Below are positions 1 through 64,000 of a DNA stretch of 64,000 nucleotides, piece after piece. The notes beneath the pieces were generated by a model, which was given only the letters and a program-made list of their open reading frames with translations, ran no database searches and was not told where the DNA came from. Each line of letters starts with the position of its first letter. The first letter of the stretch is position 1. The translations under genes and the position numbers were made by a program. Source of the DNA: Gardnerella vaginalis ATCC 14018 = JCM 11026 (GTDB taxonomy: Bacteria; Actinomycetota; Actinomycetes; Actinomycetales; Bifidobacteriaceae); assembly GCF_001042655.1 (NCBI RefSeq), contig NZ_AP012332.1:372001-436000 (forward strand). Reading direction: 5' to 3'.

Positions 1-1821
1 ATGAGCAACTGCTCGCTCCCAGATTTTGGTGATATGCTCGCTAAGGGATTTGCTCTTGGTAACGCAATGATGGATAGCCCAAAGTCTATTGGCACTGCTG
101 CAACTCAGGTTACGCAGATTATTAAGGATATTGCAGGCGCACAGTACGGCGGTCAAACAGTTAATCGTGCAGACGAGATGCTTGAGCCTTATGCTAAGTG
201 CGATTATGATAAGAATCTTGCTATGGCTCATGCCATGATTCCTGATTCTACGCCGATCGAAGTTGCCAAAGATATGATTGACGGTTTGAAAGCTCAGGAG
301 CCTAAGAATCTTCATTGTTCGGATAGGGATCCGCTTCCTGCTGATACTCCTTTTGATGAAAACTTGAGTGAGCTTGATCAGATTCGTGAAATTTACGCAA
401 AGATTATGACGCGCAAGGCGATTTACGATGCTATGCAAACAATGGAATATCAGATTAATTCCAACCGCGTTTCTAACGGTCAGACTCCGTTCGTAACTGT
501 TGGATTTGGTTTGGGTACTTCTTGGTTTGCTCGCGAAATTCAACGCGCTATCTTACTTAACCGTATTCGTGGACTCGGCAAAGATCGTCATACTGCAATC
601 TTCCCTAAGCTTGTGTTTACTATTAAGCATGGTGTAAACGCAGATGCTGGCGATCCGAACTACGATTTGAAGCAGCTTGCGCTTGAGTGCTCTACTAAGC
701 GCATGTATCCAGATGTTGTGTTCTACGAGAATATTATTAAGATTACTGGCTCCTTTAAGGCTCCTATGGGCTGCCGATCCTTCCTTCAGGGTTGGATTGA
801 TCCAAAGACTGGCAAAGACGTGGAAGACGGTCGTATGAATCTTGGCGTTGTGACAGTTAACGTGCCGCGTATTGCGCTGGAGTCTCATGGAGACGTGAAC
901 CGATTCTGGAAGCTTTTTAACGAGCGTATGGAAGTGGCTCATCAGGCTCTGCGATTCCGCATTATGCGTTGCAAGCAGGCAACCCCTGTGAATGCTCCAA
1001 CGCTGTTCCGCTACGGTGCTTTTGGTCGTTTGGAAGCTAACGAAAGCGTGGATCAGCTGTTCCGCAACGAGCGTGCAACGGTGTCTTTGGGCTACATTGG
1101 CTTGTATGAGGCTACATCCGTGTTCTTTGGCAAGGATTGGATGCAAGATCACAGTTGGAACGAAGATGGCAAGCAATTTGCGCTTTCTATGGTTCGCCGA
1201 ATGAATCAGCTTTGCCAGCAGTGGTCAAAGGCTGAAGGCTACCATTATTCCGTTTACTCAACTCCTGCTGAGTCTTTGACGGATCGCTTTAACCGCATGG
1301 ATCGTCAGAAGTTTGGTCGTATTGAAGGCGTTACCGATCACGACTTCTACACCAATTCCTTCCACTATCCGGTTTGGCTGCAGCCAACTCCTATGGAGAA
1401 GCTCCGCTACGAGGTTGACTTCCCGTATCTTGCTTCTGGCGGCTTTATTAACTATTGCGAGTTCCCATGCTTGCAGGCAAATCCTAAAGCTTTGGAGGCT
1501 GTTTGGGATTATGCTTACAAGATTGGTATTGGCTACTTGGGTACGAACACTCCGATTGACCATTGCTTCGTTTGCGGATTCCAGGGCGATTTTGAACCGA
1601 CTAAAGAAGGCTTCCGCTGCCCAGAGTGCGGAAACAGTGACCCAGATAAGTGCAATGTTACTAAGCGCACTTGTGGCTACTTGGGTAATCCTGTTCAGCG
1701 TCCAATGGTTCACGGACGTCACGAGGAAATCGCTCATCGCGTTAAGCACATGTCTGGAGAAACTGGTCATGTTGTTCTTAACAACGGTGAGTCTCGTGAA
1801 TGGTACGAGGAGACCAAGTAG
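1..1821 (+). CDS. nrdD: Anaerobic ribonucleoside-triphosphate reductase, C-terminal part (5' end outside window)
   Basis: Reduces ribonucleoside triphosphates to dNTPs without oxygen, using a glycyl radical installed by NrdG. The first base happens to start an in-frame ATG, but 606 codons is short for the family and the protein begins inside the catalytic barrel, so the true start lies upstream. The C-terminus shows a zinc ribbon (CFVCG, then CPECG) followed by the radical loop RTCGYLG, whose glycine is encoded at 1675-1677. The conserved radical-loop cysteine and glycine are both present, so the enzyme looks intact at this end. nrdG follows 194 bp downstream after a hairpin terminator. NrdR (51498) is the expected repressor of this pair, but its operator would lie outside the window. 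Confidence 0.97.
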   Translation: MSNCSLPDFGDMLAKGFALGNAMMDSPKSIGTAATQVTQIIKDIAGAQYGGQTVNRADEMLEPYAKCDYDKNLAMAHAMIPDSTPIEVAKDMIDGLKAQEPKNLHCSDRDPLPADTPFDENLSELDQIREIYAKIMTRKAIYDAMQTMEYQINSNRVSNGQTPFVTVGFGLGTSWFAREIQRAILLNRIRGLGKDRHTAIFPKLVFTIKHGVNADAGDPNYDLKQLALECSTKRMYPDVVFYENIIKITGSFKAPMGCRSFLQGWIDPKTGKDVEDGRMNLGVVTVNVPRIALESHGDVNRFWKLFNERMEVAHQALRFRIMRCKQATPVNAPTLFRYGAFGRLEANESVDQLFRNERATVSLGYIGLYEATSVFFGKDWMQDHSWNEDGKQFALSMVRRMNQLCQQWSKAEGYHYSVYSTPAESLTDRFNRMDRQKFGRIEGVTDHDFYTNSFHYPVWLQPTPMEKLRYEVDFPYLASGGFINYCEFPCLQANPKALEAVWDYAYKIGIGYLGTNTPIDHCFVCGFQGDFEPTKEGFRCPECGNSDPDKCNVTKRTCGYLGNPVQRPMVHGRHEEIAHRVKHMSGETGHVVLNNGESREWYEETK

Positions 1822-1885
1822 TAGCGGAATAGCGTGAAATAACGTTTTAGTTTGTGTTTATTATTTGGTGATATGTAATATATCT

Positions 1886-1936
1886 AGCCGTTAGAAAATG
1901 TTGATCGCATTTTTTGACGGCTGGATTTTATTTTAT
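1886..1936 (+). terminator. Hairpin terminator or attenuator between nrdD and nrdG
   Basis: A 15-bp stem (arms 1886-1900 and 1908-1922, two G-U pairs, 7-nt loop) is followed by a T-rich run (GGATTTTATTTTATTT). It could end the nrdD transcript or lower nrdG expression relative to nrdD. Confidence 0.7.
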
Positions 1937-1937
1937 T

Positions 1938-1968
1938 TAACAAAAGTTAATACAATCTAACAAAAGTT
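1938..1968 (+). repeat. Direct repeat TAACAAAAGTT upstream of nrdG, 20-bp spacing
   Basis: The 11-mer TAACAAAAGTT occurs at 1938-1948 and again at 1958-1968. The centre-to-centre distance is 20 bp, about two helical turns, in the presumed nrdG promoter region. It may be a regulator site. No known regulator motif is recognised. Confidence 0.4.
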
Positions 1969-2015
1969 TATTTAAGATTATTTAATAAAATATTTAAAGC
2001 TAGAGGAGGTGGACT

Positions 2016-2729
2016 ATGGCTCGCATAAGTTTACATGATTTTGCTCCATCAGATGTTAACCGTGGACCGTGGATTCCAACCTCTCTTTCTAACAATCCTC
2101 GCGCAGGGCAGTGGTCCAGTGAGCGCATGAGCAAGGGAATGGTGGCTGATTATAAGCGATTTCTTATGACAGACGGCGAGGGAATTCGCTGCTCGCTTTA
2201 CGTTTCTGGCTGCCCATTCCATTGCGTTGAATGCTATAACGAGTCAATTTGGGATTTTCGCGCTGGTCACCCTTATACTCAAAAGCTCGAAGACCAAATT
2301 ATGGAAGATTTAGCGCAACCATATGTACAAGGATTGACGCTTCTTGGCGGTGAGCCGCTGCTTAACACTGGCATATTGATTCCACTATGTGAGCGTATTA
2401 GAAGCGAATTTGGCAATACAAAAGATATTTGGAGTTGGACTGGTTACACCTGGGAAGAGCTTATGCGACCGGGCGAGACTCCTGACAAGCTTGAGTTATT
2501 GCGATACATTGACATTCTTGTTGACGGGCGATATATGAAGAATCTTCACGATTCGCTATTGCAATTCCGTGGGTCTAGTAATCAGCGAATTATCGACGTG
2601 CCAAAGTCGCTGGAAAATCCACAAAATCCGCCTGTAATCTGGGAAAAGCTTCACGATCAAGAGCGTTTTATTCCATCAATCTACGGCAAGGATCGTGCAA
2701 AAGGCGAATCGACTTGCATGAGCGCTTAG
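2016..2729 (+). CDS. nrdG: Anaerobic ribonucleotide reductase activating protein (radical SAM)
   Basis: Radical SAM activase that generates the glycyl radical on NrdD using S-adenosylmethionine and a [4Fe-4S] cluster. The 237-residue protein has the cluster motif as SGCPFHCVECYN (C-x3-C-x2-C) near residue 70 and the GGEP motif as LLGGEPLL near residue 110. ATG 2016 is chosen because AGGAGGTGG lies just upstream. The N-terminus is longer than the roughly 155-residue E. coli protein, which is common in actinobacterial NrdG. It lies directly downstream of nrdD. The stop codon runs straight into a copy of repeat element A. Confidence 0.96.
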   Translation: MARISLHDFAPSDVNRGPWIPTSLSNNPRAGQWSSERMSKGMVADYKRFLMTDGEGIRCSLYVSGCPFHCVECYNESIWDFRAGHPYTQKLEDQIMEDLAQPYVQGLTLLGGEPLLNTGILIPLCERIRSEFGNTKDIWSWTGYTWEELMRPGETPDKLELLRYIDILVDGRYMKNLHDSLLQFRGSSNQRIIDVPKSLENPQNPPVIWEKLHDQERFIPSIYGKDRAKGESTCMSA

Positions 2730-2841
2730 AGCGTAGCGCGCGAATGTACTTCGATTCGCTGAGCCGCTCAAACGTAAAGTCCAGTGGACTTTACGTGCGG
2801 CGAAGACGCGAGCGCGCTTAGACCGCGCGAGCGATTTTCCT
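2730..2841 (+). repeat. Interspersed palindromic element A, copy A1
   Basis: Begins at the nrdG stop codon. Contains a hairpin built on GCGC-TTAGAGCGTA-GCGC, then CGCTGAGCCGCT, then a near-perfect palindrome with arms CGTAAAGTCC / GGACTTTACG, then GCGGCGAAGACG and a GCGCGAGCGA tail. The same order recurs at 10280, 20724 and, reversed, near 36640. The first hairpin is shortened compared with the other copies. Element B follows within 20 bp. Confidence 0.8.
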
Positions 2842-2856
2842 ACTTAGCGTTGCGAG

Positions 2857-3037
2857 AGGGCTGGCTAATTCTTGTCTCACAACGCTCTGCCTATTACGTG
2901 TAGTCTGTTGTTGCGGTTGTTCCGTTTTGGCTTTGATTTTGTTTTTTGTGTTGATGTTTGTTTGTAGTGGTGACTCATTGGATTGTTTGGTATCGGCTGC
3001 CGCTCTTATACTGTTCGACCAAGAATCACCCAGCCCT
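2857..3037 (+). repeat. Interspersed element B, copy B1 (181 bp, 18-bp terminal inverted repeats)
   Basis: The left end AGGGCTGGCTAATTCTTG (2857-2874) is inverted at the right end CAAGAATCACCCAGCCCT (3020-3037), with a few mismatches. A second copy of exactly the same length, nearly identical inside, lies at 15792-15972. Similarity continues about 55 bp beyond the right end. No transposase is encoded. It is either a MITE-like element or a structured RNA/leader closed by a terminal stem. Both copies lie upstream of ABC transporter genes. Confidence 0.75.
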
Positions 3038-3115
3038 ATTACATGCTAGAACAATTGCGTATCGCTTAAACACCGAGATTCTCGATTTTTCTTGTAGTGC
3101 GTTTGTACTCAAAAT

Positions 3116-3126
3116 ACGGCGTGTCG
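3116..3126 (-). promoter_or_regulatory. Recurrent intergenic motif RACACGCCGT (site 1 of 5, reverse)
   Basis: ACGGCGTGTCG here reads CGACACGCCGT on the minus strand, identical to the 11-mer at 50728-50738. It lies 31 bp upstream of the ABC exporter start. Confidence 0.35.
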
Positions 3127-3157
3127 TGGTACAAAAGTGCTACAAGTCAGAGGTGAT

Positions 3158-5038
3158 ATGATTAAGCGTATACATTACACTTATCAGAGAGGTCGCATGA
3201 CAGCAAAATCGCAGCAAAAACCTAAGGATTACGCTTCTCATGCGTTCCGCACAGTGATGGCATCCTTAAAGCGATATCGTCTTCTTGGAGTGCTAACGTC
3301 TTTCGCAATTTGCATAGAAGCTGCTATGCAAATTGAGATCCCTACAGTAATGTCAAATCTTATTGATTTTGGTATTATGTCACGTTCTCAAGAAGCTGTG
3401 CAATATTATGGTTTGCAATTGCTTATTTTTGCTGCAATTGCAATGATTGCAGGCGTTGTTTCTGGTATTTGTTGCGCTCATTCTAGTGCTGGTTTTGGTA
3501 AAAATTTACGTCACAACATGTTTTCACGCTTACAAAGTTTAAGTTTTTCTGATTTAGATAAGTTTTCTAGCGGTACTGTTGTTACACGTATGACTAGTGA
3601 TGTGTCAAATGTGCAATTTGCTTACCAAATGATTATTCGCTCTGGTGTTCGCAGCGTTATGATTATCATCACTGCTTGGTGGTTTACTTTTTCAATTAGC
3701 CCTGCTATCTCGTGGGTTTTTCTTTCATTTGTGCCTATTGTTGGTGCAATTGGCGTTTTTGGTGCGAGTATAGTTGCTCCAGCATTTTCTCGAATTTATC
3801 GAATGATTGACGAGATGAATAATAGAGTTGGCGAGAATTTGCATAATATTCGCGTCGTAAAGTCTTATGTGCGTTCTGATTATGAAATAAGTCGTTTTAT
3901 GCGTATTTCGCATAAAATCTATGATTATTTTATTAAAGCTGAGTATGTGTTAAATTGTAGTATTCCTTTGTTTAACTTATGTTTTTATTCTGGCATGCTA
4001 CTTATTGCGTGGTTGGCTTCGCACGAAATTGTGGCTTCAGGAAATAATCCTGCTTTTGGTTTAACAACGGGAAATCTTGCTGCATTAGTAGTGTATGCTT
4101 TGCAAATTTTGTTTGCTTTAGCGAATTTAGTTGCAGTTTTTGTAATGTCGTTAACAGCTCGAGCTTCGATGCATCGTATTTCACATGTTTTGCAATCTCG
4201 AAATACTGAAGTTGTTTCCAAGCATCCACTTACAAAGCTTTCTGACGCTTCTGTGCGTTTTGAAAATGTTTCGTTACGCTATCCTCAATCAGATAATACA
4301 GATGAATCCACTCCAGCAGAACAGGAAATTTTACATGATATAAATATATCTATTCCTTCTGGAGCAACTGTTGGCGTTGTTGGTGCAACGGGATCTGGAA
4401 AATCAAGTTTAGTGCAATTAATTGCAAGACTTTATGACGTAACTTCTGGTGCTCTTTTTGTAGGCGGAAAAGATATTCGCGATTATGATTCTTCTAGTTT
4501 GCGTGAAGAAGTTGGTGTTGTTCTACAAAAAAATATTTTGTTTAGTGGCACAATTGCAGAAAATCTTCGCTGGGGTAGGGCGGAAGCAAGCGATAATGAT
4601 TTGCGTCAAGCTTGCGAAATTGCTTGTGCTGATGAGTTTATTAAAGATTTACCAGACGGCTACAATACGCATATTGACCAGGGTGGTAAGAATGTTTCCG
4701 GTGGTCAGCGACAGCGTTTGTGCATTGCGCGCGCACTTTTGAGGAAGCCGAAAATTTTAATCCTCGACGACTCGATGAGTGCGGTTGATATGAAAACGGA
4801 TAGTAAAATTCGCGATGGCTTGAAAAAGTTTATGCCTGATTCTACGCAAATTATCGTTGCTCAGCGCATATCTTCAATCGAACATGCGGATATTATTGTT
4901 GTTCTTAAAGATGGTCGTGTTGTTGCTAACGGTTCGCATGATGAATTATTTAAATCTTGTGAAATTTACAGAAATATGGCGGTTTCTCAAGAAAAAAGTC
5001 GAATAACTAGCGCAACTAAAGAAGAAGGAGCTAAATAA
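3158..5038 (+). CDS. ABC exporter, heterodimer subunit with degenerate nucleotide site
   Basis: A 626-residue half transporter with an N-terminal six-helix exporter domain (residues about 35-330) and a C-terminal ATPase. Walker A is GATGSGKSS (near 407) and the signature is VSGGQRQR (near 514). Walker B reads ILILDDSMSAVD, so Asp replaces the catalytic Glu, and the H-loop histidine is Gln (IIVAQRIS). This is the degenerate-site pattern of heterodimeric exporters such as TM287/288 and LmrCD. Starts at 3158 and 3197 both have AGAGG about 4 nt upstream; 3158 is chosen as the longer one. The partner begins 2 nt after the stop. Substrate is unknown; drugs, lipids or peptides are all possible. Confidence 0.9.
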   Translation: MIKRIHYTYQRGRMTAKSQQKPKDYASHAFRTVMASLKRYRLLGVLTSFAICIEAAMQIEIPTVMSNLIDFGIMSRSQEAVQYYGLQLLIFAAIAMIAGVVSGICCAHSSAGFGKNLRHNMFSRLQSLSFSDLDKFSSGTVVTRMTSDVSNVQFAYQMIIRSGVRSVMIIITAWWFTFSISPAISWVFLSFVPIVGAIGVFGASIVAPAFSRIYRMIDEMNNRVGENLHNIRVVKSYVRSDYEISRFMRISHKIYDYFIKAEYVLNCSIPLFNLCFYSGMLLIAWLASHEIVASGNNPAFGLTTGNLAALVVYALQILFALANLVAVFVMSLTARASMHRISHVLQSRNTEVVSKHPLTKLSDASVRFENVSLRYPQSDNTDESTPAEQEILHDINISIPSGATVGVVGATGSGKSSLVQLIARLYDVTSGALFVGGKDIRDYDSSSLREEVGVVLQKNILFSGTIAENLRWGRAEASDNDLRQACEIACADEFIKDLPDGYNTHIDQGGKNVSGGQRQRLCIARALLRKPKILILDDSMSAVDMKTDSKIRDGLKKFMPDSTQIIVAQRISSIEHADIIVVLKDGRVVANGSHDELFKSCEIYRNMAVSQEKSRITSATKEEGAK

Positions 5039-5040
5039 CA

Positions 5041-7092
5041 ATGGCTAATAATAAAACGGCTCACTCTTCTAAAAATGATTCAGCTATTAGTTGGAAAACT
5101 CTTAGCAGACTTGCCTCTTATGTGCTTGTGTATCGAGTTAAAATTTGCGTAATTATTGCATCAATAATAGTTAGCGCAATCGTGCAAGCTGCAAGCGCAA
5201 TGTTTTTGCAATCTCTTGTTGACTCGTATATTCTTCCGCTTGTCGGTAAGCATAATCAGGATTGGACGCCTCTTGTTCGCATGATTATTCTGATGGCAAG
5301 TGTTTACGCTGTTGGTGTGTTTTGTTCTTGGCTTTGGAGCAGGCTTGTTGCGAATATATCTGAAAGTGTTATGCGTGATTTGCGAGATTCTATGTTTAAG
5401 CATCAGCAGAAGCTTTCATTGCGTTACTTAGATTCTCAAGGTTACGGCGATATTATGAGCCGTTACACAAACGATACTGAGGTTCTTCGTGAGGCAATTT
5501 CGTGGGCATTTCCGGACTCTTTTTCTGCACTAATGTCGATTTTGGCAGCGTTTATATCTATTATGTGCCTATCGCTTCCGGCTGCAGTTTTTGTAGCTAT
5601 ATTTACTGCAATGTTGCTTTATTTAGTGCGTTTTATGCTAAAGAAATCTGGCAGTTTATTTGAGCAATTCCAGCATGCATTAGGCGAGTTAAATGAGTTT
5701 GTTGAAGAATCTGCAACAGGCAGCAAAGTGATTAAAATTTTTAATCATGAGACAGATTCTATTGAAAAATTAGATAATTGCATAGAAAAAGTGCAAAAAA
5801 TTTCTGCAAGTGCCAATTCTTATGCGAATAATGTAATGCCTGTTATTAGTAATGCAAGCTATTTGCTTTATGTATTAATTGCTTTACTTGGTGCGTGGGC
5901 TGCTTCAGCTGGTTTGCCAACGCTGGGATTATCTGGATCTAGTACTCTTACATTAGGTACGCTTATATCTTTGCTGGCACTTTCGCGCGCATTTATTAAC
6001 CCTATTGGCGAAATTACAATGCAAGCTAACGCACTTATGATGGCTCTTGCAGGAGCTTATCGTATTTTTGAGTTACTTGATGAAAAGCCAGAACTTGATT
6101 CTGGCAGTGTGCAATTAGTTAAAGTGCGTGTACTTCAGTCTGCTGAAGATCTTGGAGAAAAATCAGCATTTGATGTGCTTGAAGAAGTAGACGAACAATC
6201 TGAAGGAAACAATATTTATTGGGCTTGGAAAAGGTCAAAGCAAGATAATGGCACTAAAGCTAAAAAGTGCGCTCAAAACTTAAGTGAAATGGCTCAAGAG
6301 ATTGTGTGCCATGCAAAGCGAGATGCTCGCACTTCTAAGGATGGCCACTATACTTTGCTTCGAGGCGACGTGCGTTTTACGGATGTTGTGTTTGGCTACA
6401 AAGAAGATCATCCAGTTTTGCACGATATTACGTGGTTTGCAAAACCTGGTCAAAAAGTTGCTCTTGTTGGAGCTACAGGTGCTGGAAAAACTACTATTGC
6501 TAACCTTCTTACGCGTTTTTACGACATTGATGATGGGCAAATTTTGTATGATGGCATTGACGTGCGCGATATTTGCAAAACGGATTTGCGTCACGCTATT
6601 GGCACTGTTTTGCAAGATGTGAATTTATTTACTGGCACAATAATGGACAATATTCGTTATGGAAATCTTGATGCTAGCGACGAAGATTGTATTCAAGCTG
6701 CAAAATTGGCTCATGCTGACGCGTTTATTTCTCATCTTCCTGACGGATACAATACGCAGCTTAACAATGGCGGTGAAGGGCTTTCTCAAGGTCAGAAGCA
6801 GCTTATTTCTATTGCTCGTGCTGCAGTAGAAAATCCGCCTGTGTTGATTCTCGATGAAGCAACTTCATCGATTGACACGCATACTGAAGAATTAGTTCAG
6901 CGTGGAATGGATTCTTTGATGGAAGGGCGCACTGTATTTGTAATCGCTCACAGACTGTCCACAGTGCGCAATTCTGATGTGATTATGGTGCTGGATCACG
7001 GTCGCATTATTGAACGCGGTTCGCATGAGGAATTATTGGCAAAACGTGGGGAGTATTATCAGCTTTGCACTGGAGCTGCTGAGCTTGAATAA
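5041..7092 (+). CDS. ABC exporter, heterodimer subunit with canonical catalytic site
   Basis: A 683-residue partner of the preceding half transporter, starting 2 nt after its stop, so the two are surely co-translated. The membrane domain spans residues about 20-330. The ATPase has Walker A GATGAGKTT (near 476), Walker B ILILDEATSSID with the catalytic Glu, and the H-loop VIAHRLST. The signature reads LSQGQKQ rather than LSGGQ, so the two degenerate features are split between subunits as in TM287/288-type exporters. About 90 charged residues (roughly 350-440) are inserted between the membrane and ATPase domains, longer than the usual linker. The function of the insert is unknown. Confidence 0.92.
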   Translation: MANNKTAHSSKNDSAISWKTLSRLASYVLVYRVKICVIIASIIVSAIVQAASAMFLQSLVDSYILPLVGKHNQDWTPLVRMIILMASVYAVGVFCSWLWSRLVANISESVMRDLRDSMFKHQQKLSLRYLDSQGYGDIMSRYTNDTEVLREAISWAFPDSFSALMSILAAFISIMCLSLPAAVFVAIFTAMLLYLVRFMLKKSGSLFEQFQHALGELNEFVEESATGSKVIKIFNHETDSIEKLDNCIEKVQKISASANSYANNVMPVISNASYLLYVLIALLGAWAASAGLPTLGLSGSSTLTLGTLISLLALSRAFINPIGEITMQANALMMALAGAYRIFELLDEKPELDSGSVQLVKVRVLQSAEDLGEKSAFDVLEEVDEQSEGNNIYWAWKRSKQDNGTKAKKCAQNLSEMAQEIVCHAKRDARTSKDGHYTLLRGDVRFTDVVFGYKEDHPVLHDITWFAKPGQKVALVGATGAGKTTIANLLTRFYDIDDGQILYDGIDVRDICKTDLRHAIGTVLQDVNLFTGTIMDNIRYGNLDASDEDCIQAAKLAHADAFISHLPDGYNTQLNNGGEGLSQGQKQLISIARAAVENPPVLILDEATSSIDTHTEELVQRGMDSLMEGRTVFVIAHRLSTVRNSDVIMVLDHGRIIERGSHEELLAKRGEYYQLCTGAAELE

Positions 7093-7110
7093 TAGCTTGA
7101 TTTTGTGCTG

Positions 7111-7120
7111 CAACACGCCG
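7111..7120 (+). promoter_or_regulatory. Recurrent intergenic motif RACACGCCG (site 2 of 5)
   Basis: CAACACGCCG lies 75 bp upstream of tRNA-Asp. Related sites are at 3116-3126 (reverse), 8465-8475, 10424-10434 and 50728-50738, all intergenic. The role is unknown. Confidence 0.35.
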
Positions 7121-7134
7121 AACACGCGCGGCAC

Positions 7135-7162
7135 TTGCATTTTGCTAAGGATTCTGTAAGAT
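7135..7162 (+). promoter_or_regulatory. Candidate promoter of tRNA-Asp
   Basis: TTGCAT (7135-7140) and TAAGAT (7157-7162) are separated by 16 bp. Transcription would start about 25 nt before the tRNA. Judged by eye only. Confidence 0.45.
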
Positions 7163-7194
7163 AGTGACTCGGCTGTTCGAGAGAACAAAGCCAC

Positions 7195-7268
7195 GGCCCC
7201 GTAGCTCAGTTGGTTAGAGCGCCGCCCTGTCACGGCGGAGGTCACCGGTTCAAGTCCGGCCGGGGTCG
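7195..7268 (+). tRNA. tRNA-Asp (GUC)
   Basis: The acceptor stem GGCCCCG pairs with CGGGGTC (7261-7267), leaving discriminator G7268. The D-loop has AGCTCAGTTGGTTAGAG, the anticodon loop CTGTCAC gives GUC, and the T-loop is GGTTCAAGTCC. The 3' CCA is not encoded. A terminator follows at 7282. Confidence 0.97.
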
Positions 7269-7281
7269 CGATTAATAGAAT

Positions 7282-7303
7282 ACCCGGTTCGCCGGGTTTT
7301 TTA
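7282..7303 (+). terminator. Rho-independent terminator after tRNA-Asp
   Basis: ACCCGG / CCGGGT stem with TTCG loop followed by TTTTTT. Confidence 0.85.
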
Positions 7304-7311
7304 TTCATCAT

Positions 7312-7384
7312 GGCTCTGTAGCTCAGTTGGTAGAGCGAACGACTGAAAATCGTTAGGTCAGCGGATCGATCCCGCTCGGAGCCA
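7312..7384 (+). tRNA. tRNA-Phe (GAA)
   Basis: The acceptor stem GGCTCTG pairs with CGGAGCC (7377-7383), with discriminator A7384. The anticodon loop ACTGAAAAT gives GAA. The CCA end is not encoded. It lies 8 nt after the tRNA-Asp terminator run. Confidence 0.97.
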
Positions 7385-7394
7385 CTGTCAAAAT

Positions 7395-7436
7395 AAGCGT
7401 TAGAAGTGTTTGATTGCTTCTAGCGCTTTTTGTTTT
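7395..7436 (+). terminator. Terminator after tRNA-Phe
   Basis: The AGCGTTAGAAG arm pairs with CTTCTAGCGCT (one G-U pair), followed by TTTTTGTTTTT. Confidence 0.8.
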
Positions 7437-7550
7437 TGCGTCTTACCTACATTATCCATCCTCACCCTGTTTTGCTGCTTTGATACCATACGATGAGTTG
7501 ATATTATGAGTCGTAGTTGAACAATTTTATGTGAATAGAAGTGGAATAAA

Positions 7551-8450
7551 GTGGAAGAATCTCAAATAGTAAATTTGCAATCTGACGAATTAGAATCCAA
7601 TATTTTGGAATCTGATGAATTGAATTGTATGAATAAGCATAAAAACAATAAAGATGATAAAGACAATGGTTCTGCTAGAGTAATTCTTTCTTTTGCAAGA
7701 AGGTCTGCTCGTTTGGACGCGCGTCTTGAGCGAGCAAAAGAGCGATATTCAAGCCAATATTTATTAAATGTTGAAGATAGTTTAGGGTCTTTACGTGTAA
7801 AAAGCGATTTGCTGGTAGACTCCAACTGGGTTGCTAAAAATTGGGGTAATTCGAATCCTCTTATTGTAGAAATAGGATCTGGTCAGGGAGAAAATATTGT
7901 AGCCGCAGCCGAATCAAATCCAAATATTAATTTTCTTGCACTAGAAGTTTATGATCCAGGAGTGGCACACACAATGCTATTAGCTGGAAAACAGGGTGTA
8001 GAAAATCTTAGAATAGCGCAAGTTAATGCACCTGATTTTCTAGCTTCATGCTCTAATGGTGTTTTGAAAGAAGTTTGGACTTTCTTCCCAGATCCATGGC
8101 CTAAAATGAGACATCACAAGCGTAGGATTGTGCAGCCGTCTTTGGCAGATGCGGTGCATAACGCACTTATTGATAAAGGCGTTTGGAGAATTGCTACGGA
8201 TATTGAGGATTATGCACTACATGTTCATGAAGTTATGGATGAACGAGAAGATTTTGAAAATACTGGAAAGTTACAAGTAAGTTTGCCGATTGAGCATGTT
8301 GGTAAGGGCAATGCTCAAGATGCTAAAGATTTACCTCATGCTGATTTCGCGGAATCTGTAAGATTTGAAGGTAGGGTTTTGACGAATTTTGAGCGTAAAG
8401 GATTAGAAGCAGGTAGAAAAATTCACGATTTGACTTATGTTGCTAAATGA
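7551..8450 (+). CDS. trmB: tRNA (guanine-N7-)-methyltransferase
   Basis: SAM-dependent methylation of G46 in the tRNA variable loop. The 299-residue protein has the SAM site [10 protein letters not shown] (near residue 105), the TrmB signature [16 protein letters not shown], and a C-terminal T-NFE-KG-AG motif. GTG 7551 is the first in-frame start. The first ATG, at 7629, would remove 26 poorly conserved, acidic residues, so the start is uncertain. No strong ribosome binding site precedes either. It sits between tRNA genes, 74 bp before tRNA-Glu. Confidence 0.93.
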
Positions 8451-8464
8451 GTGACAAAATGATT

Positions 8465-8475
8465 CAACACGCCGT
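8465..8475 (+). promoter_or_regulatory. Recurrent intergenic motif RACACGCCGT (site 3 of 5)
   Basis: CAACACGCCGT lies 14 bp after trmB and 50 bp before tRNA-Glu. It belongs to the same motif set as 3116, 7111, 10424 and 50728. Confidence 0.35.
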
Positions 8476-8524
8476 AATTTGCTATGTGAGTTTATGAGTG
8501 TTAATATCATATGGTTTGGTTAAA

Positions 8525-8596
8525 GCCCCCTTCGTCTAACGGTTAGGACACCAGACTTTCAATCTGACAACAAGAGTTCGACTCTCTTAGGGGGTA
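8525..8596 (+). tRNA. tRNA-Glu (UUC)
   Basis: The acceptor GCCCCCT pairs with AGGGGGT (8589-8595; the terminal pair is G-U), with discriminator A8596. The anticodon loop CTTTCAA gives UUC. The T-arm is GAGTTCGACTC. CCA is not encoded. Confidence 0.96.
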
Positions 8597-8604
8597 CAAA
8601 TTCT

Positions 8605-8634
8605 AAGCCACTTAGTTTGCTAAGTGGCTTTTTG
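8605..8634 (+). terminator. Terminator after tRNA-Glu
   Basis: AAGCCACTTAG / CTAAGTGGCTT stem with a short TTTG loop, then TTTTTGATT. Confidence 0.9.
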
Positions 8635-8866
8635 ATTATCAATGTCTTGTTGCAAGTAGTGATTTCAGGGTAGCGATTACCCCGATTACCCGTAATTCAA
8701 CCAAAGTTAATTGCAAATAAGAAATAAGATTATGTCAGTGGTCAGTGGCGCGTTTAGTGGCATGCAGGGTAAAATAATGAACAGCGTGTGTTTACAAGAT
8801 TATTTGTAGATAATATACAAAATGTGTAAATAGCAATGACTATTAGTTAGACGAAAGAGGCTGGTT
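8635..8866. other. Intergenic region before glmM, no gene seen
   Basis: No coding signal or structured RNA recognised. It must hold the glmM promoter. A short repeat, TCAGTGGTCAGTGGCG, lies near 8735. AAAGAGG lies 9 nt before the glmM start. Confidence 0.5.
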
Positions 8867-10279
8867 ATGCCAAATATGTTCGGAACAGATGGTGTTAGGG
8901 GATTAGCCAATCGAGATTTAACCGCGCAGCTTGCGTTGGATTTAGGAGATGCTGCAGTACGTGTTTTAGGTGAAGCAACGCATAGTAGCGAGTCGCATAA
9001 CGAAGATGCAGGGAAGAAAATGCATGCTCGACGCAGAGCGTTGGTTGGGCGAGATACTAGAGTTTCTGGAGACTTTTTAGCATCGGCTTTGGCTGCTGGA
9101 ATGAGTGCGGGCGGTTTTGATGTGATTGATGCTGGCATAATACCAACTCCTGGCGTGGCTTTTCTAACTTCTGTGCTCAATGTAGAAATGGGAGCTGTGA
9201 TCTCTGCTTCGCATAACCCAATGCCAGATAACGGCATTAAGTTCTTTGCACGCGGAGGCTTCAAACTTCCAGATAGCAAAGAAGACGAGATTGAGGCTGT
9301 TTTAGGCAAAGAATGGCAGCGTCCTACAGGCAGCGGCGTTGGACGAATCAGCCATGACACTATTACCGCAACAAACCTTTACATCGATCACCTCGTTTCT
9401 TCTGTTGCTCCATTAAACAGCGAAACATCAACACGTCCAAAACCTCTTTCGGGATTAAGAGTTGTGGCAGACTGCGCAAATGGTGCAACGTCTGTAGTAG
9501 CACCAGAAGCATTGCGCAGAGCAGGCGCAGAAGTAATAGTAATTAACGCTTCTCCAGATGGATACAATATTAACGACCACGCTGGTTCCACACATCCAGA
9601 ACAATTGCAAGCTATGGTTAAGGCGTCTAACGCCGATTTAGGAGTAGCTTTCGATGGTGATGCAGACCGTTGCCTAGCTGTAGACGAAAATGGAAACATG
9701 GTTAATGGCGACCAAATTATGGGCATTCTTGCGCGTTCTAAGAAAGCCGAAGGAAAGCTGAATCACAATACTCTTGTTGTTACAGTAATGAGCAATCTTG
9801 GATTAAAGCTTGCGCTAAAAGACATGGGTATTTCCACTGTTCAAACAAGCGTCGGAGACCGCTACGTTCTAGAAGAGATGCTTAGAGGCGATTATTCTCT
9901 TGGCGGTGAACAGTCGGGTCATGTGATTAATCGCGAGTTTGCAACCACGGGAGATGGCACACTTACAGCACTTACGCTGTGTCGCGAGGTTGTGCGCGAA
10001 GGCAAGAAGCTTTCGCAAATGGCTGCCGACTTCCCTCAGCTTCCGCAATGCTTAGTCAATGTGCCGAATGTAGATAAGATGGCAGCTAAAACTAATGCTG
10101 CTGTTCTTAAAGCGGTAGAAAAAGAAAGCGCGCTTTTGGGAGATACGGGGCGCGTTCTTCTTCGACCAAGCGGAACAGAACCACTTGTGCGCGTTATGTG
10201 TGAAGCTGCAACGCAAGAGCAAGCAGATGAGGTTTGTGCACGACTTGCGCAAGTTGTAACTGATAATCTTAAGCTGTAG
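8867..10279 (+). CDS. glmM: Phosphoglucosamine mutase
   Basis: Converts glucosamine-6-phosphate to glucosamine-1-phosphate, the entry step to UDP-GlcNAc and peptidoglycan. The 470-residue protein starts with the typical FGTDGVRG. The phosphoserine loop is ISASHNPMPDNG (active Ser near residue 115), the Mg loop is DGDADR (near 263), the sugar loop is GGEQSGH, and the phosphate-binding loop is RPSGTEPLVRVM. Full length for the family. The gene stands alone; its stop codon abuts repeat element A2. Confidence 0.97.
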   Translation: MPNMFGTDGVRGLANRDLTAQLALDLGDAAVRVLGEATHSSESHNEDAGKKMHARRRALVGRDTRVSGDFLASALAAGMSAGGFDVIDAGIIPTPGVAFLTSVLNVEMGAVISASHNPMPDNGIKFFARGGFKLPDSKEDEIEAVLGKEWQRPTGSGVGRISHDTITATNLYIDHLVSSVAPLNSETSTRPKPLSGLRVVADCANGATSVVAPEALRRAGAEVIVINASPDGYNINDHAGSTHPEQLQAMVKASNADLGVAFDGDADRCLAVDENGNMVNGDQIMGILARSKKAEGKLNHNTLVVTVMSNLGLKLALKDMGISTVQTSVGDRYVLEEMLRGDYSLGGEQSGHVINREFATTGDGTLTALTLCREVVREGKKLSQMAADFPQLPQCLVNVPNVDKMAAKTNAAVLKAVEKESALLGDTGRVLLRPSGTEPLVRVMCEAATQEQADEVCARLAQVVTDNLKL

Positions 10280-10423
10280 CGCGCGACGACCTACCTTTTC
10301 GCTTAGAGCGTAGCGCGAAAAGGTAATTCGGAGCGCTGAGCCGCTTAGATCAGAAGCACTGCTTCTGCGCGGCGAAGACGTGAGCGCGCTGTAACGCGCG
10401 AGCGATTTCCTGAGAATGTTGTT
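10280..10423 (+). repeat. Interspersed palindromic element A, copy A2
   Basis: Starts right after the glmM stop. First hairpin: arms CCTTTTCGC / GCGAAAAGG around TTAGAGCGTA. Then AATTCGGAGCGCTGAGCCGCTTAG, a second hairpin with arms GCAGAAGCA / TGCTTCTGC, then GCGGCGAAGACG, GCGCGCTGTAACGCGCGAGCG and GAGAATGTTGTT. The closest copy is A3 (20724). Arm sequences differ from A1/A4 but stay complementary. Confidence 0.85.
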
Positions 10424-10434
10424 AGACACGCCGT
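10424..10434 (+). promoter_or_regulatory. Recurrent intergenic motif RACACGCCGT (site 4 of 5)
   Basis: AGACACGCCGT lies about 150 bp upstream of def, immediately after element A2. Confidence 0.35.
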
Positions 10435-10580
10435 TTACAGCTACAAAAAACAGATAACCTTGATATACTAATCCTTTTGGTATTGTTGTTTGAGCGTATG
10501 TGATTTAGCAACAATAATCAAAGTTGGCTTTGTAAATTACTTTAGAAGTTTTGTAGAATTAGCCTTGGTAAAGGAGCCCT

Positions 10581-11234
10581 ATGTTTACGCATCACGCAAG
10601 TGTTGATACTAAGCTTAGCCGCGCGGTGGAGCGCCTTTTAGATTCCGCTACAGACGATGGCGTGCTATCTATAGTTCAAGCAGGAGAGCCTGTGTTAAGA
10701 CAACGAACAGTGGCTTACGATGGTCAGCTAACGCGTGCTACTCTTAATAAGCTTATTTCGCTTATGCACAGCACTATGTTAGATGCACCAGGAGTTGGCT
10801 TAGCTGCTCCGCAAATTGGTTTAGGTCTTGCAATTGCTGTTGTAGAAGACCATGTTCGAGACGATGCAGATGATCCTAGGGATATTGCAGAATTGCCATT
10901 TAGGGCGATCATAAATCCCCACTATGAACCAATTGGAACACAAACACGCAGTTTTTACGAAGGATGCTTGAGTGTTGCAGGATATCAGGCGGTTCGTCAG
11001 CGTTGGTTAGATATTCAAGCTACATGGCAAGATGAAGATGGTAAGCAGCATTCTGAACGTTTACATGGTTGGCCAGCGCGAATCTTCCAGCATGAAACAG
11101 ATCATTTACGCGGAGAGCTTTATATTGATCGTGCTGAGATGCGCTCGCTTTCTACAGATGAAAATCTTGAGGATTATTGGGCTGATGAGGCTGTTCCTGT
11201 AACTGCTGCTAGAACACTCGGTTTTGCGATTTAA
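10581..11234 (+). CDS. def: Peptide deformylase
   Basis: Removes the formyl group from the N-terminal Met of new proteins; a metalloenzyme. The three deformylase motifs are present: GVGLAAPQIGL (near residue 72), EGCLSV with the metal-binding Cys (near 133), and QHETDHLRG with the two His ligands and catalytic Glu (near 171). At 217 residues it is slightly long, with an N-terminal extension of about 30 residues, as in other actinobacterial forms. AAAGGAG lies 5 nt before ATG 10581. Convergent with glnA, sharing a terminator. Confidence 0.95.
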   Translation: MFTHHASVDTKLSRAVERLLDSATDDGVLSIVQAGEPVLRQRTVAYDGQLTRATLNKLISLMHSTMLDAPGVGLAAPQIGLGLAIAVVEDHVRDDADDPRDIAELPFRAIINPHYEPIGTQTRSFYEGCLSVAGYQAVRQRWLDIQATWQDEDGKQHSERLHGWPARIFQHETDHLRGELYIDRAEMRSLSTDENLEDYWADEAVPVTAARTLGFAI

Positions 11235-11257
11235 AATAAAAGACGAATGCAAAATAA

Positions 11258-11293
11258 AATCCCCCACAAGTTTTCTTGCGGGGGATTTTATTA
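11258..11293. terminator. Bidirectional terminator between def and glnA
   Basis: A-rich / AATCCCCC and GGGGGATT / T-rich hairpin with a perfect stem, flanked by A-run and T-run, so it can end both converging transcripts. Confidence 0.88.
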
Positions 11294-11303
11294 ATCACAA
11301 ATA

Positions 11304-12740
11304 TCAGATATGGAAGTAAAGCTCATACTCGAGTGGCGTTGGAGCCAAACGAGCCATATCCATCTCTTCATGCTTTAGATTAAGCCAAGTTTCAATCAAG
11401 TCGCTAGTAAACACATCTCCTTGCATAAGGAAGTCGTGATCTTCTTCCAAAGCTTGCAAAGCCTCACCAAGTGAAGAAGGAACTTGCTTAATGCCGTCAT
11501 GCTCTTCTGGAGGAAGCTCGTAGAGATCTTTATCAACAGGAGCAGGAGGCTCAATGTGGTTCATAATGCCGTCTAAGCCAGCCATAAGCTGAGCAGAGAA
11601 CGCTAAGAATGGATTGCAGGAAGGATCCGGAGCGCGGAACTCAATGCGCTTAGCAGAAGGAGCCTCTCCAGCAAGAGGAATACGAATAGCTGCAGAACGG
11701 TTACGAGCAGAGTAAACCAAGTTGACTGGGGCTTCGTATCCTGGAACAAGGCGGTGGTAAGAGTTAAGTGAAGGATTTGTAAAAGCGAGCACAGAAGACG
11801 CGTGCTTAATTAAGCCGCCAATGTACCAGCGCGCAATATCGGAAAGCTGAGCATAACCAGTTTCCGCATAGAACAATGGCTTACCATCCTTCCAAAGCGA
11901 CTGATGGCAGTGCATGCCAGTGCCGTTATCTCCAGCAATTGGCTTAGGCATAAATGTTGCAGCCTTACCAGCCAAAGCAGCAGTCTCGTGAACAACGTAC
12001 TTGTATTTCATTAAGTCGTCGCCAGCATGAACAAGCGTATTGTAACGGTAGTTGATTTCCTGCTGACCTGCGCCGCCAACCTCATGGTGAGAACGCTCAA
12101 GAATCAAGCCAACCTTTTGAAGGTTGTAAACCATGTCGTCGCGCAAGTCTTGATTATGATCAACAGGTGGAACAGGGAAGTAGCCGTGCTTTACGCGATT
12201 CTTAAAACCAATGTTGTTGCTGCCATCATCTTCAGTATCAATGCCAGAATTCCATGGAGCTTCGTTGGAATCCACCTCGTAGAAGGAGCGTTGCATGTCG
12301 TTTGCAAAACGCACCTTGTCAAAAATGAAGAACTCGGCTTCTGGAGCAAAGCTTGCGGTATCGGCAATGCCAGTTGCCTTTAAGTAGGCTTCGGCTTTAA
12401 TTGCCACTTGGCGAGGGTCCCTAGAATAAGGCTCGTCTGTTACAGGATCCACAATCGAAAAAGCAACATTCAAAGTCTTATGCTTGCGGAATGGGTCAAT
12501 GTATGCGGTGTCTACGTCTGGAATCAGCTTCATATCGGACTCGTTAATAGCTTGGAATCCTTGCATAGAAGAGCCGTCGAAAGCCATCCCATCTGTAAAA
12601 GCGCTGTTTAAGAACTCGCTTGCAGGCACAGTAAAATGCTGCTGAACGCCAATCAAATCGGTAAATCGAACTGATACGTATTCAATGCCTTCTTGCTTAA
12701 TCAAAGCTTCGGCATCTTCTTTAGTTTGTAAAGTGGTCAT
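11304..12740 (-). CDS. glnA: Glutamine synthetase, type I
   Basis: ATP-dependent synthesis of glutamine from glutamate and ammonia. The 478-residue subunit has the N-terminal beta-grasp domain ([20 protein letters not shown]), the active-site stretch FDGSSMQGF, the glutamate/metal region [15 protein letters not shown], and [14 protein letters not shown]. The adenylylation Tyr is present ([11 protein letters not shown]), so GlnE-type regulation is possible. A 494-codon reading starting at 12788 exists, but ATG 12740 is preferred: [11 protein letters not shown] is the usual beginning and AAAGGA lies 6 nt upstream. Monocistronic, divergent from the next gene. Confidence 0.96.
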
Positions 12741-12904
12741 GCACAATCCTTTCGTAAAAATCTCAGTAAATAGTTTAGATTGTTGCATAAGATTTTGGAT
12801 TTCAGCGACTCGACTATCTGGTTACGATTGTGTTACACGCTACTTATTTGTGTTTATATGCACAAAACATGCAAGCGGCTCGTGCTCCCACGTTATAAAG
12901 TACA

Positions 12905-14506
12905 ATGTATTTTATGAATAATAAAGAACAACATGAAGGCAGTATAGATAATCACAGCACAAGTGCAAAGCTTGATTTATCCGCGATTTTCCCAGCCAAA
13001 GGGGATGATAGGCGCCCGCCAGATTGGCTTAGCCGCGCGCTTATGTATGCTGTTATTGCAGCGTTCGTAGCGATTTTTGTATGGTTTGCTTGGGGAAATA
13101 TCGCCTTTATAGTCTTCGATGTTGTAGTATCCATTTTTATAGCGTTGGCAATTGAACCTCTTGTTGTGCGGCTCATAAAACACGGGTGGAGTAGAGCTTT
13201 TGCATCTTTGGCAAGCTTGTTTGGGCTGCTTGTAATAGTTATTTTGCTTCTTGTGCTTTTTGGTAATCTTTTTGTGCAACAAGCAGTTTCCATGGTTTTA
13301 GGTCTACCTGATTTATACAACCAGTTTGCCCATTTTGTACTAAATTCCACTGGTTTCAAAATGCCAAACATTGAGCAACTCGGCATGGAAATTCTTAAAC
13401 ACGTTCAAACCTCTTGGGTTGTAGATTTTGCTGGACAAGCAATTAATACAACGTGGGGATTATTGGCGGTTTTGCTTGATTTACTCACTATTCTTATGGT
13501 GACCTATTACATTTCTGCAGCTGGTCCTTCTATGCGCAGAAGTGTGTGTAGGCTGTTGAATCCTAAGTCTCAGAGGCGATTTTTATTTATCTGGTCCGTT
13601 GTACAGGAGCAGATATCAAGCTTCCTATTTTCGCGCACAATTTTGGCAGCTATTAACGCAACGGGTACTGCGATTTTCCTAATATTCATGAATGTTCCAT
13701 ATTGGCTTCCGCTTTCACTGTTTTGTGGAATCGTTTCGCAATTTGTTCCGACAATAGGAACATATTTAGGTGGAGCACTGCCAATTTTATTTGCGTGGGG
13801 ATCTAATGGTTTTGGATCAGCTATAGCAGTTTTGATTTTTGTGACAATTTATCAGCAGATTGAAAACATGGTGATTTCACCTAAGATTTCCGAAAAAACC
13901 ATGGACTTAAATCCTGCCGTAGCCTTTTTATCGGTGTTGATTATGGGTGCTGTGTTTGGTGCTCTCGGTGCATTCTTAGCACTTCCAGTAACCGCTAGTT
14001 TGCAGGCAATTCTCAAAGTTTGTACAAAACAATACAATCTAGTTTCTTCACCTTTAATGGACGATCCAAAGCCTAATCGTAAATCAATTATGGTTACGAG
14101 TGTTGAAACTATAAGAAACAGTTTTGTTAAACCTGTTAAAGATAGTGTGCTTAGAGTTATGAAAGGCTCTTCATCTCGAGTATCTATTAACGAAGACATT
14201 ATGTATTGGTATAAGCAAGCCTATAATTCTTCAGACGAAACTATTGAAAATGAAAATTCAGTTGACGATTCTGGGTATGTTGAAACTATGGCAATTTCAC
14301 GCGATATTTTAGACGCTGTAAATAAGGATATTGCTAAAAAGCGCGCAGAAAATTCAGATTCGGATAAGTCGCAAGCAACCGATCAAGATAAGGAAGAACT
14401 AAAGTCAAAAACAAATAAATTTGGTACAATTCCAAACGAAAATAAAAAAGAAAATAAAAAAGCAACAAACTCAAATAGTAATCCACGAAGTGGGTGGAAT
14501 AAATGA
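12905..14506 (+). CDS. AI-2E family transporter-like membrane protein
   Basis: A 533-residue polytopic protein of the AI-2E/PerM family. Paired hydrophobic segments lie near residues 45-95, a large soluble loop follows, then further helices around residues 220-375, including the family-typical VPYWLPLSLFCGIVSQFVPTIGTYLGG. The last 150 residues are hydrophilic, Lys/Asn/Ser-rich and probably disordered. Family roles vary (autoinducer export, Na+/H+ exchange), so no substrate is assigned. TATAAA at 12894-12899 puts the transcription start almost on ATG 12905, suggesting a leaderless mRNA; ATG 12914 is an alternative. The stop overlaps the next start by 4 bp (ATGA). Confidence 0.85.
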   Translation: MYFMNNKEQHEGSIDNHSTSAKLDLSAIFPAKGDDRRPPDWLSRALMYAVIAAFVAIFVWFAWGNIAFIVFDVVVSIFIALAIEPLVVRLIKHGWSRAFASLASLFGLLVIVILLLVLFGNLFVQQAVSMVLGLPDLYNQFAHFVLNSTGFKMPNIEQLGMEILKHVQTSWVVDFAGQAINTTWGLLAVLLDLLTILMVTYYISAAGPSMRRSVCRLLNPKSQRRFLFIWSVVQEQISSFLFSRTILAAINATGTAIFLIFMNVPYWLPLSLFCGIVSQFVPTIGTYLGGALPILFAWGSNGFGSAIAVLIFVTIYQQIENMVISPKISEKTMDLNPAVAFLSVLIMGAVFGALGAFLALPVTASLQAILKVCTKQYNLVSSPLMDDPKPNRKSIMVTSVETIRNSFVKPVKDSVLRVMKGSSSRVSINEDIMYWYKQAYNSSDETIENENSVDDSGYVETMAISRDILDAVNKDIAKKRAENSDSDKSQATDQDKEELKSKTNKFGTIPNENKKENKKATNSNSNPRSGWNK

Positions 14507-15729
14507 TTCTTTTGTCTATTTTCGACGTTTTAGTAATCATAATTGGCGTAAGTAGCGTTGTATATCAAGGTGTTTGCGCAGTCGCATCGCTTGTAGCAAA
14601 GCCTATTGTGTTTCCGCAAGCACCAATGGACAAGCATTACGCCGTTCTAATATCCGCGCGCAATGAGGAAGCTGTAATAGGAAACCTCATAAAATGCATA
14701 CAATCCCAAACTTACGATCAAAAATTAATCGACATTTGGCTAGTCGCCGACAATTGCACCGACAGCACGGCGCAAGTTGGAAGAGAGTACGGGTGCAATG
14801 TTATAGAGCGATTCGACAAGCAGCATATTGGCAAAGGCTACGCTTTAAGCTACCTGCTGGATCACATAATGGAGCTTGGAAAAGACAAAGATTACGACGC
14901 GTACTTTGTTTTCGATGCCGATAATAAGCTGGATTTGCACTATTTTGAAGAGATGAACAAAGGATTCCATGCAGGATACCAGATTCTAACAAGCTACCGA
15001 AACTCAGTGAATTTATCGGATAATTGGGTGTCTTCTGGGTCGGCATTGTGGTTTATACGCGAATCGCGATTTACCAACAATTCGCGCATGCTTTTTGGGT
15101 CTAGCTGCCATGCAGGCGGAACAGGATTCATGTTTTCGCGCGAAATCATGCACAGAAATCGCGGGTGGAAATTCCATCTGCTTACAGAAGACCTTGAGTT
15201 TACAATGGACTCGATTTTGCACGGCGACAAAGTGGGTTATTGCGGATCGGCGGTTCTCTACGACGAGCAGCCAGTATCGTTTAGGCAAAGCTGGAGACAG
15301 AGGTTGCGCTGGAGTAAAGGCTTCTTGCAAGTGTTCCGCTATTACGGAGCAGCTCTTATACGTCACGGAATCCGCGAACGCGATTTTTCGTCAGTTGACT
15401 TTACGCTTATGCTATGCCCGTTTATGGTGCTTGCGATTGTGCGACTCATACTCGGATTTATTTTTGCCGCGTTTGGATTCGTCACTTGGACAAGCCAGAT
15501 TGACTCGACGCTTAACTTTATAACCACTACTGTCACAAGCGTTTTAGGTATGATGGTGTTTGTTTCGCTTACCATTCTTGTAGAACACGATAAGCTTGGA
15601 GCCACTAACAAAGAGCTTTTTGCGTACGCACTAAGCTTCCCTATTTTTATGCTTTCGTACGTGCCGATTGCGTTCCAAGCTGTGTTCTCTAAGAGCGAGT
15701 GGAAGCCGATTCATCACACGGGTCGGTAA
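14503..15729 (+). CDS. Membrane glycosyltransferase, family 2
   Basis: A 408-residue GT2 enzyme. The N-terminal membrane segment is followed by the nucleotide-sugar fold: LISARNEEAVIGNLIKCIQSQ, the DNCTD loop, and the metal-binding FVFDADN. Acceptor and base motifs are TEDLEF and QRLRWSKG (the QxxRW motif of processive enzymes). The C-terminus carries three or four hydrophobic segments. This layout fits a transferase making or exporting a surface polysaccharide or glycolipid. The product is not predictable. ATGA overlap with the upstream membrane-protein gene implies co-translation. Arginine codons and GC content are somewhat richer here than in the neighbour, but no clear sign of transfer is seen. 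Confidence 0.88.
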   Translation: MILLSIFDVLVIIIGVSSVVYQGVCAVASLVAKPIVFPQAPMDKHYAVLISARNEEAVIGNLIKCIQSQTYDQKLIDIWLVADNCTDSTAQVGREYGCNVIERFDKQHIGKGYALSYLLDHIMELGKDKDYDAYFVFDADNKLDLHYFEEMNKGFHAGYQILTSYRNSVNLSDNWVSSGSALWFIRESRFTNNSRMLFGSSCHAGGTGFMFSREIMHRNRGWKFHLLTEDLEFTMDSILHGDKVGYCGSAVLYDEQPVSFRQSWRQRLRWSKGFLQVFRYYGAALIRHGIRERDFSSVDFTLMLCPFMVLAIVRLILGFIFAAFGFVTWTSQIDSTLNFITTTVTSVLGMMVFVSLTILVEHDKLGATNKELFAYALSFPIFMLSYVPIAFQAVFSKSEWKPIHHTGR

Positions 15730-15752
15730 ATCGGAGCGAGCGCGCGAAATTC
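15730..15752 (+). repeat. Fragment of element A (copy A6, deletion remnant)
   Basis: TCGGAGCGAGCGCGCGAAA directly after the glycosyltransferase stop joins the middle (TCGGAGCG) and tail (GCGCGAGCG-like) of element A, as if the interior was deleted. Element B follows 40 bp later, the same A-then-B order as at 2730-3037. Confidence 0.4.
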
Positions 15753-15791
15753 TCTGTTTGGTGTTGCGCTACTTCCTGTTTGGTGTGTAGG

Positions 15792-15972
15792 AGGGCTGGG
15801 TGTTTCTTGTCTCACAACGCTTCGCCTCTTACGTGTAGTTTGTTGTTGCGGTTGTTCCGATTTGGTTTTGATTTTGTTTTTTGGTTGAAGTTTGTTTGTA
15901 GTGGTTGATCATTTGGATTATTTGGTATCGGCTGCCGCTCTTATATTGTTCGACCAAGAATCACCCAGCCCT
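15792..15972 (+). repeat. Interspersed element B, copy B2 (181 bp, 18-bp terminal inverted repeats)
   Basis: Left end AGGGCTGGGTGTTTCTTG (15792-15809); right end CAAGAATCACCCAGCCCT (15955-15972). The complementarity extends outward through GTAGG / CCTAC. The interior (CTCACAACGCT, TTGTTGCGGTTGTTCCG, TATCGGCTGCCGCTC) matches B1. Downstream similarity to B1 runs to about 16030, then a roughly 95-bp stretch absent from B1 (16031-16125) forms its own inverted repeat, with arms near GATTCTCGATTTTTC and GAAAAATCTCGAATC. Confidence 0.75.
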
Positions 15973-16237
15973 CCTACGTACTTGAACAATTGCGTATTGC
16001 TTAATCACTGAGATTCTCGATTTTTCTTGCTGCTTCAGCGAATCACCATCAAAGATGCTGAGGTTCGCTTCATCCGCTGCGAAAAATCTCGAATCTCTAC
16101 CTAGCTCGGTGTAATTTATGCAATCTCGTAGTGCGTTCATACGCAATATATGAGATAATAGAAGCCTTGATGTAAACGTGCGATTGCGCAATAATGTGGC
16201 GCAATACGTGCGTTTATCTGTGTATTGCGAGGTTTTT

Positions 16238-17116
16238 ATGGTAGATTCTGTTCCTTCTGCAAATGCGTCTGGCAGTGTTCCAGTTTTTGGCGTAAACGCT
16301 TACGACGCTACTAATGAAGAAGTTCCAGCGGTTTCTATTCGCGGATTTGTTAAGACTTTTGGAAAAAAAGTTGCTGTAGATAATCTTTCTTTAGACATTC
16401 CAGCAGGCTCTTTCTACGGATTGGTAGGTCCGAACGGTGCTGGCAAAACCACTACGATTAAAATGCTTACGGGCTTGCTTATGCCAGATGCTGGCTCGGC
16501 TTCGATTTTTGGCAACGACGTTTGGAGCGACGTAAATAGCGCTAAGCGCTCAATCGGTTTAATGCCACAAGCAGATGAGATTTTTAAGACGATTACTGGT
16601 CTTCAGCTTTTAACTTACGCTGGCATGCTTCGCGATATGAGTCGCGCGGAATCCGTAAAGCGTGCAAACGACTTGCTTTCTGCTTTCGATTTAACAGAAG
16701 CTGCAAATACTATTGTTTCTGACTATTCAACTGGTATGACTAAGAAGATTTGCCTTGCAACAGCTATGATTCACAGCCCGCGCGTGCTTGTGCTCGATGA
16801 GCCTTTTGAGGCAGTGGATCCTGTTTCTAGCGCAAATTTGAAGGATATTCTCGCCGAGTATGTTTCTACTGGCGGTACGGTTATTATTTCTTCGCACGTT
16901 ATGGAATTGGTTGAAAAAATGTGCTCGCACGTGGCAATCATTAACGAAGGTCATGTTGCAGCTTCTGGCACTCTTGAAGAGGTGGCTCAGGGCAAAGATC
17001 TTGAAGATCGCTTTATGGAGCTTGTTGGCGGACGTCACGCTGCTGCACGCATCGACTGGCTTAATGGCGGTAAATCTGATAATGCTCCTGCATCTTCCAC
17101 CGATCTCAACGCTTAA
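16238..17116 (+). CDS. ABC transporter ATP-binding protein (ABC-2 type)
   Basis: A 292-residue ATPase with Walker A GPNGAGKTT (near residue 68), Q-loop GLMPQADEIF, a relaxed signature YSTGMTKK, Walker B VLVLDEPFEAVDP and H-loop ISSHVME. The YSxGM signature and C-terminal extension are typical of ABC-2 drug, lipid or antibiotic exporters. An upstream in-frame start at 16178 exists, but ATG 16238 is chosen because GCGAGG lies upstream and the family N-terminus fits. The permease follows 15 nt later, but it is interrupted by a stop codon. Element B2 lies in the upstream region. Confidence 0.9.
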   Translation: MVDSVPSANASGSVPVFGVNAYDATNEEVPAVSIRGFVKTFGKKVAVDNLSLDIPAGSFYGLVGPNGAGKTTTIKMLTGLLMPDAGSASIFGNDVWSDVNSAKRSIGLMPQADEIFKTITGLQLLTYAGMLRDMSRAESVKRANDLLSAFDLTEAANTIVSDYSTGMTKKICLATAMIHSPRVLVLDEPFEAVDPVSSANLKDILAEYVSTGGTVIISSHVMELVEKMCSHVAIINEGHVAASGTLEEVAQGKDLEDRFMELVGGRHAAARIDWLNGGKSDNAPASSTDLNA

Positions 17117-17131
17117 AAAAGGAGAGCCGTA

Positions 17132-18784
17132 ATGTCTATGATTTTCACAATGGTTCGCCTTCGCTGGGCGCTTACTTTTTCTGTTATGCGAAAGTCAATG
17201 TGGCAAAAAATTGGCTTTGGTATAGTCATTGTTTTTGGGCTTGCGATTATATGCGCTCTTGGTTTTGCCGGCTGGCAAACTGGCAAGTACATTGATCCAG
17301 GAATGCTTGCAGACGCTAAAAATTGGCAGGAATTCCAACTTGCTCCAATAATGGTTATGTCGATTGTGTCAATTTTTACGCTGTTTATAAACCTGTTTAT
17401 GTTAGGCAGCGACACAACACTAAAATCGCGCAGTTTTGCGCTTTATGGCATTCCTTACGTAAAGCAGCAAGCTGGCATGCTTCTTGGCTCTCTTTTTGGA
17501 GCATTTTCAATAAGCTGCACAATCGCGCTTGCTTTGTGATCTTTAGCGTACAGAAGCTTTGGAATTGTGCCGGTTTTAGTCAGCGTAATTGCAGCTCCGC
17601 TTTACGTTGCAACAATCGTGTCTTTAAGCAAAATGCTTATTGAACTTTTGGATACTATTTTAATAAACAAGCATTCAAGAAACATTTTCTACTTTGCCAT
17701 TTTTATAGCGTACATGATTTTTGTTGCCACTGTGAATATTGGTAACAAAAATCCAAGCGGAATTGTGCTCGGCTCAAGTTTCTGCGCTGCGTCTGCTTTT
17801 ACGCCGTTAAGTGCGGCTATGGCTTTGCCTCTTGACGCCATTAATGGCAATTGGCTTGCGCTTGTTATTCGCTTCTTTATTTGCGTTGTAACGATTGCTG
17901 TTTGCTTTGCAATATCCGTATTTTGCGCAAAATTAGAGCCGAAGCTACTTCGCGGCGAGCAAAAAACAGTTGTTAAAACTAAAGGAATCGGCTTATTTGC
18001 AGCAGTTCCAGACAACACAGTTGGTGCGATTATTGCGCGAATTATTAGCGTTATGAGAAGAGACATGCGTCAACTGTTTTTGCTTCTTACGCCGCTTTTT
18101 ATGCTGATAGTTGCAGGAGGAACTAGTTTTAATGCTAAAGGATTTGGTTCTATAGCACAGGACATAGGCGTTTCTAGCTGGATGATGTATGCTGCTTTGC
18201 TTATGGGCATGGTTGTTGGAAACAATATTGCATACGATGGCACAGCTTTTACTATGCACGCGATTATTGGAGTAAAAGGCGTGCACGATCGTTTAGCGCA
18301 CGCAATAGTTTGGTCCGTGATTTGCGCTGTGTACTTTGCAATTCTTGGAATAGGGGTTTACGTTTTCCTTTTCTTTGTAGCAAATGTTCAGCAAAATATG
18401 AATGCAGTTATGTTCCAAACTCTTTCTCCAATTGGAGTAGCTTTTGCGACCATAGGCATTGGCTTAATTTCTTCGTGCATTGCAATGTACCCTGTAGCGT
18501 CAATCGAAAAGCCATTTTCTAGGCCGCAAGGAAGTGCTGGCGGGCGAAGTTTTGCAGCTATCGGCTTTATGCTTCTTTCTGTAGTTTGCATGATTCCTTC
18601 GGCTGCGGCTGTGATTGTGTTTTTGCTTCTTGCGCCGCAACTGCTGTGGATTGCATTCATTCTGTTTGTAGTAAACGGATTTGTTGTGTTGGTTGTTGGC
18701 GTAATTATTAGTGGCAAAGTAATGGATAAGCGCATGATTCGTATTGTAGAAAACTTGCGCAGATTTGCCTCGATTACTGCTTGA
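17132..18784 (+). pseudogene. ABC-2 permease interrupted by an in-frame TGA
   Basis: Two open segments, 17132-17536 and 17540-18784, are in the same frame and separated only by TGA at 17537-17539. Read through, they make one protein of about 550 residues with many hydrophobic segments, fitting the permease partner of the ATPase 15 nt upstream. AAGGAGAGCC precedes ATG 17132. The surrounding frame is otherwise clean and continues without any insertion or deletion, so the likely event is one substitution, for example TGG (Trp) to TGA. A GTG at 17567 could restart translation of the C-terminal 405 residues. Alternatives are a sequencing error, strain-specific inactivation, or stop-codon readthrough. 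Function in the intact state is probably export. Confidence 0.8.
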
Positions 18785-18885
18785 GCATTAATGCGCACGC
18801 CTCTATAAAAAACTATATTATGCACACAAACTTACTCTCGGCATATGCAAGTGTATAGTTTGTATAGTTGTAAAGAATTGCAATT

Positions 18886-18927
18886 AACTTAAGTACATAC
18901 ACATACAACTTAAGTACATACACATAG
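18886..18927 (+). repeat. Two tandem copies of a 21-bp repeat before dacB
   Basis: Units 18886-18906 and 18907-18927 are identical except for the last base; the core is AACTTAAGTACATACACATA. They end only 6-12 bp before the dacB start, so copy number could change the leader or promoter. Confidence 0.8.
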
Positions 18928-18932
18928 GCGGC

Positions 18933-20723
18933 GTGCGCATGCAAGACGATGAAGACCTTAAGAATCTAGATAACATAGTCGAGATTCCAGAAGATGCTTT
19001 CACGTCGAAAGAGGCTAGGGAAAAAGCTGGTTTTAAGTCCAGTTTGCAAACAATATCGCAAAAAGCACCCTCGCCAACAGTATCGCAAAAAAAGCAAGCC
19101 GAAACATTGGATGAATCGCCAGCAACCGAACTTAGTGTAGAAAACCACGCCAATGGCTCTAGGCTAAAAAACCGTTTTCTAGTCTGCTTAATATCGGTAA
19201 TTGGCGTAATTTCTTTAATGGGTGGCTATATTCTGTTTGATTGCCAAGATATTTTGCAAAATCGTTTTATTAATCAGTTTGAAATTGCTGCGCGTGATCA
19301 TAAGATTTTTCAAAAGTTAACTAGCCCCAAACCTAAGAGATTAGCTAAATATGCTAGCTTGATTAAGCAGGTGGATAAGAATAAGCCTGTTGACAAGTCA
19401 TCTGCGGAAAAGATTTTGAAGGAATTTTTTGAATATCCAGGTCTTGGTCCTAATGCTTCAGCTGTTATTGCTGATGCAAACGGAAAGATTATAGCTGCTA
19501 AAAATGAAAATCTTGCTTTGCAGCCGGCGTCTACTATGAAAACGCTTACGGCTCTAGCTGCCTCGCATGTTCTAGACATGGGATCGACTCTTTCTACAAC
19601 AGTTTACGCAAACTATGTTGGAAGCTCTAGAAATGCTGATTCTGCTGTATCTGGAGTGAAAAATGGTTTTGCTAGGCTCGTTCTTCATGGCGGCGGCGAT
19701 ATGCTGATGGGTGCTGCAACCAATGATCCAAATCATGTAAATGGTAGAGCTGGTCTTGAAACCCTTGCTAGCAATACTGTGAATTCGCTTAAAAAACAAG
19801 GTGTAAAAGTTGTTGAGCTTGCTGTTGATGATTCCTTGTTTGGAGAGAAACGCTATCCTGATTTGATTCATGAAAATGATGAAGAAGGACGTTTTTATGC
19901 GCCAACATCGTCTTTAGCTGTTGATGAAGGCAGAGATCGTAATTTTGCAGCATGGGTGGCTGCTGGCAATGATGCTGATGACCCAGATGATTATCCACTT
20001 TTAGATCGGCATCCAGCTGTAAGTACGGGATTAATTTTTGCGAATCTACTCAAAAAATTTGGTATTGACGTGAGAACTTGGAGCACTGATTCTGCAAAAA
20101 TTGGCAAAACTTCCAAGATTGATGGATTATCATCCATATATGTTAGCTCTAGAAAACCGATGATTTCCTCTGATTTTAAGCAAATAGCCCGCGTTTCTTC
20201 TGCTCCACTTAACGAAATTATGGCATATATGCTAAGGCATTCGGACAATTCTATTGCGGAAGAATTTGGTCGTCTTACTGCGCTCGCTATGCGTAAAAGT
20301 AATTCTCCAGAAGGTGCCACAGATGCTGTACGCGACGTTTTGCGCGATTTAGGCGTTGATATAAACGGATTACACATGTCTGATTGTTCTGGGCTTTCGC
20401 CTAAATCCGCTGTTCGTGCTGTGACTCTTGTGCAAGTTCAGGCTCAGAATCTTAAAATCGGTAAAGGTGCTGCAGCAGCAGAAGGCTTAGCTTTACCTGG
20501 TGTATGGTGCACTTCGGCACGCCATCGTTTGTCAGATCCTTCGGCAGCTGGCTTGCTGCGTGTTAAAACTGGTTTTCTGGGTGATGTGTCATCTATGGTT
20601 GGCAATGTTTCTAGAAAGTCGGGAGGCGCGCTAACCTTTGCGGTTGTTGTTAATCCTCCTGGAGATGTTAACTACACTTATGTTGGCATTAATAAGATGA
20701 TGGCCGAGCTGACTAATCTTTAG
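18933..20723 (+). CDS. dacB: D-alanyl-D-alanine carboxypeptidase / endopeptidase (PBP4, peptidase S13)
   Basis: Penicillin-binding protein that trims the terminal D-Ala or cleaves cross-links in peptidoglycan. The 596-residue protein has about 80 cytoplasmic polar residues, one membrane helix (FLVCLISVIGVISLMGGYILF, near 83-103), then the S13 domain. The catalytic SxxK is STMK (near 200), the second motif is SDN (near 437) and the third is KTG (near 545). The long cytoplasmic N-tail is unusual beside the signal peptide of E. coli PBP4. GTG 18933 or ATG 18939 may be the start; no strong ribosome site is seen. Next to tilS and hpt, as in Mycobacterium. Element A3 abuts the stop. Confidence 0.93.
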   Translation: MRMQDDEDLKNLDNIVEIPEDAFTSKEAREKAGFKSSLQTISQKAPSPTVSQKKQAETLDESPATELSVENHANGSRLKNRFLVCLISVIGVISLMGGYILFDCQDILQNRFINQFEIAARDHKIFQKLTSPKPKRLAKYASLIKQVDKNKPVDKSSAEKILKEFFEYPGLGPNASAVIADANGKIIAAKNENLALQPASTMKTLTALAASHVLDMGSTLSTTVYANYVGSSRNADSAVSGVKNGFARLVLHGGGDMLMGAATNDPNHVNGRAGLETLASNTVNSLKKQGVKVVELAVDDSLFGEKRYPDLIHENDEEGRFYAPTSSLAVDEGRDRNFAAWVAAGNDADDPDDYPLLDRHPAVSTGLIFANLLKKFGIDVRTWSTDSAKIGKTSKIDGLSSIYVSSRKPMISSDFKQIARVSSAPLNEIMAYMLRHSDNSIAEEFGRLTALAMRKSNSPEGATDAVRDVLRDLGVDINGLHMSDCSGLSPKSAVRAVTLVQVQAQNLKIGKGAAAAEGLALPGVWCTSARHRLSDPSAAGLLRVKTGFLGDVSSMVGNVSRKSGGALTFAVVVNPPGDVNYTYVGINKMMAELTNL

Positions 20724-20867
20724 TGCGCGACGACCTGCCTTTTCGCTTAGAGCGTAGCGCGAAAAGGTAATTCGGAGTGCTGAGCCGCTTAATGCAGAAG
20801 CACTGCTTCTGTGCGGCGAAGACGTTCGCGCGCTGTAACGCGCGAGCGACTTACCGAGAATGTTGTT
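20724..20867 (+). repeat. Interspersed palindromic element A, copy A3
   Basis: Starts immediately after the dacB stop and closely matches A2 over its whole length: the CCTTTTCGC / GCGAAAAGG hairpin, CTGAGCCGCTTA, the GCAGAAGCA / TGCTTCTG hairpin, GCGGCGAAGACG, GCGCGCTGTAACGCGCGAGCG and GAGAATGTTGTT. Confidence 0.85.
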
Positions 20868-20903
20868 CAAAATGGAAAAATCAGCAACAAAATCGGGAAA
20901 TCG

Positions 20904-21995
20904 CTAGCGTTCGCAAATAGTTATAGTCTGTGATTTTCTGCTTGCCGCATATCCGCCAGGAAGCGCTACAGGTTTTTGACCGTGCCAGTTTGTAATTAGC
21001 TCGTCGATTGATTCTATATGATTTGACGAAAAACGTATTCCAGCGGCGGTTAAAGCGCGGGCGATTATTCTGCGTCTTATCGAAGTGTGTTGTTTTGTTA
21101 AAGGTGATATTGCTATTTTTACTTCGTGTGCGCAAGAATCATAATTTTGCTTTAAAATCGTCTCTCTTTCTATTATGTCAACTTGAGAATTAATGTAATC
21201 TAAATCGTCTTGTGCAAATTTGGCACCTTTGGCAAGTAGTAAAGTCATATCTGTAGCAAAAAACCGTGAAATATAAGGCATTAGAGTATGTCTTATTCTT
21301 GAGCGAAGAGGGTATGACTTTGGTAGTTCAACATCGCTTGGTGTTAAATCGCCGTTTGTTGGATCATCCCACCACTCAATGCCCAAATCTTTGCAAATAT
21401 TGGTTGTTTCAAGCCTTCTAAGGTTAATTAGCGGTCTAGCAAAACGTATTCCACTTCGAACCGTAATATTTTTCATTCCAGCTACAGCCTCAAGACCTGC
21501 AGAGTCTCGTAAACCTATAATCACTGTTTCTGCTTGGTCGTCAGCCGTGTGCGCTAAAAGAACTGCGGATGCACCCAAATCCTTAGCCGCGTTAATAATA
21601 GCAGCGTATCTAGCGTCTCTTGCTGCAGATTCTTCTCCTTTTTCGCCATCTTTAACTTGCACGGACTCAACGAATATAAGTGATTTGTCTACTCCTAAAC
21701 TTGCAACAGTATTAGCAGCGTTTTGTGCAACTTTTGCGGATCCTTCTTGCATGTTGTGGTTCACTATAATCGCTGCACATCGAATACCTCTGCTTGCGCA
21801 CACTTTGACTGCCAGTGCTGTTAATGCTAGCGAATCGCGTCCTCCAGAGCATGCTACCAGCACGATTGGTGCGTTTGGTAAAGCCAAATGTTGCCCGTGC
21901 TGCAAGAATTGTGGACCTTGCACTTCTAGCCCAAGATTATCGAAGCAGCGTTTTACTTCGCCAATTCCTTTACGCCAACTAGGTGAGTAAACCAT
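20904..21995 (-). CDS. tilS: tRNA(Ile)-lysidine synthetase
   Basis: Modifies C34 of the minor tRNA-Ile (CAU) to lysidine, so it reads AUA rather than AUG. The 363-residue protein has the PP-loop ATP pyrophosphatase motif CSGGRDSLAL (near residue 53), then LAHTADDQAET and a C-terminal segment with PSDVELPKSYPLRSRIRH. The order tilS-hpt-ftsH is classical, but here tilS points away from hpt, sharing a 69-bp promoter region. On the minus strand, TAGACT sits 6 nt before the ATG with no ribosome site, suggesting a leaderless mRNA. Confidence 0.95.
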   Translation of the reverse strand: MVYSPSWRKGIGEVKRCFDNLGLEVQGPQFLQHGQHLALPNAPIVLVACSGGRDSLALTALAVKVCASRGIRCAAIIVNHNMQEGSAKVAQNAANTVASLGVDKSLIFVESVQVKDGEKGEESAARDARYAAIINAAKDLGASAVLLAHTADDQAETVIIGLRDSAGLEAVAGMKNITVRSGIRFARPLINLRRLETTNICKDLGIEWWDDPTNGDLTPSDVELPKSYPLRSRIRHTLMPYISRFFATDMTLLLAKGAKFAQDDLDYINSQVDIIERETILKQNYDSCAHEVKIAISPLTKQHTSIRRRIIARALTAAGIRFSSNHIESIDELITNWHGQKPVALPGGYAASRKSQTITICER

Positions 21996-22064
21996 GCTTA
22001 TAGTCTAAATCATAATGCGTAAGTTGTAACACGTCCGTCATTCGTTTATGCAATCATAGTTAGC

Positions 22065-22619
22065 ATGCAGATTGCTGATATAAGAGATGATATTGATTAC
22101 GAATTGATCAGTCACGAAGAACTTATGAAGCGTATTCGTGAGGTTGCGGCTCAAGTTAGTAAAGACTACGAGAACCGCGATATTTTGCTTGTTGCAGCGC
22201 TTAAGGGTGCTGTTAACACGCTTGCTGTTTTCTCGCAGGAGCTTAGTCTTAACGCGCCGATGGACTTTATGAGTCTTTCCAGTTATGGCAGTGGCACTAA
22301 AAGCAGTGGTCAGATTACGGTTCGCGAGGACTTAACTACAGATGTTCGCGGACGAAACGTGCTTATTGTTGAAGATATTGTTGATTCTGGCAAGACTTTG
22401 GATTGGCTCGTTAAAGAGCTTAAGAGCAGAGGCGCTGCGAGTGTGAAGGTGTTTGCGCTTCTAACTAAACCTGCTCGTCGCGAAGTTGAAGTTGATATTA
22501 CTTACGTTGGATTCGAGATTCCAGATGCTTTTGTAGTTGGTTTTGGAATGGATTACGACGAAAAGTATAGGAATCTTGATTCTATCGCGGTTCTTAAGCC
22601 ATCTGTGTATGAATCTTAA
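22065..22619 (+). CDS. hpt: Hypoxanthine phosphoribosyltransferase
   Basis: Salvages hypoxanthine and guanine to IMP and GMP using PRPP. The 184-residue protein has the PRPP-binding signature VLIVEDIVDSGKTL (near residue 105), the flexible-loop SLSSYGSGTKSSG and the C-terminal base-binding VGFGMDYDEKYRNL. Full length for the family. No clear ribosome binding site precedes ATG 22065. Divergent from tilS; ftsH follows 191 bp downstream. Confidence 0.96.
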   Translation: MQIADIRDDIDYELISHEELMKRIREVAAQVSKDYENRDILLVAALKGAVNTLAVFSQELSLNAPMDFMSLSSYGSGTKSSGQITVREDLTTDVRGRNVLIVEDIVDSGKTLDWLVKELKSRGAASVKVFALLTKPARREVEVDITYVGFEIPDAFVVGFGMDYDEKYRNLDSIAVLKPSVYES

Positions 22620-22810
22620 GTATTCTTTATTGATTTTGAGTAGTAATCTTAAGAAACTTTGGTTAGTCTTAAAAAATCTTGATTAATTTTAGGTAATCTT
22701 GAATAATTAAGTACTGGATAATAGAAACCAAATAGTAGGATTTAATCCTAGTTTTAAGCATATTTCTATGTAAGGAGCCTTCAGAAGGATCCTGAAAGGA
22801 GCCTGATTAT

Positions 22811-25066
22811 ATGGGCGCTTCTCCAATGTCGCCTCGCGGACCTATGGGTGGACCTATGAAAAGTCCTTTGGGAGGTAACGGGAATAATCCGTTCCTTCCG
22901 CCTAATTTTGGAAAAAATCCAGATAGGAATAGTGGGAATAATAAGAACAATAAAAACAAGAACGGCAATAAGAATCAGAATGGTAATGATTCGCAGAATG
23001 ATAATAATCCTGATTCTCGTCGTAAGTTCTTTAAATCTCCTTGGACTTGGATTGTTCTTCTTGTGATATTGTCTGTAGCAGGATTCCAGATGTTTGTGCA
23101 TAACGGTACACAGACAATTGATACGCAAGATGGCTTGGAGTTGCTTCATAAGCGTAGTGCAAATTATGTGGAGGTTATTGACAACAAACAGCTTGTAAAG
23201 CTTACGCTTGACAAGAAGTATGTTAAGCTCGATAAGCGCGATAAGCAGAAGCACGATTATGGAAAAGACGTGCAATTCTACTATACGATTGCTCAGAGTA
23301 AGACTGTTGTTCAGGATATCGAAAAAGCTAAGCCAGTTAATGGTTGGACTGTTAGCATGCAGTCTTCTAGCATAATTTCTTATCTGATCACATCTATGCT
23401 GCCGATTTTGATTCTGCTTGGGCTTGTTTGGTTCATGTTTGGCAGAATGGCAAGCGCTGGCGGCGGAATGCTTGGAATGGGTGGCGGCCGTGGTCGCGGA
23501 AAGCTTTTGGAAGGTCAAACACCTAAGACTAAGTTTGCGGATGTTGCAGGTGAACAGTCTGCTGTAGAAGAAGTTGAGGAAATTAAGGAATTTCTTAAGG
23601 ATCCTTCTCGCTACAAGGCTTTGGGCGCGCGTATTCCGCGCGGTGTGCTGCTTTATGGTCCTCCAGGAACTGGTAAGACTCTTCTTGCGCGTGCTATTGC
23701 AGGCGAAGCTGGTGTGCCGTTCTATGCTATGGCTGGTTCGGACTTTGTTGAGATGTTTGTTGGTCTTGGTGCTTCTCGTGTGCGCGAGCTGTTTGATGAG
23801 GCTAAGAAGAACGCTCCAGCAATCATCTTTATTGATGAGATTGATGCAGTTGGACGACGCCGCGGTAGCGGTATGACTGGCGGTCACGATGAGCGCGAGC
23901 AAACGCTTAATCAGCTGCTTGTAGAGATGGACGGCTTCGATAACGACACTAATTTGATTATTATCGCTGCTACGAACCGCCCAGATGTGCTTGATTCTGC
24001 GCTTTTGCGACCAGGACGATTTGATCGTCAGGTTGCTGTGGAAGCTCCAGATTTGGAAGGTCGCGAGGCGATTCTTAAGGTTCACGCTAAAGGCAAGCCT
24101 TTTGTTCCAGACGTTGATCTTCATATGGTTGCTGTTCGAACTCCTGGTTTTACGGGCGCGGATTTGGCTAATGTGCTTAATGAGGCGGCTTTGCTTTGCG
24201 CTCGTTCTGGCGCTCAGCTTATTGACAATCGCGCTATTGACGAGGCGATTGATCGCGTTCAGGCTGGTCCTAGAAAGAAGTCTAAGGGCATGGCTTTGGA
24301 TGAGTTGCGTAACACTGCGTATCACGAAGGTGGTCACGCGCTCGTTGCTGCTGCCTTGCATCATACGGATCCTGTTACTAAGGTTACGATTTTGCCTCGT
24401 GGACGCGCTCTTGGATACACGGCTGTTATGCCAACTAGCGACCGCTATTCTCAGTCTCGAAATCAGTTGCTTGATCAAATGGCGTATGCTATGGGCGGCC
24501 GTACTGCGGAAGAGGTTGTGTTCCACGATCCAACTACTGGCGCTTCTAACGATATTGAAAAAGCTACAGCAATCGCTCGTAAGATGGTTGTTGAATATGG
24601 TTTCTCCTCTAAGCTTGGTGCCGTAAAGTGGATGGATGCTGATCAGGATTCTTCTGGTTCTTTGGATTCTTTGCAATCGCGTAAGTTCTCTAATAAAACT
24701 GCCGAAGTGATTGATGAAGAAGTTCACAAGTTGATTGAAACGGCTCACACTGAGGCGTGGGAGATTATTAATAATAATCGTGATGTTTTGGATGAGTTGG
24801 TTCGTCAGCTTCTTGTTAAGGAAACGCTTAACGAGAAAGAGCTTGAGCAAATCTTCTCTAAGATTCGTAAGGCTCCGGAGCGCGATTTGTGGCTTTCTAA
24901 TTCGGATCGTCCAGATTCGCCTCTTCCTCCTGTAGAGATTCCAGAAAGCTTGAAGCGAAATATTGGTGTTATTAAGGATGATGCCTCTGAGGGTGATTCT
25001 TCTAAGGATAATACTGAGGATAAGTCGCCAGCTGATTCTACAGATGAAAATAAAAGTCTAAAATAA
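22811..25066 (+). CDS. ftsH: ATP-dependent zinc metalloprotease FtsH
   Basis: Membrane-anchored AAA+ protease degrading misfolded membrane proteins and regulators. The 751-residue protein begins with about 75 Gly/Pro/Asn-rich residues, then a membrane helix (near 77-95), a short extracytoplasmic domain, a second helix (near 195-215), the AAA module with Walker A GPPGTGKT (283-290), Walker [12 protein letters not shown], the SRH arginine region (RPGRFDRQ), and the zinc protease site HEGGH (505-509). The tail is acidic and disordered. The N-terminal Gly/Asn extension is longer than in E. coli. AAAGGAGCC lies upstream of ATG 22811; a similar AAGGAGCC lies 27 bp before that. Confidence 0.97.
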
Positions 25067-25097
25067 TAATTTAATTTAAATAATAATTTAATTTAAC
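25064..25097 (+). repeat. Two tandem copies of a 17-bp AT-rich repeat after ftsH
   Basis: TAATAATTTAATTTAA followed by A or C, at 25064-25080 and 25081-25097, beginning at the ftsH stop codon. Confidence 0.7.
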
Positions 25098-25102
25098 AAT
25101 TT

Positions 25103-25150
25103 TACGCGCGGTGTTTAGCGATTATGCAAAGCACCGCGCGTATAATATTT
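25103..25150 (+). terminator. GC-rich hairpin between ftsH and the FolB/FolK-like gene
   Basis: A perfect 11-bp stem, TACGCGCGGTG (25103-25113) with CACCGCGCGTA (25132-25142), then TATTTTTG. It may end the ftsH transcript. The overlapping TATAAT (25141-25146) could be a -10 element of the next gene, 18 nt before its ATG. Confidence 0.55.
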
Positions 25151-25163
25151 TTGGGAGGCGATT

Positions 25164-26225
25164 ATGGACACAATTAAGTTAAGTGGTATTAAACCGAGTG
25201 ATACTGATGCTTTTATTGGCTTATATACTCGCCTTAGTGTTGACGCTGTTTTGAGTTTAGATTTGAGGGCAGCGGTTGCTGGCGACTCTACCCAAACGGT
25301 TGATATTGCCCAGATTTCTAAAAGGCTTAGCCGCGTTTTGGACTCGTGTGTTCAAGATGATGATATTGCTAAGAATTCTTCGATCTGTTTGGAGCTTACG
25401 GCTGGAAGGCTACTAGATTCAGCTATGAAATCTTGGCTTGTTAAACAGGCAGAGATTACTGTTAATGCGCAGTTTAAAGCTGATTTTAACGATGCTTCTT
25501 ATGATTTACCTAATGCAGATGGCGTGTCTATTACGATTCGTAGGGTTGCAGACGATGTGGAAACATCGCAGATTTTTGGATTGGCGAATCCTACGGACGC
25601 GTCGCTTTTTGCGGCTGAGCAGAAGGAAAAATTACAAGATGAGACTTCGAGAGATGAGTCTAAAGATAAGTCGCAAGCAACCAGCGATTCTAATTCTTCT
25701 TTAGATTCTGTCTATAGCCAATCTTGCTATAATCCAATTATCACAACTGCAGTAGTGTCAATGCAGGGAGAAAAATCAGAGTCAACAAAATTCGCCATGC
25801 TAGATATAATCACGAGTTTGGAGCAATCGAAAGAACCTATTTCAACTCAATTAGACGGCGTTTCGGCGTTATATCAGGTAAGCTCTGATAAAGGCGAAGA
25901 ATATTCTGCAATAATAGTGGTATCTAGTACAATGGTAGAAGATGATCTAGCGCTTAAGATCAAAGAAATGCAAATTTCTCAAGAACAAAATTTGCGATTG
26001 AGAATTTTAGGCACGAGGCAATACGGATCTGATAGTTCAAACACAAAGACTATGGATTCAGATAGGCTTGATTCACAGCTAAATGCTGCACAATTGGAGC
26101 CATGGATGCAAATTGAGCCAGATGCTTCAATTGACGGAGAACCACTTGCGTACAAACTTGCGTTTGCACCAGATGCAGCGCGAGTCGGTATTTATTCAGA
26201 ACGTTGGATTATGGGAGAGTGTTGA
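25164..26225 (+). CDS. Degenerate FolB-FolK (dihydroneopterin aldolase / HPPK) fusion-like protein
   Basis: A 353-residue protein whose order and spacing match a FolB-FolK fusion, although key residues are gone. Residues 1-128 resemble FolB (MDTIKLSGI at the start, then DLRAAVAGDSTQTVDIAQISKRL and VSITIRR), but the catalytic Glu after the first strand and the Tyr after TVD (Ile here) are missing. Residues about 185-353 resemble HPPK: an AVVSMQGE start, and LEPWMQIEPDASIDGEPLAYKLA near the end. The HPPK metal motif RTLDLDLL is replaced by LGTRQYGSDSS. A Ser/Lys/Asp-rich linker joins the halves. Position between ftsH and the DUF3180 gene supports the homology. GGGAGGCG precedes the ATG. Probably non-catalytic; still an intact frame. 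Confidence 0.6.
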   Translation: MDTIKLSGIKPSDTDAFIGLYTRLSVDAVLSLDLRAAVAGDSTQTVDIAQISKRLSRVLDSCVQDDDIAKNSSICLELTAGRLLDSAMKSWLVKQAEITVNAQFKADFNDASYDLPNADGVSITIRRVADDVETSQIFGLANPTDASLFAAEQKEKLQDETSRDESKDKSQATSDSNSSLDSVYSQSCYNPIITTAVVSMQGEKSESTKFAMLDIITSLEQSKEPISTQLDGVSALYQVSSDKGEEYSAIIVVSSTMVEDDLALKIKEMQISQEQNLRLRILGTRQYGSDSSNTKTMDSDRLDSQLNAAQLEPWMQIEPDASIDGEPLAYKLAFAPDAARVGIYSERWIMGEC

Positions 26226-26734
26226 TGAAAGCTTACCGCACGCCTTGGTGGTACTTTGTACTCGGGGTGCTATTTGGATTTGTATTCGGCGCATTCCTGG
26301 TGTCTATTACGGAATCAAGCGCAATATCGCTTTCTGGTGCGCCGTGGGTTGTTCTTGCGTTTATGACAATTGGTGGAATAGTTACCTTTATTCTTACTTG
26401 GCAGACGCATCAGTATGTTACTGCAAAGCCAGAGGAGCATAAGCATTTAAATATGCAGCTTGCTGTTGCAGCTCTTATGCTTGCAAAAGCGCTTGGAATG
26501 GCTGGAGCGATTCTAACTGGCTGGTATGCTGGGCAACTATTCATGTGTTGGCCGCATGCAAATATTCCGCTCTATTCCAACATTATTCGTGAATGCATTA
26601 TAGCTGGAATAGTATGTCTTGTAGACATGATTATTGGTATTGTGGGTGAGTGGATGTGCCAACTTCCTCCAGAAGATGGTGCGGATGCATCAAGTGGTAC
26701 TTCCGACAGGGCACAGTCAGCTGCTGCGATTTAA
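26225..26734 (+). CDS. DUF3180 family membrane protein
   Basis: A 169-residue protein with four hydrophobic segments (near residues 8-28, 38-58, 80-105 and 125-148) and a short polar C-tail. It matches the actinobacterial DUF3180 family, which sits just after folK (Rv3605c in M. tuberculosis). The function is unknown. The start at 26225 overlaps the upstream stop as TGATG, and GGGAGAG lies 5 nt upstream; an in-frame ATG at 26204 is less likely. Translationally coupled to the FolB-FolK-like gene. Confidence 0.85.
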   Translation: MKAYRTPWWYFVLGVLFGFVFGAFLVSITESSAISLSGAPWVVLAFMTIGGIVTFILTWQTHQYVTAKPEEHKHLNMQLAVAALMLAKALGMAGAILTGWYAGQLFMCWPHANIPLYSNIIRECIIAGIVCLVDMIIGIVGEWMCQLPPEDGADASSGTSDRAQSAAAI

Positions 26735-26876
26735 AATTATTTAAAATATAAAATTTAAAAATATAAGTATAAAACCGAAATACAAAACATAAACACAAAC
26801 CTAAAATTTAAAAATCTGCTGTAATAATTTAATTTTAATTCAATTTAAATTCAATTTTTAAGGATGGTATATTACT

Positions 26877-28553
26877 TTGGCTGAATTTATTTACCAAATG
26901 ATTAAGGCACGCAAGTCTTACGGGGATCGCGTGATTCTAGACGACGTTACCTTAAGCTTCCTACCAGGCGCAAAGATTGGCGTTGTAGGGCCTAACGGCA
27001 TGGGTAAATCAACGTTGCTGAAGATTATGGCTGGTTTGGAGAATGTATCAAACGGCGAGGCTTCGATTACGCCAGGTTATACCGTTGGAATTTTGCAGCA
27101 GGAGCCACCTCTAGATGAAACGAAGACGGTTGGTGAAAACATTAAGATGGCATTTGGTGAGATTGCGCAAAAAGTGGATCGATTCAACCAAATCGGCGAA
27201 GAGATGGCAAATCCAGATGCTGACTTTGATGCATTGATGGAAGAAATGGGCAAGTTGCAAACAGAGATTGATGCTGCAAATGGTTGGGATTTGGATTCTC
27301 AGCTTGAGCAGGCGATGGATGCTTTGCAATGCCCAGACCCAGATTCGCCTGTTTCTGTGTGCTCTGGTGGAGAAAGGCGTAGAGTGGCGCTGTGCAAGCT
27401 TCTTCTTGAAGCCCCAGATTTGCTGCTGCTGGACGAGCCTACAAACCATTTGGACGCTGAGTCTATTCTTTGGTTGGAACAGTTCTTACACAAGTATGAA
27501 GGCGCTGTTATTGCTGTAACCCACGATCGCTACTTTATGGATAACGTAGCAGAGTGGATCTGCGAGGTGGATCGCGGTCAGCTTTACCCATACAAGGGCA
27601 ATTACACCACTTACTTGGAAACCAAGGCTAAGCGTATGGAAATCCAGGGCGCTAAGGATGCCAAGCTTGCTAAGCGCTTAAAGAATGAGTTGGACTGGGT
27701 GCGTAGCTCGCCGAAGGCTCGTCAGGCCAAGAATAAGGCTCGTTTGGAGCGTTACGACCAAATGGAGCAAGAGGCATGCAATTCCAAGAAGCTTGATTTT
27801 TCGGAGATTCAAATTCCAGCAGGTCCACGCTTGGGATCGCAAGTTTTGGAAGCGAAGCATATTCACAAGGCTTTTGGAGATCGCGTGTTAATCGACGATT
27901 TGTCGTTTACTTTGCCTCGTAACGGTATCGTTGGCGTGATTGGTCCAAACGGTGTTGGTAAGTCTACGCTTTTCAAGACGATTGTTGGCTTGGAGCCACT
28001 TTCTGGTGGAGAGCTTACAGTTGGAGATACTGTGAAGATTTCTTACGTGGATCAGAATCGTGCAGGATTGGATCCTAATAAGAACTTGTGGGAAGCTGTT
28101 TCAGGCGGACTTGATTTTATTGAAGTTGCAGGCGTTGAAATCCCTACTCGCGCATATGTTGCAAGCTTTGGATTTAAAGGTTCGGATCAGCAGAAGCTTA
28201 CGGGCGTGCTTTCTGGCGGCGAGCGTAATCGCTTGAATTTGGCTTTAACTCTTAAGCAGGGCGGCAACTTGCTGCTGCTTGATGAGCCTACTAACGATTT
28301 AGATGTTGAGACTCTTGAAAGCTTAGAGAACGCTTTGCTTGACTTCCCAGGTTGCGCTGTAGTGGTGAGCCACGATCGTTGGTTCCTTGACCGCGTTGCC
28401 ACGCATATTCTTGCATGGGAAGGCGACGATGAGAATCCTGCAAAATGGTACTGGTTCGAAGGTAACTTCCAAGCTTACGAAGAAAATAAGATCGCACGCC
28501 TTGGTGAAGAAGCTGCTCGTCCTCATCGCTTGCATCGTAAGCTTACTCGCTAA
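26877..28553 (+). CDS. ettA: Energy-dependent translational throttle protein EttA (ABC-F ATPase)
   Basis: Ribosome-associated ABC-F protein that gates early elongation according to ADP/ATP ratio. Two ATPase domains without membrane segments: the first has GPNGMGKST (Met where Ala is usual), CSGGERRRVAL and LLLLDEPTNHLD; the second has GPNGVGKST, LSGGERNRLNLA and LLLLDEPTNDLD. Between them is the charged P-site tRNA-interacting linker (near residues 245-310). The start is TTG 26877: MAEFIYQM is the canonical N-terminus, and AAGGATGG lies upstream. The preceding 140 bp are very AT-rich with no gene. Confidence 0.95.
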   Translation: MAEFIYQMIKARKSYGDRVILDDVTLSFLPGAKIGVVGPNGMGKSTLLKIMAGLENVSNGEASITPGYTVGILQQEPPLDETKTVGENIKMAFGEIAQKVDRFNQIGEEMANPDADFDALMEEMGKLQTEIDAANGWDLDSQLEQAMDALQCPDPDSPVSVCSGGERRRVALCKLLLEAPDLLLLDEPTNHLDAESILWLEQFLHKYEGAVIAVTHDRYFMDNVAEWICEVDRGQLYPYKGNYTTYLETKAKRMEIQGAKDAKLAKRLKNELDWVRSSPKARQAKNKARLERYDQMEQEACNSKKLDFSEIQIPAGPRLGSQVLEAKHIHKAFGDRVLIDDLSFTLPRNGIVGVIGPNGVGKSTLFKTIVGLEPLSGGELTVGDTVKISYVDQNRAGLDPNKNLWEAVSGGLDFIEVAGVEIPTRAYVASFGFKGSDQQKLTGVLSGGERNRLNLALTLKQGGNLLLLDEPTNDLDVETLESLENALLDFPGCAVVVSHDRWFLDRVATHILAWEGDDENPAKWYWFEGNFQAYEENKIARLGEEAARPHRLHRKLTR

Positions 28554-28623
28554 ATCGCGTATAACTCGTGCTATCAGAGTAAAACTGAATTAAAATCACG
28601 TATTGAGCTAAAAAGGAGAACAA

Positions 28624-29622
28624 ATGCCGATACTTGATAAAAATGATTCTTCTAAAGTCCAAGAGTATGAGGAATTCATAAAACATTCGCCTTATGGAAA
28701 CGCTATGCAAGATATGCGTTGGGCAGATGTGAAAAGCAACTGGATTAGTGAATACGTTTATCTAGAAGAAAACGGTAAGATTACAGCAGCAATGTCTGTT
28801 CTCGGCATAAAAGCTGTTGATGATAAAATGTTCCTCTATGCTCCTCATGGACCAGTAAGTGATTTTTATGATATAGAAACCACTAAGAAGCTGATTGAAG
28901 AAGCTAAGCCTCTTATTGAAAAGTACAATGCATTTTTGCTACGAATGGATCCTTGCGTTAAAAACGATCAAGATCTTGTTAAGAAGTATAGAGAGCAAGG
29001 TTTTACTTTTAGGAGCGATGGGGAAAAACTTCACTCTTTCTCCAATCCTCGATATGAGATGATGCTAGACCTTGAGGGTAAGTCTATGGATGATCTTCTT
29101 GCTGGGTTTAGTGCGATGACAAGAAGGCACATAAGGGCTTCTTTAAAAGCTGGCGTTACATCTAGGTGGAGTCGTTCTCAGGAAGATATTGACAAGTTCT
29201 ATGAGCTTACTGAGATTATGGCAAAAAGACACGGTATTACATACAGACCTAAAGAGTATTTTGAGAGATTGCTTGCAGCTTATCCAGAAATGAGAATTTA
29301 TAGCACGGACTATGAGGGTAAGACTATTGCGTGCATGATTGGTTTGCCTTATAACGGTGAATTATGGTACATGTATGGTGCTACTGCGACCATGCAGGGC
29401 AAGGTGAGCCCAGGGTATTTGTCTATATGGGATTTGATTCAGTGGGCGCATGAGCTTGGAATGAAGTACTTTAACATGGGTGGTGTGTTCTCACTTGATG
29501 TTAGCGATGGTCTTTATTTCTTTAAGTATGGTTTCTGCAAGGCTACTGATCCGTTTATTTGGATTGGTGAGCTTGATGTCGTTGCAGATGAGGATGCATA
29601 CAGCAAGTTTGTTAATAGGTGA
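28624..29622 (+). CDS. FemAB-type peptidoglycan bridge aminoacyltransferase
   Basis: A 332-residue member of the FemABX/MurM family, which adds amino acids from aminoacyl-tRNA to the lysine (or ornithine) side chain of lipid II. Two GNAT-like halves are visible: FLLRMDPCVK in the first, and MIGLPYNGELWYMYGATATMQGKVSPGYLSIWDLIQWAHELGMKYFNMGGV in the second, the family hallmark. It lacks the long coiled-coil arm of staphylococcal FemA. AAAAGGAG lies 6 nt before the ATG. The amino acid added cannot be told from sequence. It stands alone between ettA and the surface-protein locus. Confidence 0.88.
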   Translation: MPILDKNDSSKVQEYEEFIKHSPYGNAMQDMRWADVKSNWISEYVYLEENGKITAAMSVLGIKAVDDKMFLYAPHGPVSDFYDIETTKKLIEEAKPLIEKYNAFLLRMDPCVKNDQDLVKKYREQGFTFRSDGEKLHSFSNPRYEMMLDLEGKSMDDLLAGFSAMTRRHIRASLKAGVTSRWSRSQEDIDKFYELTEIMAKRHGITYRPKEYFERLLAAYPEMRIYSTDYEGKTIACMIGLPYNGELWYMYGATATMQGKVSPGYLSIWDLIQWAHELGMKYFNMGGVFSLDVSDGLYFFKYGFCKATDPFIWIGELDVVADEDAYSKFVNR

Positions 29623-29656
29623 TCTCCTGAAAATTTGCTATTTCTAGAGTGCTATA

Positions 29657-29795
29657 GTGCGCGAGTTGGGGTGAATCTGGTGCAAAGTACATCATGTCGT
29701 TCGCGCGCTACGCTTTAAGAGCTCATGCAGGTCGCGTCTCCCGTGTTTGTTTCTATTTTGCTCAAAAAGGGAACAAATGCGGGAATATTCTTACG
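29657..29795 (-). repeat. Interspersed element A, degenerate copy A5 (reverse orientation)
   Basis: TTCGCGCGCTACGCTTTAAG and GCAGGTC match copy A4, and the similarity continues outside the core (GTTTGTT, TTTGCTCAAA, AACAAA, GGGAATATTC). The second hairpin is missing. It lies downstream of the FemAB-type gene. Confidence 0.55.
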
Positions 29796-30039
29796 TGATT
29801 TTGATTATCTTGTAGTGTTTTTCTTATCCCGCGTTAGTTTACTTGTATTCGAGTGTAACGGCATGTCGTGTATAGCTTATGCTTATCAATATCATTAATA
29901 AAAAATATATAGCGAAAATTTGTGTAAACCTTATTTTGTTAATGTTTAGTAAGGAAAATCAGTAATTTTTTAAAAAATAATATAAATCTGTGATTAAAAT
30001 CACTCAACAAATTCTCTCAAAATTATTGAATTTTTCCAC
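29796..30039. other. AT-rich region upstream of the surface-protein promoter
   Basis: No gene seen. Very AT-rich between 29890 and 30035. It probably holds upstream promoter or regulator sites for the giant surface protein. Confidence 0.4.
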
Positions 30040-30065
30040 GGGGGGGGGGGGTAGATTACTCTAAT
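30026..30065 (+). promoter_or_regulatory. Candidate slippage-controlled promoter with a 12-G tract
   Basis: Twelve consecutive G (30040-30051), the only long G or C run in the window. A TTGAAT box (30026-30031) and a TAGATT box (30052-30057) flank it, with a 20-bp spacer made mostly of G; nine Gs would give 17 bp. TCTAAT (30060-30065) is an alternative -10. Slippage would alter the spacing and switch expression of the gene at 30181. Confidence 0.5.
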
Positions 30066-30180
30066 TGGCAATTTGCTATCTCTGTGCTTTGTTTTGTTAG
30101 TTATTCTACATTTTATGAACAAATATTTGCCTGTGATGCAAAAAGTCGAAAAGTATAGACGTCCTAAAAGGGTGAAGTAT

Positions 30181-33100
30181 ATGACGAGTAAACAAAATAG
30201 CGCGAAACACATATCCATATCTAAAAAGTGCACAAAATCTTCGTACCTAGATAATTCTGTTATCGATTCAATGGCGAAATCGATTACGTCTACAAACTTT
30301 GAGGCAACTTCTTCTAGAAGGGTCTCTGTACTTCCTAAAATTGCTTTAACAGCAGTGCTAGCAAGTTTGCTTGCATGTGGAGCAGGATTGCCATCTAACC
30401 ATGCATGGGCTAATGGCGTGAATATGCCTGACGGCAGCTATAGGTATGCGAATCGTGATTCTTCTACAAAGGCGCAGAGGTATGTTGATATTAAAGCACT
30501 TCCTTGCGATAAGAATCAGGTAACTGATAAGAATAAGGCTGATAGAGAAACTTACGGACAGTATTACAAGGTCGAATACCAGTTTAATTCTCAGGGTGAA
30601 TGGTGGGGTGGTCGACCATTCTGGTGGGCGAGCGTGCCTAAGGATGTTGACATTGTAGATAATAAAGTTACTTTGCATAAAGATGAACAGTTGACTGGTG
30701 ATGGCGGTTCCAAACAAACAGGTGCAACATATGGAAAGGATGCTTGGAATCAGTCTGCAAGCCGTTTCTGGTTTAGTAAGAATACGGAGAAAACTGAGTT
30801 TGAGAATAACTGGAAGAGGATGACTGGTGAAGCCGGCGGTTATGACAACTCAGGTGATACTTACAATACTTCTACAGCATATATGAACGATACGAGTGCA
30901 CTAATTATTAACTGGGAGAGTAGGGGCAATAGAAAATCTAAGATTAGCTTTGTTATCAAACTGAAAGATAAAACGGAGCCTTTAAAGTTTGCTGCAGGTG
31001 TGTACCAGGTGATGGGCAACTGGCATTACACTGTTGGCAAAGTTGAGATTGCTCCAACGTTACCAAAGTATGCTCAGGAGTTAGAGCTTAATTATCCAAA
31101 TGATAAGGTAGAGGTTGATTCTGCGAAATATGGCAAGAGTCTTACGAAAGACGAAAAGGATAATGTTCTTACAAAGCTGTGGGATGCTAATAAGAGTAAT
31201 ACCGATGTGCTGAAAAAGCTTAAAGGTATGGAACAGACTCAAACTGAAGCGGATTTCAAAAAGGCTGTAAAAGTTAATAATGATGGTAGCGCGACTATTA
31301 CATACAAAGATGACTCTAAGGATACTATTTCTAAGGAGAATCTAACTAAGCGCTACGTGCCATTGTCAGAGCGCACAAAAATTACGTATCCAGCTTTGAC
31401 TCCTGTGAAGAATACGTCTTCTCTTGATTCAACAGAGAAGACGCAAGTTGAAAATGCTATTAAGAATGCTAATCAGAATAAAAATATCAAGAGTGTAACT
31501 GTTGATGGTAACGGTAAAGCGACTATCACGTTTGATGATAAAATTGGCACTCCTTCCACTAAGACAATTGAAGGCAAGTATCTTGTAAAGAAGCAGCGTT
31601 CACTTGCGGATAAGTTTACGCCATTATACGGGTTACCTATTGGTGTGAAGAATCCAAGTAGCCTTTCGCCTGATGACATCAAAAAAGTTCAGGAATCTAT
31701 ATACGATGCTAATAAAAATGTAAATGGATTCCTTGATGCTATAAGTAATAATAAAAATAACATTTCGATTGCAACTAATGGTGATGCAACAATTACTTAC
31801 AAGGATAACGAAAATAGCTTCCCTTCAAAAGATACTATTTCTCACACGTTATTAGTTTATAAGATACCATCTTTATCTGAGAGAGTGAAAATTGCTATGC
31901 CAAGCAGACTTGGTGTAAAGAATGCTGAAGATTTATCTTCACCAGAACAAAATGCAATTAAAGATAATATCAAAAAAGCTAATAAAGATCTCGATCAAAA
32001 TCTTAAGAAAGACGCTAATGCTATTAATGTAGGAAAAGATGGTACTACAACAATAACGTTCAGCGATGATAGTACTGTAAAAATTCGCGGCGAGCGTCTA
32101 GTTTATACGCAAGGTAAAAGCACTGCGCAAGGAACTCATAAAGTTACTACTGGAAAGTATACGTACAATATAACTCCTATTAAGGTGACCAATATTAATA
32201 ATATCGATGGAAATAATTGGGCTGATGCAGCTCGGCGTTTCATGTTCGATAATTATGATTGGACAAATAAAGGAACAGAATTTAATAAAATTAATCATAC
32301 TGAACCGCTTGCAATTGGTGGTAGTAATATAGCTAGCAACAATAAATGGGATCTAGAAAAACAGGCAAGTATATTCACTCCAAAGAGTGGCACTAACGGA
32401 TTAAAAATTAATGTTTGGGGTACACTTGGTATAACTAACATTGTGCATGGAAATAGTGGTATTGAGATTAGAGGTGCTAGTAGTACTTGGAATACTGATG
32501 ATTTGTACTTCACATTATCCAAAGATGATCTTTTCTATGCTGATGGACCAGCGTTTAATCCAGAAGACGAAAAGAAAAAGATTGATGATGCAATAGAGAA
32601 AGCTCTGAAAGATAAGGGATTCTCTGGAGATGAGCTTAATAAACTTAAGAATGAAATATCTAAAGATAAAGATGTTTTATCGGATAAAAACGGTATTAAA
32701 AAACAAGATGACGTTGATAAGCTTCTTAAGAAAATAGACGAGCTTGTTAATAAGAAGAAAGAAGAATCTGATAATAAAAAGCAGATTGATAAGGCTAAGA
32801 AGGATCTTGGTCTTGATGATAAGCAGAAAAAAGAGCTTGATGAACAGCTGAAAGGCGTAACTGATCCTGAAAAGATTCGTGAGAAGATAAACGAATTCCA
32901 GAAGAAGCAGGATCAGCAGAAGCAGACTGAGTCTGATGACAAGCAAAAAGAGGCTGATCAAAAGCAAAAGCAGGCTGTTCAAACTCAGCAGAATGCTGAT
33001 AATAAGACTGTCGACCAAAAGCAGCAGCAAGCTACTCAGGAGGAGAATACTTCTAATCAGCAAGCTGAAAAAGATAAGAAGACTGCTGAGCTTGAGAAGC

Positions 33101-36100
33101 AAAAGCAGGCTGCTATTGATGAAATTCGCAATGGTGAAGATTATAAAAATCTTACGCCTGATGATAAGAAGCAGTTTATTAAGAAGATTCAGCAGGCAAC
33201 TGATGAGAATGATATAAATACTATAAAGCAACAGGCTGCGGAAAAGGCTACTCAGAATCAGACTGCTTTTGATAACAGTAATAATAATGGTCTTGATACT
33301 GCTAAGCAAGCTGCTAAGGATACTATCGGTAAGCTTACTAATCTTAATGATACTGAAAAGCAGAAGTATCAGGGTGATATTGATAAAGCAAATAGTCTTG
33401 ATAAAGTTGCAGAGATTCTCAACAAAGCTGAGTTTGAGGATGCTAAAGCTGCAGCTAAGAAGAAGATTGCTGATCTGAAGCAGAAAGGTGATCTTACTGA
33501 TCAAGAAGCTACAGATCTAAATAATCGCATTGATAAAGCTAATGATTTGCGAGAAGTTGAGGGTATTCTTGAGGAAGCTGAGTTAAATAAAGCTAAGAGT
33601 GATGCTAAATCTGATGTAGATAAGCTCACGAATCTTAACAAAGCTCAAAAGGATGCTTTGAAGCAGAAAATTGATGATGTTGAAACTGATCCTACCAGCG
33701 ATAATTTGAAGACTGTTGATCAGGCTAAGACTGCCATCACTGCTGTTGTTGCTAAGGCTAAAGAGCTTGACAAGAAGATGAGTGATCTTAAGACTCTTGT
33801 TGATTTGGTCAATAAACAGAAAGAAACTCTTAAGAAGTCTGATGGCTACAAGGATACATCTAAGAAGAATGCTTTTGACACTGCATTAACAAATGCATCT
33901 ACTCTTGTTGATCTAACTAAGGGTACGAATGCTGATGGTGCCAAGGTTGATGAGACTAAGAACACATTAGAAAATGCTGTTAAGGATCTCGGTGGTAATA
34001 CTGTTGACAAGTCAAAGCTTCAGCGTGAAATTGAGACCGCTTATGAATGGCAAGGCAAGAATAAGCAGGGTAAAGATGATTCTTCTATAAAGAAGAATCC
34101 AAAGTATGAGAATGCTTCTAAAGATAAGAAGAATGATTTTGATACTGCTCTGTCTAATGCAAAGAAAGTTTATGACCAAAAAGATGCTTCACAGGTGTCT
34201 ATTAATGAGGCTGAATATAAGTTAAGCAAAGCAATTGATGCTCTTGATGGTCATAATAAATCTGATTTGAATGATGCCATAAAGAAAGCAAATTCAAAGA
34301 AATCTGAAATTGTTTACAATAACGCGTCAGAAGATAAGAAATCTGCTTTTGATGAAGCGTTAAGATATGCTGAGGAAATCGAAAAGAAGCTTGGCGCATC
34401 AGATGTTGAGATTAGTAAAGCAAAAGACGACTTGGATAAGGCACTTAACGATCTTAATGGTAAGGTTAAAACTTCTGATTTGGAAGCTGCTGTAGAAAAA
34501 GCAAAGAAAATGAGGAAGTCAACAACTGATCCTAAATCTGATGGCGATCCTAAGTATGAGAATGCTTCTCAAGAAAAGAAGCAAGCTGTTGATACGGCTC
34601 TCAATCGCGCTGAGTCTGCTCTTGCTGACGCTAATAATGATAAGTCAAAGAACACTCCTGAGCAAAAGCAGAAAGCTATTGATGAAGCATTAAATAAACT
34701 TAATGATGCTATTAGTAATCTTGATGGTGTTGACAAGACTAAGTTGACAGGAAAGCTTACGGAGGCAAAAGGTAAAAAGGGTACTCCTGCTTATAAGAAT
34801 GCTTCTAATACCAATAGTAAAGCGCTTGATGACGCTATAGCTTCTGCAGAAAATATCGTAAATAAAGCTGGTGCAACAGAGAAGGAAATTTCTGATGCTA
34901 TCAATAAGCTTACCAAAGCTATCGATGGTTTGGATGGTCATGATATTTCTGATTTGCATAACGCTGTTGATAATGCCAATACTAAGAAGTCTAAAGTGTC
35001 TTACAAGAATGCCAATCAAGATAAGCGAGATAATTTTGATAAGGCTCTGAAAGCTGCTGAAGAAATCTTGAAGAACCCTAATGGTAAGACTGAGCAGGCA
35101 ATAAAGACTGCTAAGGATAATCTTGAAATTGCATCGAACGAGCTGGATGGCGTTGTTGATACATCTAAGCTGCAGTCTGAAGTTACTAAGGATACTGATA
35201 TAAAGGATAAGCCGCAGTATAAGAATGCTGATAAAGATAAGCAGACTACTTTTGATCAGGCTCTTATCGAAGCTCAGAATGCTTTGAGTGAAGCGAAGAA
35301 CAATAAGTCTCAGAAGTCTCCTGAGGATAAGCAGAGTGCTGTTGACAATGCTTTGAAGAATCTTCAGACTGCTGCATCTTCGTTGAATGGTGCTGATATT
35401 AGTGCTTTGCAGGAAGAGATTGCTCTTGAAGGCACTGTGAGAATGTCTTCTGCGTACCTCTATGACACTTCGGATAAAAAGACTGCATATAATGATGCTT
35501 TGCAAGATGCGCGAGATCTCGTTTCAAAGTTGGCTGATATATCTGGTACTGGTAAAGATCTTGCTTCTAAGACTCAATCAGAGCGTCAAGCTCTTGTTGA
35601 TTCTGCTTTGAAGAAGCTCCAGCGGGCTAAGAATGCGTTGACTGGTGTAGCTCCTGCTCAGTCTCTGTCTCCAGTTATTCCTGTGAATCCAGAGTTTGAG
35701 CAAAAGCCTGTTCCAGTTCCAACTCCCGATACAACTCCAACTCCAGAGCAAACTCGTGATTCTGGTTTTGGTGTGAATGATAATGCGCCAGCTATTGTAG
35801 ATAAGGGCGAGTTGTATTTGCAGATCGAGGGTGCTGAATCCGATTCGCAATCTAGCGATAATGCAAATGGTTCGCAGCAGAACAATGTGGATGATAACTC
35901 TGGCAATTCTATTAATTCAGGGAATGTTAGCAAGAGTACAAATAGTGGTAATGGTGTCACCAGCAGTTCTGCTGCTAAGCAAGATAATGCATCCAATGAT
36001 AATGGATCACATGATGCAAATATCGATTCTGGTGTAGAGAATTCTCCAGCTGTTAAGCAGGCGGATATTGATGTTTCTAAGGCAAAATCTAATGTTGATA

Positions 36101-36450
36101 GTGCTTTGGCGGAAGCTAAAAAGGTAGCGGCCGATCCTCATAGCACTCAGGAACAAGTGAATGCTGCTGTTGAGAAGCTGAGTGCTGCGCGTAAGGCTTT
36201 GCTTGCTGCTAAGTCTCGTGCTTCGCAGGTTCGTGATGAGGTTCGTGCTCAGGTTATTAAGAATTCTAAGTCTGCTGGTATGCGTGCTTATTCGAATGCT
36301 GAAATGAGTAGTGATAGTAATAAGCGTGGAGAAATCAGTGGCATGAATACTGGTTCTGTTGTTGCTCCTACTGGGCTGCTGGCATCGCTTCTCGCTGCTG
36401 CTGGAGCGCTATTTGCTGCTCGTCGTGGTGGATTGCGCAAAAATAAGTAG
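30181..36450 (+). CDS. Giant cell-wall-anchored surface protein with GA and FIVAR-type modules
   Basis: A 2089-residue surface protein, probably an adhesin or matrix-forming protein. A long signal region ends in ALTAVLASLLACGAG and HAWA, with cleavage near residue 77. Then follow a Trp-rich N-domain (78-300), about four repeats of the LSDPEK-KA-DGT-TITF type (300-640), a further globular part, a Lys/Gln coiled coil (near 800-1035), about three GA-like three-helix modules (1037-1193; GA modules in other species bind albumin), and many FIVAR-type repeats (Y-NA--DKK-FD-AL; about 1195-1820). A Ser/Asn-rich linker leads to a sorting signal: APTG (2062-2065), a hydrophobic helix and RRGGLRKNK. The motif is APTG rather than LPxTG. 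ATG 30181 follows AAAGGGTGAAG. Confidence 0.88.
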   Translation: MTSKQNSAKHISISKKCTKSSYLDNSVIDSMAKSITSTNFEATSSRRVSVLPKIALTAVLASLLACGAGLPSNHAWANGVNMPDGSYRYANRDSSTKAQRYVDIKALPCDKNQVTDKNKADRETYGQYYKVEYQFNSQGEWWGGRPFWWASVPKDVDIVDNKVTLHKDEQLTGDGGSKQTGATYGKDAWNQSASRFWFSKNTEKTEFENNWKRMTGEAGGYDNSGDTYNTSTAYMNDTSALIINWESRGNRKSKISFVIKLKDKTEPLKFAAGVYQVMGNWHYTVGKVEIAPTLPKYAQELELNYPNDKVEVDSAKYGKSLTKDEKDNVLTKLWDANKSNTDVLKKLKGMEQTQTEADFKKAVKVNNDGSATITYKDDSKDTISKENLTKRYVPLSERTKITYPALTPVKNTSSLDSTEKTQVENAIKNANQNKNIKSVTVDGNGKATITFDDKIGTPSTKTIEGKYLVKKQRSLADKFTPLYGLPIGVKNPSSLSPDDIKKVQESIYDANKNVNGFLDAISNNKNNISIATNGDATITYKDNENSFPSKDTISHTLLVYKIPSLSERVKIAMPSRLGVKNAEDLSSPEQNAIKDNIKKANKDLDQNLKKDANAINVGKDGTTTITFSDDSTVKIRGERLVYTQGKSTAQGTHKVTTGKYTYNITPIKVTNINNIDGNNWADAARRFMFDNYDWTNKGTEFNKINHTEPLAIGGSNIASNNKWDLEKQASIFTPKSGTNGLKINVWGTLGITNIVHGNSGIEIRGASSTWNTDDLYFTLSKDDLFYADGPAFNPEDEKKKIDDAIEKALKDKGFSGDELNKLKNEISKDKDVLSDKNGIKKQDDVDKLLKKIDELVNKKKEESDNKKQIDKAKKDLGLDDKQKKELDEQLKGVTDPEKIREKINEFQKKQDQQKQTESDDKQKEADQKQKQAVQTQQNADNKTVDQKQQQATQEENTSNQQAEKDKKTAELEKQKQAAIDEIRNGEDYKNLTPDDKKQFIKKIQQATDENDINTIKQQAAEKATQNQTAFDNSNNNGLDTAKQAAKDTIGKLTNLNDTEKQKYQGDIDKANSLDKVAEILNKAEFEDAKAAAKKKIADLKQKGDLTDQEATDLNNRIDKANDLREVEGILEEAELNKAKSDAKSDVDKLTNLNKAQKDALKQKIDDVETDPTSDNLKTVDQAKTAITAVVAKAKELDKKMSDLKTLVDLVNKQKETLKKSDGYKDTSKKNAFDTALTNASTLVDLTKGTNADGAKVDETKNTLENAVKDLGGNTVDKSKLQREIETAYEWQGKNKQGKDDSSIKKNPKYENASKDKKNDFDTALSNAKKVYDQKDASQVSINEAEYKLSKAIDALDGHNKSDLNDAIKKANSKKSEIVYNNASEDKKSAFDEALRYAEEIEKKLGASDVEISKAKDDLDKALNDLNGKVKTSDLEAAVEKAKKMRKSTTDPKSDGDPKYENASQEKKQAVDTALNRAESALADANNDKSKNTPEQKQKAIDEALNKLNDAISNLDGVDKTKLTGKLTEAKGKKGTPAYKNASNTNSKALDDAIASAENIVNKAGATEKEISDAINKLTKAIDGLDGHDISDLHNAVDNANTKKSKVSYKNANQDKRDNFDKALKAAEEILKNPNGKTEQAIKTAKDNLEIASNELDGVVDTSKLQSEVTKDTDIKDKPQYKNADKDKQTTFDQALIEAQNALSEAKNNKSQKSPEDKQSAVDNALKNLQTAASSLNGADISALQEEIALEGTVRMSSAYLYDTSDKKTAYNDALQDARDLVSKLADISGTGKDLASKTQSERQALVDSALKKLQRAKNALTGVAPAQSLSPVIPVNPEFEQKPVPVPTPDTTPTPEQTRDSGFGVNDNAPAIVDKGELYLQIEGAESDSQSSDNANGSQQNNVDDNSGNSINSGNVSKSTNSGNGVTSSSAAKQDNASNDNGSHDANIDSGVENSPAVKQADIDVSKAKSNVDSALAEAKKVAADPHSTQEQVNAAVEKLSAARKALLAAKSRASQVRDEVRAQVIKNSKSAGMRAYSNAEMSSDSNKRGEISGMNTGSVVAPTGLLASLLAAAGALFAARRGGLRKNK

Positions 36451-36472
36451 GCAGTTTTAGCAGTGTAAATTG

Positions 36473-36519
36473 GTTGCTCGGTTTTATAGCTTTTTGCTTG
36501 TAGCTGAGCAACTTTTTTA
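36473..36519 (+). terminator. Terminator after the surface protein
   Basis: GTTGCTC (36473-36479) pairs with GAGCAAC (36506-36512), with inner pairing around AGCTTTTTGCTT, followed by TTTTTT. Confidence 0.8.
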
Positions 36520-36599
36520 TTCTCGTAACCTGTATGGCTGACTAGTTTATAACCGTATGCACTTATGCAGGTCATTTTTTACTTGTATTTGTACGTGCT

Positions 36600-36822
36600 A
36601 TGGGGTGAATATGGCGTAGGGTGTGTTTCGACGTTAGCGCGGTTTAAGTGCGCTCACGTCTTTGCCGCACGTAAAGTCCACTGGACTTTACGTTTGAGCG
36701 GCTCAGCGCTCCGAATTGCCTTCGCGCGCTACGCTTTAAGCGCGAAGGCAGGTCTCGCGCCCGCGTTTGTTGTCGTATTTGCTCAAATGATAAACAAACT
36801 TGGGAAAATATTCCTTTAGGAT
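36600..36822 (-). repeat. Interspersed palindromic element A, copy A4 (reverse orientation)
   Basis: Read on the minus strand: GCCTTCGCGC / GCGCGAAGGC hairpin around TTAAAGCGTA, AATTCGGAGCGCTGAGCCGC, a palindrome with arms CGTAAAGTCC / GGACTTTACG as in A1, then GCGGCAAAGACGTGAGCGC. The core is 36640-36770; weaker similarity to A5 extends on both sides. Confidence 0.8.
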
Positions 36823-37155
36823 GCACGTAAATTAGGTCAAATCTGGTATAAAGTGCGCAATAGTTCGCGTATATTATGTAACGCTTATGTAATAAATGTT
36901 TTTGCTTATAGTCGAAAGCGCATCAATCTTTTAATATTTGATTTGGATCAAATATTAATAAGTACAGTGTCTCTATTCTCAAATGTACGGCTATGCTTAG
37001 AATTGATTTCTAAACTGTTTGCCACCGAAAACCAGTTACTTTGTACAACACATGTACTTATACATATGGCAGAAAATATGCACATGCACTTTTTATTAAA
37101 ATTGATTATCTTCATTGATTATCCTAATTATGTAAAAACATTTATCTATAAATAT
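36823..37155. other. Intergenic region between convergent transcripts, no gene seen
   Basis: A 105-codon reading on the plus strand (36853-37170) has no ribosome site or recognisable protein features and runs into the antisense of the permease gene, so it is not called. No hairpin terminator for the sugar transporter operon is obvious. Confidence 0.5.
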
Positions 37156-37986
37156 TTAGCCCTTTACTGATCCAGCTAAAAGACCAGAAACTATCCACTT
37201 CTGGCAGAAGCAGAAGAAAATAAACACTGGAATCAAAGCTAATACAGTCGTTGCCATGAACAAAGGCCAGTTTGTTGTGAATTGTTGTACAGCATTGTAA
37301 ACCTGTAAGACAACAGTCTGTTTGTCTGTTGATGATAAGAACACGCTTGGTAAAAGAAAGTCATTCCAAGTGCCCATTGTTTGGAAAACAACTACGGCTA
37401 CAATAATTGGACGTATAAGAGGCAGAACTATAGTCCAATATATTCGGAATGGTCCTGCGCCATCAATTTTTGCTGCTTCAAATAATTCTTGTGGAAGAGC
37501 TTTCATATAGCCAACAATAAGGAAATAGCAAAAGACGCAGCTACCCATATATAGTGCTACAAGACCTGTAAGAGTATCTGTTAAACCTATTGAAGATTCC
37601 ATACGGTATAAAGGCAATAAAGTCGCTTGTACTGGTATTGCAAATGTAATCATTAGGATTGACCCAATAATCATAGTAAAAAGAGATTTTTTCTGTACTA
37701 CACCATAAGCTGCAAGTGATCCGATTAATACTTGCAAAATAACAGCAACAGCAGTCACAATAATTGTGTTTATAAATGCTTGAATTATTGTTCCATCTGC
37801 AAATGCATCTATGTAATTATTCCATAACCATTGTGTTGGTAGCTGCAATGGGTGTTTAATCATGTCGATAGGTGTTTTGAATGAACTGATTACAACGTAG
37901 TACAGGGGGACAGCGCATATTAGAGCAATTGTCCAAACAACTATAGTTCGAACTGTTTGAGATACGATTTTGTGACGCTTATTCAT
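37156..37986 (-). CDS. Carbohydrate ABC transporter permease (MalG type)
   Basis: A 276-residue inner-membrane permease with six predicted helices. The ATPase-coupling EAA loop reads EAAKIDGAGPFRIYWTIVLPLIRP (near residues 180-203). It is the last gene of a minus-strand importer operon: binding protein, MalF-type permease, then this. ATG 37986 is chosen because AAGGAG precedes it and the ATG overlaps the previous stop as TAATG; a longer reading to 38049 lacks support. No ATPase gene is present in the operon, so a shared MsiK/UgpC-type ATPase encoded elsewhere is likely. Confidence 0.93.
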   Translation of the reverse strand: MNKRHKIVSQTVRTIVVWTIALICAVPLYYVVISSFKTPIDMIKHPLQLPTQWLWNNYIDAFADGTIIQAFINTIIVTAVAVILQVLIGSLAAYGVVQKKSLFTMIIGSILMITFAIPVQATLLPLYRMESSIGLTDTLTGLVALYMGSCVFCYFLIVGYMKALPQELFEAAKIDGAGPFRIYWTIVLPLIRPIIVAVVVFQTMGTWNDFLLPSVFLSSTDKQTVVLQVYNAVQQFTTNWPLFMATTVLALIPVFIFFCFCQKWIVSGLLAGSVKG

Positions 37987-38930
37987 TATTGGAATCTCCT
38001 TGCAACTGTGCTTGATACCTTCATTTGGATTGCAATAACAATTACGCAAGCAATCGTGAATAATGTAGATAATGCTGATGCTAAACCAACGTCAGATTGT
38101 CCCATGCCGCGCATAATTATCGCTTGAGTTATGGTATTTGTGGAATGACCAGGACCTCCAGCGGTCAATGTGTATGGTAAGTCGTATATTTTCAAAGCAG
38201 TTGTCATCAATAAAAATGTTGAAACAACCATTCCTGGAATTAACTGTGGCAAAGTTATATGAACGAATCGCTGTAAACCATTCGCACCATCTACTCTCGC
38301 TTGTTCATAGAGATCTGCTGGAATTGCCTGAAGCCATGCGATGTATAAAGTAGCATGCCATCCAACTTGCATCCATACTGCTACGAACATTACGCAAAAA
38401 CGTGCCCAGTTATCTTGAGAAAGCCATTGAATAGAAGGTAAGCCAAATGTGTGTAAAACTTGATTGGCGACTCCAGAATCTAGAGGAGAAAAAATGTATT
38501 GCCAAATTAGACCAATTACCGCTTGTGCTGGTACTCCTAGGAAGAAGAATAATGATCGCAAAAAACTCTTACCAATCATTGCTTGATTTAAAACAACGGC
38601 TAGAGGAATTGCCAGACATGTAACTACGATGGTAACGATGAATGAATACATCAATGTAAAAATTAATGCTGAAAGTAATGATGTGTCAGAAAAGACTTGT
38701 TGATACTTTTGCAAGCCGATGAAGTGAAAATTTAAATCGTAGCCATTGAAATCAGTAAATGAGTAAAAAATTGATTGCATTAAAGGAATTAAAGTTAACA
38801 CAATAAAAATAATCACTATTGGCAATAGGAACCAAAATGAAGTTAAATTATCTTTAAAGGCAGCTGAAGATACAGAAAACTTATGTCTTATTTGCTCAGA
38901 ATTGCTGTTATTGTTTGGTGAACACCTCAT
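37986..38930 (-). CDS. Carbohydrate ABC transporter permease (MalF type)
   Basis: A 314-residue permease with six helices and the EAA loop EQARVDGANGLQRFVHITLPQL. Partner of the downstream MalG-type permease, whose start overlaps this stop by 1 nt. ATG 38930 (MRCSPNNN) is preferred over 39002 because GAGGGGG lies upstream. Separated from the binding-protein gene by 143 bp containing a strong hairpin, which suggests lower expression than the binding protein. Confidence 0.93.
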   Translation of the reverse strand: MRCSPNNNSNSEQIRHKFSVSSAAFKDNLTSFWFLLPIVIIFIVLTLIPLMQSIFYSFTDFNGYDLNFHFIGLQKYQQVFSDTSLLSALIFTLMYSFIVTIVVTCLAIPLAVVLNQAMIGKSFLRSLFFFLGVPAQAVIGLIWQYIFSPLDSGVANQVLHTFGLPSIQWLSQDNWARFCVMFVAVWMQVGWHATLYIAWLQAIPADLYEQARVDGANGLQRFVHITLPQLIPGMVVSTFLLMTTALKIYDLPYTLTAGGPGHSTNTITQAIIMRGMGQSDVGLASALSTLFTIACVIVIAIQMKVSSTVARRFQ

Positions 38931-39009
38931 AGTAATGCCCCCTCTATGATCTACAAATCTGCTATTGCTAACAGGATTACAGATGCAAATTACTCTCGTC
39001 AATGAAAAC

Positions 39010-39061
39010 GGGTTGCACTCTGTAACAGATTTTACTGATTTAAAATTTCAGAGTGCAACCC
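39010..39061 (-). terminator. Intra-operon hairpin between binding protein and permeases
   Basis: A perfect 13-bp inverted repeat, GGGTTGCACTCTG (39010-39022) and CAGAGTGCAACCC (39049-39061), followed on the minus strand by GTTTTCATT. A partial terminator or mRNA-stabilising stem that would raise binding protein over permease levels. Confidence 0.7.
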
Positions 39062-39073
39062 ATTCTGCTTATA

Positions 39074-40327
39074 CTATTTCATCGAATTCCATTTATCGTC
39101 TAACAACTTAGTGAATTCTTTTGGAGTGATTTTTCCTTGAACTAGCTCTTGTTGACGAGATGCCATTTCTGTCATCATTGCGCTAGGAGACTTGGAGAAG
39201 TTCACCCAGTAGAATTTGTTATTTTGGAAATAATCTTTAATAACTCCAGCAAGTTCAGCAGGAGGATCTGCGCGATACTTATCAGATAATGACAAAGTTC
39301 CAGCATTTGTTGTGAACGTCTTAAGACCATCCTTGCTGTTCAAATATGCTAAGAATGTTTTTGCTGCTTCTTGCTGAACTTTAGATGCTTTAGCTGCAAT
39401 AGCGAATCCTTGGTCAGGGCCACCATTAATCCACTGCTCTCCATTCTTATAAGAAGGCATAGGAGCAACACCAAAATTAATTCCAGAGGCTTTTACATCT
39501 GCCAAATCCCAAGGACCAGAACGCATAACTGCAAGATTTCCAGTGACAAATTCTTGCTTTACCTGATCTGCTGTTAGGCCAATGCTCTTATGAGGAATGA
39601 CTTTTGCGTCTATAGCTTTAGCCCATTCGCTCAATGCTGGAGTCCACTCTTTACTAAATGTTGAAGATCCGTTCCAGATTACTTCGTCTTGCTTATCGTT
39701 TTTGTCAGAAGCATATTTACTTGCTAATAATGCCTCGAATGTGCCAGATGGCTGTGTGTTAAAATCTTCCAAGAATGCGACTTTACCAGAATCATTAATC
39801 TTCTTGCCCATAGTAATAAAGTCGTCCCATGTCTTAGGGAATTCAGTGTATCCAGCTTGCTTCAAAATATCTTTATTGTAAAACATTGCACCAACCCAAG
39901 CAGAAACTGGCATGCCATATGTTTTACCGTTGTGTTGGAATAGCTTGAAGTTTGATTCATCAATTCCAGAGAAGAATTTTGATCCTGAAATATCCAGAGC
40001 TTGACCAGATTGCATTATGTCAGTGCGGTTATCCATTGTTAAATTGAAAATCGTCGGAGGAGTGCCGCCAGCTAGTCGAGTTTGCAGAGTTTGGATGTAT
40101 TGCGTTGAATTTTGACCATATTGCGCATCAATCTTAATATTTGGATGTGCTTTTTGAAATGCTGAAATTACATTGCCTATCTGATTTTTCTTGAAGTAAG
40201 AATAAAACGAAATAGATACTTTTCCAGCAGAATTTCCATTGCCACATGCTCCCAATGGTAATAACACTGTGGCGAGTGTCACCAGTGCCACCGCCGTGCG
40301 CTTTACATTTCGAAACCCACACCTCAT
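39074..40327 (-). CDS. Sugar-binding lipoprotein of ABC importer
   Basis: A 417-residue extracellular solute-binding protein (family 1). The signal peptide ends in a lipobox, LGAC, with lipidated Cys28. The mature part has the usual opening VSISFYSYFKKNQIGNVISAFQKAHPNIKIDAQYG and conserved binding-protein segments such as AVMRSGPWDLADV and WINGGPDQGFAIAAKA. It captures a sugar or oligosaccharide for the two permeases downstream. ATG 40327 (MRCGF) is preferred over the longer reading to 40468 because AAAGGAAA lies upstream and it begins a proper signal peptide. Probably repressed by the LacI-type regulator through the site at 40373. Confidence 0.93.
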   Translation of the reverse strand: MRCGFRNVKRTAVALVTLATVLLPLGACGNGNSAGKVSISFYSYFKKNQIGNVISAFQKAHPNIKIDAQYGQNSTQYIQTLQTRLAGGTPPTIFNLTMDNRTDIMQSGQALDISGSKFFSGIDESNFKLFQHNGKTYGMPVSAWVGAMFYNKDILKQAGYTEFPKTWDDFITMGKKINDSGKVAFLEDFNTQPSGTFEALLASKYASDKNDKQDEVIWNGSSTFSKEWTPALSEWAKAIDAKVIPHKSIGLTADQVKQEFVTGNLAVMRSGPWDLADVKASGINFGVAPMPSYKNGEQWINGGPDQGFAIAAKASKVQQEAAKTFLAYLNSKDGLKTFTTNAGTLSLSDKYRADPPAELAGVIKDYFQNNKFYWVNFSKSPSAMMTEMASRQQELVQGKITPKEFTKLLDDKWNSMK

Positions 40328-40372
40328 TGTGATTTCCTTTCTTTGTGATAGCAAATCTTCTACCATCTTTTC

Positions 40373-40386
40373 AATACGTATTAGTA
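40373..40386. promoter_or_regulatory. LacI-type operator candidate 1
   Basis: AATACGTATTAGTA, with palindromic core AATACGTATT, 46 bp upstream of the binding-protein start. An identical 14-mer is at 40584. Confidence 0.65.
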
Positions 40387-40583
40387 CTGATAGGTACAGT
40401 ATGACACATATCTTATAAAAATGCAACTTAAATATAGTTATATGTGTTTTTAAAAAGATATATAACAAGCGTAAAAATAGTGATTTATTAAGGGATTTCG
40501 TTATTCATGAGCAGGATAAACTTGTATGGATAAAGAATATTTTATATATATTAGACAATATCCATTATTAATATTATAGTAAT

Positions 40584-40597
40584 AATACGTATTAGTA
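40584..40597. promoter_or_regulatory. LacI-type operator candidate 2
   Basis: AATACGTATTAGTA, 40 bp upstream of the GH31 start; identical to the site at 40373 and 211 bp away, a distance that would allow looping. Confidence 0.65.
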
Positions 40598-40637
40598 ATA
40601 ATTGAATGTATACAGATAATATTTTTTAGGATGCAAG

Positions 40638-42257
40638 ATGAACGTGGAAATTAGTCGCACAATGGATGTGCTAAACACAGCAGACGCAACAAAAACAGAT
40701 GTAGTTTCAAATGTAGTCGATAAATTTGTAACCACAATTAGGTTGCTCGAAGGGGAGCGCTGGTGGGGTGGAACAGTAATTGATGGGATATATGAACCAT
40801 TTGGGAAACAAGTATTTACAAGAGATTTGTCTGAATGGACTCAAAAACTAAGAGAAGTTCCTGAAGCCTCAAATCAATCTTCTCCGCTACTAATATCTAC
40901 GTGTGGACGATATGTATGGTGCAAAGAACCTTTCAAATTTACATTCGCAGATAGAACTCTATCGATAGAACATTCATCATCTCTAACGTTTACCAAAGTT
41001 GGAGATAAATTATCTGATGCTTATAAGTATGCTTGCAATAAATATTTTCCACCAAGCGGTAGAAGTATACCTGCAGATCTTATTGATAAGCCGCAATATA
41101 ATACTTGGATCGAAATGCCTTATGCTCCAACGCAAAATAAAGTAGAAAATTATGCGCGTCAGATTCTTGAATTAGGAATGCCATCTGGAATCATTATGAT
41201 TGATGACAAATGGTCACCTGATTATGGTGATTGGACATTTGATATTTCGCGTTTTCCAAAACCTCGTAAAATGATTGACTCATTGCACGAACAAGGCTTT
41301 CGTGTAATGCTTTGGCTCGTGCCTTTCATTAGTCCTGATTCTGAAAATTTCCGTTATTTGGAAAAAGAAAATCTTTTATTGAGAAGTGTAAATGGGGAAA
41401 CAGCAATACGACGATGGTGGAATGGCTTGAGTGCTGTTTTGGATTTGTCGCATCCAAAAGCAATCTCTTGGTTAGAAGAGAAGCTTGATGCTCTTAGACA
41501 AATAGGTGTTGATGGGTTTAAATTCGATGGTGGTGATTTTTATGAGTGTCATAACGATGACATTTCATACGAATCAATGACGTCTGCAGAATTTTGTGAG
41601 CGATGGGCGAAATTCGGGTTGCGCTACTCTTACAACGAGTTTAGAGCATGTTGGAAAATGGGTGGTCAGCCTTTAGCGCAGCGCTTACGAGATAAGCCAC
41701 AATCGTGGGGGGTTGAAGGTCTACAATCGCTTATTCCAGAAATAATAGCTCAAGGTCTTATTGGTCACGCATTCACATGTCCAGATATGATTGGTGGAGG
41801 CGAAATTGAATCTATGCAAAATGCTAATAGTATAGATCAAGATTTCTTTATTCGGTATGCACAGATTGCAGCATTATGTCCTATGATGCAATTCTCTACT
41901 TTACCTCACCGTGTTTTAGATAAAGAGCATATGAAAGCTCTAATTTGTGCTATAAGAACGAGAGAAGCACATTTGCCGACGATACAAAAGTTTGCATTAA
42001 ATGCTGCTAATACTGGTGAGCCAATAGTACGACCAATGTCTTACCACTACGATCATTGTGAAGATATAATTGATCAATTCTTACTTGGAGACAGAATTAT
42101 AGTGGCTCCAGCTCTTCATAAATATCAAAAACAGCGTTCTGTTTATATTCCTGATGGAAGTTGGGAAAGTGATGATAAAATTATTTTTGATGGACCAACT
42201 ACTATCATTGTTGATACGCCGTTGGATCGAATTCCAATATTCACAAAAAAAATGTAG
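40638..42257 (+). CDS. Glycoside hydrolase family 31 (MYORG-like clade)
   Basis: A 539-residue cytoplasmic glycosidase with no signal peptide, so it acts on imported sugar. The GH31 barrel is recognised by IIMIDDKWSPDYGDWTFD, the nucleophile motif VDGFKFDGGDF (near residue 293) and CPDMIGGGE. Where other GH31 members have WGxD (general acid), this one reads WGVE. The pattern SLIPEIIAQGLIGHAFTCPDMIGGG resembles the animal MYORG clade, whose member has alpha-galactosidase activity; this is only a hint for the substrate. The family is usually longer because of extra C-terminal sheet domains, here reduced. Divergent from the importer and followed by the regulator. Confidence 0.88.
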   Translation: MNVEISRTMDVLNTADATKTDVVSNVVDKFVTTIRLLEGERWWGGTVIDGIYEPFGKQVFTRDLSEWTQKLREVPEASNQSSPLLISTCGRYVWCKEPFKFTFADRTLSIEHSSSLTFTKVGDKLSDAYKYACNKYFPPSGRSIPADLIDKPQYNTWIEMPYAPTQNKVENYARQILELGMPSGIIMIDDKWSPDYGDWTFDISRFPKPRKMIDSLHEQGFRVMLWLVPFISPDSENFRYLEKENLLLRSVNGETAIRRWWNGLSAVLDLSHPKAISWLEEKLDALRQIGVDGFKFDGGDFYECHNDDISYESMTSAEFCERWAKFGLRYSYNEFRACWKMGGQPLAQRLRDKPQSWGVEGLQSLIPEIIAQGLIGHAFTCPDMIGGGEIESMQNANSIDQDFFIRYAQIAALCPMMQFSTLPHRVLDKEHMKALICAIRTREAHLPTIQKFALNAANTGEPIVRPMSYHYDHCEDIIDQFLLGDRIIVAPALHKYQKQRSVYIPDGSWESDDKIIFDGPTTIIVDTPLDRIPIFTKKM

Positions 42258-42351
42258 AGTATATTTTGTATATACTATATATTCTGTATATTTTGGGATT
42301 GATGGCAAGTAGTACAAAGGTTGTAATTGCTTAGCGATAGGTTGTAATGCA

Positions 42352-43464
42352 ATGAGAATTTCACAAGACGGATTTGCCTACAAAGCTCCTACAAGTAAAG
42401 ATGTAGCGACTTTAGCTGGAGTTTCGCAAACAACTGTTTCGTTTGTTATTAATGATAAAAACGGGATTGCTCCTGAAACACGTAACCGTGTACTCAATGC
42501 AATGCGCACACTTAACTATCATCCTAACGCTGGCGCTCGCATTCTTCGAACATCTAAGACGAACATTATTGCACTATTTGCAGAGATGCGTAGCAATAAA
42601 GATGCAAATGAAACTACTCCTTACATAGATACCATAGTTCGTTATGCTGAAGAACATGGATATGATGTTATTCTTAACACAACTGCACATGATTCAAAGA
42701 GTATACAAAGATTAGCTAATAAGACACTTTGTGATGCTTTTATCCTTATGGATATTGAGACTAATGATCCTCGTATACCAGTAGTTTGCCAATTGACTCA
42801 GCCAACAGTGCTAATTGGAAGACCTAGAAATGCGCAGGGCTTGGATGTCGTAGATTTAGATGCTCGTATTGCAGGACGCATGGCAGTTGATGAACTATAT
42901 GAGACAAATCATCATCATATTGCTGTAATAGGGGAGCCTGTGAGTAACCCGTACTCTATAGACTTTGAAGAGCCTGAAAACATGTTCTTTATTCACGAGT
43001 TCCATATGGCCATACGTCAAGAATGTGAAAAGCTTAATATTCCGTATTCTATAATCCCAAGAAAATCTCCAGACTGGACAGGTTTTGTTGAATGCGCTGA
43101 CAGATTATTGAAGTACAAAGATGATAGACTTGGTATTATTGTTCGTCAGCCTAGTGTGGCTCAGTGGTTGTTATGGTATTTGAAAGAACGAAATATTCAG
43201 CCTGGGAAAGATTTATCGGTTATCGTACATTGTTCTGATGATTATGCAGAGAGTTTCCCAACGCCTATTACTAATATTTCAACTGTTCCAAGAGAAGTTG
43301 CAAAAACTGCGATTCAACTAGTACTTCAGAGACTAGATAGTGAATCCAATCAACAGCATTCTGAATTTAAACAAAATAAGATTATTCCTAATCGCACTAA
43401 TCGTGAGATACTTGTAGCTCCATCTAATATACATAGGAGAGCAACGACTGTTACATCATGGTAA
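42352..43464 (+). CDS. LacI-family transcriptional regulator
   Basis: A 370-residue repressor-type protein. The helix-turn-helix is TSKDVATLAGVSQTTVSFVINDK and the hinge region is PNAGARILRTSKT (residues about 15-70), followed by a periplasmic-binding-protein fold for effector binding (GRMAVDELYETNHHHIAVIG, and a C-terminal TNISTVPREVAKTAIQLVLQRL). It lies 94 bp after the GH31 gene and is the natural regulator of the importer and glycosidase through the palindromes at 40373 and 40584. No strong ribosome site precedes ATG 42352. Confidence 0.93.
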   Translation: MRISQDGFAYKAPTSKDVATLAGVSQTTVSFVINDKNGIAPETRNRVLNAMRTLNYHPNAGARILRTSKTNIIALFAEMRSNKDANETTPYIDTIVRYAEEHGYDVILNTTAHDSKSIQRLANKTLCDAFILMDIETNDPRIPVVCQLTQPTVLIGRPRNAQGLDVVDLDARIAGRMAVDELYETNHHHIAVIGEPVSNPYSIDFEEPENMFFIHEFHMAIRQECEKLNIPYSIIPRKSPDWTGFVECADRLLKYKDDRLGIIVRQPSVAQWLLWYLKERNIQPGKDLSVIVHCSDDYAESFPTPITNISTVPREVAKTAIQLVLQRLDSESNQQHSEFKQNKIIPNRTNREILVAPSNIHRRATTVTSW

Positions 43465-43510
43465 TACGCCTTTTAAGTATTTCATATGCAATTTGTGATA
43501 TAAAAGTATT

Positions 43511-44245
43511 ATGTCTCTTATGCGCAAAACAAAGCACGTGCTTATGAATAAACTTAAACGCGTGACATGTTTATGCGCAGCTGCGTCGATTTCTCTATTG
43601 GCGGTAGCGTCTTTGAGTGGGTGTGAGCCTAATAATCACGCGGTTGGGGATACGGGTAAGGCAGACGACATAGTTCACGATGGCATTGACGTAGAAGATA
43701 TCAAGCTACTTATAGTTGGGTCAAAATCCGCATCTCTTGATTCCAAGCTTCTTCATTTATGCGAAAAATCTGGTTTGAGTGCAGCTTATGCTTCTGTGTC
43801 GGATGTTAAGAACGCTAATGAGGCTGCAAGGGATGCGATTAAGTCTGCTTCCGAGCAGCCTGTTTCTATGATATTGATTAACAACATCAATATTGATGCT
43901 TCAGATTCTACAGATTTAGGTGTTAAAAGCAATGCTGGTGGAGCGCATGTAGATTTAAAGGCTCGTGAATCTTGGATTGATGCGATTAAATATGCTCGTT
44001 TTGCTGGAATACCAGTAGCTCTTGTGAATCCTAAAAATCCTCCGAAGGATTCAACTTTGTACGCTGCAAAATTGTATATTTTCAAGGATTTAGACAATCA
44101 AGCTTTGTTTGAGTTTAATAGGGATAATAAGTCGAATGTAGATAAATCGGGAAAAATTCAACATTCATCTCTTCTAAAAATCGTTCAAGCCTTAATCGAT
44201 AATACGCCTCACAGCAGGGATGTGATTATAAATGACAAGAACTAG
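43511..44245 (+). CDS. Putative lipoprotein of unknown function
   Basis: A 244-residue protein with a signal peptide and lipobox LSGC (lipidated Cys38). The mature part alternates strand-like and helix-like segments (IKLLIVGSKSASLDSKLLHLCEKSG; VSMILINNINID; WIDAIKYARFAGIPVALVNPKNPP), suggesting a periplasmic-binding-protein-like fold of the type I kind, but short; no confident family. TATAAA at 43499-43504 lies 6 nt before ATG 43511 with no ribosome site, so the transcript may be leaderless. It overlaps the P-type ATPase start by 14 bp, so the two are expressed together and may be linked in function. Confidence 0.75.
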   Translation: MSLMRKTKHVLMNKLKRVTCLCAAASISLLAVASLSGCEPNNHAVGDTGKADDIVHDGIDVEDIKLLIVGSKSASLDSKLLHLCEKSGLSAAYASVSDVKNANEAARDAIKSASEQPVSMILINNINIDASDSTDLGVKSNAGGAHVDLKARESWIDAIKYARFAGIPVALVNPKNPPKDSTLYAAKLYIFKDLDNQALFEFNRDNKSNVDKSGKIQHSSLLKIVQALIDNTPHSRDVIINDKN

Positions 44246-46961
44246 CGTAATTAAGAAAGATTTACCAGATTTACCAGAAGTTGACGAGTCTGGTTTAAAT
44301 GCAGATGAAGTTTCTTATGCTGTGGAAAATGGCGACGTTAACATTACGACTAATCGAACATCTAGGTCTGTGCTTTCTATTGTGCGCGCCAACGTGTTTA
44401 CACTTTTTAACGCGATTATCTTCGTGGCAATGGTGGTTGTGCTCGCTACTGGATCTTGGAAAGATGCCGTTTTTGGATTTGTTATTTTGATTAACACTGG
44501 TATTGGCGTTGTTACTGAGTTGCGTGCAAAACACACGCTTGATAGGCTTTCGATTCTTGTGGCTTCGCGATCGATTGTGCGACGAGGCGGAAAGAACGTT
44601 TTTATAAACCATTGCGATATTGTGCTTGGTGATTTGTTATGGGTTCGTGCTGGAGACCAGGTTCCTGCAGACGTGCAAGTGCTTGAATCTTGGGGTCTGG
44701 AGATGGATGAGTCAATGCTTACGGGCGAATCTGCAACTGTACGTAAGTCTGCAGAGGATCGTGTATATTCTGGCTCTACCGCTGTTTCTGGTGTTGCTTT
44801 GGCTCGTGTTACGGCTGTGGGTGGCAACAGTTATGCTGCTAGATTGGCTGCTCAAGCAAAGGTCTACACTAAAACAATTTCGGATTTGAGCCGCGGAATT
44901 AACACGATTTTAAAGTGGATGACGATTGTTGTTGTGCCTCTTTGCGCTTTGCTTGTATGGTCTCAGATTAGTAAGGTTGGTGGTTTTGCGCTTGCGTGGC
45001 AGACTGGCAATTGGCGTAGTGCCGTGGTTTCTGCTGTCGCTGGTGTTGTTGGCATGATTCCAGAAGGTCTTGTGCTTTTAACTTCGCTTAATTTTGCTGT
45101 TGCTGCTATGCGCCTCGCTCGAAAAAAGACTCTGATACAAGAGCTAGAATCTGTGGAAACTTTGGCGCGAGTGGATTGTTTGAATTTAGATAAAACTGGC
45201 ACTATTACGGATGGTGGAATCGCATTTGTAGGCGTGGATTTGCTTGATGACAATTTAAGTGATGTTGCAAAGCAGAGCAGCGCGGATGCTTTCGACTTGA
45301 ATGATGGTTTGCGCGGTTTTGTAAATCAAGCTTTATTTGATTTGTCTAATGAAGAAAATCCAAATGCTACTGGTATAGCAATTATGGAAGGTCTTGGTAG
45401 TAAAGATACCTTTAGCAAAGGTCTTAATGATAAAAACGTTGAAAATCAGGGTGTATTCTCTGGCTGCGTAATAAATAATCGTCTTCCGTTCTCGTCTTCT
45501 AGAAAATGGAGTGCTATTAATTACAAGCATAAAGATGGTAGTTTTGAAACTTGGTACATGGGTGCTCCAGAAGTTTTGGTTAGTGCGATCTGTGAGTTTC
45601 GTGATTGTTCTGACGGCAATTCTGATTCTAACTATTCTAATATGCGCTCGCATGAGCAGTTTGATCGTATTTTGCATACTGTAAACGAATATGCTCAAAA
45701 AGGTGAGCGTGTGCTTCTCCTTGCTTTAGATGACAGCGATTCATGTGATTCTACTTTTTCTGATTCTCCTACTATTTCTTCTAATGCGCGTCCTGTTGCC
45801 TTGGTTCGCTGTTCGGAGAAAATTCGTTCGGATGCTAGACAAACGCTCGCATGGTTTAGGAAACAGGGAGTTAGATGCCGTGTTATTTCTGGCGATAATC
45901 CTATAACAGTTGCTGCAGTGGCTGAAAAAGTTGGATTAACCGGCGATTCTAAGCCTGTTGCTATGGATGCTAGGAATCTTCCTAAAGATGTTAATCAGCT
46001 TTCTCAGGTGCTTGAGAATGTTGATGTTCTTGGTCGTGTTTTGCCAGATCAAAAAAAGGCGATTGTTCAGGCTCTGCATGCTAAGGGTCATGTTGTTGCT
46101 ATGACTGGCGATGGTGTTAACGATACTCTTGCGCTTAAAGAAGCGGATTTGGGTGTAGCTATGGGGAATGCTGCTCCTGCGGCTAAGGCTGTGGCTCAAG
46201 TTGTGCTTGTTGATTCGCGTTTTTCGCATCTTCCAGACGTGGTTGCTAGGGGTCGTCAGGTTATGGCAAATATGGAGCGTGTTGCAGGATTGTTCCTTGT
46301 TAAAACTGTGTATTCAGCACTTATTTCGGCTGGTGTTGTTCTTCTTGGTCTTCACTTCCCGTATTTGCCTCGTCACATAACTTATATTGGCTCGTTAACA
46401 ATTGGTATTCCAGCGTTTTTGCTGGCTTTGGCTCCTAATTCAAGACGTTATATTCCAGGGTTTTTGCATCGTGTTGTGCGTTTTGCTCTTCCTAATGGTG
46501 TGGCTGTTGCTATATCTGTGTTGGTTACGGCTGTTTTTGCTCCTATGATGTTGGTGCGTGGTTTAGATGCTTCTGGTGTGAGTGCTTCCAAGCTCATTGT
46601 TGGTGCAGCCAAGTCTTTGGATGTGACTCGTAGTATTTGTGCGGTTGTTGTTTTTGCGCTTGGTGTAGTGGTTTTAGCTACTGTTTCTAAACCTATTTTT
46701 TCTTGGCGTGGAATAATGGTGTTGTGCTTTGCGCTGGCTGGTGTTGTGGGTGCGTTTATACCGTTTGTCGCTCATTTCTTTGATTTGCACATTCCAACTA
46801 ATGGGAACGATATGTTTGTTATGATTTGTGCAGTAATGTTTGCTTTTGTTGTGTGGATGCTTTTACACTTATTTAGCAGACTAATCGTAAGTTGGTTAGA
46901 CAACAGTCATTCTTCTGATATTTCTGCTGCAGATATTTCTATGGATGAAGATGCTGATTAG
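44232..46961 (+). CDS. Cation-transporting P-type ATPase (CtpE-like)
   Basis: A 909-residue P-type ATPase. The actuator motif is TGES, the phosphorylated Asp320 lies in LDKTGTIT, the hinge is GDGVNDTLALKEADLGVAMG, and the M4 ion site reads GMIPEGLVLLTS. The PEGLVLL motif with QELESVETLARVDCL matches the actinobacterial CtpE group; mycobacterial CtpE is a calcium transporter, so calcium uptake is the best guess. Ten membrane helices are expected. About 100 residues of Ser/Asp/Asn-rich insertions occur in the nucleotide domain (for example near 455-475 and 497-515). It overlaps the upstream lipoprotein gene by 14 bp. Confidence 0.9.
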   Translation: MTRTSVIKKDLPDLPEVDESGLNADEVSYAVENGDVNITTNRTSRSVLSIVRANVFTLFNAIIFVAMVVVLATGSWKDAVFGFVILINTGIGVVTELRAKHTLDRLSILVASRSIVRRGGKNVFINHCDIVLGDLLWVRAGDQVPADVQVLESWGLEMDESMLTGESATVRKSAEDRVYSGSTAVSGVALARVTAVGGNSYAARLAAQAKVYTKTISDLSRGINTILKWMTIVVVPLCALLVWSQISKVGGFALAWQTGNWRSAVVSAVAGVVGMIPEGLVLLTSLNFAVAAMRLARKKTLIQELESVETLARVDCLNLDKTGTITDGGIAFVGVDLLDDNLSDVAKQSSADAFDLNDGLRGFVNQALFDLSNEENPNATGIAIMEGLGSKDTFSKGLNDKNVENQGVFSGCVINNRLPFSSSRKWSAINYKHKDGSFETWYMGAPEVLVSAICEFRDCSDGNSDSNYSNMRSHEQFDRILHTVNEYAQKGERVLLLALDDSDSCDSTFSDSPTISSNARPVALVRCSEKIRSDARQTLAWFRKQGVRCRVISGDNPITVAAVAEKVGLTGDSKPVAMDARNLPKDVNQLSQVLENVDVLGRVLPDQKKAIVQALHAKGHVVAMTGDGVNDTLALKEADLGVAMGNAAPAAKAVAQVVLVDSRFSHLPDVVARGRQVMANMERVAGLFLVKTVYSALISAGVVLLGLHFPYLPRHITYIGSLTIGIPAFLLALAPNSRRYIPGFLHRVVRFALPNGVAVAISVLVTAVFAPMMLVRGLDASGVSASKLIVGAAKSLDVTRSICAVVVFALGVVVLATVSKPIFSWRGIMVLCFALAGVVGAFIPFVAHFFDLHIPTNGNDMFVMICAVMFAFVVWMLLHLFSRLIVSWLDNSHSSDISAADISMDEDAD

Positions 46962-47088
46962 CTTTTATTAGCTTTTATCAACTTTAGTTGGTTTTTGGGT
47001 TTTGTAGTGCATTTTATTTTTATGTTGAACGCAACGTATATCGAATCGCTGCGTGTCGTGACTTTGAAATTATGCTTACAATGTATAT

Positions 47089-48591
47089 GTGTTCAGTATT
47101 TTAGAAATGTTTTCGATTGGTGTAGGACCTAGTTCTTCTCATACTGTTGGTCCTATGCGCGCTGCGAACGCTTTTGTTACTTCTTTGAAGGAAAGTGGAA
47201 AGCTTAATAATGTTGCGCGAGTTCATGTTACATTGTACGGTTCTTTGTCTCTTACAGGTTTAGGTCATGGCACGGATCGTGCTTCTGTTGCAGGTTTGGA
47301 GGGTAATTTACCTGACGATGTTGATACAGAACACATGATGACTATTCGCGAATATTGTAAGAAAACTGGTACTTTGACTCTTGCTCATAGTCATACTATT
47401 GAATTTGATTACGATTCAGACGTGATTTTTGAAAAGTGGAAGCGCATGGTTGCACACCCTAATGGCATGAGGTTTGTGGCTTTTGATTCTCAAGGTAATA
47501 CTGTTGACGAGCAAGTTTGGTATTCAATTGGAGGTGGTTTTATTCGCAAAGGTAACGCGAATGATGCAATGGTTGGGTTGCATGATCGCGTTTTAGACGA
47601 TGCGAATAATGTTGATGATTCTAAGTCTGACTCGACAAATAATTCTGTAAATGGCGATTCTTCCGTAAATTCTTCCAATGATTCAACTGTTCCTTATCCT
47701 TTCTCGACTTGTAAAGAGCTTATTTCAATTTGCAAAAAAGAACATAAGAATATAAGTGATATTGTTTGGCAAAATGAGCTTGCTTTGCATGAGGGAGATG
47801 CGCATTACGTTCGCTCCTATTTGCTACATGTGTGGAAGGTTATGAGCAAGTGTGTGGAAAATGGTTGTAATTCTAAACAGGAGATTCTCCCTGGAGGACT
47901 TGATGTTCCTAGGCGTGCTCCCAATATGTATGCTCGTCTTGCTGCTAATTCAGATATGCTTCGTCAGAATCATCGTAGGGCTGATTCAGCTTTAGAAAGC
48001 TCCGATTCTGCGTGGGTTAATCTTTTTGCACTTGCTGTGAGTGAGGAGAATGCTGGTGGTGGTCGTATTGTTACGGCTCCTACTAATGGTTCTGCCGGAA
48101 TTATTCCAGCTGTTTTGCAATATTATTGGCGGTTTGTAGATAGTGCTAGTGAAGATGGAATTGTAAGATTCCTTCTTGCTTCTGGCGCTGTTGGATACCT
48201 GTTTAAACGCAATGCTTCGATTTCTGGTGCAGAAGTTGGATGCCAGGGAGAAGTTGGTTCCGCGTGTTCTATGGCTGCTGCTGGATTATGTGAGGTGCTT
48301 GGCGGCACTCCTGAACAGGTTGAAAATGCTGCGGAAATTGGTATTGAGCATCATCTTGGTTTGACTTGTGATCCTGTTGGCGGTTTGGTGCAGATTCCTT
48401 GCATTGAGCGCAATGCTATGGCTGCTAATACGGCGATTAATGCTGTGAGAATTGCTCTGCTAGGTGATGGTTCGCATATTGTTAGCCTTGATAATGCGAT
48501 TAAAACAATGAAGGAAACTGGTCAAGATATGATGTCTAAGTACAGGGAAACATCTAAAGGTGGACTCGCCGTAAACGTTGTTGAATGTTAG
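47089..48591 (+). CDS. sdaA: L-serine ammonia-lyase (iron-sulfur type)
   Basis: Deaminates L-serine to pyruvate and ammonia. A single-chain type II enzyme of 500 residues: the N-terminal beta domain begins [26 protein letters not shown], and the C-terminal alpha domain holds the [4Fe-4S] cysteines in [24 protein letters not shown]. An Asn/Ser/Asp-rich stretch (near residues 175-200) is inserted between conserved blocks. GTG 47089 lies 6 nt after a TACAAT box (47077-47082) with no ribosome site, so the mRNA is probably leaderless. No aminotransferase or regulator gene is adjacent. Confidence 0.93.
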
Positions 48592-48826
48592 ATTGAATCC
48601 TAAATTAAATTTTGGATTAGATTAGGATTTAGATTAGGATTTAACTTTATATTATTGGCATAGGTAGCGGTTGAGTGCTAATCTAAATCACGCTATAAGA
48701 TTACAGAACTGTTATAATGTTTGAAGTTTTTGGATAATGCTATTAAACATTAGTTGATTTTTGCAAATGTTTTAAGCATTTACATATGGCTGTAAGGGAT
48801 TGGAAAAGATTATAAAGGAGGGCAAT

Positions 48827-49234
48827 ATGGCACAGGATATGCCAGAAGTAGTTGCGGAATTTGGTACTACGCCAACGGTGACGTTCCCAGCGTCTGAGCC
48901 GCCAGCGGGGCTTAAGGTTGTTGAGTTAGTAGAAGGTAATGGTCCTTTAGTTCGCGCTGGAGATACTGTGACTGTTAATTATCATGGTGTTGTTTGGGGT
49001 GCGGATAAGCCGTTTGATTCTAGCTTTGATCGTCATAGGCCAGCAAGTTTTGGCATTGGCGTTGGTCAGGTGATTCAGGGGTGGGATCGTACTGTTCCAG
49101 GTCATAATGTTGGCTCTAGGCTTCTTGTTTCTATTCCGCCTGAGTATGGTTATGGTTCTCGTGGAGTTCCTCAGGCTGGAATTGGTGGTTCAGACACTCT
49201 TGTGTTTGTGATTGATATTATTTCTACGCGATGA
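48827..49234 (+). CDS. FKBP-type peptidyl-prolyl cis-trans isomerase
   Basis: A 135-residue cytoplasmic isomerase consisting of one FKBP domain: VTVNYHGVVWG, FDSSFDRHRPASFGIGVGQVIQGWDRTVPGHNVGSRLLVSIPPEYGYG and DTLVFVIDII are all family signatures, with the active-site Trp and Tyr present. No signal peptide or membrane segment. ATG 48827 is chosen because AAAGGAGG lies 5 nt upstream; a TTG at 48800 is in frame but unlikely. greA follows 66 bp later with its own ribosome site. Confidence 0.94.
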   Translation: MAQDMPEVVAEFGTTPTVTFPASEPPAGLKVVELVEGNGPLVRAGDTVTVNYHGVVWGADKPFDSSFDRHRPASFGIGVGQVIQGWDRTVPGHNVGSRLLVSIPPEYGYGSRGVPQAGIGGSDTLVFVIDIISTR

Positions 49235-49300
49235 ATATTGCGTGTGGTTGATTTTTAATTTGCTGTTTTATTCTTTGTTCTTTATTAAGGAGATTACAAA

Positions 49301-49780
49301 ATGGCTGAAGAAAAAACGATTTTGTTGACTAAGGAAGCTTACGATAAGCTCAAGGAAGAATTGGCTCATCGCGAAGGCGAGTATCGTGATGAAATTACTG
49401 AACGTATTGCTGCTGCGCGAGCTGAGGGCGATTTGTCTGAAAATGGTGGTTATCAAGCTGCTCGTGAGGAGCAGGGCAAAAATGAGGGTCGTATTAACGA
49501 GCTTATTGTTAAGCTTCGTAATGCTAAGATTCTCGAAGCTCCAGAAGCTGGCAGTGTTGGGAATGGCTCTCTTGTAACCTTGGAGCTTGCTGGCCGAGAA
49601 ATGACTTATGTACTTGGCTCTCGCGATATTGCTGTTGCTACAGATTACGATGTTATTAGTCCAGAATCTCCAATTGGTGCTGCAATAATGGGCGCTAAAG
49701 CAGGTGATACTGTTAGCTATTCTGCTCCAAATGGTCGTGAGATTTCTGTAACTATCAAGGATTCTCATCCTCTTGCATAA
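49301..49780 (+). CDS. greA: Transcription elongation factor GreA
   Basis: Rescues backtracked RNA polymerase by stimulating transcript cleavage. The 159-residue protein has the N-terminal coiled coil with acidic tip DLSENGGYQAAREEQ (tip Asp/Glu near residues 43-46) and the C-terminal FKBP-like domain ending SPIGAAIMGAKAGDTVSYSAPNG. AAGGAG lies upstream of ATG 49301. Followed by a strong terminator. Confidence 0.97.
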   Translation: MAEEKTILLTKEAYDKLKEELAHREGEYRDEITERIAAARAEGDLSENGGYQAAREEQGKNEGRINELIVKLRNAKILEAPEAGSVGNGSLVTLELAGREMTYVLGSRDIAVATDYDVISPESPIGAAIMGAKAGDTVSYSAPNGREISVTIKDSHPLA

Positions 49781-49816
49781 TAAATTTTATGTGACAGGAA
49801 AGTTCGTTTTTTTTTT

Positions 49817-49867
49817 AATCGCTGTGATTTTAAAGCTCTTATAGCTGCTAATCACAGCGATTTTTTT
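49817..49867 (+). terminator. Rho-independent terminator after greA
   Basis: A 13-bp perfect stem, AATCGCTGTGATT (49817-49829) / AATCACAGCGATT (49850-49862), followed by TTTTT. The run before the stem is also T, so it serves the plus strand only. Confidence 0.9.
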
Positions 49868-49947
49868 ATTGTTTGTTTTACATATTGAGAGAGTATTTGT
49901 AATGTTTTGCGTTTGCTAGAAATTTAGTTCTAGTTCTGCTTAAAACG

Positions 49948-50667
49948 TTAAATTTTTCTTAAGATAGTAACAACTTTACCCATTATTTTTGCGTGTGATC
50001 CATCTATAGGTGAATACGCTGGATTGTGTGGCATAAGCCAGACGTGACCATTGTCTTTTCTAAACGTTTTTACAGTAGCCTCATTATCTAGCAGTGCGGC
50101 AACTATATCTCCATTTGTTGCTTCATTTTGTTCTCGTACAACAACGTAATCTCCATCGCAGATTGCTGCATCGATCATTGAATCTCCATGCACTTCTAGC
50201 ATAAATAGATTTCCGCTTCCAGTAAGTCTTTCTGGCAATCTCATAACATCTTCAACGTGTTGCTCTGCTGTTATAGGTGTTCCAGCTGCAATTCTCCCAA
50301 CAAGTGGTACGTCGTGTGAGTGAATCAATGAGTCGTTGTTGTATATGCTTACATCTACTGCTGATTTTGTAATCAGTGTATGAGCTTTCTCCTTATTTTT
50401 CTTTAAGAAATCTCCAATAACCTCAATGGCACGCCCTTTATTGGCGCTTATTCTTATTAGTCCTTTCATTTCTAAGGCTCGCAATTGATGTTTTACGGAA
50501 GAAGGACTTCTTAAGCCTACAGCTTCGCCTATTTCTCTAAATGATGGAGGAAATCCATGTTCTTCAAGGCAATTTTGTATGGCATCCATGATTTTGCGCT
50601 GACGATCTGTTAGCGGTTCTGTGTTGTGCGCCGCGGAATCACTAATCTCGTTTGTGTTGATATTCAT
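49948..50667 (-). CDS. lexA: LexA repressor (SOS response)
   Basis: Represses DNA-damage genes and cleaves itself when RecA is active. The 239-residue protein has the winged-helix domain (PSFREIGEAVGLRSPSSVKHQ, near residues 41-60), the cleavage site Ala128-Gly129 in RIAAGTPI, and the catalytic pair Ser163 (HGDSMID) and Lys200 (ATVKTFR). ATG 50667 is preferred to 50733 because AAAGGAG lies 6 nt upstream and the longer form lacks a site. Divergent from a LysM gene, sharing a region with several SOS-box-like sequences, so lexA is probably self-regulated. Confidence 0.96.
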   Translation of the reverse strand: MNINTNEISDSAAHNTEPLTDRQRKIMDAIQNCLEEHGFPPSFREIGEAVGLRSPSSVKHQLRALEMKGLIRISANKGRAIEVIGDFLKKNKEKAHTLITKSAVDVSIYNNDSLIHSHDVPLVGRIAAGTPITAEQHVEDVMRLPERLTGSGNLFMLEVHGDSMIDAAICDGDYVVVREQNEATNGDIVAALLDNEATVKTFRKDNGHVWLMPHNPAYSPIDGSHAKIMGKVVTILRKI

Positions 50668-50715
50668 GGTGTCTCCTTTCGATGATTTTATTCTATGACA
50701 AACTTGCAAAAAAAT

Positions 50716-50729
50716 CAAACATATGTTCG
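50716..50729. promoter_or_regulatory. SOS box 1 (LexA operator)
   Basis: CAAACATATGTTCG differs at one position from the actinobacterial palindrome CGAACATATGTTCG. It lies 49 bp upstream of the lexA start. Confidence 0.75.
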
Positions 50730-50738
50730 ACACGCCGT
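50728..50738 (+). promoter_or_regulatory. Recurrent intergenic motif RACACGCCGT (site 5 of 5)
   Basis: CGACACGCCGT overlaps the end of SOS box 1. Same motif as at 3116 (reverse), 8465 and 10424. Confidence 0.35.
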
Positions 50739-50747
50739 TGCATCTTT

Positions 50748-50781
50748 AGAACAGATGTGTCAAGATTGATACACCTGTTCG
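50748..50781. promoter_or_regulatory. Degenerate SOS-like half-site pair
   Basis: AGAACAGATGTGT (50748-50760) and ACACCTGTTCG (50771-50781) are inverted relative to each other: ACA-GATGTGT against ACACCTGTTC. Possibly a third LexA site, or a larger palindrome between the two strong boxes. Confidence 0.4.
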
Positions 50782-50783
50782 AT

Positions 50784-50797
50784 AGAACAAATGTTCA
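50784..50797. promoter_or_regulatory. SOS box 2 (LexA operator)
   Basis: AGAACAAATGTTCA contains the palindromic GAAC-N4-GTTC core, 42 bp upstream of the LysM gene. Confidence 0.7.
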
Positions 50798-50838
50798 TAT
50801 GGATTTATATTGATTTAAATTTGTGAGAAAGGGTAATT

Positions 50839-51207
50839 ATGCATAAGAGATCAAAAGCAACTGGTGCTTTATATAGTCAGTTTGCGAACAACGGTACTTG
50901 CGTAGATAAAACTTGTTTAAAGCGAAATAAGTATAGTAAATCTTTTATTAGATTTATTGTTTTTGTTGCTTTAGTGTGTTTTGCATGGATTATTTTTACT
51001 CCAAAGCCAGCAGTTTCTGCAGTGTCAAAATCTTTTGTAACATACACTGTTCGTCCTGGAGATACTTTATGGAGTTATGCAAAAACTATAACAAACAAAG
51101 ACAGTAATATTTCTGATTCTGTAGATTATCTCATGCAAATTAATAATTTAGATTCAGCAGATTTAGAAGTAGGTCAGTCTATAAAAGTGCCGTTTATATA
51201 TGATTAA
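50839..51207 (+). CDS. LysM-domain SOS cell-division inhibitor candidate (YneA/Rv2719c-like)
   Basis: A 122-residue protein: a basic N-terminal tail, one membrane helix (residues about 37-54), then a LysM domain (69-119; YTVRPGDTLWSYAKTIT to LEVGQSIKVP) facing outside and expected to bind peptidoglycan. Size, layout and position next to lexA match B. subtilis YneA, M. tuberculosis Rv2719c and Corynebacterium DivS, which delay division during the SOS response. LexA boxes in the shared promoter region fit that role. GAAAGGG precedes ATG 50839. nrdR follows, as in mycobacteria. The division-inhibitor role is inferred, not shown. Confidence 0.8.
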   Translation: MHKRSKATGALYSQFANNGTCVDKTCLKRNKYSKSFIRFIVFVALVCFAWIIFTPKPAVSAVSKSFVTYTVRPGDTLWSYAKTITNKDSNISDSVDYLMQINNLDSADLEVGQSIKVPFIYD

Positions 51208-51252
51208 TCAATGTAGATAATTTTATTCGATAGTTAAAATATGGAGGTTTAT

Positions 51253-51444
51253 ATGGATTGGATTTGCGAATGTGACTCGTATGATGAAGATCATAACAAT
51301 GTTGTATTTATGGCTTCGTCGATATATGAAACAAGGGTACGAGTAATTGCAGATATGGTTTTATATCCATCAATTCAGGTATTTATTGGTAAAATTTATC
51401 AAGAATATGGACAAAAATATGAAAAAATCGATTTATTTATATAA
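51253..51444 (+). CDS. Small hypothetical protein (63 residues)
   Basis: ATG 51253 is preceded by GGAGG with 5-nt spacing. The product is MDWICECDSYDEDHNN followed by a mixed polar/hydrophobic sequence; two Cys near the N-terminus. No membrane segment or family recognised. It sits between the LysM gene and nrdR in the same direction. It may be a real small gene or a decayed remnant. Confidence 0.4.
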   Translation: MDWICECDSYDEDHNNVVFMASSIYETRVRVIADMVLYPSIQVFIGKIYQEYGQKYEKIDLFI

Positions 51445-51497
51445 CAAATATTAAAGCATATATAACATATTTTAATAATTTTTAGTATGCTAGATGT

Positions 51498-51947
51498 ATG
51501 CATTGTCCTTTTTGTAAGAATTCCGATACTAAGGTTATCGATACGCGAATTAGTGAAGATGGATATTCGATTCGTCGCAGACGTGAATGCCAGATGTGTG
51601 GCAACCGCTTTACGACAGTTGAAACTACTCAACTGCTTGTTATGAAACGATCTGGTTCAATTGAGCCATTCGACCGAGCAAAGGTGGTTGCTGGTGTAGG
51701 AAAAGCTTGTCAGGGTAGACCTATAGACTCTGAAGCTTTAAAGACGTTGGGAATGGAAGTTGAAGCTGATTTGCGTGCTCGCGGATTAGCGCAAGTTACA
51801 TCTGAAGAAGTTGGAAAAGCAATATTGAAACCATTGCGAGAACTGGATGAGGTAGCTTATCTTCGTTTTGCTAGTGTATATCAGAACTTCGCTGGCTTGA
51901 AGGATTTTGAACAAGCCATTGAGGATCTTAAAAAGAGTAAGCAATAA
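51498..51947 (+). CDS. nrdR: Transcriptional repressor NrdR
   Basis: Zinc-ribbon/ATP-cone repressor of ribonucleotide reductase operons, sensing ATP/dATP. The 149-residue protein has zinc ligands Cys3, Cys6, Cys31 and Cys34 with the RRRREC DNA-binding ribbon, then the ATP-cone ([28 protein letters not shown] to [19 protein letters not shown]). Likely targets include nrdDG at the start of this window. TATGCT (51486-51491) lies 6 nt before ATG 51498 with no ribosome site, suggesting a leaderless mRNA. Confidence 0.97.
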
Positions 51948-51953
51948 CCCTTC

Positions 51954-51987
51954 TTGTTTGACCCATATATTTCAATAGATCAAACAA
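51954..51987. terminator. Possible weak terminator between nrdR and the helicase gene
   Basis: TTGTTTGA (51954-51961) is inverted at TCAAACAA (51980-51987) between convergent genes; no strong T-run follows. Confidence 0.3.
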
Positions 51988-52021
51988 TGTACTAGTTTAT
52001 TCGGGTTTAGTGTTTTTGTGT

Positions 52022-54298
52022 TTATTTTGAAAAATCAGCGTCATCTTGTGTGCGCAAGATGACTAATCGCTGTGTTGGTCTTGTCATAGCAACGTACAGA
52101 TTTGCTGCTGCTGTAAGCATAGATGCTGCTTCTTGTTCTATTTTAGAAGGTTGCATCAGAATTACGGCATCGTATTCTAATCCTTTAACGTATTCAGGCG
52201 TGCAAACGCTAATCTGACTATCGTCTGAATTCTGTTGAAGTATACGATTGTATTCTTTATCGGAAAGATTTTTACGAAGAGTATCTTTAACGATTTTATC
52301 AGTATGGTCTAATAGTTCATTAGGAACTATTATCGCTACGCGACCACTTCCATCTTCTGATACGAATTCTTTAAACAAATCAATGCAATATTTTGAAAGT
52401 GTTCTATCTAGTTCATCTTGATGCTTAAGTGTATGGGTAACAAGAGAATCAGGAACAGATCGTACAGCATTAACTGTGGAAATGTACAATCCAGAGTTGT
52501 TTGCCACTTTTCCTGCAGCATCTGAAACTTCTTTAGGGTTACGATAATTAATGGTCAACTCGTAAAGATCCCAGTTTGCATCTCCAAACAGTGAGCTCAT
52601 ATTCTTTTGCCAATGATGCGTTCCACCTAAAGCGGATGTTTGAGCAACATCACCAACGATTGTAAATGATCTAGAAGGGCAGCGACGGATTAGCATTCGC
52701 CAATCCATTGCTGTAAGCTCTTGAGCTTCATCTACAACCACATGACCATAAGTCCACTCTCTATCTGACGCAGCAAGATTGGCTACAATGCTTGTATCGT
52801 CACCTTGAATGTTCTCTATGAGCATATCTGCGGTGACGATTCCATTTCCAATGCCATTTTGAGCAAGTGTTTCAGAAGCGTATTGCTGCTCTTCGAGCTT
52901 TTTGCGAGCATTTGCAGCATTTTGTGCCTCAACTTTTGGATCTGCACCTAGAAGCTCCATAGCCTCATCAAGAAGCGGTATATCAGAGCGAGTTAGAGGA
53001 CTACCTTTTGGTCTAGTTAATACACAAATATCGTCTTCACTTAACCAAGGAGCATATATGCGAAGTTGTTCAGGTTTAGAAAACAGCTGGTCAATAAGCC
53101 ACGTGGCAGTCATAGGGAGCCAAGCAAGATTCAGAGTAATCTTAAGTTTCTCTTCCATACGAAGCTGAGATGTAATATCGGATATTTCAGACTGCGAAGG
53201 AGTGTAATCTAACTGTTCTAGGTATCTATTTCTAAGTGAACTTATAACTGACTTTACGAAGGTTTTGCGAGCCTGATTATGAGGTTGGTGTGTTCGTTGA
53301 GCATCTGATTGTGCAAGCTCAATATCCTCTTTTTTGAGTTGTACAGCAAACCCGTTTATGCGTAGCGTTGGTAAATCTTTAGGAACACGTATTCTTGCAC
53401 AAACAGCGTTCTGAATAACGTTTTTCATGCGATACATTCCCTTAAGCTTTGCCGCATGTGGAGTATCTTCTGCAACAGCATGAACATTTGGGATCAAATC
53501 AGAAATTGTTCTACTTACAACACCAGTTTCACCCAAAGAAGGCAAAACTTGATCTATGTATCTTAAGAATGCCGAGCTTGGTCCTACAATCAGAACGCCT
53601 GATTTTTCAAGCTTTCTACGATGTGTATAAAGAAGATATGCTGCCCTGTGCAATGCTACTGCGGTTTTGCCAGTACCAGGCCCACCTTGTACAACAATAG
53701 TATGGTCAAGAGGAGCGCGAATAATGCGGTCTTGTTCAGCTTGAATAGTTGCAACAATATCCGTCATTTTTCCAGTTCTACGAGAACCTAGTGAAGCTAG
53801 TAAAGCACCTTCGCCTGTTAGAGTTCCCTGCTTAGAAGCCTTGTTTATCTCGTCTGCATGAATATCAAGAATCTCGTCTTCAACTCCAACAACCTCGCGG
53901 AATTTAAGAGTTATATGCCTACGCATAACGATGTTTCCATGGTGACGTGGCGTTGCCTCATAGAATGGTCGCGCAGCTTCTGCTCGCCAATCTGTAAGAA
54001 TAGGATCGTGATTTTCACTGAGTAGACCAATCCTACCTATGTAGTGTCTTGTTCCTTCGCGATCATCAAGTCTTCCAAACACAAGTCTGTCTTCTACGGC
54101 TCTAAGTTGAGTTAACCGATCCTCATACATTGTTGCAAATGAATCACGTTCGGTGCGCTGAGTAGGCGACCCGTGTGATCCTGCAGCTCGTACAGCGTCA
54201 AGTCTTGTACGAACCGTAGAACGCAAGTCATCCAAGCGTCCGTAAGCGCAATCAACTGCTTGTTGTTCTTCGCTAAGTTGTGAGGAGTACGTAGACAT
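52022..54298 (-). CDS. HelD-like UvrD/Rep-family ATPase (RNA polymerase recycling factor candidate)
   Basis: A 758-residue SF1 ATPase. The N-terminus is a charged helical region (EEQQAVDCAYGRLDDLRSTVRTRLDAVRAAG), followed by Walker A VVQGGPGTGKTAVALHRAAYLLY (near residue 205), Walker B HVVVDEAQELTAMDWRML, motif III IVGDVAQTS and C-terminal TPEYVKGLEYDAVILMQPS and LYVAMTRPTQRLVIL. The N-terminal coiled coil and the spacing between motifs fit the HelD group, which releases RNA polymerase from DNA, rather than true UvrD helicases. Transcribed towards nrdR and divergent from the dcw cluster. Confidence 0.82.
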   Translation of the reverse strand: MSTYSSQLSEEQQAVDCAYGRLDDLRSTVRTRLDAVRAAGSHGSPTQRTERDSFATMYEDRLTQLRAVEDRLVFGRLDDREGTRHYIGRIGLLSENHDPILTDWRAEAARPFYEATPRHHGNIVMRRHITLKFREVVGVEDEILDIHADEINKASKQGTLTGEGALLASLGSRRTGKMTDIVATIQAEQDRIIRAPLDHTIVVQGGPGTGKTAVALHRAAYLLYTHRRKLEKSGVLIVGPSSAFLRYIDQVLPSLGETGVVSRTISDLIPNVHAVAEDTPHAAKLKGMYRMKNVIQNAVCARIRVPKDLPTLRINGFAVQLKKEDIELAQSDAQRTHQPHNQARKTFVKSVISSLRNRYLEQLDYTPSQSEISDITSQLRMEEKLKITLNLAWLPMTATWLIDQLFSKPEQLRIYAPWLSEDDICVLTRPKGSPLTRSDIPLLDEAMELLGADPKVEAQNAANARKKLEEQQYASETLAQNGIGNGIVTADMLIENIQGDDTSIVANLAASDREWTYGHVVVDEAQELTAMDWRMLIRRCPSRSFTIVGDVAQTSALGGTHHWQKNMSSLFGDANWDLYELTINYRNPKEVSDAAGKVANNSGLYISTVNAVRSVPDSLVTHTLKHQDELDRTLSKYCIDLFKEFVSEDGSGRVAIIVPNELLDHTDKIVKDTLRKNLSDKEYNRILQQNSDDSQISVCTPEYVKGLEYDAVILMQPSKIEQEAASMLTAAANLYVAMTRPTQRLVILRTQDDADFSK

Positions 54299-54408
54299 TT
54301 GTGTCCGTTCTTCTTAAATGTTGAGCTAAAAACTAGGCGTTTAAGTATATCTCGAGGCTTATACACGGTATTTTCTAAGAAAGTTTTTGCGACGAATGCA
54401 TAAAGTGG

Positions 54409-54447
54409 CACTTTTATGAAAAAAAATATTATTTTTTTATAAAAAGT
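54409..54447. promoter_or_regulatory. AT-rich inverted repeat over the mraZ promoter
   Basis: CACTTTTATGAAAAAAAATA (54409-54428) is roughly inverted immediately after as TTATTTTTTTATAAAAAGTG. The right arm contains TATAAA (54438-54443), a likely -10 box that would place the start of transcription within the MraZ repeats. Confidence 0.5.
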
Positions 54448-54486
54448 GGGGATTTTTGGTGAGGAATGGGGTAAAATGGTGAACGA
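54447..54486 (+). promoter_or_regulatory. MraZ operator: four 10-bp direct repeats (TGGKG-N5)
   Basis: TGGGGATTTT, TGGTGAGGAA, TGGGGTAAAA and TGGTGAACGA start at 54447, 54457, 54467 and 54477, an exact 10-bp period. This is the arrangement of the MraZ binding region upstream of mraZ in E. coli (TGGGN repeats every 10 bp). Confidence 0.85.
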
Positions 54487-54526
54487 TGTGCAAGTGGCAT
54501 ATTGCATGTTGAAAAGGAGGTGAGTT

Positions 54527-55300
54527 ATGGCTCGTAATAATGCGGATGATAATGCGCAGAATAAAGCCAATTCCTCCTTTATGCATGCTCAAAATCTCTC
54601 TGACAGTGATTCACAAAATATTGCTCAAGCTAATGCTCAGGAAATGCATATGCCAATGCAAAATCCTCAAGCGTACGCTCAGCCTTATTATGTGATGCCA
54701 CAGATGTATCAGCCACAGCAGATTCCGCCAATGCAGCAGATTCCTTTTGCGCAACCCATTAACCAGGCTCCATATTCGGCTTTTAATTCCACTCCTTTAC
54801 CGAATAATGAAGATTCTCGTGGTAATGGCATAAGCAATCAGAATCAGCAACAGAATCAAACCCCAATTCTTCTTGGTACATATGCTCCAAAAATTGATGG
54901 AAAAGGTCGTGTAGCTTTACCAGCGAAATTTAGATCTCAATTAGGGAATGGTTTTGTTATGGCGCGTGGTCAGGAACGTTGCGTATACGTACTGCCAATG
55001 CAAGAGTTTCAACGTATTACAACGCAGATTCAGCGCACATCTATGAGCAATAAGTCTGCAAGAGACTATTTGCGAGTGTTTCTTTCTGGCGCTGTAGATC
55101 AAGAACCAGATAAGCAGGGACGCATAGTAGTTCCACCAATGTTAAGAGATTACGCAAATCTTGGAGACGAGATTGTTGTAATTGGTGTTGGCACTCGCGC
55201 AGAAATATGGAATAAGTCTGCTTGGAACGAATACCTTGCAGATCGTGAGCAAGATTATGCAGATATTGCAGATGATGTTCTTCCGGCGGTGACCCAATGA
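54527..55300 (+). CDS. mraZ: Transcriptional regulator MraZ with long disordered N-terminal extension
   Basis: DNA-binding regulator of the division and cell-wall (dcw) cluster; it represses its own operon. The core (residues about 114-257) has both AbrB-like repeats: YAPKIDGKGRVALPAKFR and GAVDQEPDKQGRIVVPPMLRDYA. The protein is 257 residues, against about 145-150 for the family. The extra 113 N-terminal residues are rich in Gln, Pro, Asn, Met and Tyr and look disordered. AAAAGGAGGTGAG just before ATG 54527 supports the long form; no comparable site precedes an internal start. The stop overlaps the rsmH start (ATGA). Confidence 0.93.
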   Translation: MARNNADDNAQNKANSSFMHAQNLSDSDSQNIAQANAQEMHMPMQNPQAYAQPYYVMPQMYQPQQIPPMQQIPFAQPINQAPYSAFNSTPLPNNEDSRGNGISNQNQQQNQTPILLGTYAPKIDGKGRVALPAKFRSQLGNGFVMARGQERCVYVLPMQEFQRITTQIQRTSMSNKSARDYLRVFLSGAVDQEPDKQGRIVVPPMLRDYANLGDEIVVIGVGTRAEIWNKSAWNEYLADREQDYADIADDVLPAVTQ

Positions 55301-56373
55301 AAGGTGATCCGATGAAGGACTTATCTACAATACACGCACCAGTATTGCTCGACGATTGTGTAAATCTAGTATCTCCAGCGTTAAACCACAAGAATTCTGT
55401 TGTTGTGGATTGCACGCTGGGTCTTGCTGGTCATGCAACAGCTTTTCTTAAATCGGCTCCTCTTGCAACGCTTGTAGGCATAGACAGAGATGGCGAAGCT
55501 CTTGAGCTAGCTATAAAAAGAATGCGTGAAGAAGGATTAGACGAACGTTTTATTCCAGTACATGCAGCATTTGATGAAGTCGACAAAGTTCTTGAAGATT
55601 TAGCAATCTACCATATTGATGCAGCATTTATGGATTTGGGACTTTCTAGCTTGCAAATAGACGAAGAAGATAGAGGATTCTCATATTCTCACAACACTGC
55701 ATTAGATATGAGAATGGACACTACACAAAGCATAACAGCTGCGACTATTCTCGCGACTTATGATTCGCATAAGCTTGCGAATATTTTCCGAGAATATGGT
55801 CAAGAGCGTTTTTCTGGTCCAATAGCTCGCAAAATTGTTCAAGTTCGTGAAGAGACTCCGATTACCACATCTGGTCAGCTGGTTGAATTAGTTGATAACG
55901 TCATTCCTCGTTCTCATCGTGCTCCAGGAAACCCAGCTAAGAGAGTTTTCCAAGCTCTTCGCATTGAGGTTAATGGAGAATTAGACAAACTTGCTAGGAC
56001 ATTACCAAAGTTGGCTCTGCGTTTAAATCAAGGTGGCAGGATTGTTGTTGAATCTTATCATTCGCTGGAAGATATTGCGGTTAAAAGATTCATGAACAAT
56101 GGCTTAGAAGTAGATGTTCCAGCGAATATGCCTATTGTTCCAGCAGATGCACAGCCTTTCTTTAGGTCGCTAACTAGAGGAGCTGTGAAAGCATCTAAGG
56201 AAGAAATAGCAAATAATACTAGGTCTTCGTCTGTTCGCTTGCGTGCAGTGGAACTGATTCGAGATATTCCAGAACGTTGGATTAAGGAATTTGAATCTAT
56301 TTCTAAAGGTATTGAAGAATCATCTAATTCTTCGACTATACGATTTGCACATAAAAAAGGGGGTAGGTTCTAA
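55297..56373 (+). CDS. rsmH: 16S rRNA (cytosine1402-N4)-methyltransferase
   Basis: Methylates C1402 in the ribosomal P site. The 358-residue enzyme has the SAM-binding stretch VVDCTLGLAGHATAFL, then FMDLGLSSLQIDEEDRGFSY, ALDMRMD, RVFQALRIEVNGEL and GGRIVVESYHSLEDIAVKRFM. ATG 55297 overlaps the mraZ stop as ATGA, indicating translational coupling. ATG 55312 is a real alternative, since AAAGGTGAT lies just before it. The next gene starts on the stop codon (TAATG). Confidence 0.96.
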   Translation: MKGDPMKDLSTIHAPVLLDDCVNLVSPALNHKNSVVVDCTLGLAGHATAFLKSAPLATLVGIDRDGEALELAIKRMREEGLDERFIPVHAAFDEVDKVLEDLAIYHIDAAFMDLGLSSLQIDEEDRGFSYSHNTALDMRMDTTQSITAATILATYDSHKLANIFREYGQERFSGPIARKIVQVREETPITTSGQLVELVDNVIPRSHRAPGNPAKRVFQALRIEVNGELDKLARTLPKLALRLNQGGRIVVESYHSLEDIAVKRFMNNGLEVDVPANMPIVPADAQPFFRSLTRGAVKASKEEIANNTRSSSVRLRAVELIRDIPERWIKEFESISKGIEESSNSSTIRFAHKKGGRF

Positions 56374-57005
56374 TGATTAAGCAATTAAAAAACCGTGCTC
56401 CTGGATTGTCTACTGTTACTGCAACAGCAGCTCCTGCAGGTCGTGTAAAAGAAAAAGTTGTTGGAGATTCAAGGAAAAATCGTGTTCTAAAATCCCTTCC
56501 ATTGGTATTTAGTGCATCAGACCGCAGATCTTACACAGTAATGAACCGCTTGCATAAGGTTATAGAGTGGAGCAATACTCGTAAAGCGCCTCTTTTTAAT
56601 GTGATTATTGTTGTTTTGTTCTTAGTAATCACTCCTACAACATCTCTATTGTTGCGCACAAAAATGGCAGAAATATCTTTTGAACAAGCTGCTACACAAT
56701 CGAGTATTTCTAGGCTTCGTCAAGATGTAGAAACAGCTCAAACAAAATTAGATACTTTAGAGGCTGATCTTCCAGCAAAAGCGCAAACGATGGGAATGGT
56801 TCCGCAGCAAGGTGCAATAACCGTTGATTTAAGCGATTATGCAAATAAAAAGAAAGCTGAAAAAGCAATGCTTGATGCTAAGAAAGCTCAAACACAGGCT
56901 AATCTCAAGAATCAAAAGTCGCAGCCCAAACAGCAGGCGCATGATTCACAACAATCTAAACAACAATCTAAACAGCAAAAACCAAAGGATAAGGAGAAAC
57001 ATTGA
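56373..57005 (+). CDS. ftsL: FtsL-like cell-division protein
   Basis: A 210-residue bitopic protein at the ftsL position between rsmH and ftsI. A basic cytoplasmic tail of about 70 residues, one membrane helix (LFNVIIVVLFLVITPTTSLLL, near 73-93), then a coiled coil (ISFEQAATQSSISRLRQDVETAQTKLDTLEADL) and a Gln/Lys-rich disordered tail. FtsL is poorly conserved, so the call rests on topology and position. In the divisome it would bridge FtsQ/FtsB and the FtsW-FtsI synthase. 1-nt overlap with rsmH; 4-nt overlap with the next gene. Confidence 0.82.
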   Translation: MIKQLKNRAPGLSTVTATAAPAGRVKEKVVGDSRKNRVLKSLPLVFSASDRRSYTVMNRLHKVIEWSNTRKAPLFNVIIVVLFLVITPTTSLLLRTKMAEISFEQAATQSSISRLRQDVETAQTKLDTLEADLPAKAQTMGMVPQQGAITVDLSDYANKKKAEKAMLDAKKAQTQANLKNQKSQPKQQAHDSQQSKQQSKQQKPKDKEKH

Positions 57006-59098
57006 TGAGCCGCCAAATCAAGCAACGTTTCGCCAAATATTCAGGCAAAGTTAATGGAGTTGTTAATTCTATTAAAGACAAAGTTAATAGAACAAGCAAT
57101 TCCAGTGGATTTTCAAAAACCAGTAAGTCTCTAAAAGACGGTACTAGTAGCGTTTTTAGCTTACTGAAGCTGATTAAAAGAAAATCGCAATTTACAAGGT
57201 TTAAAAAGTCCAGCACATACAATGCGAATTCTTATGAAGCTTACGGATCCTATAATAGGTCTGCTGCTAATAAGACTGCTGCGATGAATAGCACAGTTTT
57301 TGCAAAGAAGTGCGTAATTGTTGCAATTATTTTTGCGTTTGTTGCAACATGTGCAATAGTAAAACTTAGTTTTATACAGCTTATTAATGCTCGTTCTACT
57401 GCTCAGGCGGCTCAAGCAGAACGTATTAGGACAAAACCAATTCTTGCTAGAAGAGGTCGTATTTTAGATACAAACGGTTCAGTTCTTGCTCAAAGTGTTG
57501 AAAGATACAATATAATTGCTGATCCTATGAATGCGCAGGCGTTTAAACCTACTCCTTGCACAAAACAAACTGCTGGTAATTGTCATTCGATTAGTGGTAA
57601 GGATGTTGAAGGTACTGGTGCCGTGGCGGTGGCACGTCTTTTAGCTCCAATTCTTCATATGAGCTCTGTTGAAATCGGCGGAAAGATTTCTGGATTGGGT
57701 CGTTACGCAGTTATCAAGAGGAATGTGAAGCCTTCTGTTAAGCGTGCAATTGACAAACTCAACCTTTCTGGTTGTGTTTATGCAGAAAACAGTAGCGAAC
57801 GAGTGTATTCAAGTGGTCCTATTTTGGGTGCCCTAATTGGTTCTGTCAAAGATGCCGAAGAAAGCTCTAGACCAGAGGCAAAGGGTAGAAGAGGTGAAAT
57901 AGGTGAATCTGGATTAGAGCTTTCGCAAGATAAAGTTTTAACTGGTACAGATGGATATCAAAAGTATCAGGGAAACAATGTTGGAAATGAGAAAATTCCT
58001 GGCACTGTTAGCGAATATAAAGACGCTGTAAATGGTAATGACATAAAGTTAACCATTGACAGCGATGTAGATTGGTACGTTAAAAAAGTTCTTCTCGACG
58101 GAATGAAGCAGTACAAAGCTGGATGGGGAATTGCTGTTGTTCAGGATATTCGCACTGGTGAGATTCTTGCGTTAGAAGATACTGACGATATTAAAGCTGG
58201 TTCTTCAGCTGCTAGAGCATCTGTTTCTAAAGCGGTTAGCCAGACCTTTGAGCCAGGTTCTATAGGCAAAGTGTTTGCCATGGCTGGAATGGTTCAATCT
58301 GGTGCGCGTCAACTCAGTGACAAATTCTCAGTTCCAGGGACAATAGACAAACAAGGTCAGGTTTTCCATGATTCTCACAGTCATGGTATTGAACGTTTAA
58401 CATTAGCTGGAATTTTAAAGGAATCTTCTAATGTTGGCATGATTTTAGCTGGCGAAAAATATCCTAATAACAAGCGTTATGAGTTTTTGTCTAAGTTTGG
58501 AATTGGGCAATATACTGGTTTAGGTTTACAAGGTGAATCTCCTGGTCTTCTTCCAAGCGTACAAGCATGGGATGGTCGTAAGCAAAACACTGTTTTGTTT
58601 GGTCAGGGTTATGCCACTAACGCTTTGCAAATTACTAATGCTATTGCGACTATTGCGAACAAGGGTGTAAGGCTCCAACAGTCAATAATCAAATCTGTAA
58701 TAGATCCTCATGGACGTGTCTCAGAGCACAAGAGACCTCAGGCAACTCGCGTTTTGGATGAACATGTAGCATCGCAAATGTTGAATGCTATGGAAAGCAC
58801 AGCAGAATCTTACAAGAACTTTATATCAATTAATGGATACCGTGTTGCTGCTAAGAGTGGTACTGCAGAAGTAGCGGGATTCGGTGGAGGATTAAGTTCT
58901 ATTGTTGCAGATTGTGCTGGAGTAATTCCTGTGGATAATCCACGATTTGCTATTACAGTGGCATTAAGTAATCCTCAGGGAACTTTCGGCGTTGTTACAG
59001 CAGCACCTCTTTTGAAAGCAATTGGAGAATTCTTGATGCAAAAGTATGATGTTCCAGTTTCTACTCCTCGTAGCAACCCTATTGCTGTAGAATGGTGA
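57002..59098 (+). CDS. ftsI: Septal peptidoglycan transpeptidase (penicillin-binding protein 2/3 type)
   Basis: A class B PBP cross-linking septal peptidoglycan. The 698-residue protein has about 98 cytoplasmic Ser/Lys-rich residues, a membrane helix (VIVAIIFAFVATCAIVKLSFI, near 103-123), the pedestal domain (RGRILDTNGSVLAQSVERYNI) and the transpeptidase domain with SxxK in EPGSIGKVFAM (Ser near 419), SSN (near 475) and KSGTAE (near 618). The cytoplasmic tail is longer than in E. coli FtsI, as in other actinobacteria. ATGA overlap with ftsL. Confidence 0.95.
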   Translation: MMSRQIKQRFAKYSGKVNGVVNSIKDKVNRTSNSSGFSKTSKSLKDGTSSVFSLLKLIKRKSQFTRFKKSSTYNANSYEAYGSYNRSAANKTAAMNSTVFAKKCVIVAIIFAFVATCAIVKLSFIQLINARSTAQAAQAERIRTKPILARRGRILDTNGSVLAQSVERYNIIADPMNAQAFKPTPCTKQTAGNCHSISGKDVEGTGAVAVARLLAPILHMSSVEIGGKISGLGRYAVIKRNVKPSVKRAIDKLNLSGCVYAENSSERVYSSGPILGALIGSVKDAEESSRPEAKGRRGEIGESGLELSQDKVLTGTDGYQKYQGNNVGNEKIPGTVSEYKDAVNGNDIKLTIDSDVDWYVKKVLLDGMKQYKAGWGIAVVQDIRTGEILALEDTDDIKAGSSAARASVSKAVSQTFEPGSIGKVFAMAGMVQSGARQLSDKFSVPGTIDKQGQVFHDSHSHGIERLTLAGILKESSNVGMILAGEKYPNNKRYEFLSKFGIGQYTGLGLQGESPGLLPSVQAWDGRKQNTVLFGQGYATNALQITNAIATIANKGVRLQQSIIKSVIDPHGRVSEHKRPQATRVLDEHVASQMLNAMESTAESYKNFISINGYRVAAKSGTAEVAGFGGGLSSIVADCAGVIPVDNPRFAITVALSNPQGTFGVVTAAPLLKAIGEFLMQKYDVPVSTPRSNPIAVEW

Positions 59099-59126
59099 TA
59101 TACAACAAATAAGGGCGAGTACGAGT

Positions 59127-60371
59127 ATGAATGCTGTTGATGAATTTTCCAGAACCAGAGTGACGCTTGGTTTTGCTGCTGAACAGTATGGTTTTGAAGT
59201 AATTCCTTCCTTTGCATCTGGTGTGACTATTACATCATTAGCTTGTGATGTTAGAAGTGTTAAACCAGGTTGTCTTTTTGTTCCTTCATCTCGAGTAGAT
59301 AAAAGACAATTAGAGGCTGCTAGAGATGCTGGAGCGTATGCTGCAATGGTTCCTCCAGAGTTTAGATCTGAAGCAATGAGTGTAGGCATTCCTCTGCTGG
59401 TATCTTCTAATAATCCAATAACTCTCGGTAAGCTAGCTTGTGATGTTAATTGCGATCCGTCATCTTTTATAGCAACTTTTGCAGTTGCTGGAGATAGTGA
59501 TGATGAGATTTATGCAAATGTTATACGTTTGGCTGATTTTCTTCATATGCTCGGCAATCCAGTCGGTATTATTAGTGCAGCTGGGTCTAGCTCTCTTCAA
59601 AGAGAGCTAGATTTAGAGTATCCTATGGGAATAATTGATATACAGCATAACTTGTCTGTGTGTGTAGAAGATGGCGCTGCAGCTGTTGTAATAGCATTAA
59701 ATTCTGCAACTCTTAGTAAAGATGCATTGCAGTCTGTTAACGTTGATGTTCTTGGAGTTGAAAGCAATAATGCTCTAGCAATGGCTGGAAGCCTTGACTT
59801 ATATGCAAGCGACTCTTCTTATTCTGATTCTTACTCTAATACTTCAAAATTTGATAGTCATGCAAATCATGCAAGTCATGCAGATGATAATGCAGATAAT
59901 CATTCATATAATAAAAAGAAGTATGATTCTGATACTACATTAAATCAGAATTCAAAATCGCAGCAAAAAGTCGAATCACTTAATTCCGATAGTGAATCTC
60001 ATAGTGAATCCGATAGTGTATCTGATATTTCTTCTTCTAGAACTTCTGCTAATAAATCTGATAAACATTACGACAATAGTTTTATCAAAAATCAAAATGA
60101 TGATTCCGCTATAGATGAAGAAAGTATGAAGTCCGCTCGACCAGTAATAAGTTTTTATACTCTTCAACAACGTTATGGGTTTGTAAGTCATGAAAGATCT
60201 TATTGCGTTATGCGTTCTCGTGAATCAGATGAGTTAGCTGCTTTAGCAGATCAGATTGGTGGTAAGGATGTTCACAAACATCTTTCTCTTTCAATAGCGA
60301 TGGTTCTTGCAGCTGGAGTTAGAAGAGGAACTATTAAAAGCGCGTTACGAGTGTCTCATGAATTAAAGTAG
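59127..60371 (+). CDS. MurE-like pseudoenzyme in the dcw cluster
   Basis: A 414-residue protein in the murE position between ftsI and murF. Its first 110 residues follow the Mur-ligase N-domain (ITSLACDVRSVKPGCLFVPSSRVDKRQLEAARDAGAYAAMV). The ATP-binding site is gone: where MurE has GTNGKTT, this has FAVAGDSDDEIYANV (near 114-128), followed by a MurE-like NPVGIISAAGSSSLQRELDLEYP. The C-terminal ligase domain is missing. Residues about 228-334 are a Ser/Asp/His/Asn-rich disordered insert, and the last 80 are compact. No catalysis is expected; it could be a scaffold or regulator. ATG 59127 follows GGGCGAG. A true MurE must be encoded elsewhere. Confidence 0.65.
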   Translation: MNAVDEFSRTRVTLGFAAEQYGFEVIPSFASGVTITSLACDVRSVKPGCLFVPSSRVDKRQLEAARDAGAYAAMVPPEFRSEAMSVGIPLLVSSNNPITLGKLACDVNCDPSSFIATFAVAGDSDDEIYANVIRLADFLHMLGNPVGIISAAGSSSLQRELDLEYPMGIIDIQHNLSVCVEDGAAAVVIALNSATLSKDALQSVNVDVLGVESNNALAMAGSLDLYASDSSYSDSYSNTSKFDSHANHASHADDNADNHSYNKKKYDSDTTLNQNSKSQQKVESLNSDSESHSESDSVSDISSSRTSANKSDKHYDNSFIKNQNDDSAIDEESMKSARPVISFYTLQQRYGFVSHERSYCVMRSRESDELAALADQIGGKDVHKHLSLSIAMVLAAGVRRGTIKSALRVSHELK

Positions 60372-60461
60372 TGTTAATTAAAGTAGTGTTCAGAAACGTG
60401 TTGATGATTAATAGATTTGTTGCAAAGCAAATGAAACCAATGTTGGGAAAATAACGAGGTT

Positions 60462-62195
60462 ATGATGCAAAATAAGACTTTGGGCAATAATACAACGACC
60501 AATAATATGCGTATGATGCCTATGAGTGTTAAAGAAGTAGCTGCTGCGGTTAATGGCAGACTTTTTATAGGTGGTTGTTTAGTAAAAGAAAACCACAGTG
60601 TTACTTCTGAGAAATTTTGCATAACAGATAATGATGTTGTTATTTCAGATAATGATGTTGTTATTTATGCAACAAGTGATTCTCGTAAAGTTGTGGATTC
60701 TTCCATATTTGTAGCAATACCAGGCGATCGTGTTGATGGTCATGATTTTGTTCAAAAAGCTGCAGAACTTGGTGCAAAAATCGCAATAGTGGAGCATTTT
60801 GTAAAGTTAGATGAGTCTAATAATAGTAAAATTGCTCAAATAGTTGTTGAAAATTCGGTTGAAGCTCTTGGACTTTTAGCAAAACACAATCTTGAGCGTC
60901 GCCGCGCGTTAAATACACCGTTTAGTATTATCGGCATAACTGGTTCAGTAGGAAAAACCACTACAAAAGATATGCTCAAGGCTCTTCTTTCAACGCTCGG
61001 TAACACTGTTGCGCCAATTGGATCTTTTAATAATGAAATTGGTTTGCCGTTAACATCTTTGCAAGTAAATGAAAACACGAGATTCCTTATTGCAGAAATG
61101 GGAGCAAATCATGTTGGCGAAATCGCAAAACTAACCACAATAGCTCCTCCTGATTTAGCTGTTGTATTGAAGGTGGGTGTTGCGCATTTAGGTGAGTTTG
61201 GTTCTGTAGAAAGAATTGCTCAGGCAAAAAGTGAGATTGTTAGAGGTCTTGTTGCACACGGAATAGCAATTTTAAATGCTGATGATTTTCGAGTATCTGC
61301 AATGCGTTCTTTAGCTGATCAAGATAAATTGCGTTGGTTTGGTAAAAACAGCAATACGGAAGGTGATTTTGACGCATCTAACAATGGCAATTACCAATTG
61401 TCTGCAAGTGATATTTCATTAGATGAAATGGGTTGTGCAGAATTTGTTCTTAATGAGAAGAATGAGGATAAGTCTAAAAACTCAGTTAGAGTCCATCTTG
61501 CTATACAGGGACAGCATAATGTTATGAATGCAATGGCTGCTTCTAATGTGGCAAGATATTTTGGAATGAATCTTGATAGTATTGCTAAAGTTTTGCATGA
61601 AGTTTCGCATATTAGTCCGCATAGAATGCAGCTTTCTAAAATTTCTAACAATAATAATGTTTTTACGCTTATTGACGATTCATTCAATGCAAATCCTGAT
61701 TCCATGAAGGCTGGAATTGATGGATTGTGTTCTTATGAAAATCATGACTTACATGATTTAAACGTTAATACTGAAGAAGATCTAACAAGTAAAAAGAATA
61801 ATATTTTTAGAATAGCAGTTCTTGGATCTATGTTAGAGCTTGGTTCTAATGAGAATAATATGCATGAATCAATAGGCGAATATGTTGCAAAGCATAATAT
61901 TGATGCACTAATAGCTGTTGGTTCTAAATTTGATAAAAAATTAGATGAACTAGCTGGTTGCATTTATAAAGGTGCTAAAGATAATTGGCAGAATAAGAGC
62001 CTTGATGTTGAAAATGGCGTATATTTTGTTCATGATTGCACTGAGGCGGATAACGTTGTGTGGAATCTTGTGGCCGCGCATTCGAGTAGTGTTGTGTTAT
62101 TGAAAGGGTCTCATGCGTCAGGCTTGAGCGTGTTAGCTGAACGCTGGTCTAAACTTAATGAGAGTCTTAGTGAACATACGGAGGTTAACCTGTGA
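60462..62195 (+). CDS. murF: UDP-N-acetylmuramoyl-tripeptide--D-alanyl-D-alanine ligase
   Basis: Adds D-Ala-D-Ala to the UDP-MurNAc tripeptide. The 577-residue Mur ligase has the N-domain (YATSDSRKVVDSSIFVAIPGDRVDGHDFV), the P-loop GITGSVGKTTTKDML (near 158), AEMGANHVGEIA, and the C-terminal DDSFNANPDSMKAGI and LKGSHASGLS. It is longer than E. coli MurF (452), due partly to an N-terminal insert with a duplicated DNDVVI (residues about 55-69) and polar loops. ATG 60462 follows CGAGG. The stop overlaps the mraY start. Confidence 0.95.
   Translation: MMQNKTLGNNTTTNNMRMMPMSVKEVAAAVNGRLFIGGCLVKENHSVTSEKFCITDNDVVISDNDVVIYATSDSRKVVDSSIFVAIPGDRVDGHDFVQKAAELGAKIAIVEHFVKLDESNNSKIAQIVVENSVEALGLLAKHNLERRRALNTPFSIIGITGSVGKTTTKDMLKALLSTLGNTVAPIGSFNNEIGLPLTSLQVNENTRFLIAEMGANHVGEIAKLTTIAPPDLAVVLKVGVAHLGEFGSVERIAQAKSEIVRGLVAHGIAILNADDFRVSAMRSLADQDKLRWFGKNSNTEGDFDASNNGNYQLSASDISLDEMGCAEFVLNEKNEDKSKNSVRVHLAIQGQHNVMNAMAASNVARYFGMNLDSIAKVLHEVSHISPHRMQLSKISNNNNVFTLIDDSFNANPDSMKAGIDGLCSYENHDLHDLNVNTEEDLTSKKNNIFRIAVLGSMLELGSNENNMHESIGEYVAKHNIDALIAVGSKFDKKLDELAGCIYKGAKDNWQNKSLDVENGVYFVHDCTEADNVVWNLVAAHSSSVVLLKGSHASGLSVLAERWSKLNESLSEHTEVNL
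60625..60666 (+). repeat. Perfect 21-bp tandem duplication inside murF
   Basis: Units 60625-60645 and 60646-60666 are identical (core GATAATGATGTTGTTATTT), adding seven residues in frame and giving two DNDVVI copies in the N-domain of MurF. Confidence 0.9.
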
Positions 62196-63295
62196 TTGCG
62201 CTTATCGTGGGAATCGTGGTATCGCTGATTGTTACTATTGTCGGTACGCCGCTTTTAATCCGCTTAGTACACCGTTTAAATTACGGTCAGTACATTCGTC
62301 AGGACGGTCCACAATCTCATTTAGTTAAACGTGGAACTCCTACAATGGGAGGTGTTGTTATAAACCTTGCTGTTGTAGTTGGTTGGGCTGCTTCTGCTCT
62401 TTACAGATACTTCTCTGTTGGACGTACACCATCCTGGTCTGCGGTTCTTGTGCTTTTTGCAATGCTTTCTATGGGTTTTCTTGGGTTCATTGATGACTTT
62501 GCAAAGGTTCGTAAAAAACAGAATCTTGGTCTTTCGGTTCGTGCAAAGCTGATTGGTCAAATTATTTTTGCAAGCATTTACGCACTTTTGGCTCTAATGC
62601 TACCAACTCAGTCTGGTATTGCTAGTGCTCAGGCTGGTATGAGCTTTATTGAAAAACCATTTCTTGATTTTTCAATGTTTGGGCAAGTCGTAGGAATTGT
62701 GGTTTTTATTATTTGGGTTAACTTCTTGATGGCGGCTTGGTCTAATGCTGTAAATCTTACAGATGGTTTAGATGGTTTAGCTTCTGGCTCTTCAATGATT
62801 GCTTTTGCTGGTTACGCTATGATTGCGTTCTGGGAAAGTTACCACGTTAAAGGTGGCGGTCATTTTGGTTTCTCGTACGCAGTATCTGACCCTCTTGATT
62901 TGACTATTATTGCTGTTTGTGCAGCTGTTGCCTGCTTTGGATTCTTATGGTACAACGCAAATCCTGCTCAGGTATTTATGGGAGATACGGGATCATTGGC
63001 ATTAGGTGGTCTTTTTGCTGCTCTTTCGATAGCTACTCATACCGAGTTTCTAGCTGTTATTTTGGGCGGATTATTTGTTATAGAAGCATGTAGTGATGTA
63101 ATTCAGGTTGGATGTTTTAAGCTTACGCATAAGCGAGTGTTTAAAATGGCTCCTATACACCATCATTTTGAGCTTGTTGGCTGGGCGGAAGGTAAAGTCG
63201 TTGTTCGTTTTTGGATGATTGAGCTTATGTTTGTACTTTCTGCATTGATGATGTTTTATGCGGATTGGGCTGGTCATTCTGGGTTACTGATTTAA
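62192..63295 (+). CDS. mraY: Phospho-N-acetylmuramoyl-pentapeptide transferase
   Basis: Transfers phospho-MurNAc-pentapeptide to undecaprenyl phosphate, making lipid I. A 367-residue polytopic enzyme with the family motifs FIDDFAKVRKKQNLGLSVRAKL, NAVNLTDGLDGLASG, NPAQVFMGDTGSLALGG (catalytic Asp cluster) and APIHHHFELVGW. The start is GTG 62192, overlapping the murF stop by 4 nt with GGAGG upstream. murD follows after 78 bp. Confidence 0.97.
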   Translation: MIALIVGIVVSLIVTIVGTPLLIRLVHRLNYGQYIRQDGPQSHLVKRGTPTMGGVVINLAVVVGWAASALYRYFSVGRTPSWSAVLVLFAMLSMGFLGFIDDFAKVRKKQNLGLSVRAKLIGQIIFASIYALLALMLPTQSGIASAQAGMSFIEKPFLDFSMFGQVVGIVVFIIWVNFLMAAWSNAVNLTDGLDGLASGSSMIAFAGYAMIAFWESYHVKGGGHFGFSYAVSDPLDLTIIAVCAAVACFGFLWYNANPAQVFMGDTGSLALGGLFAALSIATHTEFLAVILGGLFVIEACSDVIQVGCFKLTHKRVFKMAPIHHHFELVGWAEGKVVVRFWMIELMFVLSALMMFYADWAGHSGLLI

Positions 63296-63341
63296 CGATT
63301 AGTTCTGACTTAACGATTAGCATTGACTTAGTAATTGAGTA
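63288..63341 (+). repeat. Three imperfect 18-bp tandem repeats between mraY and murD
   Basis: TGATTTAACGATTAGTTC (63288), TGACTTAACGATTAGCAT (63306) and TGACTTAGTAATTGAGTA (63324). The first unit overlaps the mraY stop codon. Confidence 0.7.
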
Positions 63342-63373
63342 TCTACTTGGTAATTGGTGAGGGTTAAATAAAT

Positions 63374-64000
63374 ATGAGCAGCGTTGCAGAAGATTGTTTG
63401 CTTAGGGAATTGTCGTTCCACAAGAAGTTCCCATTCAATAATGTTCTTGTGGCGGGTCTTGGTGTTTCTGGCATTGGTGCTGTAGAAGTGCTTAAATCCG
63501 TTGGTGCTACAGCGATTACTGCAGATGAGCGTAAGGAAGAGGCTCAGGTACACGATTTTTCCAAGATTGATTGGGATAATATAGATGCTGTTGTAACATC
63601 TCCTGTTTTTAATCCTCGTACACCTTTTATTCTAGAAGCGCAGAAGCGTAATATTCCAGTTATTAGTGAAGTGGAGCTTGCTTGGCTTGTTCGTGTAAAC
63701 TCAGATAAAACCAATAATCCTGCACCTTGGGTTGGAATCACTGGTACGAATGGAAAAACTTCCACTACAGAGATGACTTCCGAAATGCTAACTGCTTGTG
63801 GTTTTGATGCTCCTGCAGTAGGAAATATTGGAAAATCGGTTTCTCACGCTGCTATGGAATCAGAACATGATGTTTTGTGTGTAGAATTAAGCTCTTTCCA
63901 GCTTCATTTTACTAATTCGATGAGATTAGATTGTGCAGCTATTACTAATATTGCTGCGGATCATTTAGATTGGCACGGTGGGATTGAAGCTTACGCAAAA
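63374..64000 (+). CDS. murD: UDP-N-acetylmuramoylalanine--D-glutamate ligase, N-terminal part (3' end outside window)
   Basis: Adds D-Glu to UDP-MurNAc-L-Ala. The visible 209 codons run open to the window end. The N-domain has [17 protein letters not shown] and TSPVFNP; the ATP-binding P-loop is [14 protein letters not shown]; then ELSSFQLHF and [12 protein letters not shown], the metal-binding His region. ATG 63374 follows GAGGG at about 10 nt. Continues the dcw order mraY-murD. Confidence 0.95.

Follow-up and report, generated by a model that had tools for sequence, protein, structure and literature searches.

Element A of Gardnerella, a genus-specific repeat of three exchangeable hairpins that may be under selection for how one strand folds

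Small interspersed repeats are often regarded as selfish DNA with incidental folds. A hairpin repeat at position 10,280 of a stretch of the Gardnerella vaginalis ATCC 14018 chromosome raises the question of whether its sequence is maintained for its shape and, if so, in which nucleic acid. The window, meaning the whole stretch of 64,000 nucleotides that was analyzed, is C1:372001-436000, part of a single contig of 1,667,406 bases. The original prediction, made from the letters of the window, held that the repeat occurs in several copies with the same order of parts, that its structure is under selection, and that it may be either a REPIN-like palindromic element or an RNA structure in the 3' untranslated regions of mRNAs. 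The genus is of medical interest and few transposases have been reported in it; the accessible part of PMC2928729 discusses both competence and the paucity of transposases in Gardnerella. The repeat family, here termed element A, offers over 130 natural variants that separate sequence from shape. If shape is what persists, nature has already provided in these repeats a mutational scan of a structure in RNA (or single-stranded DNA). Element A may also explain much of the fast-changing intergenic DNA separating Gardnerella species.

Copies in the window and in the genus

A unit of element A is ∼130 bases long (about 125–135) and consists of three hairpins, H1, H2, and H3. Four full copies, A1 to A4, are detected in the window by a covariance model with scores of 119–145 bits, which confirms a multi-copy repeat with a shared order of parts in a family larger than had been noted. 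A1 (2704-2834, forward strand; covariance model and profile; RNA fold z -4.1) contains a type II H1 beginning with GCGAATCGA, an H2 with the arms CCGC/CGTAAAGTCC, and an H3 with the loop TTAGACC. A2 (10281-10405, forward) displays the complete architecture, with hairpins located by fold and covariance model and linkers by alignment, all on the forward strand. Its H1 (10281-10336) reads GCGC / GA.GA / CGA / 2x2 loop / ACCTTTTCGC with the conserved loop TTAGAGCGTAGC, and the linker TGA (10337-10339) leads to H2 (10340-10373), in which GCCGC..GCGGC encloses a 5' bulge and the inner arm CAGAAGC/GCTTCTG. The linker GAAGA (10374-10378) is followed by H3 (10379-10404), CGT GA GCGCG..CGCGC GA GCG, with a tandem GA/GA step. 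The remaining full copies are A3 (20725-20849, forward) and A4 (36631-36760, reverse; RNA fold z -4.5 for the stretch 36634-36765). The arm pairs predicted for hairpins 1 and 2 are present in the copies. A5, proposed as a degenerate copy, is recovered by the profile search as a remnant of H1 alone (29698-29736, reverse), and for the supposed fragment at 15730 a search with the family profile gives no match at E 1e-3; a copy of another repeat, element M, follows it at 15791-15973. Repeats are also present at about 32900-36450 of the window within a long open frame of 2125 aa, perhaps that of a repeat-rich surface protein.

Identification of further copies in the same genome relied on several searches. 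A BLAST search with A2 has 50 matches listed with E up to 1, and the best 40 of 45 first-look candidates were scored. A profile made from element A copies, searched over the window and 26 stretches round BLAST matches, gives 55 matches, part of which are the palindromic H1 read on the opposite strand; 31 complete copies were retained, and 3 strong incomplete matches and 21 weaker ones (partials and opposite-strand H1) were dropped. The 16-base core GCTTARAGCGTAGCGC has 30 exact sites and 13 near ones (7 with one mismatch and 6 with two), compared with 1 site for the reversed-pattern control. Element A copies are mostly 53–63% G+C (range 45–65% among covariance-model matches), and the chromosome of G. 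vaginalis JCM 11026T is 41.4% G+C (PMC4392161).

The covariance model, which had been proposed together with the prediction, used 20 of the 31 complete copies and a structure given by hand from folds and alignments. At E 1e-5 it has matches in 14 of 112 genus-group genomes, 12 of which contain from 11 to at least 30 matches each, with up to 30 candidates scored per genome. The two others, larger genomes of the genus group (G140 and G148), have one borderline match each (E 5e-6 and 7e-6), which may represent chance. Across the family, a BLAST search with A2 has matches in 9 of 151 genomes, two of them over 23 bases only. In a collection of 84,980 species, an exact 19-base core is found in 53 stretches, a count that may lack entries from the genome of the window itself, and all 53 are titled Gardnerella or Bifidobacteriaceae bacterium NR021/NR047. 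Within the collections searched, the family is specific to Gardnerella, with dozens of copies per chromosome. Comparison of the window and of four loci with other hairpin versions against Rfam 15 revealed no matching family, so no RNA family of that collection accounts for the repeat. No description of interspersed repeats in Gardnerella was found in the open-access texts searched, and the word 'repeat' is absent from the accessible part of PMC2928729.

Three hairpins that keep their plan as their sequences change

The common plan begins with an H1 composed of a 9-bp stem, a 2x2 internal loop, and a ∼10-bp stem, capped in types I and II by the conserved loop TTARAGCGTAGC. A linker of TGA or CGA, missing in some species, separates H1 from H2, which consists of 5–9 bp, usually a four-base 5' bulge of the UYAR type (TCAA, TTAA, TTAG, and similar), 8–11 bp, and usually a three-base loop. 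After a linker of GAAGA or similar, H3 has an outer and an inner stem, the latter of ∼5 bp, separated by a two-base step of either tandem GA or Watson–Crick type, and ends in a short loop; among 140 copies the step is GA/GA in 75, TC/GA in 26, CT/AG in 8, TA/TA in 4, CC/GG in 2, and other in the rest. This plan is recovered by folding sequences one at a time, independently of the structure given by hand. With 3 of 133 sequences excluded by length, exactly three hairpins form in 122 of 130 distinct sequences, at a mean z of -6.0 against dinucleotide shuffles; the two-tier H2 with a 3–5-base bulge and the expected H3 are each found in 105 of the 130.

Covariation was assessed in the 140 model matches from the window and 99 of 212 loci, which provide 133 distinct rows and 45 counted pairs. 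Pairing is preserved in 90.5% of 5860 cells, compared with 73.7% in shuffled and 24.7–47.0% in slid alignments. Both sides have changed in 38 of the 45 pairs, as against 29.6 in shuffles; for the covariation score the corresponding values are 0.456 and 0.159. On each of five measures, the observed value exceeds the slid controls and is reached by 0 of 500 shuffles, which ignore the relatedness of the rows. A limitation of these numbers is that the alignment was fitted to the structure, which inflates pair counts, and that the rows are related and the cells are not independent events; the values are therefore not probabilities. RNAalifold on a MAFFT alignment reports 19 pairs only, 6 of them with a double change, because MAFFT misaligns the type III H1 and the versions of H2, and the structure was for this reason supplied to the covariance model by hand.

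Two further comparisons depend less on these counts. Among 149 comparisons of modules that differ at exactly two bases, 15 have both differences in a single pair (3 of 54 for H1, 6 of 48 for H2, and 6 of 47 for H3), compared with about 4 of 149 by our rough estimate of the expectation. The two arms of one helix, though bases to tens of bases apart, have a normalized mutual information of 0.71–1.0, computed with module versions that occur at least three times. The basal arm of H2 and the neighboring arm of H3 are at 0.36, other cross-hairpin pairs at 0.29–0.57, and shuffled values at 0.10–0.29. Along one side of a hairpin, the basal and inner segments (0.66–0.72) are as closely tied as the two base arms of H1 (0.71), which makes the whole hairpin, and not the pair, the unit of linkage. 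Broken helices do occur in some copies, as in the copy at 192087, whose H1 is half type I and half type II; the structure is hence not indispensable everywhere.

The mismatches differ between the strands. A palindrome kept as double-stranded DNA would show no choice of strand. Over all pairs, G.U cells number 134 and A.C cells 43, GA/AG cells 447 and TC/CT cells 15, and tandem GA/GA steps 178 and TC/TC steps 0, with the GA/GA cells stemming from few columns and related rows. Single-base differences across H1–H3 give 28 GU and 14 AC, with H2 alone reversed (4 and 7). Beside C–G pairs, tandem 5'-GA-3' steps are known for their stability in RNA, and DNA can form them too. In terms of folding energy, the z of A2 is -2.6 for the reverse strand, close to the -3.0 of the sense strand; the sense strand is the more stable in 115 of 130 sequences, an excess that is partly due to composition, since 100 shuffled sequences also lean 67 to 32. 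The strand bias of the mismatches argues that one folded strand is favored, most simply as RNA.

Hairpins with unrelated sequences show the same plan. Element B (for example, at 124667-124806 of the same genome, reverse strand) aligns with A1 over one 33-base stretch round the tip of H2 and over scraps of 7–9 bases. Its fold follows the plan of element A, with 9 bp and a 2x2 loop, an H2 with a four-base bulge and a triloop, and an H3 with GA/GA, and the model based on element A recovers five B copies at 53–64 bits, aided by the common H2 tip. In type V copies, an H1 of 9 bp with a 2x2 loop and an H2 with a four-base bulge are kept despite unrelated sequence. Whole hairpins are exchanged between copies: two copies (L120:4660 and L126:1281) combine the H1 of B with the H2 and H3 of A, two (L111 and L153) harbor a third unrelated H1 sequence, and other versions of H2 and H3 are present in G. 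greenwoodii (L081) and in NR010 (L118), the H2 of the latter showing a 2x2 loop in place of the four-base bulge when folded alone. Keyword typing distinguishes 58 module combinations among the 140 copies, all in the fixed order H1–H2–H3. At the orthologous site of 147048, G185, the closest among the relatives compared, retains the flank and H2 and carries a different H3 and H1. Hybrids within a hairpin that break the pairing (192087 and L132:1013) reveal that exchange is not perfectly restrained. Relative to known repeats, the new feature is that hairpins unrelated in sequence keep the same loops and bulges, together with a strand preference. Modeled folds of hairpins that have been swapped or rewritten in sequence, with much the same shape, point to a shape-dependent role, probably in RNA. 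The predicted selection for structure is supported by the covariation in 133 distinct rows, the single folds, the strand-biased mismatches, and the common plan of unrelated hairpins.

Gene ends, host repeats, and turnover of sites

The genomic neighborhood was examined for 138 copies (140 less 2 repeats) with genes called by a simple script; the copies are not independent, and 36 that lacked a called gene on one or both sides were excluded. The remaining 102 copies are located between co-oriented genes (44), against the direction of both (26), or in convergent (23) and divergent (9) gaps. Intergenic space in the reference stretches amounts to 51,580, 12,426, and 5,241 bp for tandem, convergent, and divergent gaps, and compared with it no class of gap is strongly preferred. 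The gene upstream is co-oriented in 67 of the 102 copies (one-sided p 0.001, on non-independent copies) and in 44 of 70 within tandem gaps alone (p 0.02). Counting all copies, 79 have an upstream gene in the same orientation; 25 of them begin within -33 to +8 bases of the end of that gene's stop codon. As judged by flanks, these 25 include one site in three species (L092, L115, and L154) and one site in two (L073 and L025:9557). For the 58 copies with a 3' end directed at an opposite-strand stop codon, no such adjacency is seen, and the distance is never below 32 bases.

Where the distance is negative, the stop codon belongs wholly or partly to the element. The expectation that A1, A2, and A3 begin at or near a stop codon is accurate for A2 and A3, each one base past it; in A1 the upstream reading frame extends 26 bases into the element and terminates on a TAG within H1, so that the element replaces the 3' end of the gene. 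At the A1 site of G185, a relative, the gene ends differently and element A is absent. The suggestion of a 3' untranslated structure is partly supported, by the copies that begin at a stop codon and the 67 that follow a co-oriented gene, but 35 of 102 follow a gene on the other strand. Two genomes (G075 and G069) have at the site of the window copy at 10280 (L064 and L067) a different hairpin repeat, CTTTGTACGTGATTTGGGTCAAATTTGGTACAAAG and close versions of it, arranged in tandem shortly past the same stop codon. Adjacency to stop codons is therefore common to unrelated repeats.

Element A is also nested in other repeats. Element M, which is MITE-like, has inverted ends (GAGGGCTGGSTRWTTCT) at 21 genome loci, mostly 164–167 bases apart. 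In the window, a copy with ends beginning GAGGGCTGG is located at 2856-3038 (forward) shortly after A1, and a second at 15791-15973 (forward). Four M copies have ends 285–288 bases apart, compared with 164–167 in 13 others, and contain a nested A. Element C, a long hairpin GAGATTCTCGATTTTTC..GAAAAATCTCGAATCTC, has no A inside it at 16010-16097 of the window (forward; ends assigned by eye) and elsewhere hosts A in its apical part at several places. At 367005, B is nested within A, and G185 offers no B-free orthologue of this site.

The turnover of sites is rapid. When 18 sites of the genome were compared with G185, for some of which the G185 stretches lacked one or both flanks, only 252204 aligned straight through the element, with a single difference inside it that turns a G–C pair into G.U. 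At the other sites, matched flanks are 90–99% alike and the hairpin repeats between them differ. Since MAFFT pairs are unreliable for unequal regions, A2, 101839, and 246464 were read by eye. Individual copies therefore seem short-lived, which is a poor fit with an essential role for each. No clean empty site was found for a lone A copy, as neighboring species hold other hairpin repeats there and the sites in G185 are occupied by other repeats. With regard to a target-site duplication, no common flank of the copies is visible by eye. Remnants of a coding insertion sequence were considered and rejected; flanks differ between most copies, and no common coding element accompanies them.

Weighing the explanations

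With about even confidence, we interpret element A as a Gardnerella-specific, modular, non-autonomous interspersed repeat in which selection would act on the folding of a single strand, most simply as RNA. The strand bias would also follow if one strand of DNA were read, as in a mobile single-stranded DNA element, REPIN-like or IS200/IS605-like, whose hairpins are substrates of an HUH or other enzyme that recognizes DNA shape, with no role in RNA. The copy number and nested positions look mobile, a T precedes the 5' end in 77 of 138 copies, and GACG, a candidate tag as the complement of CGTC, is seen by eye in the alignment at the foot of H3 in many copies; REPs tagged with CGTC are reported without a dedicated transposase in the accessible part of PMC3733652. 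The RAYT-type domain Y1_Tnp (PF01797, E 1e-3), however, is detected in 0 of 12 genomes, with the control positive in 5 of 14 reference genomes. As for a retroelement, a reverse transcriptase domain is present in only 1 of the 12, the window's own genome (C1:1142897-1143295, in a 509-aa frame), whereas all 12 contain the family. There is no fixed flank on either side in 138 flank sets, and the hairpins are interchangeable, whereas the cleavage reported for RAYT is at a set GTAG motif (accessible part of PMC3733652). A single-stranded DNA element is thus fairly unlikely, and its REPIN-like form, which the original prediction had raised, is not supported, three different hairpins in fixed order not being a pair of REPs. 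Upkeep of palindromes without any function, in which template switching perfects hairpins and recombination moves whole ones, would produce the cassette-like swaps of complete hairpins, the linkage by hairpin, and crossover hybrids in the conserved H2 tip such as L132:1013. This process does not predict the imperfections conserved in unrelated hairpins, namely the 2x2 loop of H1, the bulge of H2, and the tandem GA of H3, nor a ratio of GA/GA to TC/TC of 178 to 0, nor same-pair compensation at 15 of 149 rather than roughly 4, and we consider it unlikely.

Two further explanations involve RNA. A family of transcription terminators located after genes would be consistent with strong GC-rich hairpins, with the 25 of 79 sense copies that adjoin stop codons, and with the TTTT that follows single copies such as A1. 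However, a T-tract after H3 is not general, the T count peaking at 59 of 138 within the first ten downstream columns, in which element A differs from intrinsic terminators; three hairpins exceed what a terminator needs, and many copies are located elsewhere, all of which renders this explanation improbable. Functional non-coding RNA genes with their own promoters that act in trans would account for the tight architecture and the conserved loop of types I and II, yet the last 26 upstream bases contain no common sequence as a candidate promoter and sites turn over rapidly, and this role is very improbable.

Returning to selection for the fold of one strand, the closest known system in behavior is the BOX repeat of streptococci, a comparison made by description rather than by sequence. 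According to the accessible part of PMC3049150, BOX elements are modular intergenic repeats of 67–637 bp with predicted RNA folds that are clustered and found inside other repeats; they are expressed at several pneumococcal loci, are thought to act on co-transcribed genes, and have terminal inverted repeats, target duplications, and a variable number of one boxB module. Like BOX, element A is modular with ordered modules that vary between copies. It differs in that its three hairpins are distinct, keep one order, and each occur in several versions unrelated in sequence, and in that no terminal repeats were seen. REP, BIME, and REPIN sequences, as described in the accessible part of PMC3733652, are likewise high-copy extragenic palindromes, mostly downstream of genes and plausibly transcribed. 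A REP is a unit of 20–40 bases with a GTAG or CGTC tag and one hairpin, and REPINs are inverted pairs of such units; element A instead has about 130 bases, three hairpins, and no Y1 transposase. With MITEs (features as given in the accessible part of PMC3049150), it has in common that it is non-autonomous, multi-copy, and strongly folded; it differs in being GC-rich and in that its ends, GCGCGACG.. and ..GCGAGCGA, are by eye not inverted copies, M being the MITE-like one. It resembles the families of Rfam 15 in a covariation-supported, RNA-like fold, differing from them in the lack of a match. The best reading is that of a BOX-like structured repeat, genus-specific and recombination-shuffled, with selection for the sense-strand fold.

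Under selection for the sense-strand fold, a stack of three hairpins right past a stop codon would be located at the 3' end of an mRNA, where it could limit 3'-end decay or read-through; alternatively, a factor that recognizes its shape rather than its sequence may bind it. A bolder version, which we put forward only tentatively, is a dispersed RNA in which shape alone is inherited, so that hairpins could be replaced singly by unrelated sequence and a geometry-reading factor would act on dozens of mRNA 3' ends per cell. The geometry kept would then be, equally tentatively, the length of the helices, the 2x2 loop in H1, the UYAR bulge in H2, and the tandem-GA step in H3.

Copies of element A may spread through recombination between repeats and natural transformation, with no transposase of their own, and hitch-hiking inside the MITE-like element M could provide a further route; copies with a foldable sense strand would be those that survive. 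The distribution of both repeats along the chromosome is uneven. A and M are confined to about 67–485 kb and 990–1426 kb, and with dnaA at 571, the voids are one on the side of the origin and one on the side of the terminus. In a placement test that was picked after the gaps had been noticed, the largest A gap (580,607 bases) was equalled in 10 of 100,000 random placements of 32 loci with at most one mismatch, and the two largest together (580,607 plus 320,734) in 0 of 100,000.
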